DNA from: Planctomycetota bacterium
GTDB lineage: Bacteria; Planctomycetota; Planctomycetia; Planctomycetales; Planctomycetaceae
Assembly (NCBI GenBank): GCA_030836185.1
Contig: JAURQH010000105.1
Location: 1 to 55,970 of the forward strand
Direction: 5' to 3'
Length of the DNA stretch: 55,970 nucleotides
Below the pieces are notes generated by a model. The model ran no database searches, was not told the origin of the DNA, and saw only the letters and a list, made by a program, of their open reading frames with translations. The position numbers and the translations under genes are program-made. Every line of letters starts with the position of its first letter. Position 1 is the first letter of the stretch. This document shows, one piece after another, positions 1-55,970 of the stretch.

Positions 1-1
1 G

Positions 2-130
2 AAAGTGGAACGCACCTTCGCCTGGTTGAAGTATCTGCGGCGATTGGGGATGCGTTGGGAGTATCATTCTTTTTTGTTTGAAGGGTTCTGGCAACTCGGC
101 TGCGTGTTCACTATTCTCAAAGGGTTATAG
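2..130 (+). mobile_element. C-terminal end of an IS5-type transposase (cut by window edge)
   Basis: The frame opens at the window edge and ends with TAG at 128-130. The 42 visible residues contain the VERTFAWL...RRLG...WE pattern of the C-terminal part of DDE transposases of the IS5 superfamily. The glutamate of VERTFAW is the usual third catalytic acid. The rest of the gene and the left inverted repeat lie outside the window, so intactness cannot be judged. The right terminal repeat should lie shortly after the stop, near 131-150, but there is no partner to compare it with. Confidence 0.72.
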
Positions 131-157
131 GACAAGCTCTAATTGTTACGGGAAAAA

Positions 158-199
158 CCCTACGTCACTCGGAAATATTATTCCGAGGCGGTTGTAGGG
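158..199. repeat. Nested inverted repeat after the transposase
   Basis: CTCGGAA (168-174) and TTCCGAG (181-187) form a perfect 7-bp stem around ATATTA. CCCTAC (158-163) and GTAGGG (194-199) form an outer stem. No T-tract follows on either strand, so it is not a standard intrinsic terminator. It may end transcription of the transposase or of the convergent helicase gene, or be an intergenic repeat. The rest of 131-305 shows no gene. Confidence 0.5.
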
Positions 200-305
200 G
201 TTATCTCTCTTTCGTAACCGGTAGAATTGCTGCAATCGTACTATCCCGTTCCATTGAAACGGATTAGGAGATTTTAGACGAGTAGATACTGGATGCGTGT
301 TTACG

Positions 306-3300
306 TTAGGAGAACAGTAGTTCCAAGTCGTCGACGGACATGTCCTTCAATGGATTCCCGGCTTCTGCATGGAGGATCGAATCTGCTAACTCGCGCTTCT
401 GAATTTGCAGTTCGGCGATTTTCTCTTCAACAGTATCTCGGCAAATTAGTCGATAAGCAAAGACTTGCTTGGTTTGACCGACTCGATGGGCGCGGTCGAT
501 GGCTTGTGCCTCGACGGCTGGATTCCACCAAGGGTCGAGGAGAAAGACATAATCGGCTGCCGTCAAGTTCAGGCCGAGGCCTCCTGCTTTGAGACTAATC
601 AGGAACAGGCCGCATTCCTCGTCATTTTGAAAGCGTTCGACTCGTTTCTCACGGTCACGGGTTTTACCGTCGAGATATTCGTAGGTAATCCCTTTTTCGT
701 CGAGTTGGCGACGGACCAAAGAAAGCATGCTGGTAAATTGCGAGAAGACCAACGCTTTATGGTTTTCCTGAATCAGTTCTTCAATGTCGGGAATCAAGAC
801 ATCCAATTTTGCACTCGGTGCATCAATGTGCTCGTCATCGAGTAGCCCGGGATGGCAGGCGACCTGTCGTAAGCGAAGCAGTGCTTCAAGCACGTGCATT
901 TTGGATTTTGAAAAGCCTTGTTTCTGCACCATTCCTAGCAATGACTGTCGGTAGTGGTCACGCATTTCGTCATAGAGTGCTCGTTGTTTTGATCCCATGT
1001 CACAAAGAATCGTTTGTTCCAATTTGTCGGGAAGCTCGTGAGCGACTCCTTTCTTGGTTCGTCTGAGAATAAACGGCTTGAGTCCTTGCGAGAGAACCTG
1101 TCTTGATTGAGTGTCGCCGCTACTCGTCGCGTGTAGTTTAAAGAGCGAGCTTCGTCCCAACATGCCAGGGTTCAGAAATTCAAAAATCGACCACAGATCC
1201 CCGAGATGATTTTCAATGGGTGTACCACTCAATGCGACACGATGGTTTGATTTGAGTAGTCGCGAAGCTTTTGCAATCTGGGAAGAACTGTTTTTGATTG
1301 TTTGAGCTTCGTCCAAGACGATGTAATCGAATCGTTGATCTTTAAGGATCATCACGTCCCGACGCAAGGTGCCGTAAGTTGTCAGGATAATATCTGTTGT
1401 GGCGAATTCTTGCCGAAGCTCTTCCCGTTTGAGACCGGAGTATTCCATGATCGAGAGGTTGGGCGTGAAGCGTTCGCATTCCTGTCGCCAGTTGAACATC
1501 AATGATTTGGGAACCACAATCAAAGACGGAAGTGTTTCGTCTCGCTCACTCTCGCGTTCTTGTAAGAGCGCCAAAAGCTGGACCGTTTTTCCGAGTCCCA
1601 TGTCATCGGCCAAGCAGCCGCCCAAATGAAATTTCTGAAGAAAATCGAGCCAGCCGAGCCCTTCTCGTTGGTAAGGACGTAAGTCTCCTTTGAATGTTTT
1701 GAGTTCTGATTTTTCTTCAATCGAGCTAAACGAGGCGAACTGTTCTCGCATATCGAGGAAGGCTTTGTCAAATTCGACAGGTTGGTCAGAGAGCAATGCG
1801 TCGAGAATTGCCGCTTGGTTTTTGGAGAACTTCAGGGTGTCGCCGTCTTTTTCTCCTAATCCTGCTAGCAGACCGTATTGTTGAAGCCATTCCTCGGGGA
1901 CCAATCCCAGAGAACCGTCATCGAGCCGAATCGTGGTTTCGCCTCGATTGAGCGCGGCGAGCAATTTGGGCAACGAAATTCTGGCGTCGCCAAACTCAAT
2001 CTCTGCATCCAGTTCGAACCAATCGATATTCGTGTTGAGTCGGAATTTCGGCTGGCTTCCTTCGCGAATTTGTTTGCCGTCTGCAAGGACTTCCCAGTTA
2101 TGGTTGACCAGTTCGCGAACGGCAGGACCGAGTTGACGGGCCGAAATTTCAATATCGTGACCCGCTTTTCTTTGATCAAGGATCCTTCGCATGCCGGCTT
2201 CTTGAAGTTGTGCCCAGAGAGCCTCTTCTTTTTCCTGGTCGCGAATGATGCAGCGTTGGCGGTCTCTTTGGACGATTGCCCAGCGTCCCGATGAGCCGCG
2301 CACAATCTCGTCTTCATACTGGAAGAAGACTTCACCCCGTAGCCGTTCAGGTTGCCATTTCAGAGAGGTCGGAGTCATCAACACCAAACGTGGTGTTGGA
2401 GTCCCCTGCACTTCTTCGAGTTGTAGTTCTGGTGGAAGCTCAATTCGAGGAATCGAGGGCATATCCAGAAGTTGTTCAACAAGATCGTGTTGATCATCCA
2501 CGGGGATTTGAAGCGATTGACTGGAATTGAGATGCTCGACCCAAATAAAGGCATCAAAGTCTCGCAGAAGACTGATGCTTTGCTCGTGAAATACGAGCCC
2601 ACCGGGAACCAGTAACTTGACGTCCTTATGAGCCAGCGATTCTTCTCCACGAACAAGCGAGGTACCAACAAGCCACTCGTCGCCGTGAGGTTTTACGGTG
2701 AGGCAGAGTTCCCAAGGGGCTTTTTCATCCCATTCAAGAGGTTCTGCATGATCAATTGATTCATCGAGATATTGAACGCGGCCTGTCCTGCACATCATGG
2801 GTAAAATCAATGTGCAAAGATCGTAGGGGACTCGGTACCGGAAGGATGTTGCTTGAGATTCAGACTGCTGAGCATACCAATTGCTTCTTTCGGGCATCCC
2901 TCCCGAGAGGTAAGCCAGCAGTTGTCGGTCTTCGGCGTTCTCGATTTGATCGAGTTGACCATTTTTGATTTTGAGTGGTTTGACCTTGCCCCATTGACCG
3001 TTTGCTCGGCGTTGTCGTTGCGAAGTCTGGACAACCAGCGTTCCAGTTTCAGAACTCTTTTCGACATCCACTTCATAGACGATCTCTCGTTCGCGTCCAC
3101 CTTTGGTCGCGCCCGTGATCATGGGGTCCATTTCTTCGCGAATCGATTTTAACTGTTCCTCCCAAGCACGAAGCTTGGTGTATTCTTGTTGCGGGGGTTT
3201 TCTTGCCTTTGTGGCTGTACGCGAAGAGCGTTGCGGAGGAAGAGAGTCGAGTGGGTGGTCGTCGTCCCAGTCTTCGTCATCCAAGTCGAGTTCGGGAGTG

Positions 3301-3617
3301 GAGTAAGTGAACGGAGGGACGATGCCCTCTTTCACTCGACCCGTGATCAAGTCTCCTTCTTCAACCGACAGTAAAGTTGCCCAGAGGTGTTTGCAGTAAA
3401 CGGGAGCCGTCGCTCCCGCAGAACAACTACAGAAGATCTGTAGTTTCTCTTCAACACGCGAGAGTTGCGTTTGGTAATCAACACTGTCGTGGACAATCGC
3501 GTGGACTTCATCAGCAGTCACGCGGATGATTTCCACACGTTCTGATTTCAGATAGGCTTCGCCGCGGAAGCGAATGTCAGCACGAAATTTCTCGGCAAGA
3601 TGGCCCGAGAGGGACAT
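306..3617 (-). CDS. SNF2-family helicase with N-terminal SWIM zinc finger
   Basis: 1103 residues. A SWIM zinc-binding motif is at 63-77 (C63, C65, C75, H77). A long middle region carries no motif I recognise. The C-terminal half is a complete Swi2/Snf2 ATPase: Walker A GLGKT at 674-678, DEAQ box at 769-772, SGTP at 797-800, LRRTK near 851-855, and the helicase C-lobe signature AIDRAHRVGQ at 1039-1048. It should be a DNA-dependent translocase that remodels protein-DNA complexes. Bacterial HepA-like proteins with a SWIM finger have this architecture, but the target is unknown. The ATG at 3617 is preceded by GGAG eight bases upstream. It is divergent from the LarA-like gene. Confidence 0.93.
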   Translation of the reverse strand: MSLSGHLAEKFRADIRFRGEAYLKSERVEIIRVTADEVHAIVHDSVDYQTQLSRVEEKLQIFCSCSAGATAPVYCKHLWATLLSVEEGDLITGRVKEGIVPPFTYSTPELDLDDEDWDDDHPLDSLPPQRSSRTATKARKPPQQEYTKLRAWEEQLKSIREEMDPMITGATKGGREREIVYEVDVEKSSETGTLVVQTSQRQRRANGQWGKVKPLKIKNGQLDQIENAEDRQLLAYLSGGMPERSNWYAQQSESQATSFRYRVPYDLCTLILPMMCRTGRVQYLDESIDHAEPLEWDEKAPWELCLTVKPHGDEWLVGTSLVRGEESLAHKDVKLLVPGGLVFHEQSISLLRDFDAFIWVEHLNSSQSLQIPVDDQHDLVEQLLDMPSIPRIELPPELQLEEVQGTPTPRLVLMTPTSLKWQPERLRGEVFFQYEDEIVRGSSGRWAIVQRDRQRCIIRDQEKEEALWAQLQEAGMRRILDQRKAGHDIEISARQLGPAVRELVNHNWEVLADGKQIREGSQPKFRLNTNIDWFELDAEIEFGDARISLPKLLAALNRGETTIRLDDGSLGLVPEEWLQQYGLLAGLGEKDGDTLKFSKNQAAILDALLSDQPVEFDKAFLDMREQFASFSSIEEKSELKTFKGDLRPYQREGLGWLDFLQKFHLGGCLADDMGLGKTVQLLALLQERESERDETLPSLIVVPKSLMFNWRQECERFTPNLSIMEYSGLKREELRQEFATTDIILTTYGTLRRDVMILKDQRFDYIVLDEAQTIKNSSSQIAKASRLLKSNHRVALSGTPIENHLGDLWSIFEFLNPGMLGRSSLFKLHATSSGDTQSRQVLSQGLKPFILRRTKKGVAHELPDKLEQTILCDMGSKQRALYDEMRDHYRQSLLGMVQKQGFSKSKMHVLEALLRLRQVACHPGLLDDEHIDAPSAKLDVLIPDIEELIQENHKALVFSQFTSMLSLVRRQLDEKGITYEYLDGKTRDREKRVERFQNDEECGLFLISLKAGGLGLNLTAADYVFLLDPWWNPAVEAQAIDRAHRVGQTKQVFAYRLICRDTVEEKIAELQIQKRELADSILHAEAGNPLKDMSVDDLELLFS

Positions 3618-3924
3618 AGGAACTCCATTTCGTAAGCGAAGATGCTCTTTGTATTGGGTCGTCGATCAACTTTCGGGAAGTGATCGTGATTGACTCTGTC
3701 TTGATGATCTCCCGGAACTCCTTGGTCGCTGAGAATCCGAAAAAATCCGAAACTCTTAATCTAAAATCGGTTGCGAGAATTTGCAATGCGAGACGTGTTC
3801 TCTGATCTGTGAAGTTTCGACGAATTCCCCGAATAGTTGCTCAGTAGCGGATCAAGGCGTCATTCTGCTATAGAATGTACACAAACGCTACATTTCTTAA
3901 TGTTTCAGGACGAGCGGAGAGATC
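3618..3924. other. Divergent intergenic region
   Basis: The space between the helicase (minus) and the LarA-like gene (plus) contains no ORF with coding character. A TATAGA element at 3869-3874 could be a -10 for the LarA-like gene but has no convincing -35. The LarA-like start has GGAGAGATC directly before its ATG. Confidence 0.4.
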
Positions 3925-5169
3925 ATGCCGGAAAACTTGCCAATTAAGTCAGAATCTGAAATCCGAGAGTGGATTAGTGCGAATGTCCCCCAGGATGATT
4001 TTCGTGACCAAAAACTTTTGTTAATTATTCCCGATGCAACTCGTACCGCTCCCCTGCCGCTGTTATTTCGATCACTCCACGATCATCTTGCCGACGTGAC
4101 TTCCGACTTCGACCTGATTGTGGCGCTGGGAACTCACCCTGCGATGAGCGAGGAAGCGATCTGTCAATTGGTGGGTATTTCCATAGAAGAGCGAAAATCT
4201 CGGTACGCGGAAGTCGGATTGTTCAATCACGAGTGGGACAATCCCGACGCATTGTGGGAGTTGGGGACTTTATCTGAGGAAGAAACCGCAGAAATCACCA
4301 GCGGCGTATTGACGTTGGAAGTTCCCGTCGAAGTGAATGCTCGAATCAAGGATTACGACCGCCTCATGATCGTAGGCCCCGTGTTTCCTCATGAAGTTGT
4401 CGGATTCTCGGGAGGAAACAAGTATTTCTTCCCTGGGATTTCTGGCGCCAAACTCCTCAACTTCTTTCACTGGTTGGGAGCTTTGATCACCAATGTGGGG
4501 ATTATTGGCGTCAAAGGAACTCCGGTGCGGAAAGTCGTGGATCGTTCTGCCGCAATGATCAAGAAGGAAAAGCGATGCCTGGCTTTTGTGGTCAATGGCA
4601 AGGCAGAAATCTACGATCTGTTCTTTGGGACTCCTGAAGAAGCCTGGGAGCAGGCCGCCGATCTTTCGGCGAGGGTTCATATTGAACGGAAACCAAAAGC
4701 CTTTCAGACTGTTCTCTCCTGCTCGCCCGAGATGTACGACGAACTTTGGACGGCGGGCAAGTGTATGTATAAGCTTGAGCCAGTGGTCGCAGATGGCGGC
4801 GAGTTGATTATTTACGCCCCACATCTCGATGAGATTTCCATTGCACATGGAGAGTGGATTCACAAAATTGGGTATCACTGTCGAGATTATTTCACGCAAC
4901 AATGGGAACAATTCAAACATGTCCCTTGGGGAGTGTTGGCACATTCGACGCATGTTCGCGGAGGTGGAACTTTCGAAAACGGCGTGGAAAAGTGTCGAGT
5001 CAAGGTGACTCTGGCATCGAAGGTTCCGCGCGAAGTGTGTGAATCGATTAACCTTGGATATCGTGATCCGGCGACCATTGATCCCGCAGATTATGCTAAC
5101 CGAGAGGATGAAGGGATTCTGCTGGTTCCCAAAGCGGGAGAAATGTTGTATCGGCTGGAAGGTGAATGA
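3925..5169 (+). CDS. LarA-family (lactate racemase-like) protein
   Basis: 414 residues, the usual length for LarA. LarA enzymes racemise lactate or related 2-hydroxyacids using a nickel-pincer nucleotide bound to a lysine. Visible here: the N-terminal D-x-TR motif (D37-TR), the GTHP segment (H71), and the PHEVVGFSGGNKYFFPG block at 155-171. That block corresponds to the family's histidine-plus-lysine cofactor site (H156, K166), with a further H182. Nothing resembling larB, larC or larE is in the window, so cofactor supply must be encoded elsewhere or the protein has another 2-hydroxyacid role. ATG with GGAGAG at -9. An inositol-monophosphatase-like gene follows 130 bp later on the same strand. 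Confidence 0.85.
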   Translation: MPENLPIKSESEIREWISANVPQDDFRDQKLLLIIPDATRTAPLPLLFRSLHDHLADVTSDFDLIVALGTHPAMSEEAICQLVGISIEERKSRYAEVGLFNHEWDNPDALWELGTLSEEETAEITSGVLTLEVPVEVNARIKDYDRLMIVGPVFPHEVVGFSGGNKYFFPGISGAKLLNFFHWLGALITNVGIIGVKGTPVRKVVDRSAAMIKKEKRCLAFVVNGKAEIYDLFFGTPEEAWEQAADLSARVHIERKPKAFQTVLSCSPEMYDELWTAGKCMYKLEPVVADGGELIIYAPHLDEISIAHGEWIHKIGYHCRDYFTQQWEQFKHVPWGVLAHSTHVRGGGTFENGVEKCRVKVTLASKVPREVCESINLGYRDPATIDPADYANREDEGILLVPKAGEMLYRLEGE

Positions 5170-5299
5170 TCTTCTGCAAGTCCTAACGCAGACCCGATGC
5201 GTGGAAATCCATCAGGCTGCACGTTAGATTGTTCTGCTGGAATCGGATGACCCGATGTCTGGCCTTATCTACTGATTTACTGTAAGAGGAATTGACTGA

Positions 5300-6091
5300 A
5301 TGGACTCTCAAGCCTTGGAAGAACGCCTTCAGTTTGCGCTGGCTGTTGCTCTCGAAGCGCAGGATTTAATTCTCGATTACTATCAGAGTGCCGACTTAAA
5401 TGTCGATCTCAAGTCTGATGAATCTCCCGTCACGGCGGCAGATAAAGGCGCGGAACAGCTCATTCGTGATCGGTTGGCCGTTTCCTTTCCCGACGATGGA
5501 ATTTTGGGGGAAGAATTTGGCACATTAGACTCGAAGAACGGATATCGATGGATTCTCGATCCCGTCGATGGCACGAAGCCATTCGTTCAAGGTGTGCCTC
5601 TTTTTGGCACACTGATTGGCTTGGAATACGATTCACGCACCGTTTTAGGAGTCGCCAGATTTCCCGCCTTGAATGAAGTCGTTTACGCAGCGGATGGTTT
5701 AGGGACTTGGTGGCAAATCGGCGATGCCGAACCTCGCAGAACCACGGTCAGTGAGACCGGTGATCTCTCTCAGTCCGTTTTTTGTTTTACAGAGCCTCAA
5801 CGGTTTGAACGAATCGGTCGTCCCGAAGTTCTGGAGACATTGATGAAAAAATGTCGTATGTCACGCGGGTGGGGAGACTGTTACGGTCACATTCTGGTGG
5901 CAACGGGGCGTGCCGAAGTGATGATTGATCCCGAATTGAGTGCGTGGGATGCGGCGGCATTAGTCCCGATTGTCCGAGAAGCGGGCGGTTCTTGGTTGGA
6001 TTGGAGCGGAGAAGAGACGATTTATTCCGGGAATGGTTTTTCTGTCAACGCCGCGTTGAAAGAGGAAATTCTTGACCTGTTGAAAAAATGA
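5300..6091 (+). CDS. Inositol-monophosphatase family phosphatase (histidinol-phosphatase-like)
   Basis: 263 residues with the full Mg/Li-sensitive phosphatase signature: EE at 71-72, DPVDGTKPF at 87-95, and WDAAAL at 216-221. The family hydrolyses small phosphomonoesters such as inositol-1-phosphate, histidinol phosphate and PAP. The KPF after DPVDGT and the overall length resemble HisN-type histidinol phosphatases, but no his genes are nearby, so the substrate is inferred only. It probably shares a transcript with the LarA-like gene and is convergent with the permease gene that ends 14 bp downstream. Confidence 0.85.
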   Translation: MDSQALEERLQFALAVALEAQDLILDYYQSADLNVDLKSDESPVTAADKGAEQLIRDRLAVSFPDDGILGEEFGTLDSKNGYRWILDPVDGTKPFVQGVPLFGTLIGLEYDSRTVLGVARFPALNEVVYAADGLGTWWQIGDAEPRRTTVSETGDLSQSVFCFTEPQRFERIGRPEVLETLMKKCRMSRGWGDCYGHILVATGRAEVMIDPELSAWDAAALVPIVREAGGSWLDWSGEETIYSGNGFSVNAALKEEILDLLKK

Positions 6092-6105
6092 TCGCCAGCC
6101 ACATT

Positions 6106-7284
6106 TTAATTTTGCATGACCCTTCGAAGAATCACTGCTCCCGCGATGAATAAGATCAGGTTGGGTATCCACATACTCCAACTGGGGTCGATCTCGCCAT
6201 TTTTGGCAAGTGTCAAGATCAGCAGTGCCACGGGATAATACAGCAGCAAGATGGGAAGAAAGCAGAGAAAGAAGGTTGTCAGAAACTGTTTTCGAGCTTG
6301 CGAAATGGAGTAAGGGGCTCCCAGAAAGACAAAGAAAAGACAGCTTGTGGAGAGGGCAAATCTTGTGTGTCTTTCAGTCTTCATCTTGTTTCGTAGGTTT
6401 TCTTCGTGTCGAGTTGCTGCATTTGAGTGATCTTGGGCAGTCGCAGCGAGGACCTGAAAATCGCCGGTCATTAAACTAAAGGCCGTTTTGATCTCTGTCT
6501 TGATCAATCTTTGTTCGTGCAGAATTTTCATCTCTTCAAGTTCTTGCTCAATTTGATCCAGAGACATATGACGGGCATTCACTCGTGAGATTTGTGCTGG
6601 AAGTGGAAAGGGATGTTGCTCTTCTTCTACATAGAATGAGGTTTCGCCATTTGCGGCGATGTGACATTTCTTGAGATTCAATATCACGACTTCGTTCTCG
6701 AGGTCGAAATTAAATGTCGCTTCCTGAGCCTGCAATGTGACTGGAGAGCCACCTTTGGGAGTATATTGAAACGTCGGGTGAATCAGAGTCTTCCCTTGAA
6801 CATCAACAACAGAAATGGTGTAGCCCTGCTGTTGATCGGACATCAGATGAGTGGCTCGGAGTTTATCGAGAAAAATATCTTCCAACGCCTGGGAGATCGT
6901 AAATTGCATACGGGTAATCGACCAAGGAATAATTCGGTCTGCCAAAATCAGAGAGCCAACAGCCAGCACAACACTCAGCATGAATGCCGGCATCAGTAGA
7001 GAGATCGGGTTAATGCCTGCTGATTTGGTGGCAATAATTTCCTGATCTCCCGCGAGTCTTCCGTAGACCACACAAACCGACAGCAATAGCGTTGATGGAA
7101 TGGTGTATGGGAGCAAAGACGGGATGAGATAGGGAAGTATTTGGATGATCTGGTCAGCCCCCAATCCCTTTTGTTGAGCTTCTTGAAAGACTCCGACAAA
7201 AAGGAGAACGACCGTCAATACGGATAGCAAAAGGCCGAAGACTTTCAGTAATTCCAGAAGAATGTAGCGTTGGAGGATTTTCAT
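6106..7284 (-). CDS. LptF/LptG-type (YjgP/YjgQ) permease
   Basis: 392 residues. Transmembrane segments sit at both ends (roughly 13-35, 50-75, 105-125, then 305-325, 335-360, 365-390) and enclose a soluble jellyroll-like domain in the middle. This is the layout of LptF and LptG, the membrane subunits of the lipopolysaccharide-export ABC transporter. The N-terminus MKILQRYILLELL is typical. Only one such gene is seen here. The ATPase LptB is not adjacent, and LptF cannot be told from LptG by eye. Start ATG at 7284. Confidence 0.85.
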   Translation of the reverse strand: MKILQRYILLELLKVFGLLLSVLTVVLLFVGVFQEAQQKGLGADQIIQILPYLIPSLLPYTIPSTLLLSVCVVYGRLAGDQEIIATKSAGINPISLLMPAFMLSVVLAVGSLILADRIIPWSITRMQFTISQALEDIFLDKLRATHLMSDQQQGYTISVVDVQGKTLIHPTFQYTPKGGSPVTLQAQEATFNFDLENEVVILNLKKCHIAANGETSFYVEEEQHPFPLPAQISRVNARHMSLDQIEQELEEMKILHEQRLIKTEIKTAFSLMTGDFQVLAATAQDHSNAATRHEENLRNKMKTERHTRFALSTSCLFFVFLGAPYSISQARKQFLTTFFLCFLPILLLYYPVALLILTLAKNGEIDPSWSMWIPNLILFIAGAVILRRVMQN

Positions 7285-7417
7285 GCGTCTCGATGACTTC
7301 TCAGGCGGAGAACATTCACTTTAGGGACGGTAAGTCGTGGATTTGTAGGAAATAACGGCGTTTCTCGTCAATCCCGAGTTCGGGAAATCCAGCCTGATAT
7401 TGTCTCAATCGATACAA

Positions 7418-7438
7418 CCCGTAGCGGTTGCCTACGGG
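7418..7438. repeat. Perfect 7-bp stem-loop
   Basis: CCCGTAG (7418-7424) and CTACGGG (7432-7438) flank CGGTTGC in the spacer upstream of the permease gene. There is no T-run. It could be a 5' leader structure or an operator. Confidence 0.35.
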
Positions 7439-7525
7439 ATTTGTTCAACGAGACCTGAGAGAGAAATCGTTTGCTTACGGATTCCCTCTTGAGAGGAAGG
7501 TGATTTATTGCCGAAGTCGAACAAG

Positions 7526-7547
7526 CGGCTGAAAGCTCTCTCAGCCG
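7526..7547 (+). terminator. Stem-loop before the small membrane-protein gene
   Basis: CGGCTGA (7526-7532) and TCAGCCG (7541-7547) form a perfect stem with an eight-base loop, followed by TCTTTAATT. It resembles a weak intrinsic terminator or a leader hairpin. It lies just upstream of the strong AGGAGGA ribosome site of the next gene. Confidence 0.4.
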
Positions 7548-7572
7548 TCTTTAATTCAGGAGGAATCAAAAA

Positions 7573-7764
7573 ATGGATGCAATTTCGGGAATGACAGACG
7601 ATCAGATGGCGTTGGTGATGTGTTTTGGAGCATTTTTCGGCTGCGGAATCATCATGTCGCTCAGCTACTACATTGGTGCGGAACGTCGGGAAGACGAAGA
7701 ATTACGGATTTTGCTGGAGAACAAGCAGGATCAATCGGAAGAATCGCATCAAAAAGCTGCTTGA
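7573..7764 (+). CDS. Small single-span membrane protein, unknown function
   Basis: 63 residues. A hydrophobic helix at about 10-33 rich in Gly, Cys and Phe is followed by a short charged tail rich in Glu, Gln and Arg. The near-ideal AGGAGGA about seven bases before the ATG is one of the best ribosome sites in the window and is the main support for this short gene. I do not recognise the family. It precedes another small exported protein by about 120 bp on the same strand. Confidence 0.6.
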   Translation: MDAISGMTDDQMALVMCFGAFFGCGIIMSLSYYIGAERREDEELRILLENKQDQSEESHQKAA

Positions 7765-7885
7765 ACCTTCAAACTCCCTGATCGGGAGCGGGAAACACTT
7801 GCATTCGGAGGATTCCTCTCGCACACTACCGGTAGTTATTGATTGCCTGCAAATCCATTCGATTCTGAAGTATCCGGGAGCTGTT

Positions 7886-8359
7886 ATGAAGAAGTTTGTA
7901 AGCGTTATTTGTTGTGCGGGACTGTTTGCTGCCGGATATTGGTGCGGACAAGGAAACCTCTCTTTAACGAGTGAGCTGCAGGCTCAAGCGGATGCCTCAC
8001 GCGAAGGTGCTTCTCAGGATGCTCTCCGCAAAATTCGACTTGCTCAAGACACAGCTTCTGATGCACAGTCTTCACTGGAAAACGAGCAGCTCTACATCCC
8101 CGCGATTTCCGGGACAAACTCATTCGCTGTGATGGTGGGTGGACTCAATGCGGTACAGGATCTCGAACGAGGTTTGGGTGTCGATCCGGTGACGTTTGTC
8201 GGTCTTTATTCAGGATTCGCCACTGAAGAAGTGGCTCCTAAGCTGGATTACGATGATGAGGGACGGCTGACGTACGATGGCCGTCTTGTGCGTCTCTATC
8301 CGAAGACTCGGTTGCGTCAGCTTCGAGCACGCCAGGAAAAAATTTCCACTGGCGAATAG
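7886..8359 (+). CDS. Exported protein, unknown function
   Basis: 157 residues from the ATG at 7886. A longer open frame exists, but its upstream part overlaps the preceding gene and reads as out-of-frame sequence. The first 25 residues (MKKFVSVICCAGLFAAGYW) form a signal peptide or N-terminal anchor. The remainder is a short soluble domain with a conserved-looking ISGTNSFAVMVGG segment and a basic C-terminus. I do not recognise the family. It is convergent with the metallopeptidase gene, four bases between stop codons. Confidence 0.6.
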   Translation: MKKFVSVICCAGLFAAGYWCGQGNLSLTSELQAQADASREGASQDALRKIRLAQDTASDAQSSLENEQLYIPAISGTNSFAVMVGGLNAVQDLERGLGVDPVTFVGLYSGFATEEVAPKLDYDDEGRLTYDGRLVRLYPKTRLRQLRARQEKISTGE

Positions 8360-8363
8360 TTCG

Positions 8364-9860
8364 TTATTGAGTGATCAGTGTCTCTGGTCGAACGGCGAGT
8401 CGATTTGACGAGAGAGCTTCTGCCGGAACCAGGATCAGTCTCAACGGGACTTCCTGCTCAGAATGGATTCGGAAGTTCTTCCCCTTTGTCACTTTCAGAT
8501 ACACGCTTGCAGTGGCTTTTATCACTGAGCGACAGGGTGATGCTGTCGTCACTTCGTGTACCCTCAACTGCTTCAGAGTGACCTCTTCGAAAACGTCTTC
8601 CCTCAATATTTTGTGACCTCTGGGCGATGGAGAGGATAATAAACTCTCTTTGAGGATACCCACCAGCGAGTGCTGATGAAGAGTCTCAAACGATTCTCCG
8701 GTCACTTGTTCAAGCGAATCAATCCCTGTCCCTGAAGTCTTCAGCAGGTCAGTCATGAATGTGGAGCCGTACTCATTTTCGCACCAGCGGAAAAAAAGGA
8801 ACAGCCCACCTCGGCATCCGTCATGACGCCATAAACCTGCGGAATAGTAGTCGGAAACGATAAGCGGAGATTGTTCGGGTGACTTCATCCATGTGGAGAC
8901 TCGGTGTTTGAGATTGCTCCCGTCACCACCGAAACGATGTTCCGCCAAGTGAGCTGATCCTTCGCAAATCCAGTCTTCCTGAAGTTTTTTGCGGGAGTCT
9001 GGTTCGGCAAGTCGATGACTGAATTGCATGACATGCCAGTACTCATGAGCTAACAAAGTCAGGTAGTTGGTGTCGGGAGGGCATTCGCTATTGAGGTAGA
9101 TCAGATCTGCGCGATTACTGTAAGGGCGGGGGTAGTGTATGCAGAAATCGCTGGCACGAACAAAGCCTTTCAGGGATGTTTGACCTCCCTGCAGATGATC
9201 GAGACAGGGGGTCAAGAGAACGGCAAGTTTTCCATCCTGATCGATATCTGCAAATGAGCCAGAGAGAGCGGTTGCTGATGGAATGATTGTACTGTCGAGT
9301 GCGTTAATAATTTTTCGTGCAGACGAAACCTGCTTGTCGGATTTTTCGCAATTTCGGTCGAGGAAGACTCTGACGAGATCTCCTTCCATCAAGAGTTCCG
9401 CTTTGAGCGGTTGATATCCTCGGGGATCGTTCAGCGAAGACGATGAAGTGTGAATAAAGAATGTTCTCTCAGGTTGCCCTTTGCTCGTTGGCGTACGAGA
9501 TTCGGGATGACGGCCAATTGAGGAACCGCTGGGCTCTGTCTGAGAGTCTGTCTGGAAGTTTACACGCGAAAGAGGTTTCAATTGACTCCAGGGTTTGTCG
9601 TTCGCAACGTATTCTAAAGCCGTTGAGACTGTGATTGATGCTGTGAGATTCTGATCGCTCAAATTCGAAATGATAAGATAGCCATCTTGCTCGGCAAAGA
9701 AAGTGAAGGAATCTGCATCAGAATTTAATAGAGTCGACTGTATTGCCTTCGCATTTTTATGGTCTTCTGACGATGACGCGGATGACAGTTCCCGAGTTGA
9801 AAACGCCCCGATTCCTGCAAGAAGCGATAGCAGGACAGCGATGAAAATCAGAGGTCGCAT
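8364..9860 (-). CDS. Exported HEXXH metallopeptidase, M30 (hyicolysin)-like
   Basis: 498 residues with an N-terminal signal peptide (hydrophobic 3-20). The zinc motif is HEYWH at 272-276. A downstream DWICEGSAHLAEH segment puts E300 where the third zinc ligand of a gluzincin is expected. The spacing and the EG-S-H context resemble peptidase family M30. The flanking domains have no motif I can name. It should act outside the cytoplasm. I see the zinc site clearly; the family assignment is tentative. Confidence 0.6.
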   Translation of the reverse strand: MRPLIFIAVLLSLLAGIGAFSTRELSSASSSEDHKNAKAIQSTLLNSDADSFTFFAEQDGYLIISNLSDQNLTASITVSTALEYVANDKPWSQLKPLSRVNFQTDSQTEPSGSSIGRHPESRTPTSKGQPERTFFIHTSSSSLNDPRGYQPLKAELLMEGDLVRVFLDRNCEKSDKQVSSARKIINALDSTIIPSATALSGSFADIDQDGKLAVLLTPCLDHLQGGQTSLKGFVRASDFCIHYPRPYSNRADLIYLNSECPPDTNYLTLLAHEYWHVMQFSHRLAEPDSRKKLQEDWICEGSAHLAEHRFGGDGSNLKHRVSTWMKSPEQSPLIVSDYYSAGLWRHDGCRGGLFLFFRWCENEYGSTFMTDLLKTSGTGIDSLEQVTGESFETLHQHSLVGILKESLLSSPSPRGHKILREDVFEEVTLKQLRVHEVTTASPCRSVIKATASVYLKVTKGKNFRIHSEQEVPLRLILVPAEALSSNRLAVRPETLITQ

Positions 9861-10009
9861 GAAGACTTTTCGGGTCAGAGACAGAGTGAGATTCTTACTA
9901 TTTAAATCGGCATCTGTAGACCGAGTCCTTGAGATTGTTCGTCATAATCAGGACTATGGTTGCATCTTCCTCAGTTTTCCCATTTGTGCATCACGGTTGG
10001 ATAGAGAAT

Positions 10010-11665
10010 ATGAGACTGAATACTGTTTACCTCACCGTTTTCGTGTTTTCGATGATTCAGGCAGGAGTTGGATCACTCGAGGGGCAAGAGAAGGTTGATC
10101 ACATCTATGATTTGCAAAACGAAGCGATTGAGGCGAAGTCCGCGGACTGGGGGCATTGGGGAGTCGATTCCGGCAATTATACCCAGTGGGGGACTCACTC
10201 AAGTCGCTTGATTCCGGTTTATACATATGGAACCAATGGGGCTGGGGCAAATATTGATCTACGAGAATATACCGGGGAAAATAGCCTTTTTAGACAGCCT
10301 GAGAAAATTGAAAATGTGTTTGGACACATCCCGGAAGCGACTTTCAATCCCGATGCTGTGTACTGTGACCAGACTGATCTTGCACGCATTCAGCATTCTG
10401 CGATTGAGGCTGGCAAGAAGCACATCTTTCTGATTGTGTTTGACGGAATGGATTGGCAGACCACACGTGCCGCGGCCATCGTGAAAAATCAGAAAGTTGA
10501 TTACGAAAAAGGTCGTGGTCACGGCTTGTTCTTTCAGGACTACCAGGCAGAAGGGACTTCTCAATATGGGTATATGGTAACAACTCCCAAGATCGGCTCT
10601 GTGAAAAGTGACACGGAAAAACAGACGGCTGTTCCTCGTGAGATGCCTGATTGGGGAGGATACGATGCCCGATTGGGAGGGGCGGCTCCGTGGGATGCAC
10701 CTTTGGATATTCAGTATCTGATTGGCAAATCAACGGCATTGAAGCAGCCCTATCCCGATTCAGCAGCCACGGCAACCTCAATGACCTCGGGCATCAAAAC
10801 TTATAACGGGGCTATCGGAGTTGGTACTGATGGTGGCAGACTTCAGTCGATTGCTCACTTAGCTCAGGAATTGGGGTACAAAGTGGGAGCGGTCTCAAGT
10901 GTGCCCATCAGTCATGCGACACCCGCCGCTGCTTACGCTCATAATGTGTCACGAAACGATTACCATGAAATCTCGCGTGATTTAATCGGCTTGCCATCAG
11001 TTTCTCACCCTGAAATTCCGCTTGCGGGATTGGATGTTGTGCTTGGTGGCGGTGTGGGAGAAATGCCTGAGCAAACAGATGGGGCGGCCATTGAGGGTTT
11101 TCAGGAGAGTAAATACATTGCGGTCAATGATTTGAAGGCTGTCAGCAAAGAGCATGGTGGGAAGTACCAAGTGGTCGTGAGAGCCCCTGGAGTCGAAGGA
11201 AAACTGTCCCTCGACCATGCTGTCAAGAAAGCCGTGGAAAACAATGACCGACTCTTGGGGGTCTTTGGAGTCGGGAAATACAGTGGGCATCTCCCCTTTC
11301 AGACCGCCGATGGCAATTACAGTCCCGCTAAAGGCCGTAAGGGGGAGGCAGAACAATACACGGCTGAAGATGTTCGTGAGAATCCAACGCTTGCCGATCT
11401 GACGGCTGCCGCTCTTCAGGTTCTTAGCCAGAAGGAGTCCAGGTTCTGGTTGATGGTTGAAGCGGGTGACGTTGATTGGGCCAACCATGACAACAATCTT
11501 GATAACTCAATCGGAGCAGTCTACAGCGGCGACGATGCGTTCCGGGTTGTCGTGAACTGGGTCGAGACCAACAGCAATTGGGAAGAAAGTTTGGTGATTT
11601 TAACAGCCGATCACGGGCATTATCTGTTTCTGAATGATCCTTCTGCGTTGATCGGCGGAAAATAG
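10010..11665 (+). CDS. Alkaline phosphatase (PhoA family)
   Basis: 551 residues from the ATG at 10010; an upstream in-frame ATG at 9929 would put non-signal sequence before the signal peptide. An N-terminal signal sequence is at 1-24. Metal and catalytic sites: FDG with D145, the nucleophile in PDSAATATS (S251), SHATP (H302), MVEAGDVDWANHDNN (E484, H493) and TADHGHY (D534, H535). It is a complete periplasmic or secreted phosphomonoesterase. The long insertion between the first metal ligand and the nucleophile contains many Gly and Pro residues. No Pho box could be recognised upstream. Confidence 0.92.
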   Translation: MRLNTVYLTVFVFSMIQAGVGSLEGQEKVDHIYDLQNEAIEAKSADWGHWGVDSGNYTQWGTHSSRLIPVYTYGTNGAGANIDLREYTGENSLFRQPEKIENVFGHIPEATFNPDAVYCDQTDLARIQHSAIEAGKKHIFLIVFDGMDWQTTRAAAIVKNQKVDYEKGRGHGLFFQDYQAEGTSQYGYMVTTPKIGSVKSDTEKQTAVPREMPDWGGYDARLGGAAPWDAPLDIQYLIGKSTALKQPYPDSAATATSMTSGIKTYNGAIGVGTDGGRLQSIAHLAQELGYKVGAVSSVPISHATPAAAYAHNVSRNDYHEISRDLIGLPSVSHPEIPLAGLDVVLGGGVGEMPEQTDGAAIEGFQESKYIAVNDLKAVSKEHGGKYQVVVRAPGVEGKLSLDHAVKKAVENNDRLLGVFGVGKYSGHLPFQTADGNYSPAKGRKGEAEQYTAEDVRENPTLADLTAAALQVLSQKESRFWLMVEAGDVDWANHDNNLDNSIGAVYSGDDAFRVVVNWVETNSNWEESLVILTADHGHYLFLNDPSALIGGK

Positions 11666-12000
11666 AATTTGCATCTTCTGAGGGGACTTTTCCGGGTGGG
11701 GCTGCGCGGACTGGGGGGAAGACTCTGATTTGGTGGAACATGCTGCTGGGCTCAGATTTATGGCGTCATAACCGTCATAACAGGAAAGATTCGCGTGAGA
11801 AGGTGGACTCTTGCGGGCGAGTCCGGTTGGACCTTTCCATTTTTCGTCATTTCGGGCAAATTGGTGGAAATTCTCTTCTACGAGATCCGAGATTCATTAT
11901 AGAATCGATGAGAGCCCAGTCTCTCAAGGCAGGGTTACTTCGCGCCCTTCGCCAGATTGACAATTCAATTCACTCTTCCCAAAAGACTCAGGGGAGTCGC
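11666..12000. other. Leader region of the giant vWA gene
   Basis: No convincing gene. The frame upstream of 12001 is open but has no signal peptide or ribosome site. GATTC-ATTATA-GAATC (around 11891-11906) is a small palindrome containing a TATAGA-like -10. GGGAG precedes the ATG at 12001 by about eight bases. Confidence 0.4.
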
Positions 12001-14658
12001 ATGATTTCAATGACGATGTCACGACTGACTAAATCAATTCTCACCGCCACGGTGGCTTGTGTGGCCATCTCGACAAGTGTGATCGCTGGAAATGCACCCG
12101 CCTATATTCATGGGGACGCTGATGGGCAAGGCAGTTTTGCTGTCGGGCTGACTGCTCCCGAGAATGATCAGGTGGTAATGAGACATGTGATCATGGTTGA
12201 TACTTCAGCAAGCCAAATTGGTGCGCATCGCAATCAAGCTCACTCAGTTGTCGAGCAATTGCTGTCAGTCATGCCACACGATCATCGGGTATCGCTGATG
12301 GCTGTTGATGTGCAAGTTGCACCTATGACGAAGTCATTTGTGTCACCTCAGAGTGATGAAATGAAGAATGCTCTGAAAACTCTCAATCGTAGAGCTCCGC
12401 TAGGAGCCACTGATTTGGGAGCGGCTTTAGCTGCCATCGTTGATCAGTGTAGCCCTAAAGAACAGACATCTGTGATTTACATCGGCGATGGGATGTCGGC
12501 CGCTCAATTGATGACATTTGAAAGCATTGCACTGTTGACTGACAATCTTCGTCAATCAAATGCGACAGTGAGTTCTTACGCTGTTGGTCCACAGAAAGAC
12601 CTCAATTTGCTGAGCGTCATCGCACAGCAGACAGGTGGTCGAGTTATTGTCGATACCGCCAAAACGAGTGTGGAAGAGGTGACGAAGGAATTAAACTCGC
12701 TACTTCAGGTTGTTGTCGTGACGCCAACAGAAATTGAAATGTCTAATCAGGCAAAATTGGCAAGTGAAAAAATGTTGCCATTACGATCAGATCGTCCCCT
12801 TTATCTACTGGGGGCAGGAAATATGAAAGCTGGTGATCAGATTCATGTTTCCTATAGTGAAAAAGTGCAGTCACTGGCCGTTGCTGTGCAGCCTCTGGAA
12901 AACTCGTCGTTCCTGGGAGCCGCTATTGAAGGCGTCAAAGACTCTGGTGGTCTCTTTGCCGGGTATCCAGGAAATCAAATGCTGATGTCGGCATCAATTG
13001 ATTTTATGGATCATTTACAACAGTTGCGTGAGATGGCCGAGAAGTCCATTGATGTGAATCGACTCGATCAAGCGAGAGGCTTGGTGAACGCCATTCGTGA
13101 GCTTGACCCACAAAACAAACAGGCAAGCGTTCTTTTGGCCGCCGCTGATCGAAAAGCACAAGTTGTCAACTTTGTGCAAGATCAACCAACGCCGACGGCA
13201 CCCGTTGCTGGCGGAGATGCTGAACTTGATCTTGTTGAAATGGAAAAACAAAGACGAGTCATTCGAACCGAACAGTTGACGTTGGAAGTAAGTAACCTGA
13301 TTCGTGAAGCAAGAAAACTTGCAGATACGGATGCTGATAACGCATTGAATGAACTGAAGTCAGCATTAAATACTGTGAATTCTGCGTTAGATATCGAGCC
13401 GGAAGCGAAAACGCAAATTGCCAATCGTTTACGATCTGCAATTCAAGACGTTCAGGTTCAGCGTGAAACCCAGGAGCTAAAGAAATCATATGCTCGTCAA
13501 GTTGAAGTTGAGACAGAAGTGCTACAACGTCTGCGAGCCGAGTTAGAGTTAGACGACGAAAAGTTTCAAATGCTCCTGGAACGTGTTCGGGCATTGATGA
13601 TTGAAGGTCGGCATGAATTCGATGACAGTTCGTTTGAAGCTGCGGAATCTGTCGCTGAGGAAGCAGTTCGTTTGCGACCTGAATCCGGGACAGCCGCCTC
13701 TGCATACTTTAAGGCGGAAGCGGCTGGTCAATTGTCGAAAGCGTTTAAGCTTCGCTTCTTGCGTCGAGATGAATTTCTTGCTGTGTTGCATCAGGTCGAA
13801 CTTTCTCACGTGCCGTTTCCAGATGAACCTCCCGTACGTTGGCCTTCAGCAGAAGTTTGGCAAGACCTGACGGAACGACGACGGATCTGGAAGCGAACAA
13901 ATCTCAGAAAAAACAGTCCGACTGAAGAAGCTATTCTTCAAGCTCTGGACGAAGAATATCAGGCAGAATTCTTCGCAGTCCCGCTGCAGGAAGTTTTTAA
14001 TGATATCGAAGTGAATAAGAAAATCCCGATTGAAGTCGATCCCAAGATTGCCGGAGAAATTGATCTTGAAGACCCAATTGAGCTTCAACTCTCTGGAGTT
14101 TCCTTAAGAACAATTTTAAGGTTCGTTCTCGAACCACGTGATTTGGTTTACCTTTTGAAAAACGAAGTTTTGTTCATTACGACGTATGACGAATCACTGG
14201 AGCCATACAATAAGTTTGTTTATGTGTACCCCGTCGGAGACCTTGTGATTACGCCGATTGAATTGGAACAGGCTGCTCAGTCTCGCGGTGGTTCTGCAGC
14301 CAACCAAGGCGGACAGCAGAACCAACAGGGACAGGGTGGACAGCAAGGTGGTCAACAAGGTGGTCAACAGGGTGGTGGAGGATTTGGCGGTGGAGGCTTT
14401 GGTGGTGGCGGTGGTGGATTTGGGAGTGTTCGACCTTTCGGGTTTAATGCGGCCCCTGCTCCACGGCGTGCTGGTCCACAACGAAATGCTGCACCGCAGC
14501 AAATTCAAGATCCTGCCGGACAACAATTGTTGAACGGAATTCTTGGCCAACAGTCATCCATTCATAAGAGCCCTGTGAAATTTCAGGCCCGTGTGAATGA
14601 TGACAATGCTCCAAAATTGACGAACGAGTCTCTTTTGAAGCTTAAAAAAAAACTCTAA
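12001..14658 (+). CDS. Giant secreted von Willebrand factor A protein, N-terminal part (frame 1)
   Basis: 885 residues from the ATG with GGGAG upstream. Signal peptide 1-30. vWA domain from about 62 with the MIDAS motif D67-T-S-A-S71, an LGATDLG threonine loop and an IYIGDGMS strand. A long Gln/Glu/Leu-rich coiled region follows, then a region resembling secretin/STN-like repeats, then a low-complexity Gly/Gln stretch at about 755-810. The frame ends LKLKKKL-stop directly at a run of nine A (14644-14652). Reading one base fewer through the run joins it, without a stop, to the frame at 14744-16096. I therefore read both as one gene of about 1364 residues. Role unknown; probably periplasmic or surface protein-protein interaction. 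Confidence 0.75.
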   Translation: MISMTMSRLTKSILTATVACVAISTSVIAGNAPAYIHGDADGQGSFAVGLTAPENDQVVMRHVIMVDTSASQIGAHRNQAHSVVEQLLSVMPHDHRVSLMAVDVQVAPMTKSFVSPQSDEMKNALKTLNRRAPLGATDLGAALAAIVDQCSPKEQTSVIYIGDGMSAAQLMTFESIALLTDNLRQSNATVSSYAVGPQKDLNLLSVIAQQTGGRVIVDTAKTSVEEVTKELNSLLQVVVVTPTEIEMSNQAKLASEKMLPLRSDRPLYLLGAGNMKAGDQIHVSYSEKVQSLAVAVQPLENSSFLGAAIEGVKDSGGLFAGYPGNQMLMSASIDFMDHLQQLREMAEKSIDVNRLDQARGLVNAIRELDPQNKQASVLLAAADRKAQVVNFVQDQPTPTAPVAGGDAELDLVEMEKQRRVIRTEQLTLEVSNLIREARKLADTDADNALNELKSALNTVNSALDIEPEAKTQIANRLRSAIQDVQVQRETQELKKSYARQVEVETEVLQRLRAELELDDEKFQMLLERVRALMIEGRHEFDDSSFEAAESVAEEAVRLRPESGTAASAYFKAEAAGQLSKAFKLRFLRRDEFLAVLHQVELSHVPFPDEPPVRWPSAEVWQDLTERRRIWKRTNLRKNSPTEEAILQALDEEYQAEFFAVPLQEVFNDIEVNKKIPIEVDPKIAGEIDLEDPIELQLSGVSLRTILRFVLEPRDLVYLLKNEVLFITTYDESLEPYNKFVYVYPVGDLVITPIELEQAAQSRGGSAANQGGQQNQQGQGGQQGGQQGGQQGGGGFGGGGFGGGGGGFGSVRPFGFNAAPAPRRAGPQRNAAPQQIQDPAGQQLLNGILGQQSSIHKSPVKFQARVNDDNAPKLTNESLLKLKKKL

Positions 14659-14738
14659 GCCAAAACTGAAAACTGGGCAAGCTGCCCAATCTGACAAGAC
14701 TGTACAGCGGAGCGATCAACAGAAAGATCGCTCCGCTG
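14644..14738 (+). promoter_or_regulatory. A9 slippery run followed by two perfect stem-loops (candidate recoding site)
   Basis: A9 is at 14644-14652 and the frame-1 stop TAA at 14656-14658. A 6-bp hairpin TGGGCA/TGCCCA lies at 14674-14688. A 13-bp perfect stem CAGCGGAGCGATC (14705-14717)/GATCGCTCCGCTG (14726-14738) has an eight-base loop. Frame 2 is open from 14534 to 16096 and has no start codon with a ribosome site near 14744. The productive shift is +1 (equivalently loss of one A in the transcript). A ribosomal -1 shift would stop nine codons later. Confidence 0.5.
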
Positions 14739-16096
14739 ATGTCTTGCGCGAATTAAAACCTCTCGATCCCACAGCGGCTCCGCCGCAGGACATCTGGTTC
14801 GATTACTTCGAGAAACGAACTCCAAATGGTCGAACGGTTCGTGAACTCGTCTTCAATCTTCATGAAGCGAAAAAGCATGATCACGTCATTGCTTTAATTG
14901 AGGCGGCACTCAGTAACGGACATATCTATCCTTGGATGTATGAAGTTCTCGCAATTTCGTACGAACTCGATAATCGGTCACCCGTGGATATAGAACGAGC
15001 AGTGTATTCGGCAGTAGATCCTAGTGTTGATTATGAGAGCATGATGTTTACATCTGCGTATCTGTCTCGCTTCAATAATACGAAACCAGCATTGAAGATG
15101 TTTCGCGAAGCCTCTAAACAAAATCCGGTCCGACCAGAACCTTATATTCTGGGGCTGCGACTTGCTCGCGACTTAAAAGACATTGATGCCATCGAGTGGT
15201 CAGTCGTCGGGATATTGAACTATGCCTGGAACACTGATTACGAGTCTCTGCATAGAGAGGCGATTGTGGCTGCTGAAAGTGCTTTGGTAATACTGACAAA
15301 GGCGGGAGATCAAAAGCGAATTGATTCCTTTAAAAAATCAATCTCGGAGGCACGATCACGTGATCTTGTCATCGAGGTCCGCTGGAATGGAAATAGCGAC
15401 GTTGACTTGGCCGTTGAAGGGCCTAAAGGGACGTTAGTGAACTGGGAAAACACACACTCCATCGCGGGAGGAGTTCATGTCCATGACGGGTTTGGGCCAA
15501 AGCAGGAGAACTGCTTTGAAAAATATGTGTGTGTGAAGGCGTTGCCCGGTCAATATTTTATTCGAGTCAATCATGTCTGGGGAAATATCGTAGCGGGACG
15601 TGTCAGCGTCAAAGTCACAAAATATCAGGGAACGAAATACGAAGAACAAAAGATATACCCGACACCCATCGAAAATAATCGAGGCGATTTGATTATTAAT
15701 CTTGAAAAAGGACGCCGGGAAAATGTGAATCAAAATCTCAAAGAAAATAAGCAATCACGGCTTCAACTATGGCAAGATCCCTCCCGTAACATCACTCGTG
15801 GTCCGGGAGTCGGTCCTCAACGGCTGACAATGCAACAAAGACAAGTCTTGCAGCAATTCTTGGGAACAGGTAATGGAGGAGGCCAGGTAGGTGGAGGATT
15901 TATTGCTCCCGCCGCGATTGGATTTGCTCCAACCATTACTCCGATATTCGAAGGGGCTACGATGGGAGCATCGGCAGTCATCAGCGATGATCGTCGCTAT
16001 GTCCGAATTGGTGTGAACGCGACCTTTCAGAAGATTGTTGACGTCTTTAACTTTTCAATCAATAACGGCAGCAGCATGCGAGCCAATGGGAATTGA
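14651..16096 (+). CDS. Giant vWA protein, C-terminal part in the shifted frame
   Basis: 481 residues counted from the frameshift; a TTG at 14744 is the first possible independent start but has no ribosome site. The first part is helical and resembles a tetratricopeptide-like array (about 15-200 after the shift). It is followed by a beta-sandwich segment with DVDLAVEGPKG and HVHDGFGP, similar to the DUF2135/YfaP group. The C-terminal Gly-rich stretch ends in SDDRRYVRIGVNATFQKI, a motif I associate with secretin-like planctomycete surface proteins. There is no signal peptide although the domains look extracytoplasmic, which fits translation as an extension of the upstream frame. Convergent with tsaD. 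Confidence 0.65.
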   Translation, partial: NSKPKLKTGQAAQSDKTVQRSDQQKDRSADVLRELKPLDPTAAPPQDIWFDYFEKRTPNGRTVRELVFNLHEAKKHDHVIALIEAALSNGHIYPWMYEVLAISYELDNRSPVDIERAVYSAVDPSVDYESMMFTSAYLSRFNNTKPALKMFREASKQNPVRPEPYILGLRLARDLKDIDAIEWSVVGILNYAWNTDYESLHREAIVAAESALVILTKAGDQKRIDSFKKSISEARSRDLVIEVRWNGNSDVDLAVEGPKGTLVNWENTHSIAGGVHVHDGFGPKQENCFEKYVCVKALPGQYFIRVNHVWGNIVAGRVSVKVTKYQGTKYEEQKIYPTPIENNRGDLIINLEKGRRENVNQNLKENKQSRLQLWQDPSRNITRGPGVGPQRLTMQQRQVLQQFLGTGNGGGQVGGGFIAPAAIGFAPTITPIFEGATMGASAVISDDRRYVRIGVNATFQKIVDVFNFSINNGSSMRANGN

Positions 16097-16097
16097 G

Positions 16098-17135
16098 TTA
16101 ATCCCCTGCCCTCACCAAGCCGGGACTGACATCAAGATCGAGGTTACCGAATCGATTCGCTGCGAAAAGTTGCCAGGCAATCGCACCCATGGCGGCGTTA
16201 TCTGTGCAAAGATCGCCCGGAGCCATTTCCAATCGGTATCCCTGTTGTTGGCTAGAATGTGCCAGTCGTTCTCTCAGCATGCTGTTACACGCGACTCCTC
16301 CACCAACGCAAAGTGTTTTGTGCTTTGACAGTTTAAGCGACTGCTCGCATTTCTTGACCAAAACGTCGACAACAGCCGCCTGGAATGAGGCGGCAATATC
16401 TGCTCGCCGCTGATCGGTCAGTTCAGGAACCGGCTTGTGAGAACCGGGAACGCCAAATGCCTCATACATAACGGCCGTTTTCAACCCGCTGAAGCTAAAG
16501 GCCAGACGTTTGTCGTGAAGTAATGGGCGAGGGAACGCAATCGCTTTTGGATCACCTTTTGAAGCCAGTTCTGCGACTGCCGGTCCGCCCGGATAGGGTA
16601 AGTTGAGAATACGTGCCACTTTATCAAATGCTTCTCCGGCTGCATCGTCGATGGTTGAGCCGAGTAGTCGAAACTCAGTCGCAGACTGACAGTCGTAAAG
16701 GTTGCTGTGTCCACCCGAAACAACAAATCCGATACAAGGGAAGATTGATTGGTCGGTCTGCATCTCACAGGCATAGATATGAGCTTCGATGTGATTCAAG
16801 GGGATCAGCGGAATTCCTAATGACCATGACAGTGCTTTCGCAGCAGTCAGGCCAACAAGAAGCGATCCCACCAGTCCCGGCTCGGTCATGACGGCAATGG
16901 CTGACAATTCCGAAAGAGTCTGCTGAGCCTCCTTCATTGCTTGATCAATCACTGGCAAGATTCTTTCGAGATGAGCGCGGGAAGCCACTTCTGGCACGAC
17001 GCCTCCGAATTTTTCATGCAAATATGCCTGCGATGCGACAACACTGGAAAGCACCTTACCATCTTCACGAATGACGGCAGCAGCGGTTTCGTCACACGAG
17101 GATTCAATTGCAAGTAGAGTGCGTGAAAGAGTCAT
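16098..17135 (-). CDS. tsaD: tRNA N6-adenosine threonylcarbamoyltransferase
   Basis: 345 residues, full length. TsaD transfers threonylcarbamoyl to A37 of tRNAs that read ANN codons. Characteristic segments: [15 protein letters not shown] at the N-terminus, [11 protein letters not shown], the metal-binding NHIEAHIYA, the phosphate-binding [10 protein letters not shown], and [10 protein letters not shown] near the C-terminus. It is a universally conserved cytoplasmic enzyme working with TsaB, TsaC and TsaE, none of which are in the window. It is separated from the upstream protease gene by a strong terminator. Confidence 0.96.
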
Positions 17136-17149
17136 TAGAATTCAGTCAA

Positions 17150-17186
17150 CAAAAACAGTCTCCTGCTTCAAATGAGGCAGGAGACT
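17150..17186 (-). terminator. Intrinsic terminator of the S41 protease gene
   Basis: AGTCTCCTGC (17157-17166) and GCAGGAGACT (17177-17186) form a perfect 10-bp stem with a ten-base loop. On the minus strand it is followed by TGTTTTTG. It sits between the stop of the protease gene (17219) and the start of tsaD (17135), so tsaD probably has its own promoter or depends on read-through. Confidence 0.85.
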
Positions 17187-17218
17187 TTGGGGGCATAATT
17201 ACAGTGTTGCAGAAGAAT

Positions 17219-18622
17219 CTATTCTTTATCTTCAGCCTTTTCTGTGTCAGGCTTCGTTTCGGTTTCGGCAGTCTTCTTCTCTTCATCTTTAGCTTCGGTT
17301 TCCGGTTTTTCTTCTGGAATTCCATCTCCTCCACCGAGAATGTCGGTGAGATGGTCCATCGCCATTTTGAGATGAGGATCCTGGAATTTTGATTCCGGTG
17401 GGCCTGCATCATCAATGACATCTCGGCTGCGACGATCCTCGAAATATTCCTTAATCTCGTTTTGAGTCATTTTATAGCGGAAGTGCTCATTTGGCATCAC
17501 GCCCCATTCATCATCGTCTTTGGCTCCCTGAAAGCGGTGGATATTCTTTCCGCTGGGACGATGATAGCTGGCAGTTGTCAGTTTTAACGCACTTTTTTCA
17601 CCATCGAGCGGGATGACGTTCTGGACGCTTCCCTTACCCCATGAGCGTTCACCAATAACCGTCGCCCGTTCGTGATCTTGTAAGCAGGCGCTCAAAATCT
17701 CACTCGCTGAAGCGCTGTACCGATTGATGAGGACTGCCATTGGAATCGACTCGTAAGTTCCTTCTTTGTGAGCGGACCAACTTCGCTCGGGGCTGTTTCG
17801 TCCCTTTGTGCTGACAATCGTTCCTTCCTCAATAAAGATATCAGAGATTTCGATCGCCTGTGTCAGTAATCCTCCGGGATTAAATCGCAGGTCAACAATG
17901 AGTGCTTTGACACCTTCTTCTTTTAAGTCGGCTAATGCCTTGCGAAGTTCGTCCGCAGTATGATTGCTAAAATGAGTCAGGCGTATGAACCCGACTTTGC
18001 TGTCCTGATTGAGCATGTAATCCCAACTGGAATCATCTTTGTGTTGATAACCGAGAACAGTCTGCATTTTAATCAGTTCGCGCACGAGCGGAATCGTTGT
18101 GATATCGTCGTCACCTTTGTGGAGAACCCCAATACTGACAGCTTGCCCCGGTCGACCTTTCAGGATGTCCTGAGCGTCACGGATCGTAAAGCCTTCGGTT
18201 GATTTCCCTTCGATCTCCATGATGAGATCACCTGCTTTCACTTCACCGCGAAAAGCGGGAGTCCCCGGTAGAGGAGAAATCACGATTAATCGATTGGTTT
18301 GAGAATCGATATCGACCTGAATACCAATCCCACCGAACTCTTGCTGCATACTCTCGTTAAACTCTGTGAGCTGTTCGGGAGGGATGTAGTTGGAGTAGCG
18401 GTCGAGTTTTTGAAGCATGCCTTGAATGGCAGCTTCCATGAGTTCTTTTTTGTTGACATCTTTGACGTAATTTCTGTCGATCTGCTCGTAAGTTTCTGCA
18501 AAGGTTTTCAGCAGTTCATAATAATCTTCGTCTTGAAGATCATTATCGGCGGCATAGGAAACCGTTGTCGACAGAATGAGTGGGATGAGAAATAGGGAAG
18601 CGATTCGGGAAATCAGCTTCAT
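17219..18622 (-). CDS. C-terminal processing peptidase (S41 family, CtpA-like)
   Basis: 467 residues from the ATG at 18622, chosen because AAGGAG lies nine bases upstream; an in-frame start 48 bp earlier lacks one. Signal peptide 1-25. PDZ domain about 90-175 with the GIG carboxylate-binding loop. Catalytic core: R-Y-SASASE with nucleophile S305, and SWGKG with K330. The 25-residue spacing matches CtpA Ser-Lys dyads. The tail from about 435 is a long Glu/Lys-rich charged segment. It should cleave periplasmic substrates at their C-termini. Confidence 0.92.
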   Translation of the reverse strand: MKLISRIASLFLIPLILSTTVSYAADNDLQDEDYYELLKTFAETYEQIDRNYVKDVNKKELMEAAIQGMLQKLDRYSNYIPPEQLTEFNESMQQEFGGIGIQVDIDSQTNRLIVISPLPGTPAFRGEVKAGDLIMEIEGKSTEGFTIRDAQDILKGRPGQAVSIGVLHKGDDDITTIPLVRELIKMQTVLGYQHKDDSSWDYMLNQDSKVGFIRLTHFSNHTADELRKALADLKEEGVKALIVDLRFNPGGLLTQAIEISDIFIEEGTIVSTKGRNSPERSWSAHKEGTYESIPMAVLINRYSASASEILSACLQDHERATVIGERSWGKGSVQNVIPLDGEKSALKLTTASYHRPSGKNIHRFQGAKDDDEWGVMPNEHFRYKMTQNEIKEYFEDRRSRDVIDDAGPPESKFQDPHLKMAMDHLTDILGGGDGIPEEKPETEAKDEEKKTAETETKPDTEKAEDKE

Positions 18623-18853
18623 GGAAGAAGACTCCTTTTTCATAGGCAGGTGGGATCTCCCCGGAAACACGACGATTTGTTCGTCGTCCCGGAGATCGTC
18701 ACTCTTTGACGTATGTCGTTACTTTAGGCTTTTTCAGGAGTTCCGGCAAGATGCAGGTGTTGAGAACTCGTATTTGTTCCACCGTTAAGATTACAATTTG
18801 GGCCAATCTGATCAATTTTTGCTCAGAACGATTTCTTCCAGAAAGCCTCAGTT

Positions 18854-20032
18854 GTGTCGAATATTCCCTCTCACATTCCGCTCAATGCTGAATGTCGCCA
18901 ATTACTGGAGTTGATCGATCAGAGCGAATTGTTTGTGCGAATTGCGAAATTTGAAGGGAATGAACTCAAACTTCAAACAGAACTTCGGCAAGACTTTCCC
19001 TCAGAATTGGTTTCTGCTGCCCTGACCCAAATGGATTTGAAGCAGAAAGGGGCTGAAAAATTTTCCCGCGCCTCACAAATGTGGTTTGATCGTCAAGGGT
19101 TAGAGCAATCGACGGCTGAGCCAATTAGCCGTCATAAAGCTCAGCGTTTCGAAGGCGATGTTTGGGATCTTTGTTGTGGAATGGGGGGAGATGCCATCGG
19201 TCTGGCCCGACAATCTCGAGTCACAGCGGTGGATCTCAATCCCGCGTCATGCTTGCTAACGTGGTTAAACGCGGCTGTCTACCAATGCCAAGATAAAATC
19301 AAGGTTCGATGTGAGGACGTAACGACACTCGATCTGGCTGGAAAGCTTGTGCATATCGATCCTGATCGTCGTCCACAGGGAAATCGTGTGATTCGTATGG
19401 AAGATGCTGAGCCTGGATTGCCGTTCCTGAAAGAGATCATGCAGACGGCCAGCGGGGGGGCGATCAAATTAAGCCCGGCAGCAAACTTCATTGGGAAGTT
19501 TCCCCAAGCGGAAGTCGAGTTGGTCAGTCTGAACGGTGAGTGCAAGGAGGCAACGATTTGGTTCGGCAAGTTGGCAGAACCCGGAAGTTATCGGGCGACC
19601 GCTCTTCCCTCTGGTGAAACTCTCGTCGGTGATCCGCTGATGGCTTATTGCGATCTCTCCACGTTGGAGCGATACATTTTCGACCCTGATCCAGCGATTG
19701 TTCGATCTGGATTGATCGAATTGCTGGCTGAAGAGAAAGGTCTCAGTCGCCTTGATGACTCGGAAGAGTATCTCACGGGAAGTCATGTTCCCGAAACAGC
19801 GTTTCTGCGATCTTTTGAAGTGATCGATGTTCTTCCCTATAAAGAAAAAGAGTTGCGGAAATATTTTCGCAACGCGAACTTCGGTCAACTGGAGATCAAA
19901 TGTCGTCACCTCAAAGTGCCGATAGAAGCTCTCAGGAAAAAACTTCAACTTGAGGGTGATCAACCAGGAGTTTTAATTGTTGCCCGCGAACAGGGACAGT
20001 CTCGGGCGATCATTTGCCAACGAGTCGATTAG
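18854..20032 (+). CDS. SAM-dependent methyltransferase with THUMP-like C-terminal domain
   Basis: 392 residues starting with GTG at 18854. The SAM-binding glycine-rich motif is DLCCGMGGDAIGLA (about 110-123), followed by an acidic VDLNPA strand end and an HIDPDRR segment in the place of the catalytic motif. The C-terminal third corresponds to the THUMP-like domain seen in a family of uncharacterised bacterial methyltransferases. The substrate is unknown; the domain suggests RNA. Divergent from the S41 protease gene (230 bp between). Confidence 0.82.
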   Translation: MSNIPSHIPLNAECRQLLELIDQSELFVRIAKFEGNELKLQTELRQDFPSELVSAALTQMDLKQKGAEKFSRASQMWFDRQGLEQSTAEPISRHKAQRFEGDVWDLCCGMGGDAIGLARQSRVTAVDLNPASCLLTWLNAAVYQCQDKIKVRCEDVTTLDLAGKLVHIDPDRRPQGNRVIRMEDAEPGLPFLKEIMQTASGGAIKLSPAANFIGKFPQAEVELVSLNGECKEATIWFGKLAEPGSYRATALPSGETLVGDPLMAYCDLSTLERYIFDPDPAIVRSGLIELLAEEKGLSRLDDSEEYLTGSHVPETAFLRSFEVIDVLPYKEKELRKYFRNANFGQLEIKCRHLKVPIEALRKKLQLEGDQPGVLIVAREQGQSRAIICQRVD

Positions 20033-20045
20033 TACCGTGCGTTGA

Positions 20046-21320
20046 TTAGTCCCGTGCTTTGTCAGAAATATCTTTCCGGCACCAGGCTCCACTCCAGCGA
20101 ATGTTTTTAACCGCTTTGTAGGCCTGTAATTTTGCCGCCGAGATATTGTCTCCCATCGCGGTGACTCCCAGGACACGACCTCCATTGGAGAGAACTTTTC
20201 CATCCAACAGTTTTGTGCCTGCATGGAAGACTTTGACGTTTTCCAATTCGTCGGCTGCATCGATCCCCGTAATGGCATCGCCTTTTGAGTATCTGCCCGG
20301 ATATCCCTCGGCGGCCATGACGACACAGGTTGCAGCTCGTTCATCCCATTCAAGGTCAGGGACATCGCCGAGTCGGCCTTCGGCTGCTGCCATCAAGATG
20401 TCAAATAGATCGCTCTTCAGACGCATCAAAACAGGTTGCGCTTCAGGGTCGCCAAAGCGGACATTGAATTCCAGAACTTTCGGTCCCTGCGAGGTCAGCA
20501 TTAACCCGGCGTATAAAACGCCGCTAAAGTCGCAGTTTTGCCGCTTCATGGTGTGGACGGTTGGAACGAGAATGTCTTCAATGATTTGGTCCATCATGTC
20601 GTCATTCACGTAAGGGGCCGGAGAATACGCTCCCATTCCTCCGGTATTGGGGCCTTGATCACCATCGTAGGCGCGTTTATGGTCTTGCGAAGTCTCCAGT
20701 GGGATGATGGTCTTGCCATCGACGATTGCCAGGATACTGGTTTCAATTCCTTCCAAACAATCTTCAATGACGACCGTTGCACCGGCTTCCTCAAATTTGT
20801 GATCGACCATGATTGTCTTGACGGCATCAATGGCTTCTTCTTTGGAAGAGCAGACAAATACCCCCTTACCGGCAGCCAGTCCATCGGCTTTGATGACGAC
20901 TGCTTCCTGCTCTCTCGATTCGAGATACTCCAACGCATCTTCGACGTGAGTAAATGCCCGATATTCGGCGGTGGGAACTTTAGCGGCTCGCATGATCTCT
21001 TTAGAGAATTGCTTGCTTCCTTCGAGTTGAGCGGCGGCCTTTGACGGGCCGAACACGTTCAACCCTGCATCGCGAAAGGCATCGCTGATGCCCGCAACCA
21101 GCGGTGCTTCAGGCCCGACGACTGTCAGGTCAATTTGATTGTCTTGTGCGAATGAGAGTAATCCCGGGATGTCGGAATCGGAGATGTCCACATTTTCTGC
21201 ATCTCGTGCAGTCCCGGCATTACCGGGAGCACAAAAGATTTTCTCGACTTTCGGAGATTGAGCCAGCTTCCAGCTCAGAACATGTTCTCGTCCACCTTGA
21301 CCAATGACCAGAACTTTCAT
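20046..21320 (-). CDS. purD: Phosphoribosylamine--glycine ligase (GARS)
   Basis: 424 residues, usual length. It catalyses ATP-dependent joining of phosphoribosylamine and glycine in purine synthesis. The N-terminus [17 protein letters not shown] is diagnostic, followed by the ATP-grasp fold: [14 protein letters not shown], the [12 protein letters not shown] loop, and the metal-binding [13 protein letters not shown] block. Cytoplasmic. No other pur genes are in the window. Convergent with the methyltransferase gene, 13 bp between stop codons. Confidence 0.97.
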
Positions 21321-21656
21321 GATGACAAACTTTCTCGTGCCGAACGTCTTTTATGAATCAAATGTTGAGAGGTCTGAGTCCCCTGACTCGCAAGATCAGG
21401 GATTATATCGCTTGAGTAGAGAGACCAAAAGGGAGCTCATGGGAATTGCTTCAAACTCGACTCAGCACGAAATTAGAATTTCTCATCTTGATCGAATCGT
21501 CGAATAATTAGCTGGTGTGACAGAGCTCAGAATGTCTTGCAGGATTTCTCTCTGTGAGCTGGTGTGTTTTGTGAAATTCTGGCTATAATGACATAATCCC
21601 CCTGCTAATAGGCCTTCCTGATTATTTGCTTCCCGCAGTCACAAATAGAGGCTCCC
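21321..21656. promoter_or_regulatory. Upstream region of the acyltransferase-desaturase pair
   Basis: A consensus TATAAT is at 21584-21589, about 70 bp before the TTG start at 21657; the -35 is weak. AGAGG precedes the TTG. Short open frames in this region have no coding character. Confidence 0.4.
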
Positions 21657-23054
21657 TTGAGTATTTCGGGCTTTTTTCCGGCCGAACTCTCCGATTTTGA
21701 ATACCTGATGTACCGGGACGACTCCCCGCAGTACCCGATGGCATTTTGCTTACAAACACCTCTCTCCGGTCAATTTGATCGTGAATCATTTGAGTTGGCT
21801 CTGAGATCCGCGCTTGACCGTCATCCGCTTTTGCAAGCGACGGTCACCTCTCGGTGGAATCGGTGTCACTGGAGTCATCATCAGATAACAGAACTTCCTC
21901 TCGACTGGGATCTTTCATCGGACGCCCTCCCTCCTAAGCCTGTTCAAATTATGATTTCCAAAGAGCCCGGCATCAAATTGTGGGTTCGGAAATCTGGGGA
22001 TGAGTTTCTGGTTGTCTGGCAGTTTCATCACGCTTGTTGTGACGGAATTGGATCTCTGCAATTTATCGGGGATGTTTTCGCACACTATGGAATCGAGACC
22101 GCTGAGGAAGATCAGGCGGCTCCGAAACTGCAGGATCTCAATACTGAGCTTCTCAAGCAGCGGGGAGATCTGATTTCAACTGGATCAGGCGTGACATCAT
22201 CCAGTCTCTCTCTAAGAACGCTTGTTCGGAGATTTCGTCGACTGGTCGGCCGAACGACAATGCCCCTCGCCTCTCCCCCCCGTGAACCGGAGACTGATTC
22301 ACGCCCTTTGATGCTTACACATCATCTTGATCGAACGACATTCAAATTACTCAACCGAATTGCCAGTAAACACGATGTCAACTTGAACAGCCTTCTTTTA
22401 AGAGAGATGTTTCTTACTCTGAGAGACTGGAACAAAACCTATCATGGGTTGAAAAAGAATCAATGGATAAGGCTGGGAATGCCTTTAAGCATGCGAATGC
22501 CACAACATCGTGGAATTCCCGCTTGCAACATGGTCAGCATGATGTTTTTCCCTCGGAAAGCCGACGACTGCGACGATGTCGATGACTTGCTGCAAGGAAT
22601 CCAAAAGCAAACAATCAAAACGCTACACAATCGGCTTGGTAATTTACTTCTCGCGGCAATTCGTCGCATTCGTAAGGTTCCAGGGCTGCTAACTTTGCTC
22701 CTGCATTCAAATCGTCCCTTCACGACAGCGATATTGGCTAATGTCGGTGAAGTGAGAAAACATCTTGGAGGTCACTTTCCTCATATCAAAGGAAGATGTA
22801 TAGCCGGTAACATCATTATCGAACATGTCGATGGTGTTGCTCCGATCCGTCCAGGCACACGATTGGCTGTCTCAGTTGGTGTTTATCGACGCGAACTTAT
22901 TATTAACACAAACTGTGATCAGAATCATCTGTCACACACCCATAGCCAGCAACTAATCGCTTTATTTGTTTCCAGACTGGAAGCATTAACAAAAAATGTC
23001 ACTCAATCAGGTGATCTCAACAGGGATTCCCCTCTTCCAAATGATCGCAGTTAA
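21657..23054 (+). CDS. Condensation-domain / wax-ester-synthase superfamily acyltransferase-like protein
   Basis: 465 residues from a TTG preceded by AGAGG. The HHxxxDG acyl-transfer motif is HHACCDG (H124, H125, D129, G130). The N-terminal half follows the fold of condensation, PapA5-like and WS/DGAT enzymes, which transfer acyl groups between thioesters and alcohols or amines. No carrier-protein or adenylation domain is attached, so it is stand-alone. The next gene, 51 bp downstream on the same strand, encodes a fatty-acid desaturase, suggesting a lipid-modifying operon. The acceptor is unknown. Confidence 0.72.
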   Translation: MSISGFFPAELSDFEYLMYRDDSPQYPMAFCLQTPLSGQFDRESFELALRSALDRHPLLQATVTSRWNRCHWSHHQITELPLDWDLSSDALPPKPVQIMISKEPGIKLWVRKSGDEFLVVWQFHHACCDGIGSLQFIGDVFAHYGIETAEEDQAAPKLQDLNTELLKQRGDLISTGSGVTSSSLSLRTLVRRFRRLVGRTTMPLASPPREPETDSRPLMLTHHLDRTTFKLLNRIASKHDVNLNSLLLREMFLTLRDWNKTYHGLKKNQWIRLGMPLSMRMPQHRGIPACNMVSMMFFPRKADDCDDVDDLLQGIQKQTIKTLHNRLGNLLLAAIRRIRKVPGLLTLLLHSNRPFTTAILANVGEVRKHLGGHFPHIKGRCIAGNIIIEHVDGVAPIRPGTRLAVSVGVYRRELIINTNCDQNHLSHTHSQQLIALFVSRLEALTKNVTQSGDLNRDSPLPNDRS

Positions 23055-23105
23055 AAGTTTCATGATTCGATGAAGTGTTCACAAATTAATTGAATTGATT
23101 GATCA

Positions 23106-24092
23106 ATGGAAAAATCAAGAAAGTCGAAAGCAATGCTAAGTGAATCGCAACTTTGGCCCAGATTTCTGATTTTCCCAATTGTAGCTCTATTGGGACATCT
23201 TGCGATGATGTATTGGTGGTCCGATCTTTCACTTTCAGTCAAAATCGCATCGATATTTTTGCTGACATTTTCATGGTACTGCATTTCGGGATGTATGCAC
23301 GAAATGGGACATATGACACTACTGAAAAATAATGCAAATAGCCTGATACTAGGTCGCTTGATCGGAATGATTCTGGTGATTCCATTTACCTGTTTTAGAG
23401 CGACACATCTCACACACCATGCAAAAATGTGTACATCGGAAGATTTCGAATTATGGCCCTATTGTAAGCCCAAATATTCGGTAACATTCCTGAGAATGTT
23501 TTGTGTGTTTGATCTTCTGCTGGGGACACTCTCTGCTCCGATTATCTATAGTCGTATTTTCTGGAAGAGTAAGAGTCCTCTTACTCAGTTGGAATCTGCC
23601 GGTGTCAAATTTGAATACATGCTCTCGGTCCTGTTTTGGGGGGCGATCACATCTATTGTTCTCTATGTCACGATGACTGATAAAGTCTCTTCGGGAAGGC
23701 TCTCACTCTGGTGGTTTGCTCCCTTGGCATTTGCGGCCACATTGAACACACTCCGTAAACTCATTGAACACGTAGGATTGTCCAGCTTCGACCCAATGTT
23801 TGGAACACGAACAATTCAGCCAACCAACCCGATCTCAAGACTGATCTCTTTTGGGAATTTTGATCTCAATCTTCACGGTCCACATCACAGGCATGGAATG
23901 GCCAAACATAGTGAATTGTCAGTCAAATTAGCTGAGACCTTGGAAAATCAACCTGATGTTCGGAAGCTGGTTTTTCACAGCTATTCAGGGGCAGCTTTGC
24001 ATACTTTAAAATGTGTTTTTATCAGTCCAAGGGTTGGAGAGGCAAACGCTCGAGATATGATATCAAGACCAGTATTGAAGAATCGAGCATGA
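23106..24092 (+). CDS. Membrane fatty-acid desaturase
   Basis: 328 residues with four or more membrane-spanning segments. The three histidine boxes of di-iron desaturases are complete: HEMGH (65-69), HLTHH (101-105) and HGPHH (257-261), plus H222. These enzymes introduce a double bond, or hydroxylate, an acyl chain using O2. It follows an acyltransferase-like gene and probably acts on the same lipid. The N-terminus is unusually basic before the first membrane helix. Convergent with hemA. Confidence 0.87.
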   Translation: MEKSRKSKAMLSESQLWPRFLIFPIVALLGHLAMMYWWSDLSLSVKIASIFLLTFSWYCISGCMHEMGHMTLLKNNANSLILGRLIGMILVIPFTCFRATHLTHHAKMCTSEDFELWPYCKPKYSVTFLRMFCVFDLLLGTLSAPIIYSRIFWKSKSPLTQLESAGVKFEYMLSVLFWGAITSIVLYVTMTDKVSSGRLSLWWFAPLAFAATLNTLRKLIEHVGLSSFDPMFGTRTIQPTNPISRLISFGNFDLNLHGPHHRHGMAKHSELSVKLAETLENQPDVRKLVFHSYSGAALHTLKCVFISPRVGEANARDMISRPVLKNRA

Positions 24093-24101
24093 GAGGTCGT
24101 C

Positions 24102-25379
24102 TCAATCTTGAATGTGGAACAGTTTTTTGAGCGCGGTGACCAACCCCTCGGGAGTGCCGGATTGTGACTCTTCGCGGAGAGTTTCCAAGGGGGGGTGGAG
24201 AAGTTTGTTGATGATGCGACCGACTGAATTCTCAATCTGTTCCCGATCTTCTTCTGCGAGATGGGGCATTTTATTGAAAAGTCGACGAAGTTCTTCTTCA
24301 CGGGTTTCATGCCACTGAGACCGCAATCGCTGCACAACCGGCCCGGTCTCGCGATGATGCAATTCCTGCATGAACAAAGCGGTTTCTTCTTCAATGATGG
24401 TGTTGGCTTTTTTGACCTCGCGACTACGTTGTTGACGATTCAAATCGCAGGTGGCTTCGAGATCGTCGATGTTATAGAGGAAAATGTTATCGTCGATGTC
24501 TCCGACAGAGGCTGAGATATCGCGTGGAGCTCCCAAGTCGAGCAGGAAGACGGGCTTGTCGCCGCTGGCTTTCCGTATTGCGCGGTATCGCTCTTCAGTG
24601 ATCACAGGTTGAGTGGCTCCCGTGGTGCTCACAACAATGTCGGCCTTGATCAGGCATTCATCGAGTTGATCCCAAGGTGAAACTTCGCCCCCCCAGTTCA
24701 TGGCCAACATTTCTGCACGCTCTGTACTTCGATTCACGACAATGATTTTACGGGCACCTTCTTCTTTCAAGTATCGCAGTGTCTCTTCAGCCATCTCTCC
24801 AGCACCAATGATCAAGACCGTTTTATCATCGAAACGCTCAAAGATACTTTTGCCGAAGTCACCAACCGCAACCGAAGCAACCGAGACACGACCTTCCGAA
24901 AGTTTGGTTTCTGTCCTGACCCGACTGGAGACTTTAATGGCTCGCTGGAAGAGAGTGTTCGTCAGGATCCCGCAAGAGTTGTTGTCTTTTGCGATGCGAT
25001 AGGCGTCTTTAACCTGATTGACAATCTGAGATTCTCCCAAGACCATGCTGTCGACAGACGAGGCGACCCGGAAAAGATGCCGAACGGCTTCTTCTCCTTG
25101 TTCTGCAAGAAGATCATCAAAAAAATCCGAGACCGGGATGTGATGGAACTCCGCAAAAAATTGCGCAAGTTGTTCTTGCGAAGGATATCGATCATCTGCA
25201 TGGGCCGCATAAACTTCGACTCGATTGCAGGTCGACAAGACAACGAGTTCAGAGTCGGGAAACGCCTCCTGAAGTTCGCGATAGGCCTCTTGAAGATGAT
25301 CGGGAGAGGTGAATGCCAATTTCTCTCGAACGGCAACTCGGCTCGTGTGATAATTGCAGAAGACGACTTGGAGGTTCAT
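24102..25379 (-). CDS. hemA: Glutamyl-tRNA reductase
   Basis: 425 residues. It reduces glutamyl-tRNA(Glu) to glutamate-1-semialdehyde, the first committed step of C5 haem synthesis. The catalytic cysteine is C51 in VVLSTCNRVEVYA. GESQIVNQVKDAY, the NADPH-binding VLIIGAGEMAE and the STGATQPVI segments follow. The C-terminal dimerisation helices are complete. The start overlaps the stop of the upstream ccsA/hemX-like gene by four bases (ATGA), a translational-coupling arrangement. Confidence 0.97.
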   Translation of the reverse strand: MNLQVVFCNYHTSRVAVREKLAFTSPDHLQEAYRELQEAFPDSELVVLSTCNRVEVYAAHADDRYPSQEQLAQFFAEFHHIPVSDFFDDLLAEQGEEAVRHLFRVASSVDSMVLGESQIVNQVKDAYRIAKDNNSCGILTNTLFQRAIKVSSRVRTETKLSEGRVSVASVAVGDFGKSIFERFDDKTVLIIGAGEMAEETLRYLKEEGARKIIVVNRSTERAEMLAMNWGGEVSPWDQLDECLIKADIVVSTTGATQPVITEERYRAIRKASGDKPVFLLDLGAPRDISASVGDIDDNIFLYNIDDLEATCDLNRQQRSREVKKANTIIEEETALFMQELHHRETGPVVQRLRSQWHETREEELRRLFNKMPHLAEEDREQIENSVGRIINKLLHPPLETLREESQSGTPEGLVTALKKLFHIQD

Positions 25380-26281
25380 TGTGGCGTCTCCTTGATTGAA
25401 GACTCCACAGAAATAGCCGTTTGAGCAGGGGCGTGAACAGAAATTTCAAGCTTTTCGCTAATGATCTGCAGGACCACGACACTCACGATCAGGAAACTGA
25501 ATGTCCAGATGGAGAGTGATGCGATCTGCCTGCCTTGTGAGCGACTAGAGGTCAATAACCAGACAAAGAACCCCATCATAACGAGCCAAGCGATTCCGTA
25601 GGCAACGATGACCGGGTCGGTAAATGAAAGGGGGGAATTTCCTTGCTGCGAGGAGAGACCGAGACCGACACCAACTGCCATACCGAGTGTCAACAATGGT
25701 ACGGAAACGACAATCGACCACCAGTTCAATCGAGCAATTCGCCCAAGACTCGGTAAGGACATTCCCTCGGTCATTTTTTGTTTTTGTCTCAGCCTGCGAT
25801 GTTGTGTCAGATACATCATTCCCAGTACAAGAGCGATCAGTCCCCCTGCCATTCCCAGAACCAGCAATGAGGCATGTAACATGGCCCAGCCATGACGGGC
25901 TTCTTTTATTAGAATCTCTTGTGAGACGAGTTGATTGGGAGACTGTTGAAGAAAATATGCGGAACTGACCAGAGCAAGAACGATCGGGATTAAAAACAAG
26001 CCGATCGCCAGTTCAGGGTCGAAGAGTGTTAAAAAAATATAGAGCACGATGACTAGCCAGGCGAGAACGAGTAACCAGTCGTGAGTCGAACTCAACAAAG
26101 GAGGCAAATTCGTCTGCTGAGCGCGATTGAAGAGATAAAAAGTGTGAGCGATCAAACCAGCAAGTGCAAAACCTTTGAGGACCACTCGATTGATCGTAGA
26201 CTTTCCGCGCAACCGATAACCCTCCAACACGCCTGAGACGAGATAGCTGGCGAGAAAACAGAATACGGAGACGTTGGCCAT
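25376..26281 (-). CDS. Cytochrome c assembly / HemX-like membrane protein
   Basis: 301 residues from the ATG at 26281, with about eight transmembrane helices. The core segment HGWAMLHASLLVLG resembles the tryptophan-rich haem-handling region of CcsA/CcmC proteins, and the gene's position directly before hemA matches hemX. A longer frame begins with TTG at 26314, but that TTG overlaps a consensus promoter -10, so the transcript probably begins after it. Coupled to hemA by an ATGA overlap. Likely role: haem delivery or regulation of glutamyl-tRNA reductase; the exact function is inferred from context. Confidence 0.78.
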   Translation of the reverse strand: MANVSVFCFLASYLVSGVLEGYRLRGKSTINRVVLKGFALAGLIAHTFYLFNRAQQTNLPPLLSSTHDWLLVLAWLVIVLYIFLTLFDPELAIGLFLIPIVLALVSSAYFLQQSPNQLVSQEILIKEARHGWAMLHASLLVLGMAGGLIALVLGMMYLTQHRRLRQKQKMTEGMSLPSLGRIARLNWWSIVVSVPLLTLGMAVGVGLGLSSQQGNSPLSFTDPVIVAYGIAWLVMMGFFVWLLTSSRSQGRQIASLSIWTFSFLIVSVVVLQIISEKLEISVHAPAQTAISVESSIKETPQ

Positions 26282-26313
26282 GATATGTCGAGTGGAAAAT
26301 TGAGGTTTGCTCA

Positions 26314-26342
26314 ATTATACCCGCGCAGACGAGTCAGGTTAA
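26314..26342 (-). promoter_or_regulatory. Sigma-70-type promoter of the ccsA/hemX-hemA operon
   Basis: On the minus strand, TTAACC (26337-26342), a 17-bp spacer and a perfect TATAAT (26314-26319). Predicted transcription start is near 26307, giving a leader of roughly 26 bases to the ATG at 26281 and excluding the TTG at 26314 as a start. Confidence 0.6.
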
Positions 26343-26387
26343 AGGGAGAGCCTTGAATGTCTGCCCTCTGGCAACAGAGTTTTCCCA

Positions 26388-26409
26388 TTCTCCGGGTTAA
26401 ACCGGAGAA
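26388..26409 (-). terminator. Stem-loop after the sigma-54 activator gene
   Basis: TTCTCCGG (26388-26395) and CCGGAGAA (26402-26409) form a perfect 8-bp stem, 19 bases past the stop of the activator gene. No U-run follows on the minus strand, so it may be a 3'-end stabiliser or a weak terminator. Confidence 0.45.
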
Positions 26410-26427
26410 AATCATGCCAGAACTTAG

Positions 26428-27465
26428 CTAACGGGCTTCGTTTTCAAGTCCGTACTCTTCAATTTTCTTGTGCAATGTATTTCTGTTGATGCCAAGTTTG
26501 GTGGCTGTCCGTGTCTGGACACCTTGAGAAGACTTGAGAACCTGAGAAATGAGTTCTTTTTCGACCATCGAGACAACAGATTGGTAAATGTTGTCCTGAT
26601 GTTGGCTGATGGACGCGGTGACGAACTCGGAACACAAATCGACAAGTCCGCGACCACTCTTTCTCCCGAGACGAACCGGCGACATCCCTTTCACGTGTCC
26701 GGGGAGAAGGTCGAGGGTCATTTTGTCGTCTGTCGAAAGAACAATAGCACGTTCGACATAATTTTGGAGCTCACGGACATTTCCGGGCCAAGCGTAAGAC
26801 TTCAGATGATTTGAGACTTCAGGAGTTAACTGTAAAGGTTTTTTTCTGTTGATATGCGCATAGATTTTGAGGAAGTGTTCAACTAACTCTATGATGTCGT
26901 CTTCTCTCTCAGAGAGTGAGGGGAGATAGATCGGGACAACATTTAAACGATAGTACAAGTCTTCGCGAAAGCGTCCTTCCTCAACTTCAGTGAATAAATC
27001 ACGGTTTGTCGCCGCGACAACTCGGCAATCGACACGAATCGTTTTTGTGTCTCCGACTCGTTCAAATTCCTGTTGTTGCAAAACTCGTAGCAATTTGACT
27101 TGAAGTTTGAAGCTGACTGAATTGATTTCGTCCAGGAAAATCGTTCCGCCATGAGCGGCTTCAAAACGTCCCGTGCGATTTTCATGAGCACTGGTAAAAG
27201 CACCTTTAACGTGACCAAATAATTCAGACTCAAGGAGATTTTCGCTCAGGGCACCGCAATTCACTCGAATATACGGCCCGGTTGATCTTGGGCTCAATTC
27301 ATGAATTGCTTCCGCGATGAGTTCTTTTCCGGTGCCTGTCTCACCTGTCAACAAAACGGACGCAGATGATTCGGCCACTTGGCGGGTCAATTGATACACC
27401 TCGCGCATAGCAGTTGAATTACCAATCACCTGTTGTAACACGGGACTGTCGTCGACAGTGACCAT
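26428..27465 (-). CDS. Sigma-54-dependent transcriptional activator without sensor domain
   Basis: 345 residues. The AAA+ domain starts almost immediately: Walker A GETGTGKE at 41-48, the sigma-54-contacting loop GAFTSA at 88-93 (variant of GAFTGA), Walker B TIFLDEIN near 108-115, and the R-finger region FREDLYYRLNV. The C-terminus (about 305-342) is a Fis-type helix-turn-helix. There is no receiver, GAF or PAS domain, so activity must be set by expression or a partner protein. About 355 bp of AT-rich non-coding DNA precede it. No -24/-12 promoter was recognised nearby, so its targets lie elsewhere. Confidence 0.88.
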   Translation of the reverse strand: MVTVDDSPVLQQVIGNSTAMREVYQLTRQVAESSASVLLTGETGTGKELIAEAIHELSPRSTGPYIRVNCGALSENLLESELFGHVKGAFTSAHENRTGRFEAAHGGTIFLDEINSVSFKLQVKLLRVLQQQEFERVGDTKTIRVDCRVVAATNRDLFTEVEEGRFREDLYYRLNVVPIYLPSLSEREDDIIELVEHFLKIYAHINRKKPLQLTPEVSNHLKSYAWPGNVRELQNYVERAIVLSTDDKMTLDLLPGHVKGMSPVRLGRKSGRGLVDLCSEFVTASISQHQDNIYQSVVSMVEKELISQVLKSSQGVQTRTATKLGINRNTLHKKIEEYGLENEAR

Positions 27466-27820
27466 GGTGAAATCTCATTCTTTTCTGCGTCGGAAACTGT
27501 TGTAGTCAATGGTTTAACTCCGAATCATCGAAGTGATCAGAAGAAAAACTAAAATGGAACAAATGCATATATCAGGCCATGATACATGTGTGCTTTAATG
27601 ATAGGCTGATAAACTCGAAAAACACACTTTAGAGACAACGCAACACAAAAAAAGTGAGGATTTGGTGTTTAAATATGGTCATATTCACATTTATCGCAGA
27701 TCATGTGCATATAAAATAGGCATAAATGCTTGTGGATAAGCACCGTATGGGCAGGAATTCTCAATATTAGAGAAGAGCAAGTTCATCATATCGGCAGGGG
27801 TAAGTTTGATATGACAAGGC
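27466..27820. other. AT-rich intergenic region
   Basis: No gene. The stretch 27540-27760 is distinctly AT-rich. CATTTAT (27688-27694) and ATAAATG (27722-27728) form a loose inverted repeat. It is the presumed promoter region of the sigma-54 activator; no clear hexamers were recognised. Confidence 0.35.
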
Positions 27821-30043
27821 CTATTGAGCAGATTCGAAGTTTTGCAGTCTCTCGCCAACCAACTGAGAATTTGGTTTAAGGCTTCCTATGACTGCTGCAA
27901 GAGCCGTGGCGACTTCCGGGTCAGTCGTCGATTCATGGGTATCATGCAACTCACCAGCCGCCTGGGTGTTCAATAACCATCCAAACTTTTGGATGTGATA
28001 CGCTAATTGATAGGCGGCTGATCGACGTGTTTCGGGAGAATTTTGCACCAGGAGTGCCGAGGAGAGCAAAGTGCGCTGTGAGGATTCTGTGGCGATGGAA
28101 GAGAGTCCCAGTAGGCACTTCTGTGCTAACTCAGGATTGCTCAAACCACTGGTCAATGCAGTCTCTGCGGGGGTCAAATCGTAAATGTCATTTCGACGGG
28201 TGGCGGCAATGTAGGATAGCCAGTACGCGGCTGATTCAATTTGTAACTTCTTTTGCTCAGGAGAAAGGTCGGGCGTATCAATGGAAGCTAGAAACTGCTG
28301 AATCTGTTCAGCGAATAATACTGAATCAATTGTTTCGGGCATGTACATCGACAGAGAGGTGCGTCCTATTGTTTCTAGCAACTGATATTCTTGATTTGCG
28401 GGACCGTAAATAATGATGGGGAGCGATGCAGTTCTTGCATCGGCTTTAAAGTTGGTGAGCGTCTGTGACAATGACCAGCGAATGGAGTTGATATGAATGG
28501 CAATCAGTTTTACATCCATTCGGCTTGATGCAATGATAAAGCCTTCACGGCCAGTGCGAATGTTTTCTGATGTGAAGCCACGATCACCCAGTCTCTCGCC
28601 CATTTGAGCTCCACGCTCTTCATTGGGATCGATGATAATTGCTCGATTGGATCGTGTATCGTTGAGTGCCGAAGAGAGGATCGAAACAATCCGTTCATTT
28701 CCAACGAACTGCTTGTCGGGATCAATTTTTAGAATTGTGGTGGCAGCGGCAAACTGTACCCGAGGTGATGGGTAGTTTAACGCGCTCAAAAGTGAGGCCT
28801 GTCGGGCGTCGTTTAGAACCAGTTGTTGTTGAGTGGCGACTTGTCCCAGAGCCTGAAGTGACGCCAGCACTGAATAGAGATTTGTATGATCCATCGAAAT
28901 ACTGAGGGCTTCGGTCAATACATCCGAACCTGCTGTCAAAGCAAGGTTGTAAACAGTTCCTGGGCCGGTTGGAAGCTCACTCTCCCAACCAACGCTGTGA
29001 TATTCTCTCGCCAATGCCAATGCAAGATAGGTGGCTTGAGTTGATTGGTTTTTGGGAGCCAATGCTAATGCTTGACCTGAAAAATGGCTTCCGACAACTA
29101 ATGAAGCAACTTCGGGCTCGACCTGCTGTTTTGAGAGTGTTTCAACATTAGAGTCCCAGAGCCATAGCGAGACCATTTTGTCTGCATCGAGCTTCCAAGG
29201 AAATTGATTTTGAAGATGCAATTGAGTTAAGCGTGTTAATTCATCAGCGAGATTGGAGGGTGAGACGACTGATTCGGACTCAATCTTCATAATTCGTTTT
29301 ATGGAAAGTCCTGCACTGAACTGACGCCCTGAAGGAACGTCGGGCCCGAAGGCGGGGAACCACAAATAACTGATCGAAGATCGATCATTCATCCAGCCCA
29401 AAGCAATGATGGAGGCGTCTTGAATTGTATCGCTCGGGGACATCACTCCGCCAATCAATACAGGGACAGCTTGCTCTCCAATTTGGACAATCGCGTAGAG
29501 TATGGCATTTCGTTTTGTGGCATCGGTTGTGGCGACAAACTCTTTAAGAAGAGCCGGGACGACAGGTGCACCCAAGTCGGTGATGGCCGTCAGTGCGATC
29601 TGTGTTTTTCCACCACCTGCAGTCAGGTCGTTGATGAGACTGTTAATTCGGTCAGGGTTTAGAGCCTGTTTGCGGAAGGCCACATTCATATTGTCCAGAA
29701 GTGTTTGGGATTCTGGTCTAAGTGCTTTGACGCGACTTAATCCGAGAAATATAGCTGGTCCATGATTGTCTCGCAGCTCCAGAATCGCGTCGTCATCAAG
29801 ATTCTCTGCAAGCAGTTTTTGAAGGTACTTTTTTGCGAGGTCAGCTCGCCCAAGTTTGTTCAAAAGAATGACCGAGTCAAAAATTTCAGCGGGTGACTCA
29901 GGCTCAGACAGGAGTGGATTGTTTTCGTAGGTGTTTTTGACTTCTTCTGGCTCATCCTGTGCGAATGCAGAGACAGCACTCATTGAAACAATGAGGGTCC
30001 AGATCAGACTGTTTTTCAGGAGGTGATTCAATGTCATCAGCAT
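27821..30043 (-). CDS. Exported HEAT-repeat protein with receiver-like insert
   Basis: About 740 residues from the ATG at 30043; 30037 is equally possible and no ribosome site decides. Signal peptide ending AVSAFAQ. HEAT-like helical repeats lie on both sides, for example LGAPVVPALLKEF...IGEQAVPVLIGG. A segment at about 467-587 has the strand pattern of a response-regulator receiver (RAIIIDPNEE, LIAIHINS, LPIIIYG), but the phospho-acceptor aspartate position reads His/Asn. Since the protein has an export signal, that domain is probably a structural pseudo-receiver. No family name known. Confidence 0.65.
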   Translation of the reverse strand: MLMTLNHLLKNSLIWTLIVSMSAVSAFAQDEPEEVKNTYENNPLLSEPESPAEIFDSVILLNKLGRADLAKKYLQKLLAENLDDDAILELRDNHGPAIFLGLSRVKALRPESQTLLDNMNVAFRKQALNPDRINSLINDLTAGGGKTQIALTAITDLGAPVVPALLKEFVATTDATKRNAILYAIVQIGEQAVPVLIGGVMSPSDTIQDASIIALGWMNDRSSISYLWFPAFGPDVPSGRQFSAGLSIKRIMKIESESVVSPSNLADELTRLTQLHLQNQFPWKLDADKMVSLWLWDSNVETLSKQQVEPEVASLVVGSHFSGQALALAPKNQSTQATYLALALAREYHSVGWESELPTGPGTVYNLALTAGSDVLTEALSISMDHTNLYSVLASLQALGQVATQQQLVLNDARQASLLSALNYPSPRVQFAAATTILKIDPDKQFVGNERIVSILSSALNDTRSNRAIIIDPNEERGAQMGERLGDRGFTSENIRTGREGFIIASSRMDVKLIAIHINSIRWSLSQTLTNFKADARTASLPIIIYGPANQEYQLLETIGRTSLSMYMPETIDSVLFAEQIQQFLASIDTPDLSPEQKKLQIESAAYWLSYIAATRRNDIYDLTPAETALTSGLSNPELAQKCLLGLSSIATESSQRTLLSSALLVQNSPETRRSAAYQLAYHIQKFGWLLNTQAAGELHDTHESTTDPEVATALAAVIGSLKPNSQLVGERLQNFESAQ

Positions 30044-30446
30044 CAGCGGGTGTCTCGCGATCCGCGGTTTCGAACGGCTTCGACCAGTGATAAGCATCCT
30101 TGCCTGATTGAGTTTCCGCTATCCTACGAAGAGTGGAAGAAGGAACTCAACCATAAACTCCTAAATACCGCAAATTTACAGGGTGGAAGGCACACTGTGA
30201 TGATTACATCGTTCGTGTGTCCGGCGTTTTGCCGTTACAACATTCCGTCTGCGCAATCCTGCGATGTCCTTTCTATCGTGTTCTCTCTCATTCTGCTTGA
30301 GGAGCAGGTGGTTGAAAGTTCGACTCTAACAAGAGTTCCGATCGGATGACCGTCACACCTTCCCCCATAAACTCGGTTTGTTTGGGTCGTAGCGATTGTG
30401 CTGATTGTGGCGTGTGATATTTACCTTGAGAGGCACTTATTATTTG
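30044..30446. other. Intergenic region between lysA and the HEAT-repeat gene
   Basis: No convincing gene. A small hairpin ACTCT-AACA-AGAGT lies around 30321-30334. The short open frames have no ribosome sites. It is likely the 3' region of lysA and the promoter of the HEAT-repeat gene, both on the minus strand. Confidence 0.35.
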
Positions 30447-31724
30447 TTACAGGCAAGACAGTTCGTGCGCTATGATTTCGTCCAATGTCTCTCGGCGTCG
30501 AATCAGTCGATACTCGCCCTCATCAACGAGGACTTCAGCTCCTCGGGGACGCGAATTATAGTTGCTACTCATTGCGGAGCCGTAAGCTCCCGCACTGAAT
30601 GTCGCCAGATAGTCATCTCGCTCCATTGGAGGTAATGCCCGGTCTTTGGCGAGATAATCACATGATTCGCAGATGGGACCGACAACATCGGCCGGTGTAC
30701 AACCTGCGATCTCTTTTTCAACATCCAATGGCATTTCGACATTTGTTTTTACGGGCCAGAGACGATGGAAGGCATCATACATTGCGGGACGCATCAGGTC
30801 GTTCATCGCTCCGTCCTGAATCACAAACCGTTTGCCTCCTTCGTGCTTGGTATAAAGCACCTGGCTGATCAAAACGGCAGAGTTGCCGGTGATGTAGCGT
30901 CCCGGCTCAAGAGCCAGCCGACAATTGGCGGCTTTGACGCCGGGGACGATGACATCGGCATAGACCGAAGCGTCGGGGCCTTCATCGGTGTGGTAACTGA
31001 TTCCAAAGCCACCACCCAGATTGATCCAGTTAATGTCGTGACCTTTGGCTCGCATCTCGCCGACAATCTCTTGGCCACGCTTTACGGCTTTTTCGTAAGG
31101 TTCTGTCGATAAAATTGGCGAACCGAGATGCATGTGAATTCCGCGCAACTCAAGATTCGGATCGGCGAGGACTTTGTCGGCCAACTGACTGGCCTTTTCG
31201 TAGTCCATGCCGAACTTGTTCCCTTTTTTACCGGTGGTTGTCTTTTGATGAGTCTTGGCGTCAATGTCGGGATTCAATCTGAGGGCGACGGGACCAATTT
31301 TGTTCATAGACGCTGCCACCGTCGAAATTCGGTCGAGTTCCGGTTCGCTTTCGACATTAAACATCAAAATCTCATTATCGAGTGCAAAGCGGATTTCGTC
31401 ATCCGTTTTGCCAACACCGGCAAATGCAATTTTCGATGTATCGCCCCCTGCCCTCTTGACACGATAAAGTTCTCCTCCAGAGACAACATCAAAACTGCTG
31501 CCGGCTTCTGCCATGACTTGAAGAATCGAGAGATTCGAGTTCGACTTCACTGAATAGCAGATGACGGGATCGACATCAGTAAAGGCATCCTGAATCTGCT
31601 TGAGACGAGTCAATAAATGCGACTTTGAATAGACCCACAAAGGGGTTCCAAACTCTTCTGCAAGTCTCGCGACAGGCACGTCTTCGCAGTACAACTCTCC
31701 CTCTCGGTAAGCAAATTCAGACAT
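30447..31724 (-). CDS. lysA: Diaminopimelate decarboxylase
   Basis: 425 residues. A PLP enzyme of the alanine-racemase fold that converts meso-diaminopimelate to lysine. The PLP lysine is K60 in [18 protein letters not shown], the glycine-rich [11 protein letters not shown] and the substrate-binding [11 protein letters not shown] near the C-terminus are present. asd lies 63 bp upstream on the same strand, so two steps of the aspartate-to-lysine pathway are adjacent and probably co-transcribed. Confidence 0.96.
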
Positions 31725-31787
31725 CGGAGTTCTTTCGGTGATATTCAGCGTGTCGTTTGTCTTGTCTTCTCGGACATTTTGGCAGCA

Positions 31788-32807
31788 TTAGGTTTTCGCC
31801 GTCTCACGATGTGTGGCCAGAAGTTCGGCAATCTGTACGGCGTTCGTGGCGGCCCCTTTGCGGAGATTGTCGCTGACACACCAGAAACTTAAACCGTTGG
31901 GGTGAGAGAGGTCTTTTCGGACACGACCGATGAAGACTTCGTCCGATCCATTACATTGTGAAGGCAATGGGTATTGTCCATGTGCCGTGTCGTCGATGAC
32001 TGTGATTCCGGGGAATTGTGAAAATAATTCACGGGCTTTTTCGGGAGAAATGGGCTGCTCAGTTTCCACAGTAATGGTTTCGCTGTGACAGTTTGCAACT
32101 GGTATTCGCACACAGGTTGCATTGATGGCCATGTCTGGCGTGCCCAGAATTTTGCGAGTTTCGTAGACCATCTTTAACTCTTCGCTGGTGTAGCCCTCTT
32201 CTTTTTCTGATCCGATTTGCGGAATGGCATTGAATGCAATCGGGTGAGCAAAGACCTTGTACTCGTAATCTTCTTTGGCGAGATACGCTTTACTGCCGTC
32301 CCATAAATCGGCATTTCCCTGAACTCCGGCTCCACTGGTGGCTTGATAGGTCGAGACAATCACACGTTTGACGGGTGAATGATCGTGAAGAGCTTTGAGC
32401 GCTAAGACCATTTGCGTAGTGGAGCAATTGGGGCTGGCGATGATGCCTTTGGCATTCAGTGCTGCTTCGGGATTGATTTCAGGAACGACCAGCGCGACAT
32501 CGTCATTCATTCGCCAAAAACCAGATTCATCAATCACAATGGCGCCCGCTTTGACGGCAGAGGGGAGGTATTCGGCTGCCGTGTCGTCTGGAGTGCTGGC
32601 AATAACCAGTTCCAGCCCTTCAAAGCAATCATGAGTGAGTTCTTCAATCGTGACATCGACACCTCGAAACGGGACGGTTGTTCCAGCACTGCGTGCGGAG
32701 GCAAACAATCGAACAGAATTGGCCGGAAACTCCCGCTCTTCGAGCAGTTTCAGGATGATGCGACCTACGGCCCCCGTGGCGCCGAGGACGCCGACCGACT
32801 CAAACAT
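31788..32807 (-). CDS. asd: Aspartate-semialdehyde dehydrogenase
   Basis: 339 residues. It reduces aspartyl phosphate to aspartate semialdehyde. NADP-binding VLGATGAVGR is at 8-17, the catalytic cysteine is C128 in SPNCSTTQM, and QATSGAGVQG and the RIPVANCHSE region follow. GGGAG lies nine bases before the ATG. A perfect hairpin in the leader abuts that ribosome site. Upstream of lysA in an apparent two-gene unit. Confidence 0.96.
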   Translation of the reverse strand: MFESVGVLGATGAVGRIILKLLEEREFPANSVRLFASARSAGTTVPFRGVDVTIEELTHDCFEGLELVIASTPDDTAAEYLPSAVKAGAIVIDESGFWRMNDDVALVVPEINPEAALNAKGIIASPNCSTTQMVLALKALHDHSPVKRVIVSTYQATSGAGVQGNADLWDGSKAYLAKEDYEYKVFAHPIAFNAIPQIGSEKEEGYTSEELKMVYETRKILGTPDMAINATCVRIPVANCHSETITVETEQPISPEKARELFSQFPGITVIDDTAHGQYPLPSQCNGSDEVFIGRVRKDLSHPNGLSFWCVSDNLRKGAATNAVQIAELLATHRETAKT

Positions 32808-32818
32808 GATTTTCTCCC

Positions 32819-32837
32819 AGCAGAGAGCGACTCTGCT
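32819..32837 (-). promoter_or_regulatory. asd: Leader hairpin adjoining the asd ribosome site
   Basis: AGCAGAG (32819-32825) and CTCTGCT (32831-32837) form a perfect 7-bp stem with a five-base loop, directly 5' of the asd GGGAG element on the minus strand. It could modulate translation; no lysine-riboswitch architecture was recognised. Confidence 0.45.
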
Positions 32838-32907
32838 CTGAATGATCTACAAATGACAAAGCTCAGTTGGATTCCGGTGATGTTGTCCAGACAATGACCA
32901 CAACGTA

Positions 32908-32957
32908 CCGGTTCACCTTCAGACTGATGCATCAGTATATACCGGATTATGAACCGG
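32908..32957. promoter_or_regulatory. Nested palindrome upstream of asd (possible operator)
   Basis: CCGGTTCA (32908-32915) and TGAACCGG (32950-32957) are a perfect inverted repeat. Inside lies a perfect 12-bp palindrome CTGATGCATCAG (32924-32935). It is about 100 bp upstream of asd. Confidence 0.45.
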
Positions 32958-33396
32958 CATCAATCGAGTAGGGAGCCACGTTGAGCCAGATCCCAGATCC
33001 TGTGATTAGAGAGTGACTGAGCGATATTTCAGCCAATTATTTAGGTTCATAAGACTAATACGAAATCATCCTGAAGATCGACAATTCGCGGACATGTCTT
33101 TCCCTCACTGGAGAATTCAACATCTTGGTAAATTTGTCAACCACACGCTGAAGCAACGAACAGGTAGCTGGATTCGCAAGAATTCAGACGAAATTCAACA
33201 ACAGCGTCGCTCCTTCTGAGCTCTTGCGAGTTCAGCTACGACATACAACCGATCTCATCGGGACCGTTGGAACGGAGCAACAATAGAATCAAGACATTGA
33301 AGCGAACTCATTATGGATATCGAAACGAAAGCGGATTCGAACAGAAACAACTATTGCTCCGTCAGGCTAAATAGACATTCGTCGGATGAGCTTTTT
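32958..33396. other. Gene-poor spacer
   Basis: No convincing gene. A basic 68-codon frame at 33013-33219 (plus, GTG start) has no recognised motif or ribosome site. ACGGAGCAA (33272-33280) and TTGCTCCGT (33354-33362) form a widely spaced perfect inverted repeat. No tRNA fold was found. Confidence 0.35.
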
Positions 33397-34044
33397 CTAC
33401 TTCAGAAGATTGAAAATCAAAGGGTCGGAAAGACTTGAGGCGATATGTGTGGCTGACGAGAAGTCGTGGGAGGCTGTGTGTCGATGCGGGACCGAAATTG
33501 TGATGGCTCCCGCCGCTGCCGCTGCCTTTGTGCCGGCTTCACTGTCCTCAAAGACGATCATTTCAGTGGGGGAGATGCCGAGTCGTTCGGCGGCGAGAAG
33601 ATAGACATCGGGTTCCGGTTTCCCGCGGTCCACATCTTCCTGGGTGCAAGTGGTCTTGAAATTTGAGCGAATCTCGTATCGGCCCAATAAGTCTTCAACA
33701 TACTCCCGGTGTGATGACGTTGCGACTGCCATCGGTAACGGAATCGATTTGATATGGTTCAACAAGTCGAACAGCCCAGGCATCGGCTGTAAGTGTTCGT
33801 CGAGCAGGCCCATGAAAATTTCTTGTGACTCGACGATCAAGGCGCCGATGGATTCGTCAAGTCCCGTCATGTCGAGCATGTTACGAAAGGCTTCCGGGGC
33901 TCGTCGCCCCAGCATCGAATTGCGGATCTCGTCTGTCATCTTCAGGGAACGGCGATTCAGCAATTCATTGCCGGCAATGTCGAAAACATTTTCAGTATTA
34001 AACATCAGCCCATCGAGATCGAAGACGGCGGCAGAAATCGGCAT
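33397..34044 (-). CDS. HAD-superfamily phosphatase (possible phosphoglycolate phosphatase)
   Basis: 215 residues. HAD motif I is FDLDG with D9 and D11, motif II VATSSHREY (T/S), motif III lysine in RGKPEPDVYL, and motif IV VFEDSEAGTKAA. A helical cap lies between I and II. This matches the beta-phosphoglucomutase/phosphoglycolate phosphatase subfamily. The ATG overlaps the glcF stop by one base (TGATG), so it is co-translated with the glycolate oxidase genes. That makes 2-phosphoglycolate an attractive substrate, but the substrate is inferred from context only. Confidence 0.82.
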   Translation of the reverse strand: MPISAAVFDLDGLMFNTENVFDIAGNELLNRRSLKMTDEIRNSMLGRRAPEAFRNMLDMTGLDESIGALIVESQEIFMGLLDEHLQPMPGLFDLLNHIKSIPLPMAVATSSHREYVEDLLGRYEIRSNFKTTCTQEDVDRGKPEPDVYLLAAERLGISPTEMIVFEDSEAGTKAAAAAGAITISVPHRHTASHDFSSATHIASSLSDPLIFNLLK

Positions 34045-35417
34045 CAGTGGGAATCCTCAATGGGGGCGCACCGGTAACTGCAATCGAGAAGATCGACCGG
34101 ATGGTAGACAGGCAGCGGCTCGCCTTTGTTTTTGAGTACGGCTTGAATCTGAAGAGAACATCCCGCGTTGCCCGTGATCACCGCTTCTGGTTCCGCTTGG
34201 AGGATGTTCTTCACTTTTCTTTGTCCGAGTCGATCCGCCATTTCAGGTTCTGTCAGGTTGTAACTTCCGGCCGCACCGCAACAGATTTCTGATTCAGCCA
34301 GTGGGGTCAGTGTCAGCCCGGGAATCAGGGATAACAGTTCGCGGGGTTGAGATCGGATTTGCTGCGCGTGGCAAAGATGACAGGCATCGTGATAAACGGC
34401 ATTCAGAGGGATCTCGCCTTTCGGCTCGCGAGGCCCCAGTTCCATGAGGAATTCGGAAATGTCTTGGACCTTGGCTGTGAATTGGGACAGCTTGACGGCG
34501 GTGGCTTCATCGGTTCCTTCGATTTCTTCGGCCAAGTGGTGATACTCTTTCAGCATCGCGCCACAGCCGGCCACATTGATGATGATGGCATCCAAATCTT
34601 CGGACAAAAAGGCTTCTGCATTCTGGCGTGCGAATTCGAGTGCAGGTTTTTCGGCTCCCGAATGGTAATGAATGGCTCCACAACAACCTTGTGTGTTGGG
34701 GATTACCACTTCGCAGCCGTTCTCTTGAAGCACTCGTGCGGTGGCTCGATTGGTCTGAGAGAACATGGCTTCCGCAACACAGCCTGTGAATAATCCCACT
34801 CTCGCTCGTTTCTCACCCTTTGCCGGAAGCGTATGAGGGAACTGTTTACCACGACGCTGAAGCTTGGGAAGTTGCTGATAGAGCCTGCGGAGTTTCGTTG
34901 GCAAAAGCTTCGGCAAGCCAATGGCGTCAATGGCCCGGTCGAGCTTTAAGTCTTGCATCATCCGAGCCGGCGCCAATGCCCATCTCAATTTCTTGGGATA
35001 GGGAAACAGTCCATGCAAGAAAATGGACTGAAACCAACCACCTGTCTTCTTTCCCGTGGCCGCATCACGCTTATGAGTATCCACTCGAAACGGTTCGATG
35101 AGTCTGCCGTACTGTACTCCTGACGGACAGGCCGTCTCGCAACTTCGACAATCAAGGCACAAGTCGAGATGTTTTTGGACGGTGTCTGTCAATTCAATAC
35201 GTTCATCGACGACTGCTCGCATGAGATAAATTCGGCCACGAGGAGAGTTGTTCTCATCTCCCGTTTCCAGATACGTCGGGCAGGCCGATGTGCATAAGCC
35301 GCAATGAACACAATCGAGGAATTTCGTGTAATCGATCTTCCCACCGACAATCGGCAACGCATGATCGATGGGAGGATCTTGAAGAGTATCAGAAGTTGGC
35401 GGTGATGGATTATTCAA
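34044..35417 (-). CDS. glcF: Glycolate oxidase iron-sulfur subunit
   Basis: 457 residues from a TTG with GGAGGG upstream. Two 4Fe-4S motifs are present: CVHCGLCTSACPTY and CLDCRSCETACPSG. Two cysteine-rich CCG domains follow: a GCCGAIHYHSG element and ICCGAAGSYN. It transfers electrons from the GlcD/GlcE flavoprotein to the quinone pool. The start overlaps glcE by eight bases and its stop overlaps the HAD gene. Confidence 0.92.
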   Translation of the reverse strand: MNNPSPPTSDTLQDPPIDHALPIVGGKIDYTKFLDCVHCGLCTSACPTYLETGDENNSPRGRIYLMRAVVDERIELTDTVQKHLDLCLDCRSCETACPSGVQYGRLIEPFRVDTHKRDAATGKKTGGWFQSIFLHGLFPYPKKLRWALAPARMMQDLKLDRAIDAIGLPKLLPTKLRRLYQQLPKLQRRGKQFPHTLPAKGEKRARVGLFTGCVAEAMFSQTNRATARVLQENGCEVVIPNTQGCCGAIHYHSGAEKPALEFARQNAEAFLSEDLDAIIINVAGCGAMLKEYHHLAEEIEGTDEATAVKLSQFTAKVQDISEFLMELGPREPKGEIPLNAVYHDACHLCHAQQIRSQPRELLSLIPGLTLTPLAESEICCGAAGSYNLTEPEMADRLGQRKVKNILQAEPEAVITGNAGCSLQIQAVLKNKGEPLPVYHPVDLLDCSYRCAPIEDSH

Positions 35418-36645
35418 AAGGAGTCCCTCCGGGATTAAGAAGACCTGAAGGATCGAGAGACTCTTTAATAGTTTTCATGACACTCCACGATTGTTCTGCC
35501 CTTCCCCACCAACTGAGTTCTGAAGCAATCGGTTCTTCTGCGTTCAACAGAATCAGGTTCCCTCCATCATTGTGAGTATGAGCCGAAAGCTCGTTGAGGA
35601 CAGATTTTTGAGCTTCATGGCCAATGTCATCGGGCAGATGACCGATGACAATGCCGTTCCCTAAACGGGCAACAGCGCTGATGTTTCGTGATGTGCAATA
35701 TTCCAGGAAACTGGCGACTCGAGAAGGTCGCATGTTGGCCTGGAATGTTGCCGGCACATCTCCACCGTCGGGAAACTCGGTGAGGGTTCCCAACAACAAT
35801 ATTGATGATTCGTCGCCTACCTCTTCGATCGAGCGAACTCCGGGATGATCAAGCTCGGAGCGAAGCATGCCGATTTGCCACAGGAGTTCTTTTTCGGTTC
35901 CTTCATAAAAAACCAGCATCACGGGATGGTCGGTGGGGAAGTTGATACGGGCATCGGCGACGACGAATTGACAAGCTGCGGGAGTGAAGGCTTCCATGGC
36001 AACGGGGCGAGTCGCAGAGTTCAGCATTTTTTCACAAAGCAGATCTATCGTTTCAAAGGATTCGCAGTTAATCCAGACTGCTTCCAAATGGTCCTGTTTG
36101 GGTTTTACTTTGAGTGTGATTTCGGTCAGCACACCTAAACTTCCCCGCGAGCCGATCATCAATTTGCAGAGATCATATCCGGCGACATTTTTGACAACTC
36201 GTCCTCCGGCGTGGAATTCCTTGCCTTCGGCATCAACTGCCGTCATTCCGATCAGATAGTCGCGAAATGTTCCCTGTCCATATCGGCGTGGGCCGCTGAC
36301 ATTACAGGAGATTGCCCCACCGATGGTCGCTCGCTGATTGTGAGAGATGTCGATGGGTAATTCCTGATTTTCGTTCGCAAGAATTTCTGAGAGATCCGAG
36401 GTCCGCATCCCTGCCCCAACGGTAATCGTCATATCACGTGCCGGATAATCGATGACGTTTGCGATTTGATGAGTCGAAAGCAGGGCTGCTGTTGTTTGTT
36501 GTGGCCCAAGGAATTGGAGTGACGTTCTACCACCAACCGGAAATACTTGGGCGCGTTCTCCCTTTGAATTGTCACGCAGGAAACGTGCCAGCTCTTTTGC
36601 CGAGACTGGAGAGAATTCCGTCATTGTTTTCTGACTCTTGGACAT
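35410..36645 (-). CDS. glcE: Glycolate oxidase FAD-binding subunit
   Basis: 411 residues. An FAD-linked oxidase (PCMH) N-terminal domain is seen: VIDYPARDMTITVGAGMR, IDISHNQRATIGGAI, and the PRRYGQGTFRDYLIG loop. The C-terminal domain is shorter than in GlcD, as usual for GlcE. It works with GlcD and GlcF to oxidise glycolate to glyoxylate. It starts 31 bp after glcD and overlaps glcF. Confidence 0.9.
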   Translation of the reverse strand: MSKSQKTMTEFSPVSAKELARFLRDNSKGERAQVFPVGGRTSLQFLGPQQTTAALLSTHQIANVIDYPARDMTITVGAGMRTSDLSEILANENQELPIDISHNQRATIGGAISCNVSGPRRYGQGTFRDYLIGMTAVDAEGKEFHAGGRVVKNVAGYDLCKLMIGSRGSLGVLTEITLKVKPKQDHLEAVWINCESFETIDLLCEKMLNSATRPVAMEAFTPAACQFVVADARINFPTDHPVMLVFYEGTEKELLWQIGMLRSELDHPGVRSIEEVGDESSILLLGTLTEFPDGGDVPATFQANMRPSRVASFLEYCTSRNISAVARLGNGIVIGHLPDDIGHEAQKSVLNELSAHTHNDGGNLILLNAEEPIASELSWWGRAEQSWSVMKTIKESLDPSGLLNPGGTPFE

Positions 36646-36676
36646 ACTGCAATAAATCGGTCAAAGGAATTGTAAA

Positions 36677-38134
36677 TCAGGCGTGTGCCTGTTTACCGGG
36701 GTGACTGCGTTCAATGTGTTCCATGCCACAAGCTCCAGCCGTTGGCAGCATCTTGCTTGGACTACAACACCCGGTCGGATTCATCGCGATGCGAATGCGC
36801 CCCATGATCTCCAGATCATTTTCTGTGAACAAACGGCTCATGAAACTGATTTTTTCGACACCAATTCCGTGTTCACCGGTGACACTTCCTCCGAGATCAA
36901 TGCAGCGATTTAATATTTCGTCGCTGGCTGCCATCACGCGTTTGATTTGTTCGGGATCACGTTCGTCAAAAAGCAATATCGGATGGATGTTTCCATCTCC
37001 TGCGTGGAAGACATTCACGACTCGAATTCCATGTCGTTCGGATGACTCGGTAATGCAATCGAGGATTTCAGGGAGTTTTGTGCGAGGCACGACACCATCT
37101 TGAGTGCAGTAGCTGGGGCTGAGTCGACCAATCGCACCAAACGCCTGCTTCCGGCACTTCCACAGAAGCTGACGTTCAGCTTCGGTCCCGGCGCGGCGGA
37201 CTTCTCTCGCTCCATTTTCTGAACACAACCGTTCGATGTCCAACGCATCTTGCTCCACAGAGACTTCCAAGCCATCTGTTTCGATGAGCAGGACGGCACC
37301 CGCGTCGAGAGGAAAGCCGAAATGAAATGCCTCTTCCAACGCGGCGATAATTCCTTGATCCATCATTTCGAGTGCGGCGGGAACAATGCCAGCCCCGATG
37401 ATTGCCGAGATGGTTTCGGTGGCATCTTTAACGGTTTCAAAAATTGCCAAAAGTGTTCGATGAGCTGCCGGGTCGCGTGTTAATCGAACCCAGATTTTCG
37501 TACAGATTCCAAATGTTCCTTCACTGCCTACAAACATGCCCGTCAAATCGTAGCCGGGCATTTCTTCCTGAGGTCCACCGAGACGCATGAGTTCGCCTTG
37601 AGGAGAAACATATTCGATTCCGAGAACATGATTGACCGTGACGCCGTATTTAAGCGTGTGCGGCCCTCCCGAGTTAGTGGCAACATTGCCGCCTAAAGTA
37701 CAGGCTCCTTGACTGGATGGGTCGGGAGCATAGTGATAGCCACTTCCTTTTAACGCTTGTGTCAGATGAACATTCACAAGTCCCGGTTCGACAATTGCAT
37801 AGCGGTCGCGATAATTGATTTCAAGAATCTCTCGCATTCGGGTGAGAGTGATCATCACTCCGCCGCCAACTGGCAAAGTTCCACCGGCTAAAGATGTTCC
37901 TGCACCTCTCGGCACAAAGGGAACCTTCAGATCGTTACAGATTTTGACCAGCTCGATGATTTGAGCTGTTGTTCTTGGAAAAACAACGACATCAGGCACG
38001 TTTTTTTCGACGACATAGCCGTCGCATTCGTAGACGATGAGTTCTTCCGGTCGGTACAGCAGTCCGTCTTCTCCAACGACATCGCGAAATCGGCGAATGA
38101 GTTGCTCGGCGGATGATTCAGTAGTGGAGGACAT
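36677..38134 (-). CDS. glcD: Glycolate oxidase catalytic FAD subunit
   Basis: 485 residues. The FAD-binding domain contains VVFPRTTAQIIELVKICND, PFVPRGAGTSLAGG and DPSSQGACTLGGNVATNSGG. The C-terminal cap contains the NVFHAGDGNIHPILLF histidine motif and SVTGEHGIGVEK. It oxidises glycolate, or D-lactate in close relatives, and is the first gene of the glcD-glcE-glcF-HAD operon. A flavin reductase gene ends 48 bp upstream on the same strand and may belong to the unit. Confidence 0.93.
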   Translation of the reverse strand: MSSTTESSAEQLIRRFRDVVGEDGLLYRPEELIVYECDGYVVEKNVPDVVVFPRTTAQIIELVKICNDLKVPFVPRGAGTSLAGGTLPVGGGVMITLTRMREILEINYRDRYAIVEPGLVNVHLTQALKGSGYHYAPDPSSQGACTLGGNVATNSGGPHTLKYGVTVNHVLGIEYVSPQGELMRLGGPQEEMPGYDLTGMFVGSEGTFGICTKIWVRLTRDPAAHRTLLAIFETVKDATETISAIIGAGIVPAALEMMDQGIIAALEEAFHFGFPLDAGAVLLIETDGLEVSVEQDALDIERLCSENGAREVRRAGTEAERQLLWKCRKQAFGAIGRLSPSYCTQDGVVPRTKLPEILDCITESSERHGIRVVNVFHAGDGNIHPILLFDERDPEQIKRVMAASDEILNRCIDLGGSVTGEHGIGVEKISFMSRLFTENDLEIMGRIRIAMNPTGCCSPSKMLPTAGACGMEHIERSHPGKQAHA

Positions 38135-38182
38135 GTTGCAGGCTTCAAATGTGTTAGACTGATCTGCGAGGGGTAGGGCGAA

Positions 38183-38695
38183 TTAGTAGCTAAATCCATT
38201 TTTCCGTATGTGGACAAAAGGCTCATCCGCGTCAAATGCAGATCCCTTCACCGCGTTTTCTATTTGTAAAAAGAAGATCGTATGATCGCCTGTTTCAATC
38301 GATTGAATAATCGTCCCTTCAAGTGAGCCGAGTGCGTCTGCCAATAATGGAACACCAGTTGTCCCGCGAGTGATTTCAATTCCGTCAAACGCAGGAACAA
38401 CTGGGTCAAACCCTTTTCCAAATTGCTTGAAGAAAGAGCCGCTTTTCGATTTACCGACGAGTGAAACAGCAGCGACCTGCGTCTTTTGCAACCAGTCGTT
38501 GAGATATCGTTTGGTGTTGACTGCGACTGAAACAATGGGTGGTTCAAAAGAGGCCTGTTGAACCCAGCTTGCCAGCATGCCGGTTTCGTTTCCTTCACCG
38601 TCGTTGGCTGTCAAAATAAAAACACCACTGGGAGTTTTTCCCAGAATCGGAGCGATCAGGTCGCGTTGCTCATCGGTCAATACAGAGTCTGTCAT
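38183..38695 (-). CDS. Flavin reductase-like (flavoredoxin family) protein
   Basis: 170 residues from the ATG at 38695; an in-frame ATG 39 bp upstream adds a basic stretch unlike the family. The FMN-binding split-barrel fold is indicated by KTPSGVFILTAND, GMLASWVQQASFEPPIVSVAVN and the C-terminal DHTIFFLQI segment. It binds FMN and reduces it or a partner. It precedes glcD and may supply or use reduced flavin; the physiological partner is not visible. Confidence 0.82.
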   Translation of the reverse strand: MTDSVLTDEQRDLIAPILGKTPSGVFILTANDGEGNETGMLASWVQQASFEPPIVSVAVNTKRYLNDWLQKTQVAAVSLVGKSKSGSFFKQFGKGFDPVVPAFDGIEITRGTTGVPLLADALGSLEGTIIQSIETGDHTIFFLQIENAVKGSAFDADEPFVHIRKNGFSY

Positions 38696-38827
38696 GATTA
38701 TCCCGTTTAAGAACTTCTCCCTCAGATTGTACATATTCTAAGTGAAGGGGACCTCGATGCAACGACGAGAGCCGAATCGGAGAGACGAACCACTAAAAGA
38801 AATGAATTTCTCGGTGAAATAAGCGGT

Positions 38828-39106
38828 TCAGTTCAATGAGCGATCTTTGTTTTGGACAATTTGAGAAGGATTGTCGGGAGAAGGCAGTGCGATTTGGCCT
38901 TCTTCAAGAGCATTGAGTTTTTGCTTCGAAACTCCAAGTGCCAATGTTTCTTGTCGAGTTTCGGCGATTTGATGAGTGAGTTCTTCCTGCTCGACGCGGC
39001 TGGCGATCATATCGTTTTGTAACACTCGGTTCTGCTGATCGATGTTCAAACCAGACATCGAGATCAGGATGACGAACGTGACTGCGATCAAGAATCGAAC
39101 GTACAT
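38828..39106 (-). CDS. FtsL-like small membrane/coiled-coil protein
   Basis: 92 residues. A single N-terminal membrane helix (about 4-20) is followed by a coiled coil with heptad-like Leu/Ile spacing (about 22-68) and a polar tail. This is the shape of FtsL/DivIC proteins. Sequence is too divergent to prove homology, but it sits where ftsL belongs: downstream of mraZ and rsmH, after a LysM protein gene whose stop is 33 bp upstream. In other bacteria FtsL bridges divisome proteins; here no other fts gene follows. Confidence 0.5.
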   Translation of the reverse strand: MYVRFLIAVTFVILISMSGLNIDQQNRVLQNDMIASRVEQEELTHQIAETRQETLALGVSKQKLNALEEGQIALPSPDNPSQIVQNKDRSLN

Positions 39107-39139
39107 AGTTTCATTTTTCGCGAGAGTGAACGGGAAGTC

Positions 39140-40873
39140 CTATTCCCTTACAAATTTCACTCGGCTGGCATCATGGGGGAGCTTCAATAACGTATTGATT
39201 TTCAAGTTGTTCGGATTAGGAAGACTCTTTCGATTGAGTTCGTAAATCTGAATCCAGCGACTGGCACGTCCCAAATATTTCTGGGCAATGCCAGTGAGTG
39301 TATCGTTCTTTTGGACGCGATAGACGGGTGTGCCAGACTCATCGTTGAAGTAGATTTGATTCTGTTCGGCGGAAGCCTTCACGATGGTTGCCGGATTGGT
39401 GGATCGTTTTGTACTCACAAGATGTGGATATCGTCGTTCCAGATCATTCGTGGAAGGAATCTGAATGGCGGTTCTCGCTGTCATATTTTCGGGATTGGGA
39501 ATGGCCTTCTCGTTGAACTCTGCCAAGGCGCGATAGTACAACGGCGATCCATAGGCTTGACGAGAAATACTCCAATAACTGTCGCCACTTTGCACCTTGT
39601 ATGTGCCGTCTTGTTGCAAGTGGAACGGTTCGGATTTTTGCTCAATTTTCGGTTCGGAAAAGGGATCATCAAGACTCAATGAAGAGAATTTCTGTGGGGC
39701 AGAGCCTGAAGAGGAAGCCGAGTTGAGGTCGGCAAGAGTCCCCTTCTTTTTGGTGTTGGGAAACTCGGGGGTGACGTTTGTCATACTCGATGCTTGTGCT
39801 GATCCGGCAGGAATTGACTCGAACTGACCAAACGGGTTCGGCTCAGCAGGTGACTTTTTCGCGTTAGGAACCGGTTCTAAAATTGGCAGTGGATCCTGAA
39901 ACGTGTCAAACGTGGTAACGGCGGGTGAATCACTTTCTTTGGGGATAATGACCGGCGTGTTCTCGCTCGGTTCAGAAAACGGATCATTATCAGGCCGGAT
40001 TGCAGGCGTACTGTCAACGACTGTTTGCTTGGGAGTTTGTTTGATTTCCTTGACGGGCATCTTTCCAAACGGATCATCAACCGCGATAAAAGGGTCTGAC
40101 TCTAAAGGTTTTGCTTCCTCTGTTTGGGCCACTTTCGGAGTGGCTTCGGTCTCGGGAAGTTTGGCAGATGTCTGACTCTCTGAGGTTTTTGGTTTCTTCT
40201 CTACCAACTCCACCTCCGCTCCAAATGGATCGAAAGGATCTGTTTGAGGCTGTGATTCATTGGTTTTCAATTTCGCAGAAGCCTCCGAACTCATGTTTTT
40301 GGTGACAGACTCTTCGCCAAACGGGTCAAAGGGATCCGGTTGACTGCTATCATCCGAAGGTGCTTCTGATTTGTTTGCGTCGGCCAGTTCGCCGGTTGGC
40401 TCGACGGGAATTTCCAACGTGGGGATATTGGCTTTTTTCGGTTGCGACTTTGAAACGACCTCTGCAAAAGGATTATCATCGGGGAAAGCGGCGGTCTTGA
40501 GTTCGGCTTTGTTGTTATTTTGCACAACTTCTGTAGTCACAGCCGGCTCTGATTGATTACCGAACGGGTCGAATTCTGCTTTAGAAGTCTCTTCGCTTTC
40601 TACGACAGCTTCTTTTGTTTTATTGGAGGCATTGGGCTGCAAGACGACTTCTTCAACGTCTTTTGATTCAGACGGAGTGTCGTCCATTTTTGCGACTGTC
40701 CCGGATTGTTGGTGTTTCCATTGCTGCCACACCATGAAACTGAATCCGCAGATCAGAATACAAATGAGAGAAAGCCCGGCTTTGGCTTCCAGGCTGAAGA
40801 ATCCCGAAGATTCTTCTTCGGGCTCTTGTTCCACGGATGTTTTATTTTCGTTCGGCTTATTTTCGTTTGACAT
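39140..40873 (-). CDS. Membrane-anchored LysM protein with DPF/NPF repeats
   Basis: 577 residues from the ATG at 40873, 11 bp after the rsmH stop with GAGTGA upstream. The longer open frame would overlap rsmH by 121 bp and is rejected. Membrane helix about 30-50. Then a long disordered region rich in Pro, Ser, Glu and Lys carrying nine DPF and two NPF motifs, often DPFDPFG. Two LysM domains lie at the C-terminus (YKVQSGDSYWSISRQ... and YRVQKNDTLTGIAQK...), which bind N-acetylglucosamine polymers such as peptidoglycan. Part of the residual dcw cluster. Function unknown; possibly wall or envelope tethering. Confidence 0.8.
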   Translation of the reverse strand: MSNENKPNENKTSVEQEPEEESSGFFSLEAKAGLSLICILICGFSFMVWQQWKHQQSGTVAKMDDTPSESKDVEEVVLQPNASNKTKEAVVESEETSKAEFDPFGNQSEPAVTTEVVQNNNKAELKTAAFPDDNPFAEVVSKSQPKKANIPTLEIPVEPTGELADANKSEAPSDDSSQPDPFDPFGEESVTKNMSSEASAKLKTNESQPQTDPFDPFGAEVELVEKKPKTSESQTSAKLPETEATPKVAQTEEAKPLESDPFIAVDDPFGKMPVKEIKQTPKQTVVDSTPAIRPDNDPFSEPSENTPVIIPKESDSPAVTTFDTFQDPLPILEPVPNAKKSPAEPNPFGQFESIPAGSAQASSMTNVTPEFPNTKKKGTLADLNSASSSGSAPQKFSSLSLDDPFSEPKIEQKSEPFHLQQDGTYKVQSGDSYWSISRQAYGSPLYYRALAEFNEKAIPNPENMTARTAIQIPSTNDLERRYPHLVSTKRSTNPATIVKASAEQNQIYFNDESGTPVYRVQKNDTLTGIAQKYLGRASRWIQIYELNRKSLPNPNNLKINTLLKLPHDASRVKFVRE

Positions 40874-40884
40874 AGTGATATCAC

Positions 40885-41814
40885 TCAATTCTGAGGGTTC
40901 TTCGAAATCAGTTTGGCCGCTCGGAGCTTTGCTGATCGGCTGCGCGGATTCATTTTTTGCTCGTTGGGACGAGGAGTGATCGGCTTGGTTGTCAGGTTTT
41001 CCCATTGGCTTTGATCCTGAAATGCTCGTTTCACGAGTCGGTCTTCCAATGAATGAAATGTGATGACTGCCAAAATTCCGTTCAAGTTGAGGCAGTCTGG
41101 GAATGTTTGTGTGATGGCACGTTGGACATGTTGAAGTTCGTTGTTCACGGCGATTCGTAATGCTTGATAGACGCGAGTGGCAGGGTGTTTTTCAGACTGT
41201 CGTAAAACCGTCTCGGGAATTGCTGATTCCACGATCTGATTCAAATCCTGAACGGTTTCGATGGGTGATTGAGTGCGCCTCTTGATAATGGCGTCGGTAA
41301 TGGATGTGGAAAACTTCTCTTCTCCATAATCTTCAAAAATCTGTATCAACTCGGCCTTGCTTGCTGTGTTGATCAATTCGCTGGCAGACTCTCCGTGCGA
41401 TTCATCAAATCTCATGTCGAGTCGTCCTGATGTCGAAAATCCAAACCCTCGCTCTGCATGTTCTAGTTGGTCTGACGATAACCCCAAGTCCACCAGAATA
41501 CGGTCAACACCTGAAAGGTGCAGTTGTTTAAGTACCTCTGGAAGATCTGCATAGCTGGAATGTTTCAATGTTACGTTGTCTTGAGGCAATTTTTGACTTG
41601 CGAACTGAAGCATCATCGGGTCGCGATCCAAGCCGATCAGTTGTCCTTTGTCTCCGATTTGTTTGATGATCTGTTGGCTGTGTCCCCCTGCTCCAACCGT
41701 TCCATCGACGACAGTCAGATTGGATGACAAATCAAGTTGTTGAATGGTTTCCCTTAGCAGGACCGGTTTATGTTTTGATGGTGATGGAGCGGAATCGTCA
41801 GGCAAGGCCGCCAT
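40885..41814 (-). CDS. rsmH: 16S rRNA (cytosine(1402)-N4)-methyltransferase
   Basis: 309 residues, formerly MraW. It methylates C1402 of 16S rRNA. N-terminal KHKPVLLRETIQQL, the SAM motif VVDGTVGAGGHS (36-46), LDRDPMML, ILVDLGLSSDQL and FGFSTSGRLDMRFD are all typical, and the C-terminal basic tail is intact. Lies downstream of mraZ and upstream of the LysM gene on the same strand. Confidence 0.96.
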   Translation of the reverse strand: MAALPDDSAPSPSKHKPVLLRETIQQLDLSSNLTVVDGTVGAGGHSQQIIKQIGDKGQLIGLDRDPMMLQFASQKLPQDNVTLKHSSYADLPEVLKQLHLSGVDRILVDLGLSSDQLEHAERGFGFSTSGRLDMRFDESHGESASELINTASKAELIQIFEDYGEEKFSTSITDAIIKRRTQSPIETVQDLNQIVESAIPETVLRQSEKHPATRVYQALRIAVNNELQHVQRAITQTFPDCLNLNGILAVITFHSLEDRLVKRAFQDQSQWENLTTKPITPRPNEQKMNPRSRSAKLRAAKLISKNPQN

Positions 41815-42137
41815 CGTTCATGTCCTGATGTGATCAAATGGATGAAAATTATCTGATTGACTGAGATGTCAATGCGCGCGAGTTATAGCGGACTTGCACA
41901 GATAAGAGAAGAGCAAGATCTCGGCAGCAGCAGTAAAATGACGGGAGCCAGACGCCTCGGTTCTCATCCATGATCCCCGAATTGAGGCGTCGGCCTGAAT
42001 TCAAATCCTGTCACAGAGTTGTCTGCATCCCATCCTGGCGGAGCATCCCTGCTCGCCTGAAATCCGCAAGCCCGGTTTGCCGGCGGAAGCATCTATATGT
42101 TGTTTTGCGTATTTTAGGTTGATTGCGTGATATTTAG
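41815..42137. other. Spacer between mraZ and rsmH
   Basis: No gene. GACGCCTC (41951-41958) and GAGGCGTC (41984-41991) form a perfect 8-bp inverted repeat with a 25-base loop. A smaller CCGG/CCGG hairpin follows near 42070-42085. A spacer of over 300 bp is long for an mraZ-rsmH pair, so rsmH may have its own promoter. Confidence 0.4.
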
Positions 42138-42575
42138 TTAACTGAGTGCATTACGAGCCACTTCATCGAATTTCGATTCATTGGCCGATTGAAATTCTGA
42201 CCACTTTTGCAAGTTCCAAATCTCAGCTCGATTTCGAACTCCGATCAAAATCACTTCCCGTTGCAAAGTAACCTCTTTAATGAAACGCGTTGGTAAGCGA
42301 ATTCGACCTTGTGAGTCAATGGAGACGTATTCAGCACTGGAAAAAAACAGTCGCTCGAATTTGCGAAACTCGTCCTCGCTGGAAGTACGCTCTCTCAGAC
42401 GCTCTGCAAAACTTTGAAATTCCTCCGGTGAATAAAGTTCCAGGCAATCATCATATCCTTTGGTGATGTACAGGCTTGTCGGGACTGGTGTGGAAAATTC
42501 CTCGCGCAGTGCTTTGGGGATTGCGAGACGATCTTTTTGATCAATCGACCGTTCGTATTGTCCAGATAGGGCCAT
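42138..42575 (-). CDS. mraZ: Transcriptional regulator MraZ
   Basis: 145 residues from the ATG at 42575. Two SpoVT-AbrB-type DNA-binding repeats, each with the DxxxR motif: SIDQKDRLAIP and SIDSQGRIRLP. MraZ binds repeats upstream of the dcw operon and controls division genes. It is first in the residual cluster mraZ-rsmH-LysM-FtsL-like. The canonical TGGGN direct repeats were not identified with confidence, although GTGGGAG lies just before the start. Confidence 0.93.
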   Translation of the reverse strand: MALSGQYERSIDQKDRLAIPKALREEFSTPVPTSLYITKGYDDCLELYSPEEFQSFAERLRERTSSEDEFRKFERLFFSSAEYVSIDSQGRIRLPTRFIKEVTLQREVILIGVRNRAEIWNLQKWSEFQSANESKFDEVARNALS

Positions 42576-42776
42576 TTCTCCACAAACTCCCACAAAACAC
42601 CATTTGGCCACATCATAGCGAAGGCACAGTACGCTGCAACCTGAATTTGTGGGAAGCGCATGGTATCAGCAGGTTTTGCACAATTGCGGAGAGCGCAGCT
42701 CTTTACCAGATATAGGATTCAGGAAAGTAGACGAAAATTACTGAATCAAAATCCCCCGAAGCTGTCGGAGCATTTT

Positions 42777-43898
42777 TCAGCGTTGACTTAGCAACTCATG
42801 GTAGAGGTCTTCGTATGAAGACACAGTTGCTTGCCAAGTCATACCTTTTTCGAGTGCTGACTGCGCACGAGAAGCCAACTCTTTGAGTTCGGTGATCGCT
42901 TCCTCGGAATTTAGTATCGAGTCTAAAAAGTCCGTGATATCAGGTGCATAGTCGAGCATCAGAAATCCCCACTCCCCTCCCCTGAGAGCATCTCGATTAC
43001 CGGGATTCTCCGTCGCGATGACCGGTAATCCTGCGGCTAACGCTTCCAGGATGACATTGGGGGAGCCTTCCCACGCGGAAGTATGCAGCAGCAGTTTGGA
43101 GCCGCGCATCAGTTCGGGAACATCGTCACGGGTCCCCAGGCAATGAACTCTGTCAGCAACACCATGCTGATTGGCCAACTCGTTAATCTTTGCTTCATGA
43201 GGGCCAATACCGGCGAACGTGAGGTGTAACAGCGAGTTGTCTTCGAAGAGAGGTAAACAGGCTTGGAACGCAAGCAGCGGACGTTTTTGCTCATCCAGTC
43301 GTCCGACAGCGAGAATGACTTCGGCATCAGCAGGCAGTCCCAGTGATTTCCAGTTGATTGAGGTAGCCGTCGAAAACCGTTCTACCTCGACGCCGTTCGG
43401 AATCACCCGTAATTTGTCAGAGGAGATTCCCCCCGACTCTCGGGAAAACTTTGCGACGCTGGGTGAGACACACACATTCGTATTCACAAAATGTTGTGTC
43501 CAGCGATCAAGGCGCAATCGCATAGGATGACGCTCTTCTGAAACCCGAATGCCACTCACAACGATGGGCACTCCGGCTCTCCAGGCAGCAATTCTTCCTG
43601 CGATATTGGAGTGGTGTAGAAATGTTTGCAGAATCTGGGGGCGATCTTCTTTCAGTCGAGATGAGAATCTGCCAATCAGGCCAAGATCCCATTTGCCACC
43701 CGCGTCGAGAAAGTGGACAGGAATGCCCGTGTCGGTAATGGTCTCAGCCAACTCCCCCCGGCCTGAGAGGCAATAGACCGTGGGAGTCCAGACGGATCGG
43801 TCGAGCCGAGTCACCAGTTGAGTGAATGCTCGCTCTGCTCCGCCGGGATCTAACTCCGTGATGGCGAAACCAATCGGGATGGTGTGGAAATCGGTCAT
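42777..43898 (-). CDS. Glycosyltransferase family 4
   Basis: 373 residues with the GT-B fold. N-terminal domain: ITELDPGGAERAFTQLV. C-terminal nucleotide-sugar domain: ILAVGRLDEQKRP and the E-x7-E motif in EGSPNVILEALAAGLPVIATE. It transfers a sugar from a nucleotide donor, probably during polysaccharide or glycolipid synthesis. There are no neighbouring polysaccharide genes to narrow the acceptor. Divergent from queA. Confidence 0.88.
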   Translation of the reverse strand: MTDFHTIPIGFAITELDPGGAERAFTQLVTRLDRSVWTPTVYCLSGRGELAETITDTGIPVHFLDAGGKWDLGLIGRFSSRLKEDRPQILQTFLHHSNIAGRIAAWRAGVPIVVSGIRVSEERHPMRLRLDRWTQHFVNTNVCVSPSVAKFSRESGGISSDKLRVIPNGVEVERFSTATSINWKSLGLPADAEVILAVGRLDEQKRPLLAFQACLPLFEDNSLLHLTFAGIGPHEAKINELANQHGVADRVHCLGTRDDVPELMRGSKLLLHTSAWEGSPNVILEALAAGLPVIATENPGNRDALRGGEWGFLMLDYAPDITDFLDSILNSEEAITELKELASRAQSALEKGMTWQATVSSYEDLYHELLSQR

Positions 43899-44014
43899 AT
43901 TTTACTCGATTGGTCGGTCAGCCTCGCCGGATTGCTTCTGGTGGCTTATACTCATTGATTCCTGCACGTAAAGCGTGCTTCACACAATCATTTACGAACG
44001 TCAGCACTCATTCG

Positions 44015-45070
44015 ATGGATCAACTTTCTGATTACGATTACAAACTTCCCCAAGAGTTAATTGCCTCGAAGCCGGCCAGGCATCGTGCGGACGCGCGATT
44101 ATTGGTGATTGATCGTAAAAGTGGCACTTGGGAACACAAAAAAGTTAGCGACCTTCCTAGTTACGTTCGTCCGAATGATGCGATGGTCTTGAATAATACT
44201 CGAGTCTTGCCAGCCCGACTGTTAGGAAAAAGATCCAGTACAGGAGGGCAATGGGAGGGATTGTTTCTCAGAGTGAATGAGGATGGAACTTGGGCGATGT
44301 TGGGGAAGACGAAGGGCAAGATTCAGGTTGGCGAAATTGTGGAAATCTATCCTGCTCATGAGCCTGAGTCTTCGGATCGCTTACGCCTTACGTTGACGGC
44401 GAGAGGGTCGGGAGGTGAATGGTCCGCGCAGCCCGAGACTCAAGAATCACATCTGGAATTGTTGCAGAAGTTTGGCACGATGCCTTTGCCCCCCTACATG
44501 CGGAAAAAGCTGGCCACCGATCGGGATTTTCGCCGTTATCAAACAACCTTCGCTGAACGTCCGGGGTCTGTCGCCGCCCCCACAGCGGGATTACATTTCA
44601 CACAAGAGCTCCTCACGCAAATCCAATCTGAGGGAGTGTCTGTTTCCCATGTGACATTACATATCGGGATTGGTACATTCCGTCCGATCTCTGCAGAGTC
44701 GCTGGCTGATCACACAATGCATTCAGAATGGTGTGAACTCTCGGAACAGACTGCTCAACTGCTTGTCGATCAAAAAGCGGCAGGCGGACGAGTGATTGCT
44801 GTTGGCACGACGTCCGTCAGGACATTGGAATCTGCAGCGCGACAGAGTCCTCTCAAACCGTTCATCGGGGAGACCGATTTATTTATCCGTCCACCGTATG
44901 AATTTCAAGCGGTGGACATGTTGATGACCAATTTTCATCTTCCAAAGTCGTCGCTGTTGGTTCTGGTTTCAGCATTCGCAGGACGTGAACTGATTATGGA
45001 AGCCTATCAAGCCGCGATCCAAGAGAAATATCGATTTTATAGTTACGGCGATGCTATGTTGATTCTTTAG
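44015..45070 (+). CDS. queA: S-adenosylmethionine:tRNA ribosyltransferase-isomerase
   Basis: 351 residues from the ATG at 44015; the frame is open 35 codons further but the family begins M-x-L-S-D-Y-D-Y. It converts preQ1 to epoxyqueuosine in tRNA. LPQELIASKPARHRADARLLV, the GSVAAPTAGLHFT block, HIGIGTFRP and TNFHLPKSSLL are diagnostic. No tgt or queG is in the window. The stop is four bases before the next gene. Confidence 0.95.
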   Translation: MDQLSDYDYKLPQELIASKPARHRADARLLVIDRKSGTWEHKKVSDLPSYVRPNDAMVLNNTRVLPARLLGKRSSTGGQWEGLFLRVNEDGTWAMLGKTKGKIQVGEIVEIYPAHEPESSDRLRLTLTARGSGGEWSAQPETQESHLELLQKFGTMPLPPYMRKKLATDRDFRRYQTTFAERPGSVAAPTAGLHFTQELLTQIQSEGVSVSHVTLHIGIGTFRPISAESLADHTMHSEWCELSEQTAQLLVDQKAAGGRVIAVGTTSVRTLESAARQSPLKPFIGETDLFIRPPYEFQAVDMLMTNFHLPKSSLLVLVSAFAGRELIMEAYQAAIQEKYRFYSYGDAMLIL

Positions 45071-45074
45071 TCGA

Positions 45075-45566
45075 ATGGAAAAGCAGATGAGTAATTTTTG
45101 TTTGGCACTTTGTCGGTTTTGTCTTTCGGCTTGGTTGGGGGCGGCTGCATTATTTGTCACCGCGGGAGTCGCAGAAATCAAATCCAACAAATTTGATGCA
45201 GCGACGATTAACGAATTGGTGGTGGCTCGGTTTCCCCATTATTACAACTTTGGTTTCACGTTGGTCGGGATTGCTTGCGTGACATCGTTTTTGTGCCTTA
45301 AGAATTCAGGGTGGAGCAAACGACGTTCAGTGATCACTGGTGCAACATCTTTGCTTGCCTTGATGATCATGCTGGTCGATTATTATCAAATTTTTCTGCC
45401 ACTCATGGAAATGATGAAAGCCGATACTTTGAATGCAGATTTTGAGCCCTATCACAATGCCAGTAAAAATATTAACATGCTGAGCCTCTCGATTCTGTTG
45501 GTGTCGGCTTGGGTTGCCTGTTGGCCCGGTCCGAAGAATAGGCTTGTCGATCCTGGCGAATCCTGA
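45075..45566 (+). CDS. DUF4149-like membrane protein
   Basis: 163 residues with four predicted membrane helices and the FPHYYNFG segment typical of DUF4149/TMEM205-like proteins. Start may be 45075 or 45087. It follows queA by four bases and is probably translated from the same message. Function not known. Confidence 0.65.
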   Translation: MEKQMSNFCLALCRFCLSAWLGAAALFVTAGVAEIKSNKFDAATINELVVARFPHYYNFGFTLVGIACVTSFLCLKNSGWSKRRSVITGATSLLALMIMLVDYYQIFLPLMEMMKADTLNADFEPYHNASKNINMLSLSILLVSAWVACWPGPKNRLVDPGES

Positions 45567-45641
45567 AAACGGCTTGCATCTGCTGCCGATTTTCCGCACT
45601 CTGGCTTTTCTGTATCTGATTTTCTGATAGAGAGGCCCACG

Positions 45642-46907
45642 ATGAAAATGTCTTACGTTCTTCTCATTCTATTTGCGTTCTCAATCAGCGCATCAGCGCA
45701 GGAGAAGACCACCCCGACCGCTCAACCGGATGTCTGGCGGTATTCGCTCATTGACGCCGAGTCGCAGACTCATCTTGAAGAGTTCTCACTTTCGAATCTC
45801 GACTTGCCAGAGACTGGAGATGCGAAGTGGTCGATTACGATGAAAACATTGGCAGGAGGTAAGCAAGATGGGGTCCGCTTCATCTCGGTTGTTCACGAGA
45901 ATCTCAGCTTCTCAGTCATACCAACCCGTGGGTTAAGTATTTATGAAGTGAAATCTGGCGATGTGCGTCTTGGCTGGGATTCCCCCATTAAAGAACATGT
46001 GCATCCACAGTACATCAATCTTGATTCACGTGGAGGGTTGGGTTGGCTCGATGGCTTCAATGAATGGATGGTTCGCTGCGGATTGGAATATGCAGGACAT
46101 CCCGGGCTCGATGAATTCACGACAAATACGGGGGATGCCGGGACCATGGATCTGACGCTGCATGGGAAAGTTGGGAACATTCCTGCTTCAACAGTCGAAG
46201 TGTTGATCGAAAAAAAATCGCCACATCGGATTCACATTCGAGGAGTCGTCCATGAGCGATTGTTCTTTGGTCCCAAGCTGATGCTTGCCACAGATCTCTC
46301 CACTGTGCCGGGAGAAGCTTCGTTACGTGTTCACGATACTGTGACCAATCTGGGGGCCTCCCTTCAGGAAATGCAGTTGATCTATCATGCGAATTATGGT
46401 CGTGGTCTTTTGGAGAAAGGTGCGAAGGTCTTTGCTCCTGTCAATTTGATTTCACCCATGAATGACCATGCTGCGAAGGCCATGACAACATGGGATACTT
46501 ATCAGGAACCAACGCCCGGTTTTGTTGAGGAAGTCTTTTTAATTCACCCGTATGCGAATCCTAAAGGACAGACAGGCGTGCTGCTTCAAAATGCCAACGG
46601 AGATCGAGGCTCCTCGATACATTGGAATGTGAAAGAACTGCCTTATCTGACAATCTGGAAGAACACCGTGGCAGAAGCTGATGGGTATGTCACTGGTCTC
46701 GAACCGGCCACCGGGTTTCCGTACAACCGGAAAGTAGAACGAGAGGCGGGAAGAGTCCCTGTCTTAGAGCCGGGAGCTTCTCGAAGTTTCACATTGGATT
46801 ATCATCTTCATAAAGACGAAGAAAGCGTGAAGCAGGTCCAGCAGCAGATCAAGGCGTATCAAGGAATTCGTCCAACAACAGTCGAAAACAGACCACTCTC
46901 ACAGTGA
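45642..46907 (+). CDS. Exported DUF4432 (aldose-1-epimerase-like) protein
   Basis: 421 residues with a signal peptide ending at SASAQ. The galactose-mutarotase-like beta fold of DUF4432 is indicated by VIPTRGLSIYEVKSGDVRLGWDSP, GLGWLDGFNEWMVRCGLEYAG, HGKVGNIPAS and QLIYHANYGRGLLEKG. Family members are thought to act on sugars, but a reaction has not been established to my knowledge. AGAGG lies about ten bases before the ATG. Export makes a periplasmic carbohydrate role likely. Confidence 0.82.
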   Translation: MKMSYVLLILFAFSISASAQEKTTPTAQPDVWRYSLIDAESQTHLEEFSLSNLDLPETGDAKWSITMKTLAGGKQDGVRFISVVHENLSFSVIPTRGLSIYEVKSGDVRLGWDSPIKEHVHPQYINLDSRGGLGWLDGFNEWMVRCGLEYAGHPGLDEFTTNTGDAGTMDLTLHGKVGNIPASTVEVLIEKKSPHRIHIRGVVHERLFFGPKLMLATDLSTVPGEASLRVHDTVTNLGASLQEMQLIYHANYGRGLLEKGAKVFAPVNLISPMNDHAAKAMTTWDTYQEPTPGFVEEVFLIHPYANPKGQTGVLLQNANGDRGSSIHWNVKELPYLTIWKNTVAEADGYVTGLEPATGFPYNRKVEREAGRVPVLEPGASRSFTLDYHLHKDEESVKQVQQQIKAYQGIRPTTVENRPLSQ

Positions 46908-46957
46908 TGGAAGCCGCGTTGTTCGCAGTTTTTGTTCTCACAACTGCCTGAGACAGT

Positions 46958-48127
46958 TCAGCCCGTGATACCCGCTTCGGTGCGAACCGGAAGATCACGC
47001 CAACGAAACTCCATATCGACGGCAGCTTTGGCAAGCATCATCATCATGTCTTCATCCATCGAGGGGCATGGGAGATGAGGAGCTGCTTCGCGAGTGTTGC
47101 TGGTATCGAATTGGGGGTCGTTTTTCCAATAGGAACTGTAGACCTGCATGTTTTCATAAAACATACGTTCGAATTCGTTCGGATTTTCGACGTGTGTTTC
47201 GGCGCCAACCAGTTGAGTGAAGTCACCTGTGTTGTTGACCGAAGTTAACACATTCATGATCGTTTGGGTGGTCACTGGGTTTTGAGGAGTCAAATGGTAC
47301 GTCTGATTGTGTAATTGTTGTTGGCTCACCGTATAGCTAATGAACGAGGAAACCCAATCGACAGGCACCAGATTTTTATCTTCTGTGCCATCGAGAGTAA
47401 CACGAAATTGTAAATCCTGGTGATCGCCGGGAAGTTGTTTAAGCCCTTTGGAAACCACATAGGCAAGTTGCAACGCGGCGTAAAAGCCATGAAAGGTTGT
47501 CGTGAATCCATTTTCGGAATCACCGACAATAATCGATGGGCGATAGATAGTTTGAGAATCCAGGAACTCTGCGGATCTGATCAGCTTCTCAGCTTCTAGT
47601 TTGCTCCATTCGTAATCGTTGCTGAGCGTTTGCCCTTCGTCGAGTTCATTCTCGTAGATCGTTCCCTGTCGTGCTCCGCAAACATAGGCCGTAGAAACAT
47701 GATGGAAGTTCCGGATTTCTGTGTCACGACAGAACTTCAGCAGATTCTCTGTTCCAGTCAGGTTTGTTTTCCAAGGCTCCGCATCTCTCGGGCCACTCAC
47801 AAAACTCAAACTGGCGGCATTGTGGAGAACAGAGGAGCAATGAGTTTTAACCCATTCTTCTGCTTCGGTCGAAAGTCCAAGTGACTCTTCCGAAAGATCG
47901 CTCTCAATGACATGAGGACGAGGGAGTTGTTGTTTCAGTTGTTGCTCCCAAGATGCGAGCATGTTTTCAACTCGATCAGAGGCAGACTGGCGACGGGTTG
48001 GTCGAACCAAGACTGCCAACGGAATTTCTAACTGAAGCAAATCTTTGAGCAGATACCGTCCTAAGAGTCCGGTGCAGCCGGTCAAAAGAAGGAAATCTGA
48101 GTCGTTGTTAAAAGAATCTGTGCTCAT
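46958..48127 (-). CDS. SDR/thioester-reductase-like NAD(P)-binding protein
   Basis: 389 residues. The extended-SDR Rossmann motif is TGCTGLLGRYL near the N-terminus. LHNAASLSF, the VSTAYVCG strand and the Y-x3-K pair (YEWSK) with IYRPSIIVGDS downstream follow. This set matches the thioester reductase/male-sterility (NAD_binding_4) group, which reduces fatty-acyl or carrier-bound thioesters. No carrier or adenylation domain is attached. Possibly acts in lipid or polyketide metabolism; substrate unknown. Confidence 0.78.
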   Translation of the reverse strand: MSTDSFNNDSDFLLLTGCTGLLGRYLLKDLLQLEIPLAVLVRPTRRQSASDRVENMLASWEQQLKQQLPRPHVIESDLSEESLGLSTEAEEWVKTHCSSVLHNAASLSFVSGPRDAEPWKTNLTGTENLLKFCRDTEIRNFHHVSTAYVCGARQGTIYENELDEGQTLSNDYEWSKLEAEKLIRSAEFLDSQTIYRPSIIVGDSENGFTTTFHGFYAALQLAYVVSKGLKQLPGDHQDLQFRVTLDGTEDKNLVPVDWVSSFISYTVSQQQLHNQTYHLTPQNPVTTQTIMNVLTSVNNTGDFTQLVGAETHVENPNEFERMFYENMQVYSSYWKNDPQFDTSNTREAAPHLPCPSMDEDMMMMLAKAAVDMEFRWRDLPVRTEAGITG

Positions 48128-48215
48128 AATTCAAATACTGGTACTGGTGTGCGGGCAGTAATTGGGGTCGTCGTTCGTAAACGCCGCAGGTGACTATATT
48201 AACGTAGCTTCTTTC

Positions 48216-49451
48216 TCAGGGAATCACAAATTCTGGCGCTTCATAACTTTCCGTCGGTTCGTCTATGTGAGAGGCCGATTTTACCGGTCGGGCTGCTTCA
48301 TATTCTTTCAGCGAATATTCAGGCAATAACTGGTTGATTCGCATTTCAATATTTGTGAGTTGGTCTCCCTGATCGCGTGCCACAAAAGTAATAGCTCGGC
48401 CTTGTGCGTCCGAAGAAAGACGACCGGTTCGCCCCACGCGGTGCAAATAATCATCACAAAATTCTGGGATATCATAGTTAACAATGTGGGAAATTCCACT
48501 GATATCAATGCCTCGACCGACCACATCCGTGGCAATGAGCATTCTGATATCACCTTTTCGGAATTTCTGCATTACGCGGTCCCTCTTGCTCTGAGGGAGG
48601 TCCCCGTGCATCGAGGCGACATTGTTGCCCAGTTTTTTAATAAATTTACCGTACATTTTGTCTGCACCGATTTTTGTTCGCGTGAAGACAATGACCTGTT
48701 GAGGTCGTTCCTGTCTCAGGACATGAACGAGTGCGCCAAACTTGCGGTCGGGATCGGCAGTGAGAAAGTATTGTTCGATTTGTTGTGCGGGTGCATCCCC
48801 TTCAGTGACATCTACTTTTTCAGGAGACTGCATGTACTTGGCGCTGATTTCTTCGATCTCGGGAGCCATTGTGGCTGACAGTAAAAGTGTCTGACGTTTC
48901 TTGGGGCAACGGCGTAAAATCTTCTCGATATCAGGGCGAAAGCCAATGTCCAGCATGCGGTCTGCTTCATCCAGAACCACAACCTTGATCGATTTCAACT
49001 GTAATTCGCGACGATTGATCAAGTCGATGATTCGACCCGGAGTCCCTACGATCAGATGGGGTCCCTTTTTCAGTTGGTTAATCTGTGTGCGAATGGGACG
49101 GCCACCCACCAGGCAAACAGTGTTACATGGTGAATGAATGGAGAGCTTCTCCGCTTCTTTGGAGACCTGTTCGCTGAGTTCTCTGGTTGGTGTGAGGATA
49201 AGTGCTTGTGGGATGTTCTCAGTGAGATCGATCTGTTCAAGAATCGGCATCACAAACGCTGTCGTCTTCCCGGTTCCGGTTCGAGCGAGACCAATTGCAT
49301 CCTTCCCTTGCACTGCAATGGGAATAAAAGCGGCTTGAATGGGGCTTGGTTTCTCAAACTCAGCCGCTTTGATGGCACTGAGAGAAGAGGGATTTAATCC
49401 GAGACTTTCGAAGGTCGAATCTTCATTTTGGACTTCGTCAGATGAACTCAC
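48216..49451 (-). CDS. DEAD-box RNA helicase
   Basis: 411 residues starting with GTG at 49451. Q motif FEKPSPIQ, Walker A ARTGTGKT (56-63), PTRELSEQ, DEADRMLDIGF, SAT, and HRVGRTGR near the C-terminus: all motifs of a DEAD-box helicase are present. The C-terminal extension is short, as in RhlE-like proteins. It unwinds RNA in ribosome assembly or decay; exact paralogue not assigned. Confidence 0.94.
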   Translation of the reverse strand: MSSSDEVQNEDSTFESLGLNPSSLSAIKAAEFEKPSPIQAAFIPIAVQGKDAIGLARTGTGKTTAFVMPILEQIDLTENIPQALILTPTRELSEQVSKEAEKLSIHSPCNTVCLVGGRPIRTQINQLKKGPHLIVGTPGRIIDLINRRELQLKSIKVVVLDEADRMLDIGFRPDIEKILRRCPKKRQTLLLSATMAPEIEEISAKYMQSPEKVDVTEGDAPAQQIEQYFLTADPDRKFGALVHVLRQERPQQVIVFTRTKIGADKMYGKFIKKLGNNVASMHGDLPQSKRDRVMQKFRKGDIRMLIATDVVGRGIDISGISHIVNYDIPEFCDDYLHRVGRTGRLSSDAQGRAITFVARDQGDQLTNIEMRINQLLPEYSLKEYEAARPVKSASHIDEPTESYEAPEFVIP

Positions 49452-49555
49452 AGGCTAGTGTTTTCCCGATTCGATCTTGTTTAATCAGCCAAGATAGCGA
49501 CTCTTAGGCAACAAACAGGCTACCGCTTGTAACATCTTCAGTCAACGCGGGGGAA

Positions 49556-49723
49556 TCATCGATCAGATGTATCGCCAAACGCGGAGAGAATACGATTTCC
49601 CGTGCAACGTGGACAACTGTTTGGAGTATCGTTATCCATGTGATGATATCCACAGCCGAGACAAATCCAGATTGATGATAAGTCGTTAGCAACGCGGTTA
49701 ATATCGCTTAAGTCGCTTTCCAT
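49556..49723 (-). CDS. Small zinc-ribbon protein
   Basis: 55 residues from the ATG at 49723 (72 if the ATG at 49774 is used). Two CxxC pairs, C-L-G-C and C-P-R-C, separated by about 14 residues, form a rubredoxin/rubrerythrin-like zinc ribbon. The ending SAFGD is short and acidic. Function unknown; such proteins are often metal-binding adaptors. Only the cysteine pattern supports it. Confidence 0.5.
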   Translation of the reverse strand: MESDLSDINRVANDLSSIWICLGCGYHHMDNDTPNSCPRCTGNRILSAFGDTSDR

Positions 49724-49774
49724 AGTAGGTTTACCGTCCTTGGTCTGATCCCGATGTGGTTGCGGAAATGCCAT

Positions 49775-50177
49775 GAAATTCCCGTTAAGTCGATTCGAAT
49801 CTTCTGTACATGAGGATTCGATGTCAGCGGATACGGCGAGCGAAAGATTGAATGAGCAATGAAGATGCCAGAAAGAACATATTTAATGGAGTCACTTGGA
49901 AATTCCGTCAATTGCACCAAAAACACTTGAAACCCAGATCAGCACAGACATTGATTGTTCCTGAATATGGCTTGGTGGTCGGAATTAAGTGGGTAAAAGT
50001 CTGTTGTCCACCTTGTCACCCGATAAAATTCTCATAAAATATCGACCAGCAGACAAAAAACTGCGAACGAGACTGTTTTTTGAGCAGTCTGCACTAATCA
50101 CATGCAAAAATATCGATGATACGAGTTTATGTATGTAATGATGGTGCAAGTGACAAGCTCGACAGAGGTTACTTTCA
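49775..50177. other. Intergenic region upstream of ssrA
   Basis: No gene found. It should contain the ssrA promoter; AT-rich DNA with TATGTA-like hexamers occurs around 50125-50140, but no hexamer pair is convincing. Confidence 0.35.
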
Positions 50178-50209
50178 GGGGGCGATCGGCTTCGACTGGA
50201 TGACTGTAA

Positions 50210-50252
<43 letters not shown>

Positions 50253-50270
50253 ACTGATCAAACAACAATT

Positions 50271-50300
50271 GCCAAACCTTCTTTGGCTTTGGCTGCATAA
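50271..50300 (+). other. tmRNA-encoded proteolysis tag AKPSLALAA
   Basis: Resume codon GCC at 50271 followed by AAA CCT TCT TTG GCT TTG GCT GCA and TAA at 50298-50300. The tag ends in ALAA, the common degradation signal read by ClpXP-type proteases. Position directly after PK1 supports the frame. Confidence 0.85.
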
Positions 50301-50460
50301 CATGCAGTCACCGGCTTTCGGAATCCCCGCCTGAGGAGTCCGACAAGCTGGTCACAAAATTAGGCTGGCTTCCATTCACCGCCCGCTACGGTGGAAGCGA
50401 GACACGTTGTGGGCTGGCTGAGTGAGGCTTTGTTTGTTGAGCCAAGCTTAGTGAGATTAA

Positions 50461-51876
50461 TCAATAGACTACACACGTAGAGGCTTCAGCCGAGGCATCA
50501 CAGGACGCGGGTTCGATTCCCGCCGCCTCCAATATGGCACCGCCAATGACTGGCGGTGCCTTTTTTTGTCTCCCGTTGCCAGAAGGTGACTCATCATCAG
50601 TACTTGCGTGATCTTCGTTTTCGCCAGTAGAGTGACATTCACTGCCCTCGGGCGTCTCGGCCTGCCCCTCGCAGACGCGTGATTTGCTGCAAATATGCTG
50701 CGACGAACTGGAAATATGCTGCGACTCTGACTCAGTTGGGCGGCGGGTTTCCAGCCATTTCGGATCGGTGGGCAGGTTCTGAATACCCTTCGCCTGATCC
50801 TCCAATCCGATGTGCGTGTACCGCATCGTCATCTTCACGTCGGCATGTCGAGCCAACTCGCGAGTGACGACTAGTGAAGTACCGTTCCTCAGCAGTCCCG
50901 TGATGTAAGTGTGCCGCCCAGCCGCATGGAAGTCAGCATCGCCATCTTTCGTGCTGAAAGGGATTCCAGCAGCTTCGAGATCTTTACGAATCATCGTGTA
51001 GGCTTTCCTTTTGCCCAGTTTGGGAAAAAGTGGCTCTCCGAGCGGGTATTCTGGCAACCACTGTTTCAGAAGAGAAGCAAGTTGTGGATGAAGTGGAAGG
51101 ACATCTTTTTTGCGATGTTTTGAGTTTTTCGCTTCGAGTGTCAGGGTGGGCGGCTCCGATTCAAGCTGAAAACTCTCCGGAGTCAGGCTGGCAATTTCTC
51201 CTTTTCGAAGTCCTGTCAGGTAGCTGAGGAGGTAAATCCGGGCTCGTTGCTCACCAGAGTAGCATTGGTAACTCTTCGTACTTGTGCGGGCGGCATCGAC
51301 CAACAGTGACATTACCTCCTGCGTCAGAGCTCGTCGCTTTTTCCGGATGTCGACTTCCGTGTTCCTCAGCTCCAAGTCAATCAGGGGATTCCCTGCGAGT
51401 CGACGCGGAACAAGCCAGGCCACGAATTCTTTGACCGCCTGAATGTGGTGATTCACCGTTCGAGGACTCAGATTGCCTCGTTTTTGAATGGAGACGATTG
51501 CCGACTCAACCCGATCTAAAGTGATTTCCGAAGGTGTCGCAATCCCTGCTTCTTCGAGTACAGCCCTGATGCGGGATGAGATCAGCTTCATATACTTCTC
51601 AGTTCGCCCTTTCGAGCGGATTGTTTCGATAAACTCTTCGAGGTGCCTGATCGCACAACGCTTTGCTTGAGTGGCAAGCTCTTCTGATGCCAGATCAATC
51701 AGACCATCACGTCGGAGCTTTGCCTCATGCTCAAGCTTATTGGCAAGTCGAAGGCTTTCCTGCTTGTCGGTGAAACCCTTCTTTTGTCGGCTCCGACCAT
51801 GGGCGTCGATGTACTGGACTGTCCAGAACGCATTCTTCTTACCGTTTTTGTCCTTCCGCTTGAAGACACTAGCCAT
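50461..51876 (-). CDS. Tyrosine recombinase/integrase of the ssrA-linked island
   Basis: 471 residues from the ATG at 51876, with GGAGGG about eight bases upstream. SAM-like N-terminal domain about 65-160. Catalytic domain 185-360: R224 in TGLRKGE, the box-II segment FHAAGRHTY (H317, R321; one residue longer than the usual H-x-x-R), H344 in LARHADV, and nucleophile Y353 in RYTHIG. The last residues are encoded by the ssrA terminator and the ssrA 3' end on the opposite strand, as in tRNA/tmRNA-targeting integrases. It should excise and integrate the island. The start overlaps the excisionase gene by eight bases. Confidence 0.92.
   Translation of the reverse strand: MASVFKRKDKNGKKNAFWTVQYIDAHGRSRQKKGFTDKQESLRLANKLEHEAKLRRDGLIDLASEELATQAKRCAIRHLEEFIETIRSKGRTEKYMKLISSRIRAVLEEAGIATPSEITLDRVESAIVSIQKRGNLSPRTVNHHIQAVKEFVAWLVPRRLAGNPLIDLELRNTEVDIRKKRRALTQEVMSLLVDAARTSTKSYQCYSGEQRARIYLLSYLTGLRKGEIASLTPESFQLESEPPTLTLEAKNSKHRKKDVLPLHPQLASLLKQWLPEYPLGEPLFPKLGKRKAYTMIRKDLEAAGIPFSTKDGDADFHAAGRHTYITGLLRNGTSLVVTRELARHADVKMTMRYTHIGLEDQAKGIQNLPTDPKWLETRRPTESESQHISSSSQHICSKSRVCEGQAETPEGSECHSTGENEDHASTDDESPSGNGRQKKAPPVIGGAILEAAGIEPASCDASAEASTCVVY
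50508..50531 (+). repeat. Putative integration (att) core in the 3' end of ssrA
   Basis: The T-arm and acceptor 3' half of ssrA (around 50508-50531) is a classic tyrosine-recombinase target, and the integrase reads into it on the opposite strand. No second copy was found to 55970, so only the left junction is defined. Confidence 0.55.
50536..50567 (+). terminator. Intrinsic terminator after ssrA
   Basis: GGCACCGCCA (50536-50545) and TGGCGGTGCC (50551-50560) form a perfect 10-bp stem with loop ATGAC, followed by seven T. It terminates ssrA transcription and lies inside the 3' coding end of the antisense integrase gene. Confidence 0.9.
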
Positions 51877-52114
51877 CGTGACGCCCTCCCTCACTCTTAT
51901 GAACCACAGGGGATGGACAGCCATTGCGAATCCATTGTTCGATCTCTTCGAGATTCCATCGGGTCAACTTGCCAATTTTCACTGGCTGTATCACGTCACC
52001 GCGACTCTTGAGGCGGTGAAGCTGGCGGATACTGATCTGCAGCATATCTGCGACTTCTTGGTCCGTTATCAGGGCTACTCGATTGATTGGGGCATCGGGT
52101 TGGTTCTTTTGCAC
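51869..52114 (-). CDS. Excisionase-like helix-turn-helix protein
   Basis: 81 residues. The core LITDQEVADMLQIS...RLKSRGDVIQPVKIGKLTRW is the MerR/excisionase (HTH_17) fold, with the wing residues typical of recombination directionality factors. It overlaps the integrase start, so both are expressed together. It likely biases the integrase toward excision. Confidence 0.8.
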   Translation of the reverse strand: MQKNQPDAPINRVALITDQEVADMLQISIRQLHRLKSRGDVIQPVKIGKLTRWNLEEIEQWIRNGCPSPVVHKSEGGRHDG

Positions 52115-52195
52115 GACTTACTCCCTGCAAATTTCAGCAGTCTTCACCTCTCGTCCCTGATCTCCCTGTGGTGTGAAAACAATCCCCTAATGGAA

Positions 52196-52223
52196 TTGAC
52201 ACACTAGGACCTCATGTTATCAT
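52196..52223 (+). promoter_or_regulatory. Strong sigma-70-type promoter
   Basis: Perfect TTGACA (52196-52201), 16-bp spacer and TATCAT (52218-52223, 5/6). Transcription would start near 52230, inside the adjacent palindrome, and run toward the RHH gene and the reverse transcriptase. Confidence 0.72.
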
Positions 52224-52225
52224 TA

Positions 52226-52264
52226 GTCTCTGGAGACGTCAATACTCCTAGGGACTCCAGAGAC
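52226..52264 (+). promoter_or_regulatory. 10-bp inverted repeat, probable operator
   Basis: GTCTCTGGAG (52226-52235) and CTCCAGAGAC (52255-52264) are perfectly complementary and start three bases after the -10. A repressor bound here would block initiation; the RHH protein encoded 56 bp downstream is the obvious candidate. A smaller TCGCG-AAA-CGCGA hairpin follows at 52291-52303. Confidence 0.6.
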
Positions 52265-52319
52265 CTTTCGGCAACAATTTATCCATGCAGTCGCGAAACG
52301 CGATAGGAATGAACATGCC

Positions 52320-52526
52320 ATGAACAAGAAAGTGCCTAACGACAAGTCCGCCGACAAACCGCCCATGAAACAAATGAAGGTATTCTTAACGACACAGGAA
52401 CATGCCGTTGTTACAGCGGCTGCCAACATGAAGGGCATGCAAGTCGGTGACTATATGAAACAGGCCGTGATCGATCACGCCAAGAAAGATGCAAAGGAAA
52501 TGAACAAGATCATCGACTCACTTTAA
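52320..52526 (+). CDS. Small ribbon-helix-helix-like protein
   Basis: 68 residues. A strand-like KVFLTTQEHAVV is followed by helices AAANMKGMQVGDYMKQAVIDHAKK, matching the RHH (MetJ/Arc) pattern of antitoxins and plasmid regulators. Lys-rich N-terminus. It lies behind a strong promoter with a palindromic operator, so autoregulation is likely. No toxin gene is adjacent; the next recognisable gene is the reverse transcriptase. Confidence 0.62.
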   Translation: MNKKVPNDKSADKPPMKQMKVFLTTQEHAVVTAAANMKGMQVGDYMKQAVIDHAKKDAKEMNKIIDSL

Positions 52527-52545
52527 ATTCCGGAATTTAGAGTGA
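52518..52545. repeat. 28-bp near-perfect palindrome at the RHH gene end
   Basis: Arms of 14 bp with one mismatch and no loop, centred on TTCCGGAA, overlapping the RHH stop codon. A shorter relative lies at 52855-52872 (see that entry). Confidence 0.6.
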
Positions 52546-52598
52546 GGATCATGAGAATAAAAACGAGACAAGCAAGAAGAATGACCACATGAAAATCA

Positions 52599-52736
52599 AT
52601 GAGAACCAAAGTGAAACCGTCTCCGCTAAAGGCCGTAACAAATGCTGTTTCCATTTTGGGACTGGCCAAAGAAGCGGCAGAGTTTGTTGGAGGTTTAATC
52701 ACTTCCCCTTTCCTGTGGAAACATTCAGAACGCTGA
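52599..52736 (+). CDS. Possible 45-residue small protein
   Basis: ATG 52599 to TGA 52736. The sequence begins MRTKVKPSPLKAVTNAV and continues with an amphipathic SILGLAKEAAEFVGGLITSP stretch, which looks more protein-like than the overlapping frames. There is no strong ribosome site. It lies in the cassette between the two TTAAAT-CCGGA palindromes. Function unknown; may be spurious. Confidence 0.3.
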   Translation: MRTKVKPSPLKAVTNAVSILGLAKEAAEFVGGLITSPFLWKHSER

Positions 52737-52854
52737 GAACAAAACGGAAACAGGAAGAGCGAGAGGAGAAATAGCATGAATAAACAACACCACGATTTGA
52801 AAGGAGGATCACGAAGAAGCATTAACAACCAGGAAATTAGCTAAGCCATCTCCC

Positions 52855-52872
52855 TTAAATCCGGATTTTAGA
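52855..52872. repeat. Second palindrome related to the one at 52523-52541
   Basis: TTAAATCCGGATTTTAGA here resembles TTAAATTCCGGAATTTAGA at 52523-52541, so a related palindromic element flanks a segment of about 330 bp. A further partial match, TTTAATTCCGGAT, is at 55545-55557. Confidence 0.5.
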
Positions 52873-52948
52873 TTTTTGGAGATAAAGAAAGAGGTTGTAG
52901 GCAAACAAGTACCAGAGATCTTTAACCATTAACTGAAAAGGAGAAATC

Positions 52949-53157
52949 ACTCCCCGTGATAATGAGGGGAAAAGTTAAGACGTCATTATCAGAAGTCTTA
53001 CCGGCTTACTCATTACCTGTTTTGGCTCTACGGATACTCATCAGGAGTATTCACAGAAGACATCAGGACCTGTAGTGAGCTGCTGAGATAGAGGAGCAGG
53101 GGCAACATGTTCGCCCTGGGCTCCGCCGTCAGGGCCACTGAAAAATTTTGCCCCTGC
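52949..53157 (+). ncRNA. Candidate structured RNA upstream of the reverse transcriptase
   Basis: Successive perfect stems: TGATAATGA (52957-52965)/TCATTATCA (52983-52991); ATACTC (53034-53039)/GAGTAT (53045-53050); and an outer 10-bp stem GCAGGGGCAA (53096-53105)/TTGCCCCTGC (53148-53157) enclosing GCCCTG (53113-53118)/CAGGGC (53130-53135). It ends just before the RT frame, has no coding frame of its own, and sits where retrons and other RT systems keep their template RNA. The sequence does not match a known RNA family that I can recognise. Confidence 0.45.
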
Positions 53158-53224
53158 CTTGAGCCGATCAGAAAGAGTTCAAGGTCGGGGCTTCTCTCAC
53201 CGTCGATTACTCAGAATCAGCCTG

Positions 53225-54643
53225 ATGCCAAACTCAAATACAGGAATGCAATTCGATCCAGTCGCATCTGCCCAAAAAGTGCAGGCAAGTGTCGAGCAAG
53301 CAATGATTGAAGAGAAGGAAAAATCAGAACAGATGAGGCGGGTGGGGATTCTCCGCCGACACTACAACCGCTTACAGAGCTGCTACCTGGGTAACCGCGT
53401 AAAGGCTTATAGCAAGCCTCTTCCGGCATATGAACGTGCAGTGAAAGATTGGGCATTGCAATCGAAGGAGAAGAAGCATGAGCACTGCGAAACATTGTTC
53501 CAGGCGGTCGCCAACCCAATGATGCTTGACGCGTCACTGAATGAACTTGGTCCCAGACTTCGATTGACACAGGATGAAAAAGAGATCTTGAATTCTGGTT
53601 CTTCGGCGATGTGGGCATGGCTAAGGGGCATTCAGTACGACCTACTCCATAAGTATTTTCGCCGGGGGAAATATCAGAAGTACAAGATCTCCAAACCGGG
53701 CAATCAGGGCTATCGCACGATCGAGGTGCCGAACACGGAAACTCGAATCGTTGCTAAAACGACGCTGAGAGTATTGAGCCCACTTCTTGATCCTGATTTC
53801 TACCCCCTGAGTATCGGTTTCCGCCCCAATCGCTCTGCCCTGCACGGTATCGCTGCAGCAGAGCAACTTCAGCGGCGAGACATGACGCACTGGGTCAAGT
53901 GTGACATCCGCGATGCCTTTGGTCAGATCCCGAAACCGACTCTGCTGGAGGTCCTGAATTCACGTCTCCACGGATCTTCGATCATGTGGCTAATTGAGGA
54001 GATATTGGATAGGAATCGAAAGCGAGGCATTCCTCAGGGGGTCTCAATAAGTCCGCTGGCGATGAATGTCTACCTTGATCATTTTCTTGATAAGTGGTGG
54101 GCCAAGCGTTTCCCGGACACGTGCATGGTGCGATACGCCGACGATATCTTGATCGCATGCCCAACTCGCCAGTCAGCGATTAACGCGTTCAATTCACTCC
54201 AGCAGCAAACCATGACGATCGGAATGCCGCTCAAGGAAAAGCAAACCGACGCGGTATTCGATCTCAATGGTGGCGACGTGGTTGAATGGCTCGGATTCCA
54301 GATTCGACTCCAAGGTGAAGTGCTGAAGTGCTCAATCGGAACTAAAAGCTGGGACAGCCTGGAGTACAAACTCCGAGAGGTCAGAACTCGGATGGAAAAA
54401 GTCGAGAGTTACAGTGACGCGGATCTCGTGTCGATTGGCTTTGGACGCGTTCTCGAAAAAGCTATTGCCATCGAAGAACAAAAAGTGCCTACGGTTGCCG
54501 AACAAATCAGAGAGTTGGCCGAGGAATGTAATCTCGACATGTCAGGCTTTACGGACGTCGAAGCTTTCAAGGCGTGGTCGATAGGACGTCAAAAATGGCA
54601 GGAAGCTCGAGAGCAGGTTCTCCAGTGGCTTCCTGCTGTATGA
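53225..54643 (+). CDS. Reverse transcriptase, group-II-like, without maturase or endonuclease domain
   Basis: 472 residues from the ATG at 53225; TTG 53159 and ATG 53246 are alternatives. RT core: RTIEVPNTETRIV, GFRPNRSA (198-205), KCDIRDAFG with D227, RGIPQGVSISPL (267-278), catalytic YADD (304-307) and EWLGF (354-358). These are most like group II intron RTs. However, the protein ends about 110 residues after motif 7 in a short helical domain with no maturase domain X and no HNH endonuclease. The retron marks NAxxH and VTG are absent, and the SPL form rules against a DGR RT. About 150 N-terminal residues are unassigned. A related C-terminus occurs again downstream. Confidence 0.88.
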   Translation: MPNSNTGMQFDPVASAQKVQASVEQAMIEEKEKSEQMRRVGILRRHYNRLQSCYLGNRVKAYSKPLPAYERAVKDWALQSKEKKHEHCETLFQAVANPMMLDASLNELGPRLRLTQDEKEILNSGSSAMWAWLRGIQYDLLHKYFRRGKYQKYKISKPGNQGYRTIEVPNTETRIVAKTTLRVLSPLLDPDFYPLSIGFRPNRSALHGIAAAEQLQRRDMTHWVKCDIRDAFGQIPKPTLLEVLNSRLHGSSIMWLIEEILDRNRKRGIPQGVSISPLAMNVYLDHFLDKWWAKRFPDTCMVRYADDILIACPTRQSAINAFNSLQQQTMTIGMPLKEKQTDAVFDLNGGDVVEWLGFQIRLQGEVLKCSIGTKSWDSLEYKLREVRTRMEKVESYSDADLVSIGFGRVLEKAIAIEEQKVPTVAEQIRELAEECNLDMSGFTDVEAFKAWSIGRQKWQEAREQVLQWLPAV

Positions 54644-54696
54644 AAGTTCAATGGAACCGGCTCGGAATAACGACTGAACGCGTTGCTAAGCCGATT

Positions 54697-54710
54697 GCTT
54701 TTGGTCTGAC
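54697..54710 (+). repeat. 14-bp direct repeat, copy 1
   Basis: GCTTTTGGTCTGAC here recurs at 55670-55683, bracketing the RT-remnant and hairpin array. Confidence 0.4.
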
Positions 54711-54781
54711 TTACAGGCGGTGAATACAGATTACGCTGTTCCCTTTCTGCTTCCTGACTCGTCGACAACATTGTTTGGGTC

Positions 54782-54963
54782 ATGCGGTTGGCCATTGATG
54801 AGGCGGCTGTTCCAGCTGTAGCCGGTCAGGTTCGTCAGGTTGCCGCCCACGTTGGACTCAACATGCCATCTCTCGATGAAGAGATGGCATACGATGCGTG
54901 GACGCGAAGCGTGCCGAGAAGGAGGTGTTGGAGTGTTTACAGGAGACAGCAGTGGCTCACTGA
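54782..54963 (+). pseudogene. Remnant of a second RT C-terminus (frameshifted)
   Basis: The translation RLAIDEAAVPAVAGQVRQ...LNMPSLDEEMAYDAW aligns with the RT C-terminal EKAIAIEEQKVPTVAEQIRE...LDMSGFTDVEAFKAW. After DAW the match continues in another frame as KRAEKEVLECLQ, against KWQEAREQVLQW, to a TGA at 54961-54963. The RT catalytic core is missing. It is evidence of a second, related RT that has been lost except for its tail. The nucleotide sequence differs too much for a recent duplication. Confidence 0.65.
54863..54890. repeat. Perfect 11-bp stem-loop inside the RT remnant
   Basis: ATGCCATCTCT (54863-54873), loop CGATGA, AGAGATGGCAT (54880-54890). The corresponding part of the intact RT gene has no such hairpin. 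Confidence 0.55.
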
Positions 54964-55138
54964 TAACACGCGGTCTCGGACATCAACTTCAAGTCAGCGG
55001 AGCAAATCAGGTGAAAAGCAGTTGGAGGGAGCCCTCGAATTCCCCAGATCGAGTCAATAAGGTCTTCCATATTTGTATCGAAACTCGAAATCGTTATAAG
55101 ACCAAAGTGCTTCGTGAAGGCCAGATTCGAGGCGGCAC

Positions 55139-55174
55139 ATAGACATATTCCACCAATTGGTGGATTATGTCTAT
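55139..55174. repeat. 36-bp near-perfect palindrome
   Basis: 18-bp arms with a single mismatch and no loop, centred on CCACCAATTGGTGG. No T-run on either side. Larger than a typical operator; may be a recombination or protein-binding site, or a DNA hairpin. Confidence 0.65.
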
Positions 55175-55249
55175 ATCAGAAGCTTTGCTACACGAAAAAG
55201 CCCACCGACCGCGTATGAACGCAGCCGACAGGCATGGGCCCAGGCGAGT

Positions 55250-55281
55250 GTCTTCCATCGGTCCAAAGGTCGATGGAAGAC
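55250..55281. repeat. Perfect 11-bp stem-loop
   Basis: GTCTTCCATCG (55250-55260) and CGATGGAAGAC (55271-55281) with a ten-base loop. Followed by GCCCGT/ACGGGC (55324-55329/55337-55342) and a direct repeat CGACGCCGAT at 55344-55353 and 55371-55380. Confidence 0.55.
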
Positions 55282-55436
55282 TTACGGTGTTGTCCGGGCC
55301 ACAGGGACGCCACCGTCTCGCTTGCCCGTCAGCTCAACGGGCTCGACGCCGATCGGACCCTCTTGGTGACCGACGCCGATTGACGTGCTTTGGCTGGCTC
55401 CTCCTTTCGATACAGGGTGACTGGGGTTTCCACTCA

Positions 55437-55479
55437 GGTCTGTCCGGCCTGACGTGACAGGTGTTGGGTAGCACAGACC
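55437..55479. repeat. Two-level stem-loop
   Basis: GGTCTGT (55437-55443)/ACAGACC (55473-55479) encloses CCTG (55448-55451)/CAGG (55458-55461). Followed by a T-run at 55481-55487, so on the plus strand it could act as a terminator for a transcript crossing the hairpin array. Confidence 0.5.
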
Positions 55480-55827
55480 GTTTTTTTCTGACTTACAAAT
55501 AGAATCGCAGGGTCGTAACACGACTTGGCGAGAATTTTCGTAAGTTTAATTCCGGATGAGGTTTGAACTGAATCACACCACTTGCCCGCAGAAGATTTCG
55601 TGAGGGGCGTGTCGGGTGTGCAGGGGTGGCCTGGGGATAAGAAAAACTCTTTGCAACAAGTCACATCGAGCTTTTGGTCTGACACTCAGCTGCCGCCTGC
55701 TAATTAAGTGAAATTTGAGAACTCCCCGTGATGCCTTGTCTCGAAAAAGGCTGTGATTCGCTCTTGGGGCTCACTCGATGGATATCGAAGCAGCGTAACA
55801 CGAACGCTGTCGTGCGAAGGCAGCGGT
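55480..55827. other. Non-coding stretch before the DUF1501 fragment
   Basis: No convincing gene. It holds a small hairpin GTCGT-AAC-ACGAC (55512-55524), the second copy of GCTTTTGGTCTGAC (55670-55683) and ACTCCCCGTGAT (55721-55732), which also occurs at 52949-52960. Confidence 0.35.
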
Positions 55828-55970
55828 GCAAAAACCGTGCATGTACATGATTTTCACGCCACAATCCTCCATCTGATGGGCTTTGATCACGAGAAACTGA
55901 CCTACCGACACGCTGGGCGAGATTATCGGTTGACAGATGTTTCAGGACACGTGGCGCAGGACATTCTCGC
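55828..55970 (+). pseudogene. C-terminal fragment of a DUF1501 protein (runs off window)
   Basis: The frame from 55732 becomes recognisable only at [19 protein letters not shown], followed by [17 protein letters not shown]: the highly conserved C-terminus of planctomycete DUF1501 (sulfatase-like) proteins. Upstream sequence in the frame is unrelated, so the gene is truncated at its 5' side, probably by rearrangement. Such proteins are usually paired with DUF1549/DUF1553 genes, which are not visible here. Confidence 0.75.

Follow-up and report, generated by a model that had tools for sequence, protein, structure and literature searches.

A rare group II-like reverse transcriptase family of planctomycetes with a conserved upstream non-coding segment

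What does a reverse transcriptase (RT) with a group II-like core do beside the ssrA gene of a planctomycete, and does the non-coding DNA in front of its gene provide an RNA partner? The question is raised by a contig of a Planctomycetota bacterium (JAURQH010000105.1, assembly GCA_030836185.1), whose 55,970 nucleotides were analysed as a whole and are called the window here. An earlier, sequence-only reading of this DNA had described a stand-alone RT on an ssrA-integrated island, behind a regulated promoter and next to a structured non-coding segment. We compared the RT, its flanks and its relatives with known RT systems, and the features of the window are collected in Table 1.

Table 1. Features of the window around the RT gene (forward-strand positions).
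Feature	Position	Strand	Basis
ssrA tmRNA, presumed integration target	50178-50534	+	tmRNA search
Tyrosine integrase	50461-51924	-	PF00589, 1.9e-18; phrog_1
HTH_17 protein, excisionase-like	51869-52114	-	Pfam
Sigma-70-like promoter, TTGACA-16-TATCAT	52196-52223	+	11/12 matches, TG before -10; ahead of the RHH-like gene
Ribbon-helix-helix (RHH)-like protein, 68 aa	52320-52526	+	DUF6290/NikA/ParD/RelB matches, all below cut-off
Palindrome centred on CCGG that spans the stop codon of the RHH-like gene	52517-52546	+	repeat search
Non-coding segment of 698 nt from the RHH-like stop to the RT start, a candidate ncRNA or leader	52527-53224	+	conserved with L072
Hairpins at the 3' end of the segment: a stem enclosing a hairpin with a UCCGCC loop, and a terminal hairpin roughly 35 nt from the RT start	53096-53190	+	predicted fold
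Reverse transcriptase, 472 aa, YADD at 304-307	53225-54643	+	ATG 53225 to stop 54643; orthologues in four further genomes
Relic of a second RT C-terminus, L048 subtype	54788-54910	+	tblastn, 63% over 41 aa, E 5e-13

The RT family and its place among known RT systems

Translation of the RT gene located the motifs GFRPNRSA, QGVSISP (residue 271) and YADD (residue 304), all intact, in agreement with the group II-like core proposed earlier. RVT_1 is the sole Pfam match up to E 1 (residues 155-360, 1.9e-27), and at this threshold maturase and endonuclease domains are indeed missing. The group II RT/maturase profile TIGR04416 aligns with residues 133-393 at 143.7 bits; the RTs of the window and of the related loci L072, L047 and L048 score 140-146 bits, all below the cut-off of 300 bits. 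Since this match spans residues 133 to 393, the C-terminal helices begin at the thumb position, which corrects the boundary drawn previously for a short C-terminal helical domain. An unassigned N-terminal stretch also exists, but it comes to about 85 residues instead of about 150, because the RT part of Cas6-RT-Cas1 aligns with the window RT from about residue 87 onward. The RT0 pattern G-x-D/N-G is absent from the five RTs of the family and present in three sister RTs; it is not diagnostic, because a plasmid group II RT used as control lacks it as well. A single-sequence AlphaFold run on the window RT reached a pLDDT of 37 and gave no usable model.

Orthologues with 44-62% identity occur in four further genomes, all of them planctomycetes. 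The RT of G912 is nearest to the window RT (62%), followed by those of G328 (49%) and of G262 and G181 (44%). The family of five comprises the loci of the window, L047, L048, L049 and L072, and YADD and QGxxxSP are intact in each of its RTs. This RT family is rare. The genome draws, of 45-397 genomes, overlap and their counts cannot be summed: in a class draw of 397 genomes, 22 matched at E 1e-30 or lower and three besides the window were orthologues; a second class draw (376 genomes) returned G912, G181, G262 and G328; and in the phylum draw (392 genomes) the window stood alone at E 1e-50 or lower. The window's family (170 genomes, the order being the same set) yielded the window itself, G262 and G181, and the family of G328 (241 genomes) yielded G328 and G912. 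Another family of 95 genomes gave no RT match, and a further one of 45 genomes gave a single matched genome with two distant RTs. Among 99 relatives, the next-best RT match was 35-36% identical. The window's own genome holds one other RT match, on a separate contig, with 32% identity and a TIGR04416 score of 318.6 bits, above the group II cut-off. Among the matches listed to plasmid records (at least 5000), all had less than 60% identity and none covered 80%; the RT matched 33 phage records, again none covering 80%. Scans of viral-contig and genome-contig collections with short peptide patterns found nothing, which is weak evidence of absence, and among the literature matches listed no paper names the five-member family.

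A quick maximum-likelihood tree was built from 52 RTs, chosen for their resemblance to the window RT, with no retron, UG or CRISPR reference among them. The five family RTs form one clade (SH-aLRT 100), nested in a planctomycete clade of 25 rows (SH-aLRT 100). Among the remaining 27 rows are L079, a group II RT from a plasmid, two phage RTs that carry a retron-type annotation, and the DGR RT of BPP-1 on a long branch. Twelve of these 27 intron-side rows were scanned and all twelve exceed the TIGR04416 cut-off (319-450 bits, both 'retron-type' RTs included); eight scanned sister-clade RTs score 134-170 bits. Within the family, two RT subtypes run parallel to two subtypes of the upstream segment. 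Group II intron RNA was sought with Rfam and not found, neither at the gathering threshold in the window and in L047-L049 nor, with E relaxed to 5, within the 4 kb surrounding four of the five RTs (L001, L070, L071, L051). Thus, the family shares its RT core with group II intron RTs, but reaches less than half their profile score, has no maturase or endonuclease match and no intron RNA, and lies outside them in the tree as a separate clade. Placement among ordinary group II introns had been named as the objection to the earlier reading; a group II intron ORF was rejected on the Rfam result, the TIGR04416 score and the tree.

HMM classification likewise placed the RT outside retrons, DRT/UG RTs and group II, in that no model matched at member level. 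The generic RT model of PADLOC gave 139 bits for the window RT and was also the top match for the RTs of L072, L047 and L048. Retrons are small units of an ncRNA and an RT with a defence role, and NAxxH is a motif of their RTs. A second retron RT motif is VTG, according to an excerpt of PMC4244168. As literal patterns, neither occurs in any of the five family RTs, and a retron was rejected on this basis; the unit proposed below would resemble retrons as a small ncRNA-RT pair, here with no msr/msd identified. A DGR was rejected as well: the required repeats are absent near the window RT, with no TR/VR pair in 52100-55970, where the longest direct repeat family measures 27 nt. As to Cas1/Cas2, the RT-Cas1 profile covers the RT part only and the same interval holds no CRISPR array.

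Resemblance exists to the Class 2 UG/DRT systems (DRT2, DRT9 and DRT10, the latter being UG17), which are described in the excerpted text of PMC12632851 as an RT with a cis-encoded non-coding RNA, often in defence islands; the use of such an RNA by Class 2 DRTs is also noted in part of PMC13174585. UG17 is the best UG profile for the window RT, but its 83 bits lie below both the generic RT model and the group II profile. Moreover, the DRT10 RNA has 137 nt, whereas the conserved segment of the five-RT family extends over several hundred. A SLATT partner was sought in four window proteins and none scored above the cut-off (SLATT_4 on the integrase, 13 bits versus a cut-off of 27). Finally, an excerpt of PMC4244168 describes G2L5 as group II-like RTs from three planctomycete sequences, without intron RNA and without a stable place in the trees of that study. 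By description only, G2L5 and the five-RT family have their planctomycete origin, group II-like character and absence of intron RNA in common, but G2L5 is described with a conserved maturase domain and the family has no maturase match.

The ssrA neighbourhood and the RHH-like gene

The location of the RT at ssrA was borne out by a tmRNA, a tyrosine integrase and an HTH_17 protein. The RT starts 2.7 kb from ssrA in the window, and four of the five RTs (window, L047, L048, L049) lie 2.4-3.9 kb from it. In L047, L048 and L049 a recombinase-like gene, split over two frames in L048, is found between ssrA and the RT; we read that of L049 as a tyrosine recombinase, for which Pfam gave no match. The window recombinase (PF00589) is unlike those of the other islands, which are without a Pfam match, and there is no DNA match between them. 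No tmRNA was found within 59 kb in G912, and the only mobile-looking genes among its scanned neighbours are two DDE-type (rve) transposases 22-26 kb from the RT. No ends of the islands were located: each of the four genomes matched by the tmRNA 3' end has a single copy of it. Beyond the window RT the contig continues for another 1.3 kb. A 100-nt stretch at 55704-55805 is 75% identical to two places in L048 (reverse complement 1304-1405 and 3142-3242), suggesting that the island may extend to the contig end. A further 26 nt 3' of both RTs, on opposite strands, are 96% identical between the window (55600-55625) and L072 (12068-12093).

Defence genes lie near the RT, and their membership of the same element is not proven. 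Ten proteins near the RTs, chosen by eye, were scanned with PADLOC. G328 matched type I M and S proteins and, more weakly, an R protein (114 bits); G181 matched type I M and R and an OLD-like protein; and G262 matched Mrr, a TmtA-like protein, type I R, a SNF2/HEPN protein and, weakly, a protein that we read as DUF262-like. These genes are located 1.8-22 kb from the RT, and all three ssrA loci with longer flanks have them. The family loci share no conserved effector gene next to the RT. A Cys-rich CPWCF protein is encoded near the RTs of L048 (15823-16638), L049 (14082-14897), L072 (12637-13446) and, in a shorter version, L047 (12142-12579); the L048 and L072 copies have no Pfam or PHROG match, and the protein looks Rep-like by eye only.

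A small RHH-like gene stands ahead of the RT in all five loci. For the proteins of the window and L048 the RHH assignment comes from scores below threshold, for the other three from place and similarity. Between the window and L047, the RHH-like proteins are 81% identical and the RTs 48%; the window gene and its 5' region match L047 at 78% over 388 nt, while the window RT is closer to L072. We therefore rejected the RHH-like gene as a co-evolving partner of the RT, the gene having been exchanged between loci. Together with the L048-type RT relic, whose presence beside the intact window RT suggests turnover, this pattern suggests an exchange of modules between loci. The flank comparison called for in the sequence-only reading was successful, in that the RHH-like gene and a non-coding segment do precede all five RTs; the former is exchanged, though, and scores below every curated cut-off. 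As to the regulated promoter placed ahead of the RT, the consensus site exists but precedes the RHH-like gene and not the RT, its regulation being presumptive; two such sites were found on both strands versus 1.4 expected. The CCGG palindrome was discarded as a specific operator, its core being present elsewhere in L047, L048, L049 and L072. Palindromes with an AAAT-CCGG core occur at 52857 in the window, at 213 and 5212 of the L048 reverse complement, and at 4275, 8854 and 19859 in L072.

The non-coding segment upstream of the RT

In all five loci the gene order is RHH-like gene, non-coding segment and RT, with segment lengths of 698 nt in the window, 628 in L072, 479 in L047, 663 in L048 and 689 in L049. 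In the L047-L049 subtype the segment is conserved, and an RNA structure is supported. The fourfold sites of the L047 and L048 RT genes are saturated (42/119 identical), and the segments of this pair align with a score of 414 over 463 aligned nt, where the best of 20 mononucleotide shuffles reached 187. A hidden small ORF was rejected, as mismatches in the two longest L047-L048 blocks are without codon phase (10/10/12 and 11/16/10, versus 12/10/36 in an RT control block). The L047 fold, predicted from L047 alone, keeps 115 pairs on L048 versus 102.4 (p 0.0005), with 18 double changes versus 7.4 (0/2000 as high). In the reverse direction, the L048 fold keeps 103 pairs versus 94.1 (p 0.006), and its double changes (10 versus 5.9) reach p 0.05 only; for two coding controls p was 0.35 and 0.65. 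The covariation counts as one independent comparison, because L049 is a near copy of L048. Fold energies relative to shuffles reach z -3.5 for the L048 segment and z -4.4 for the 3' part of L047, and a strong hairpin followed by TTCTT stands directly before the RT start in L047-L049. In L047 (8207) the RT frame has no ATG at the position where its relatives start, and the first in-frame start is a GTG within the terminal hairpin.

In the window the picture is different. Its segment aligns with that of L072 at a score of 323 (20 mononucleotide shuffles: mean 229, maximum 251), the best block being 53115-53149 with L072 10284-10318 (83% over 35 nt), and is barely above shuffles elsewhere (197 versus 189 for L047, 280 versus 262 for L048). 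Pair conservation between the window and L072 does not support a structure (kept pairs p 0.17 for the window fold, 0.98 for the L072 fold). The fold of 53060-53200 has a z of -1.95 (5/200 shuffles as low), that of the whole segment (701 nt) a z of -1.53 (2/20 as low), and that of the L072 3' part, at z -0.9, is hardly better than shuffles. A covariance model (R1) of the 3' part of the L047-L049 segments recovers its three founders and stays at noise level at the homologous places of the window and L072 (2.0 bits, E 6.9). With the window fold unsupported as well, we therefore distinguish two segment subtypes; a single RNA family across the five loci was rejected, the best R1 match in L072 (13.6 bits, E 0.011) lying elsewhere on the other strand. 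The loop word CTCCGCCGT was also dropped as a signal, its one match in the window being equalled by 25/100 shuffles. The structured segment announced earlier is thus weak in the window itself and supported in the relatives' subtype, by the compensatory pairs of L047 and L048, and an RNA role of the window segment would be an extrapolation from these relatives.

Possible roles of the RT and its upstream segment

The reading that we favour, at about even odds and by analogy with other RT systems, is that the RT is an ncRNA-templated, defence-associated enzyme of a group II-like lineage, with the RT-plus-RNA unit travelling as defence cargo. We infer that the RT would bind an RNA transcribed from the segment directly 5' of its gene and would copy part of it into DNA, and that this DNA, or the complex, may act against phages or rival elements in the way that retrons and Class 2 DRTs do. 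Regulation of the operon would probably fall to the RHH-like protein.

It is unlikely, in our judgement, that the RT serves the mobile island itself, in its copy number, spread or regulation, the segment then being an element RNA or a DNA control region. Three observations would suit such a service: at ssrA a recombinase, or a gene resembling one, lies close to four of the five RTs; the RHH-like proteins have a sub-threshold resemblance to NikA/MobA and RelB; and the CPWCF protein recurs in L047, L048, L049 and L072. Against it, the window recombinase differs from those of the other islands, and G912, which has the RHH-like gene, the segment and the RT, lacks a tmRNA in 59 kb and has distant transposases as its sole mobile-looking scanned neighbours. 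We attach a low probability to a domesticated RT with a host role, such as the double-strand-break repair ascribed to G2L4, and with the segment as a long regulatory leader. Group II RTs provide the nearest named profile, and group II-like RTs have a precedent in repair (reference within the excerpted part of PMC13174585); against this stand a patchy, rare and mostly island-borne distribution, the distance of the G2L4 chains (matches of the window RT at E 5e-10) and an RNA structure conserved in one segment subtype.

A similarly low probability falls to the segment acting in the RT mRNA solely as a regulatory leader or terminator region, with another template for the RT or none, as in Class 1 RTs. 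The hairpin and TTCTT before the RT start in L047-L049 and the unsupported structure in the window agree with it, but the conservation between L047 and L048 is long for a terminator. Very improbable is a degenerate group II intron ORF that has lost its ribozyme: its group II-like core would be accounted for, as would the missing maturase match and intron RNA, but the clade is separate from the intron RTs and the RT is open with intact motifs in all five loci despite saturated synonymous sites, which indicates purifying selection on the RT.

If the RT does copy the upstream RNA, RNA-templated defence would have arisen in an RT lineage beyond retrons and UG RTs. More tentatively, and on balance doubtfully, this planctomycete group II-like lineage may represent an independent branch of RNA-templated immunity, distinct from retrons and UG/DRT systems, in which a structured RNA encoded in cis takes the place of the sister clade's protein partner. 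For the group II-like RTs of planctomycetes, whose placement is poor, the loci also provide a testable genomic context. The sister clade, which contains the closest RTs in the tree (the 25-row clade), would then offer a comparison for a change of partner in such systems. An ORF of at least 250 aa lies within 700 bp 5' of the RT in 10 of its 13 larger loci, and in nine of the 13 these upstream partners are mutually related (338-546 aa; L054-L057, L061-L063, L065, L066), whereas the five-RT family has no neighbour of this type. Four partner proteins have no Pfam match, a profile of seven partners gave no convincing PDB match, and the partner appears helicase-like by eye only. Some sister-clade RTs carry RNase H: L055 and L003 have it as a fusion, and L057 has a match to it.
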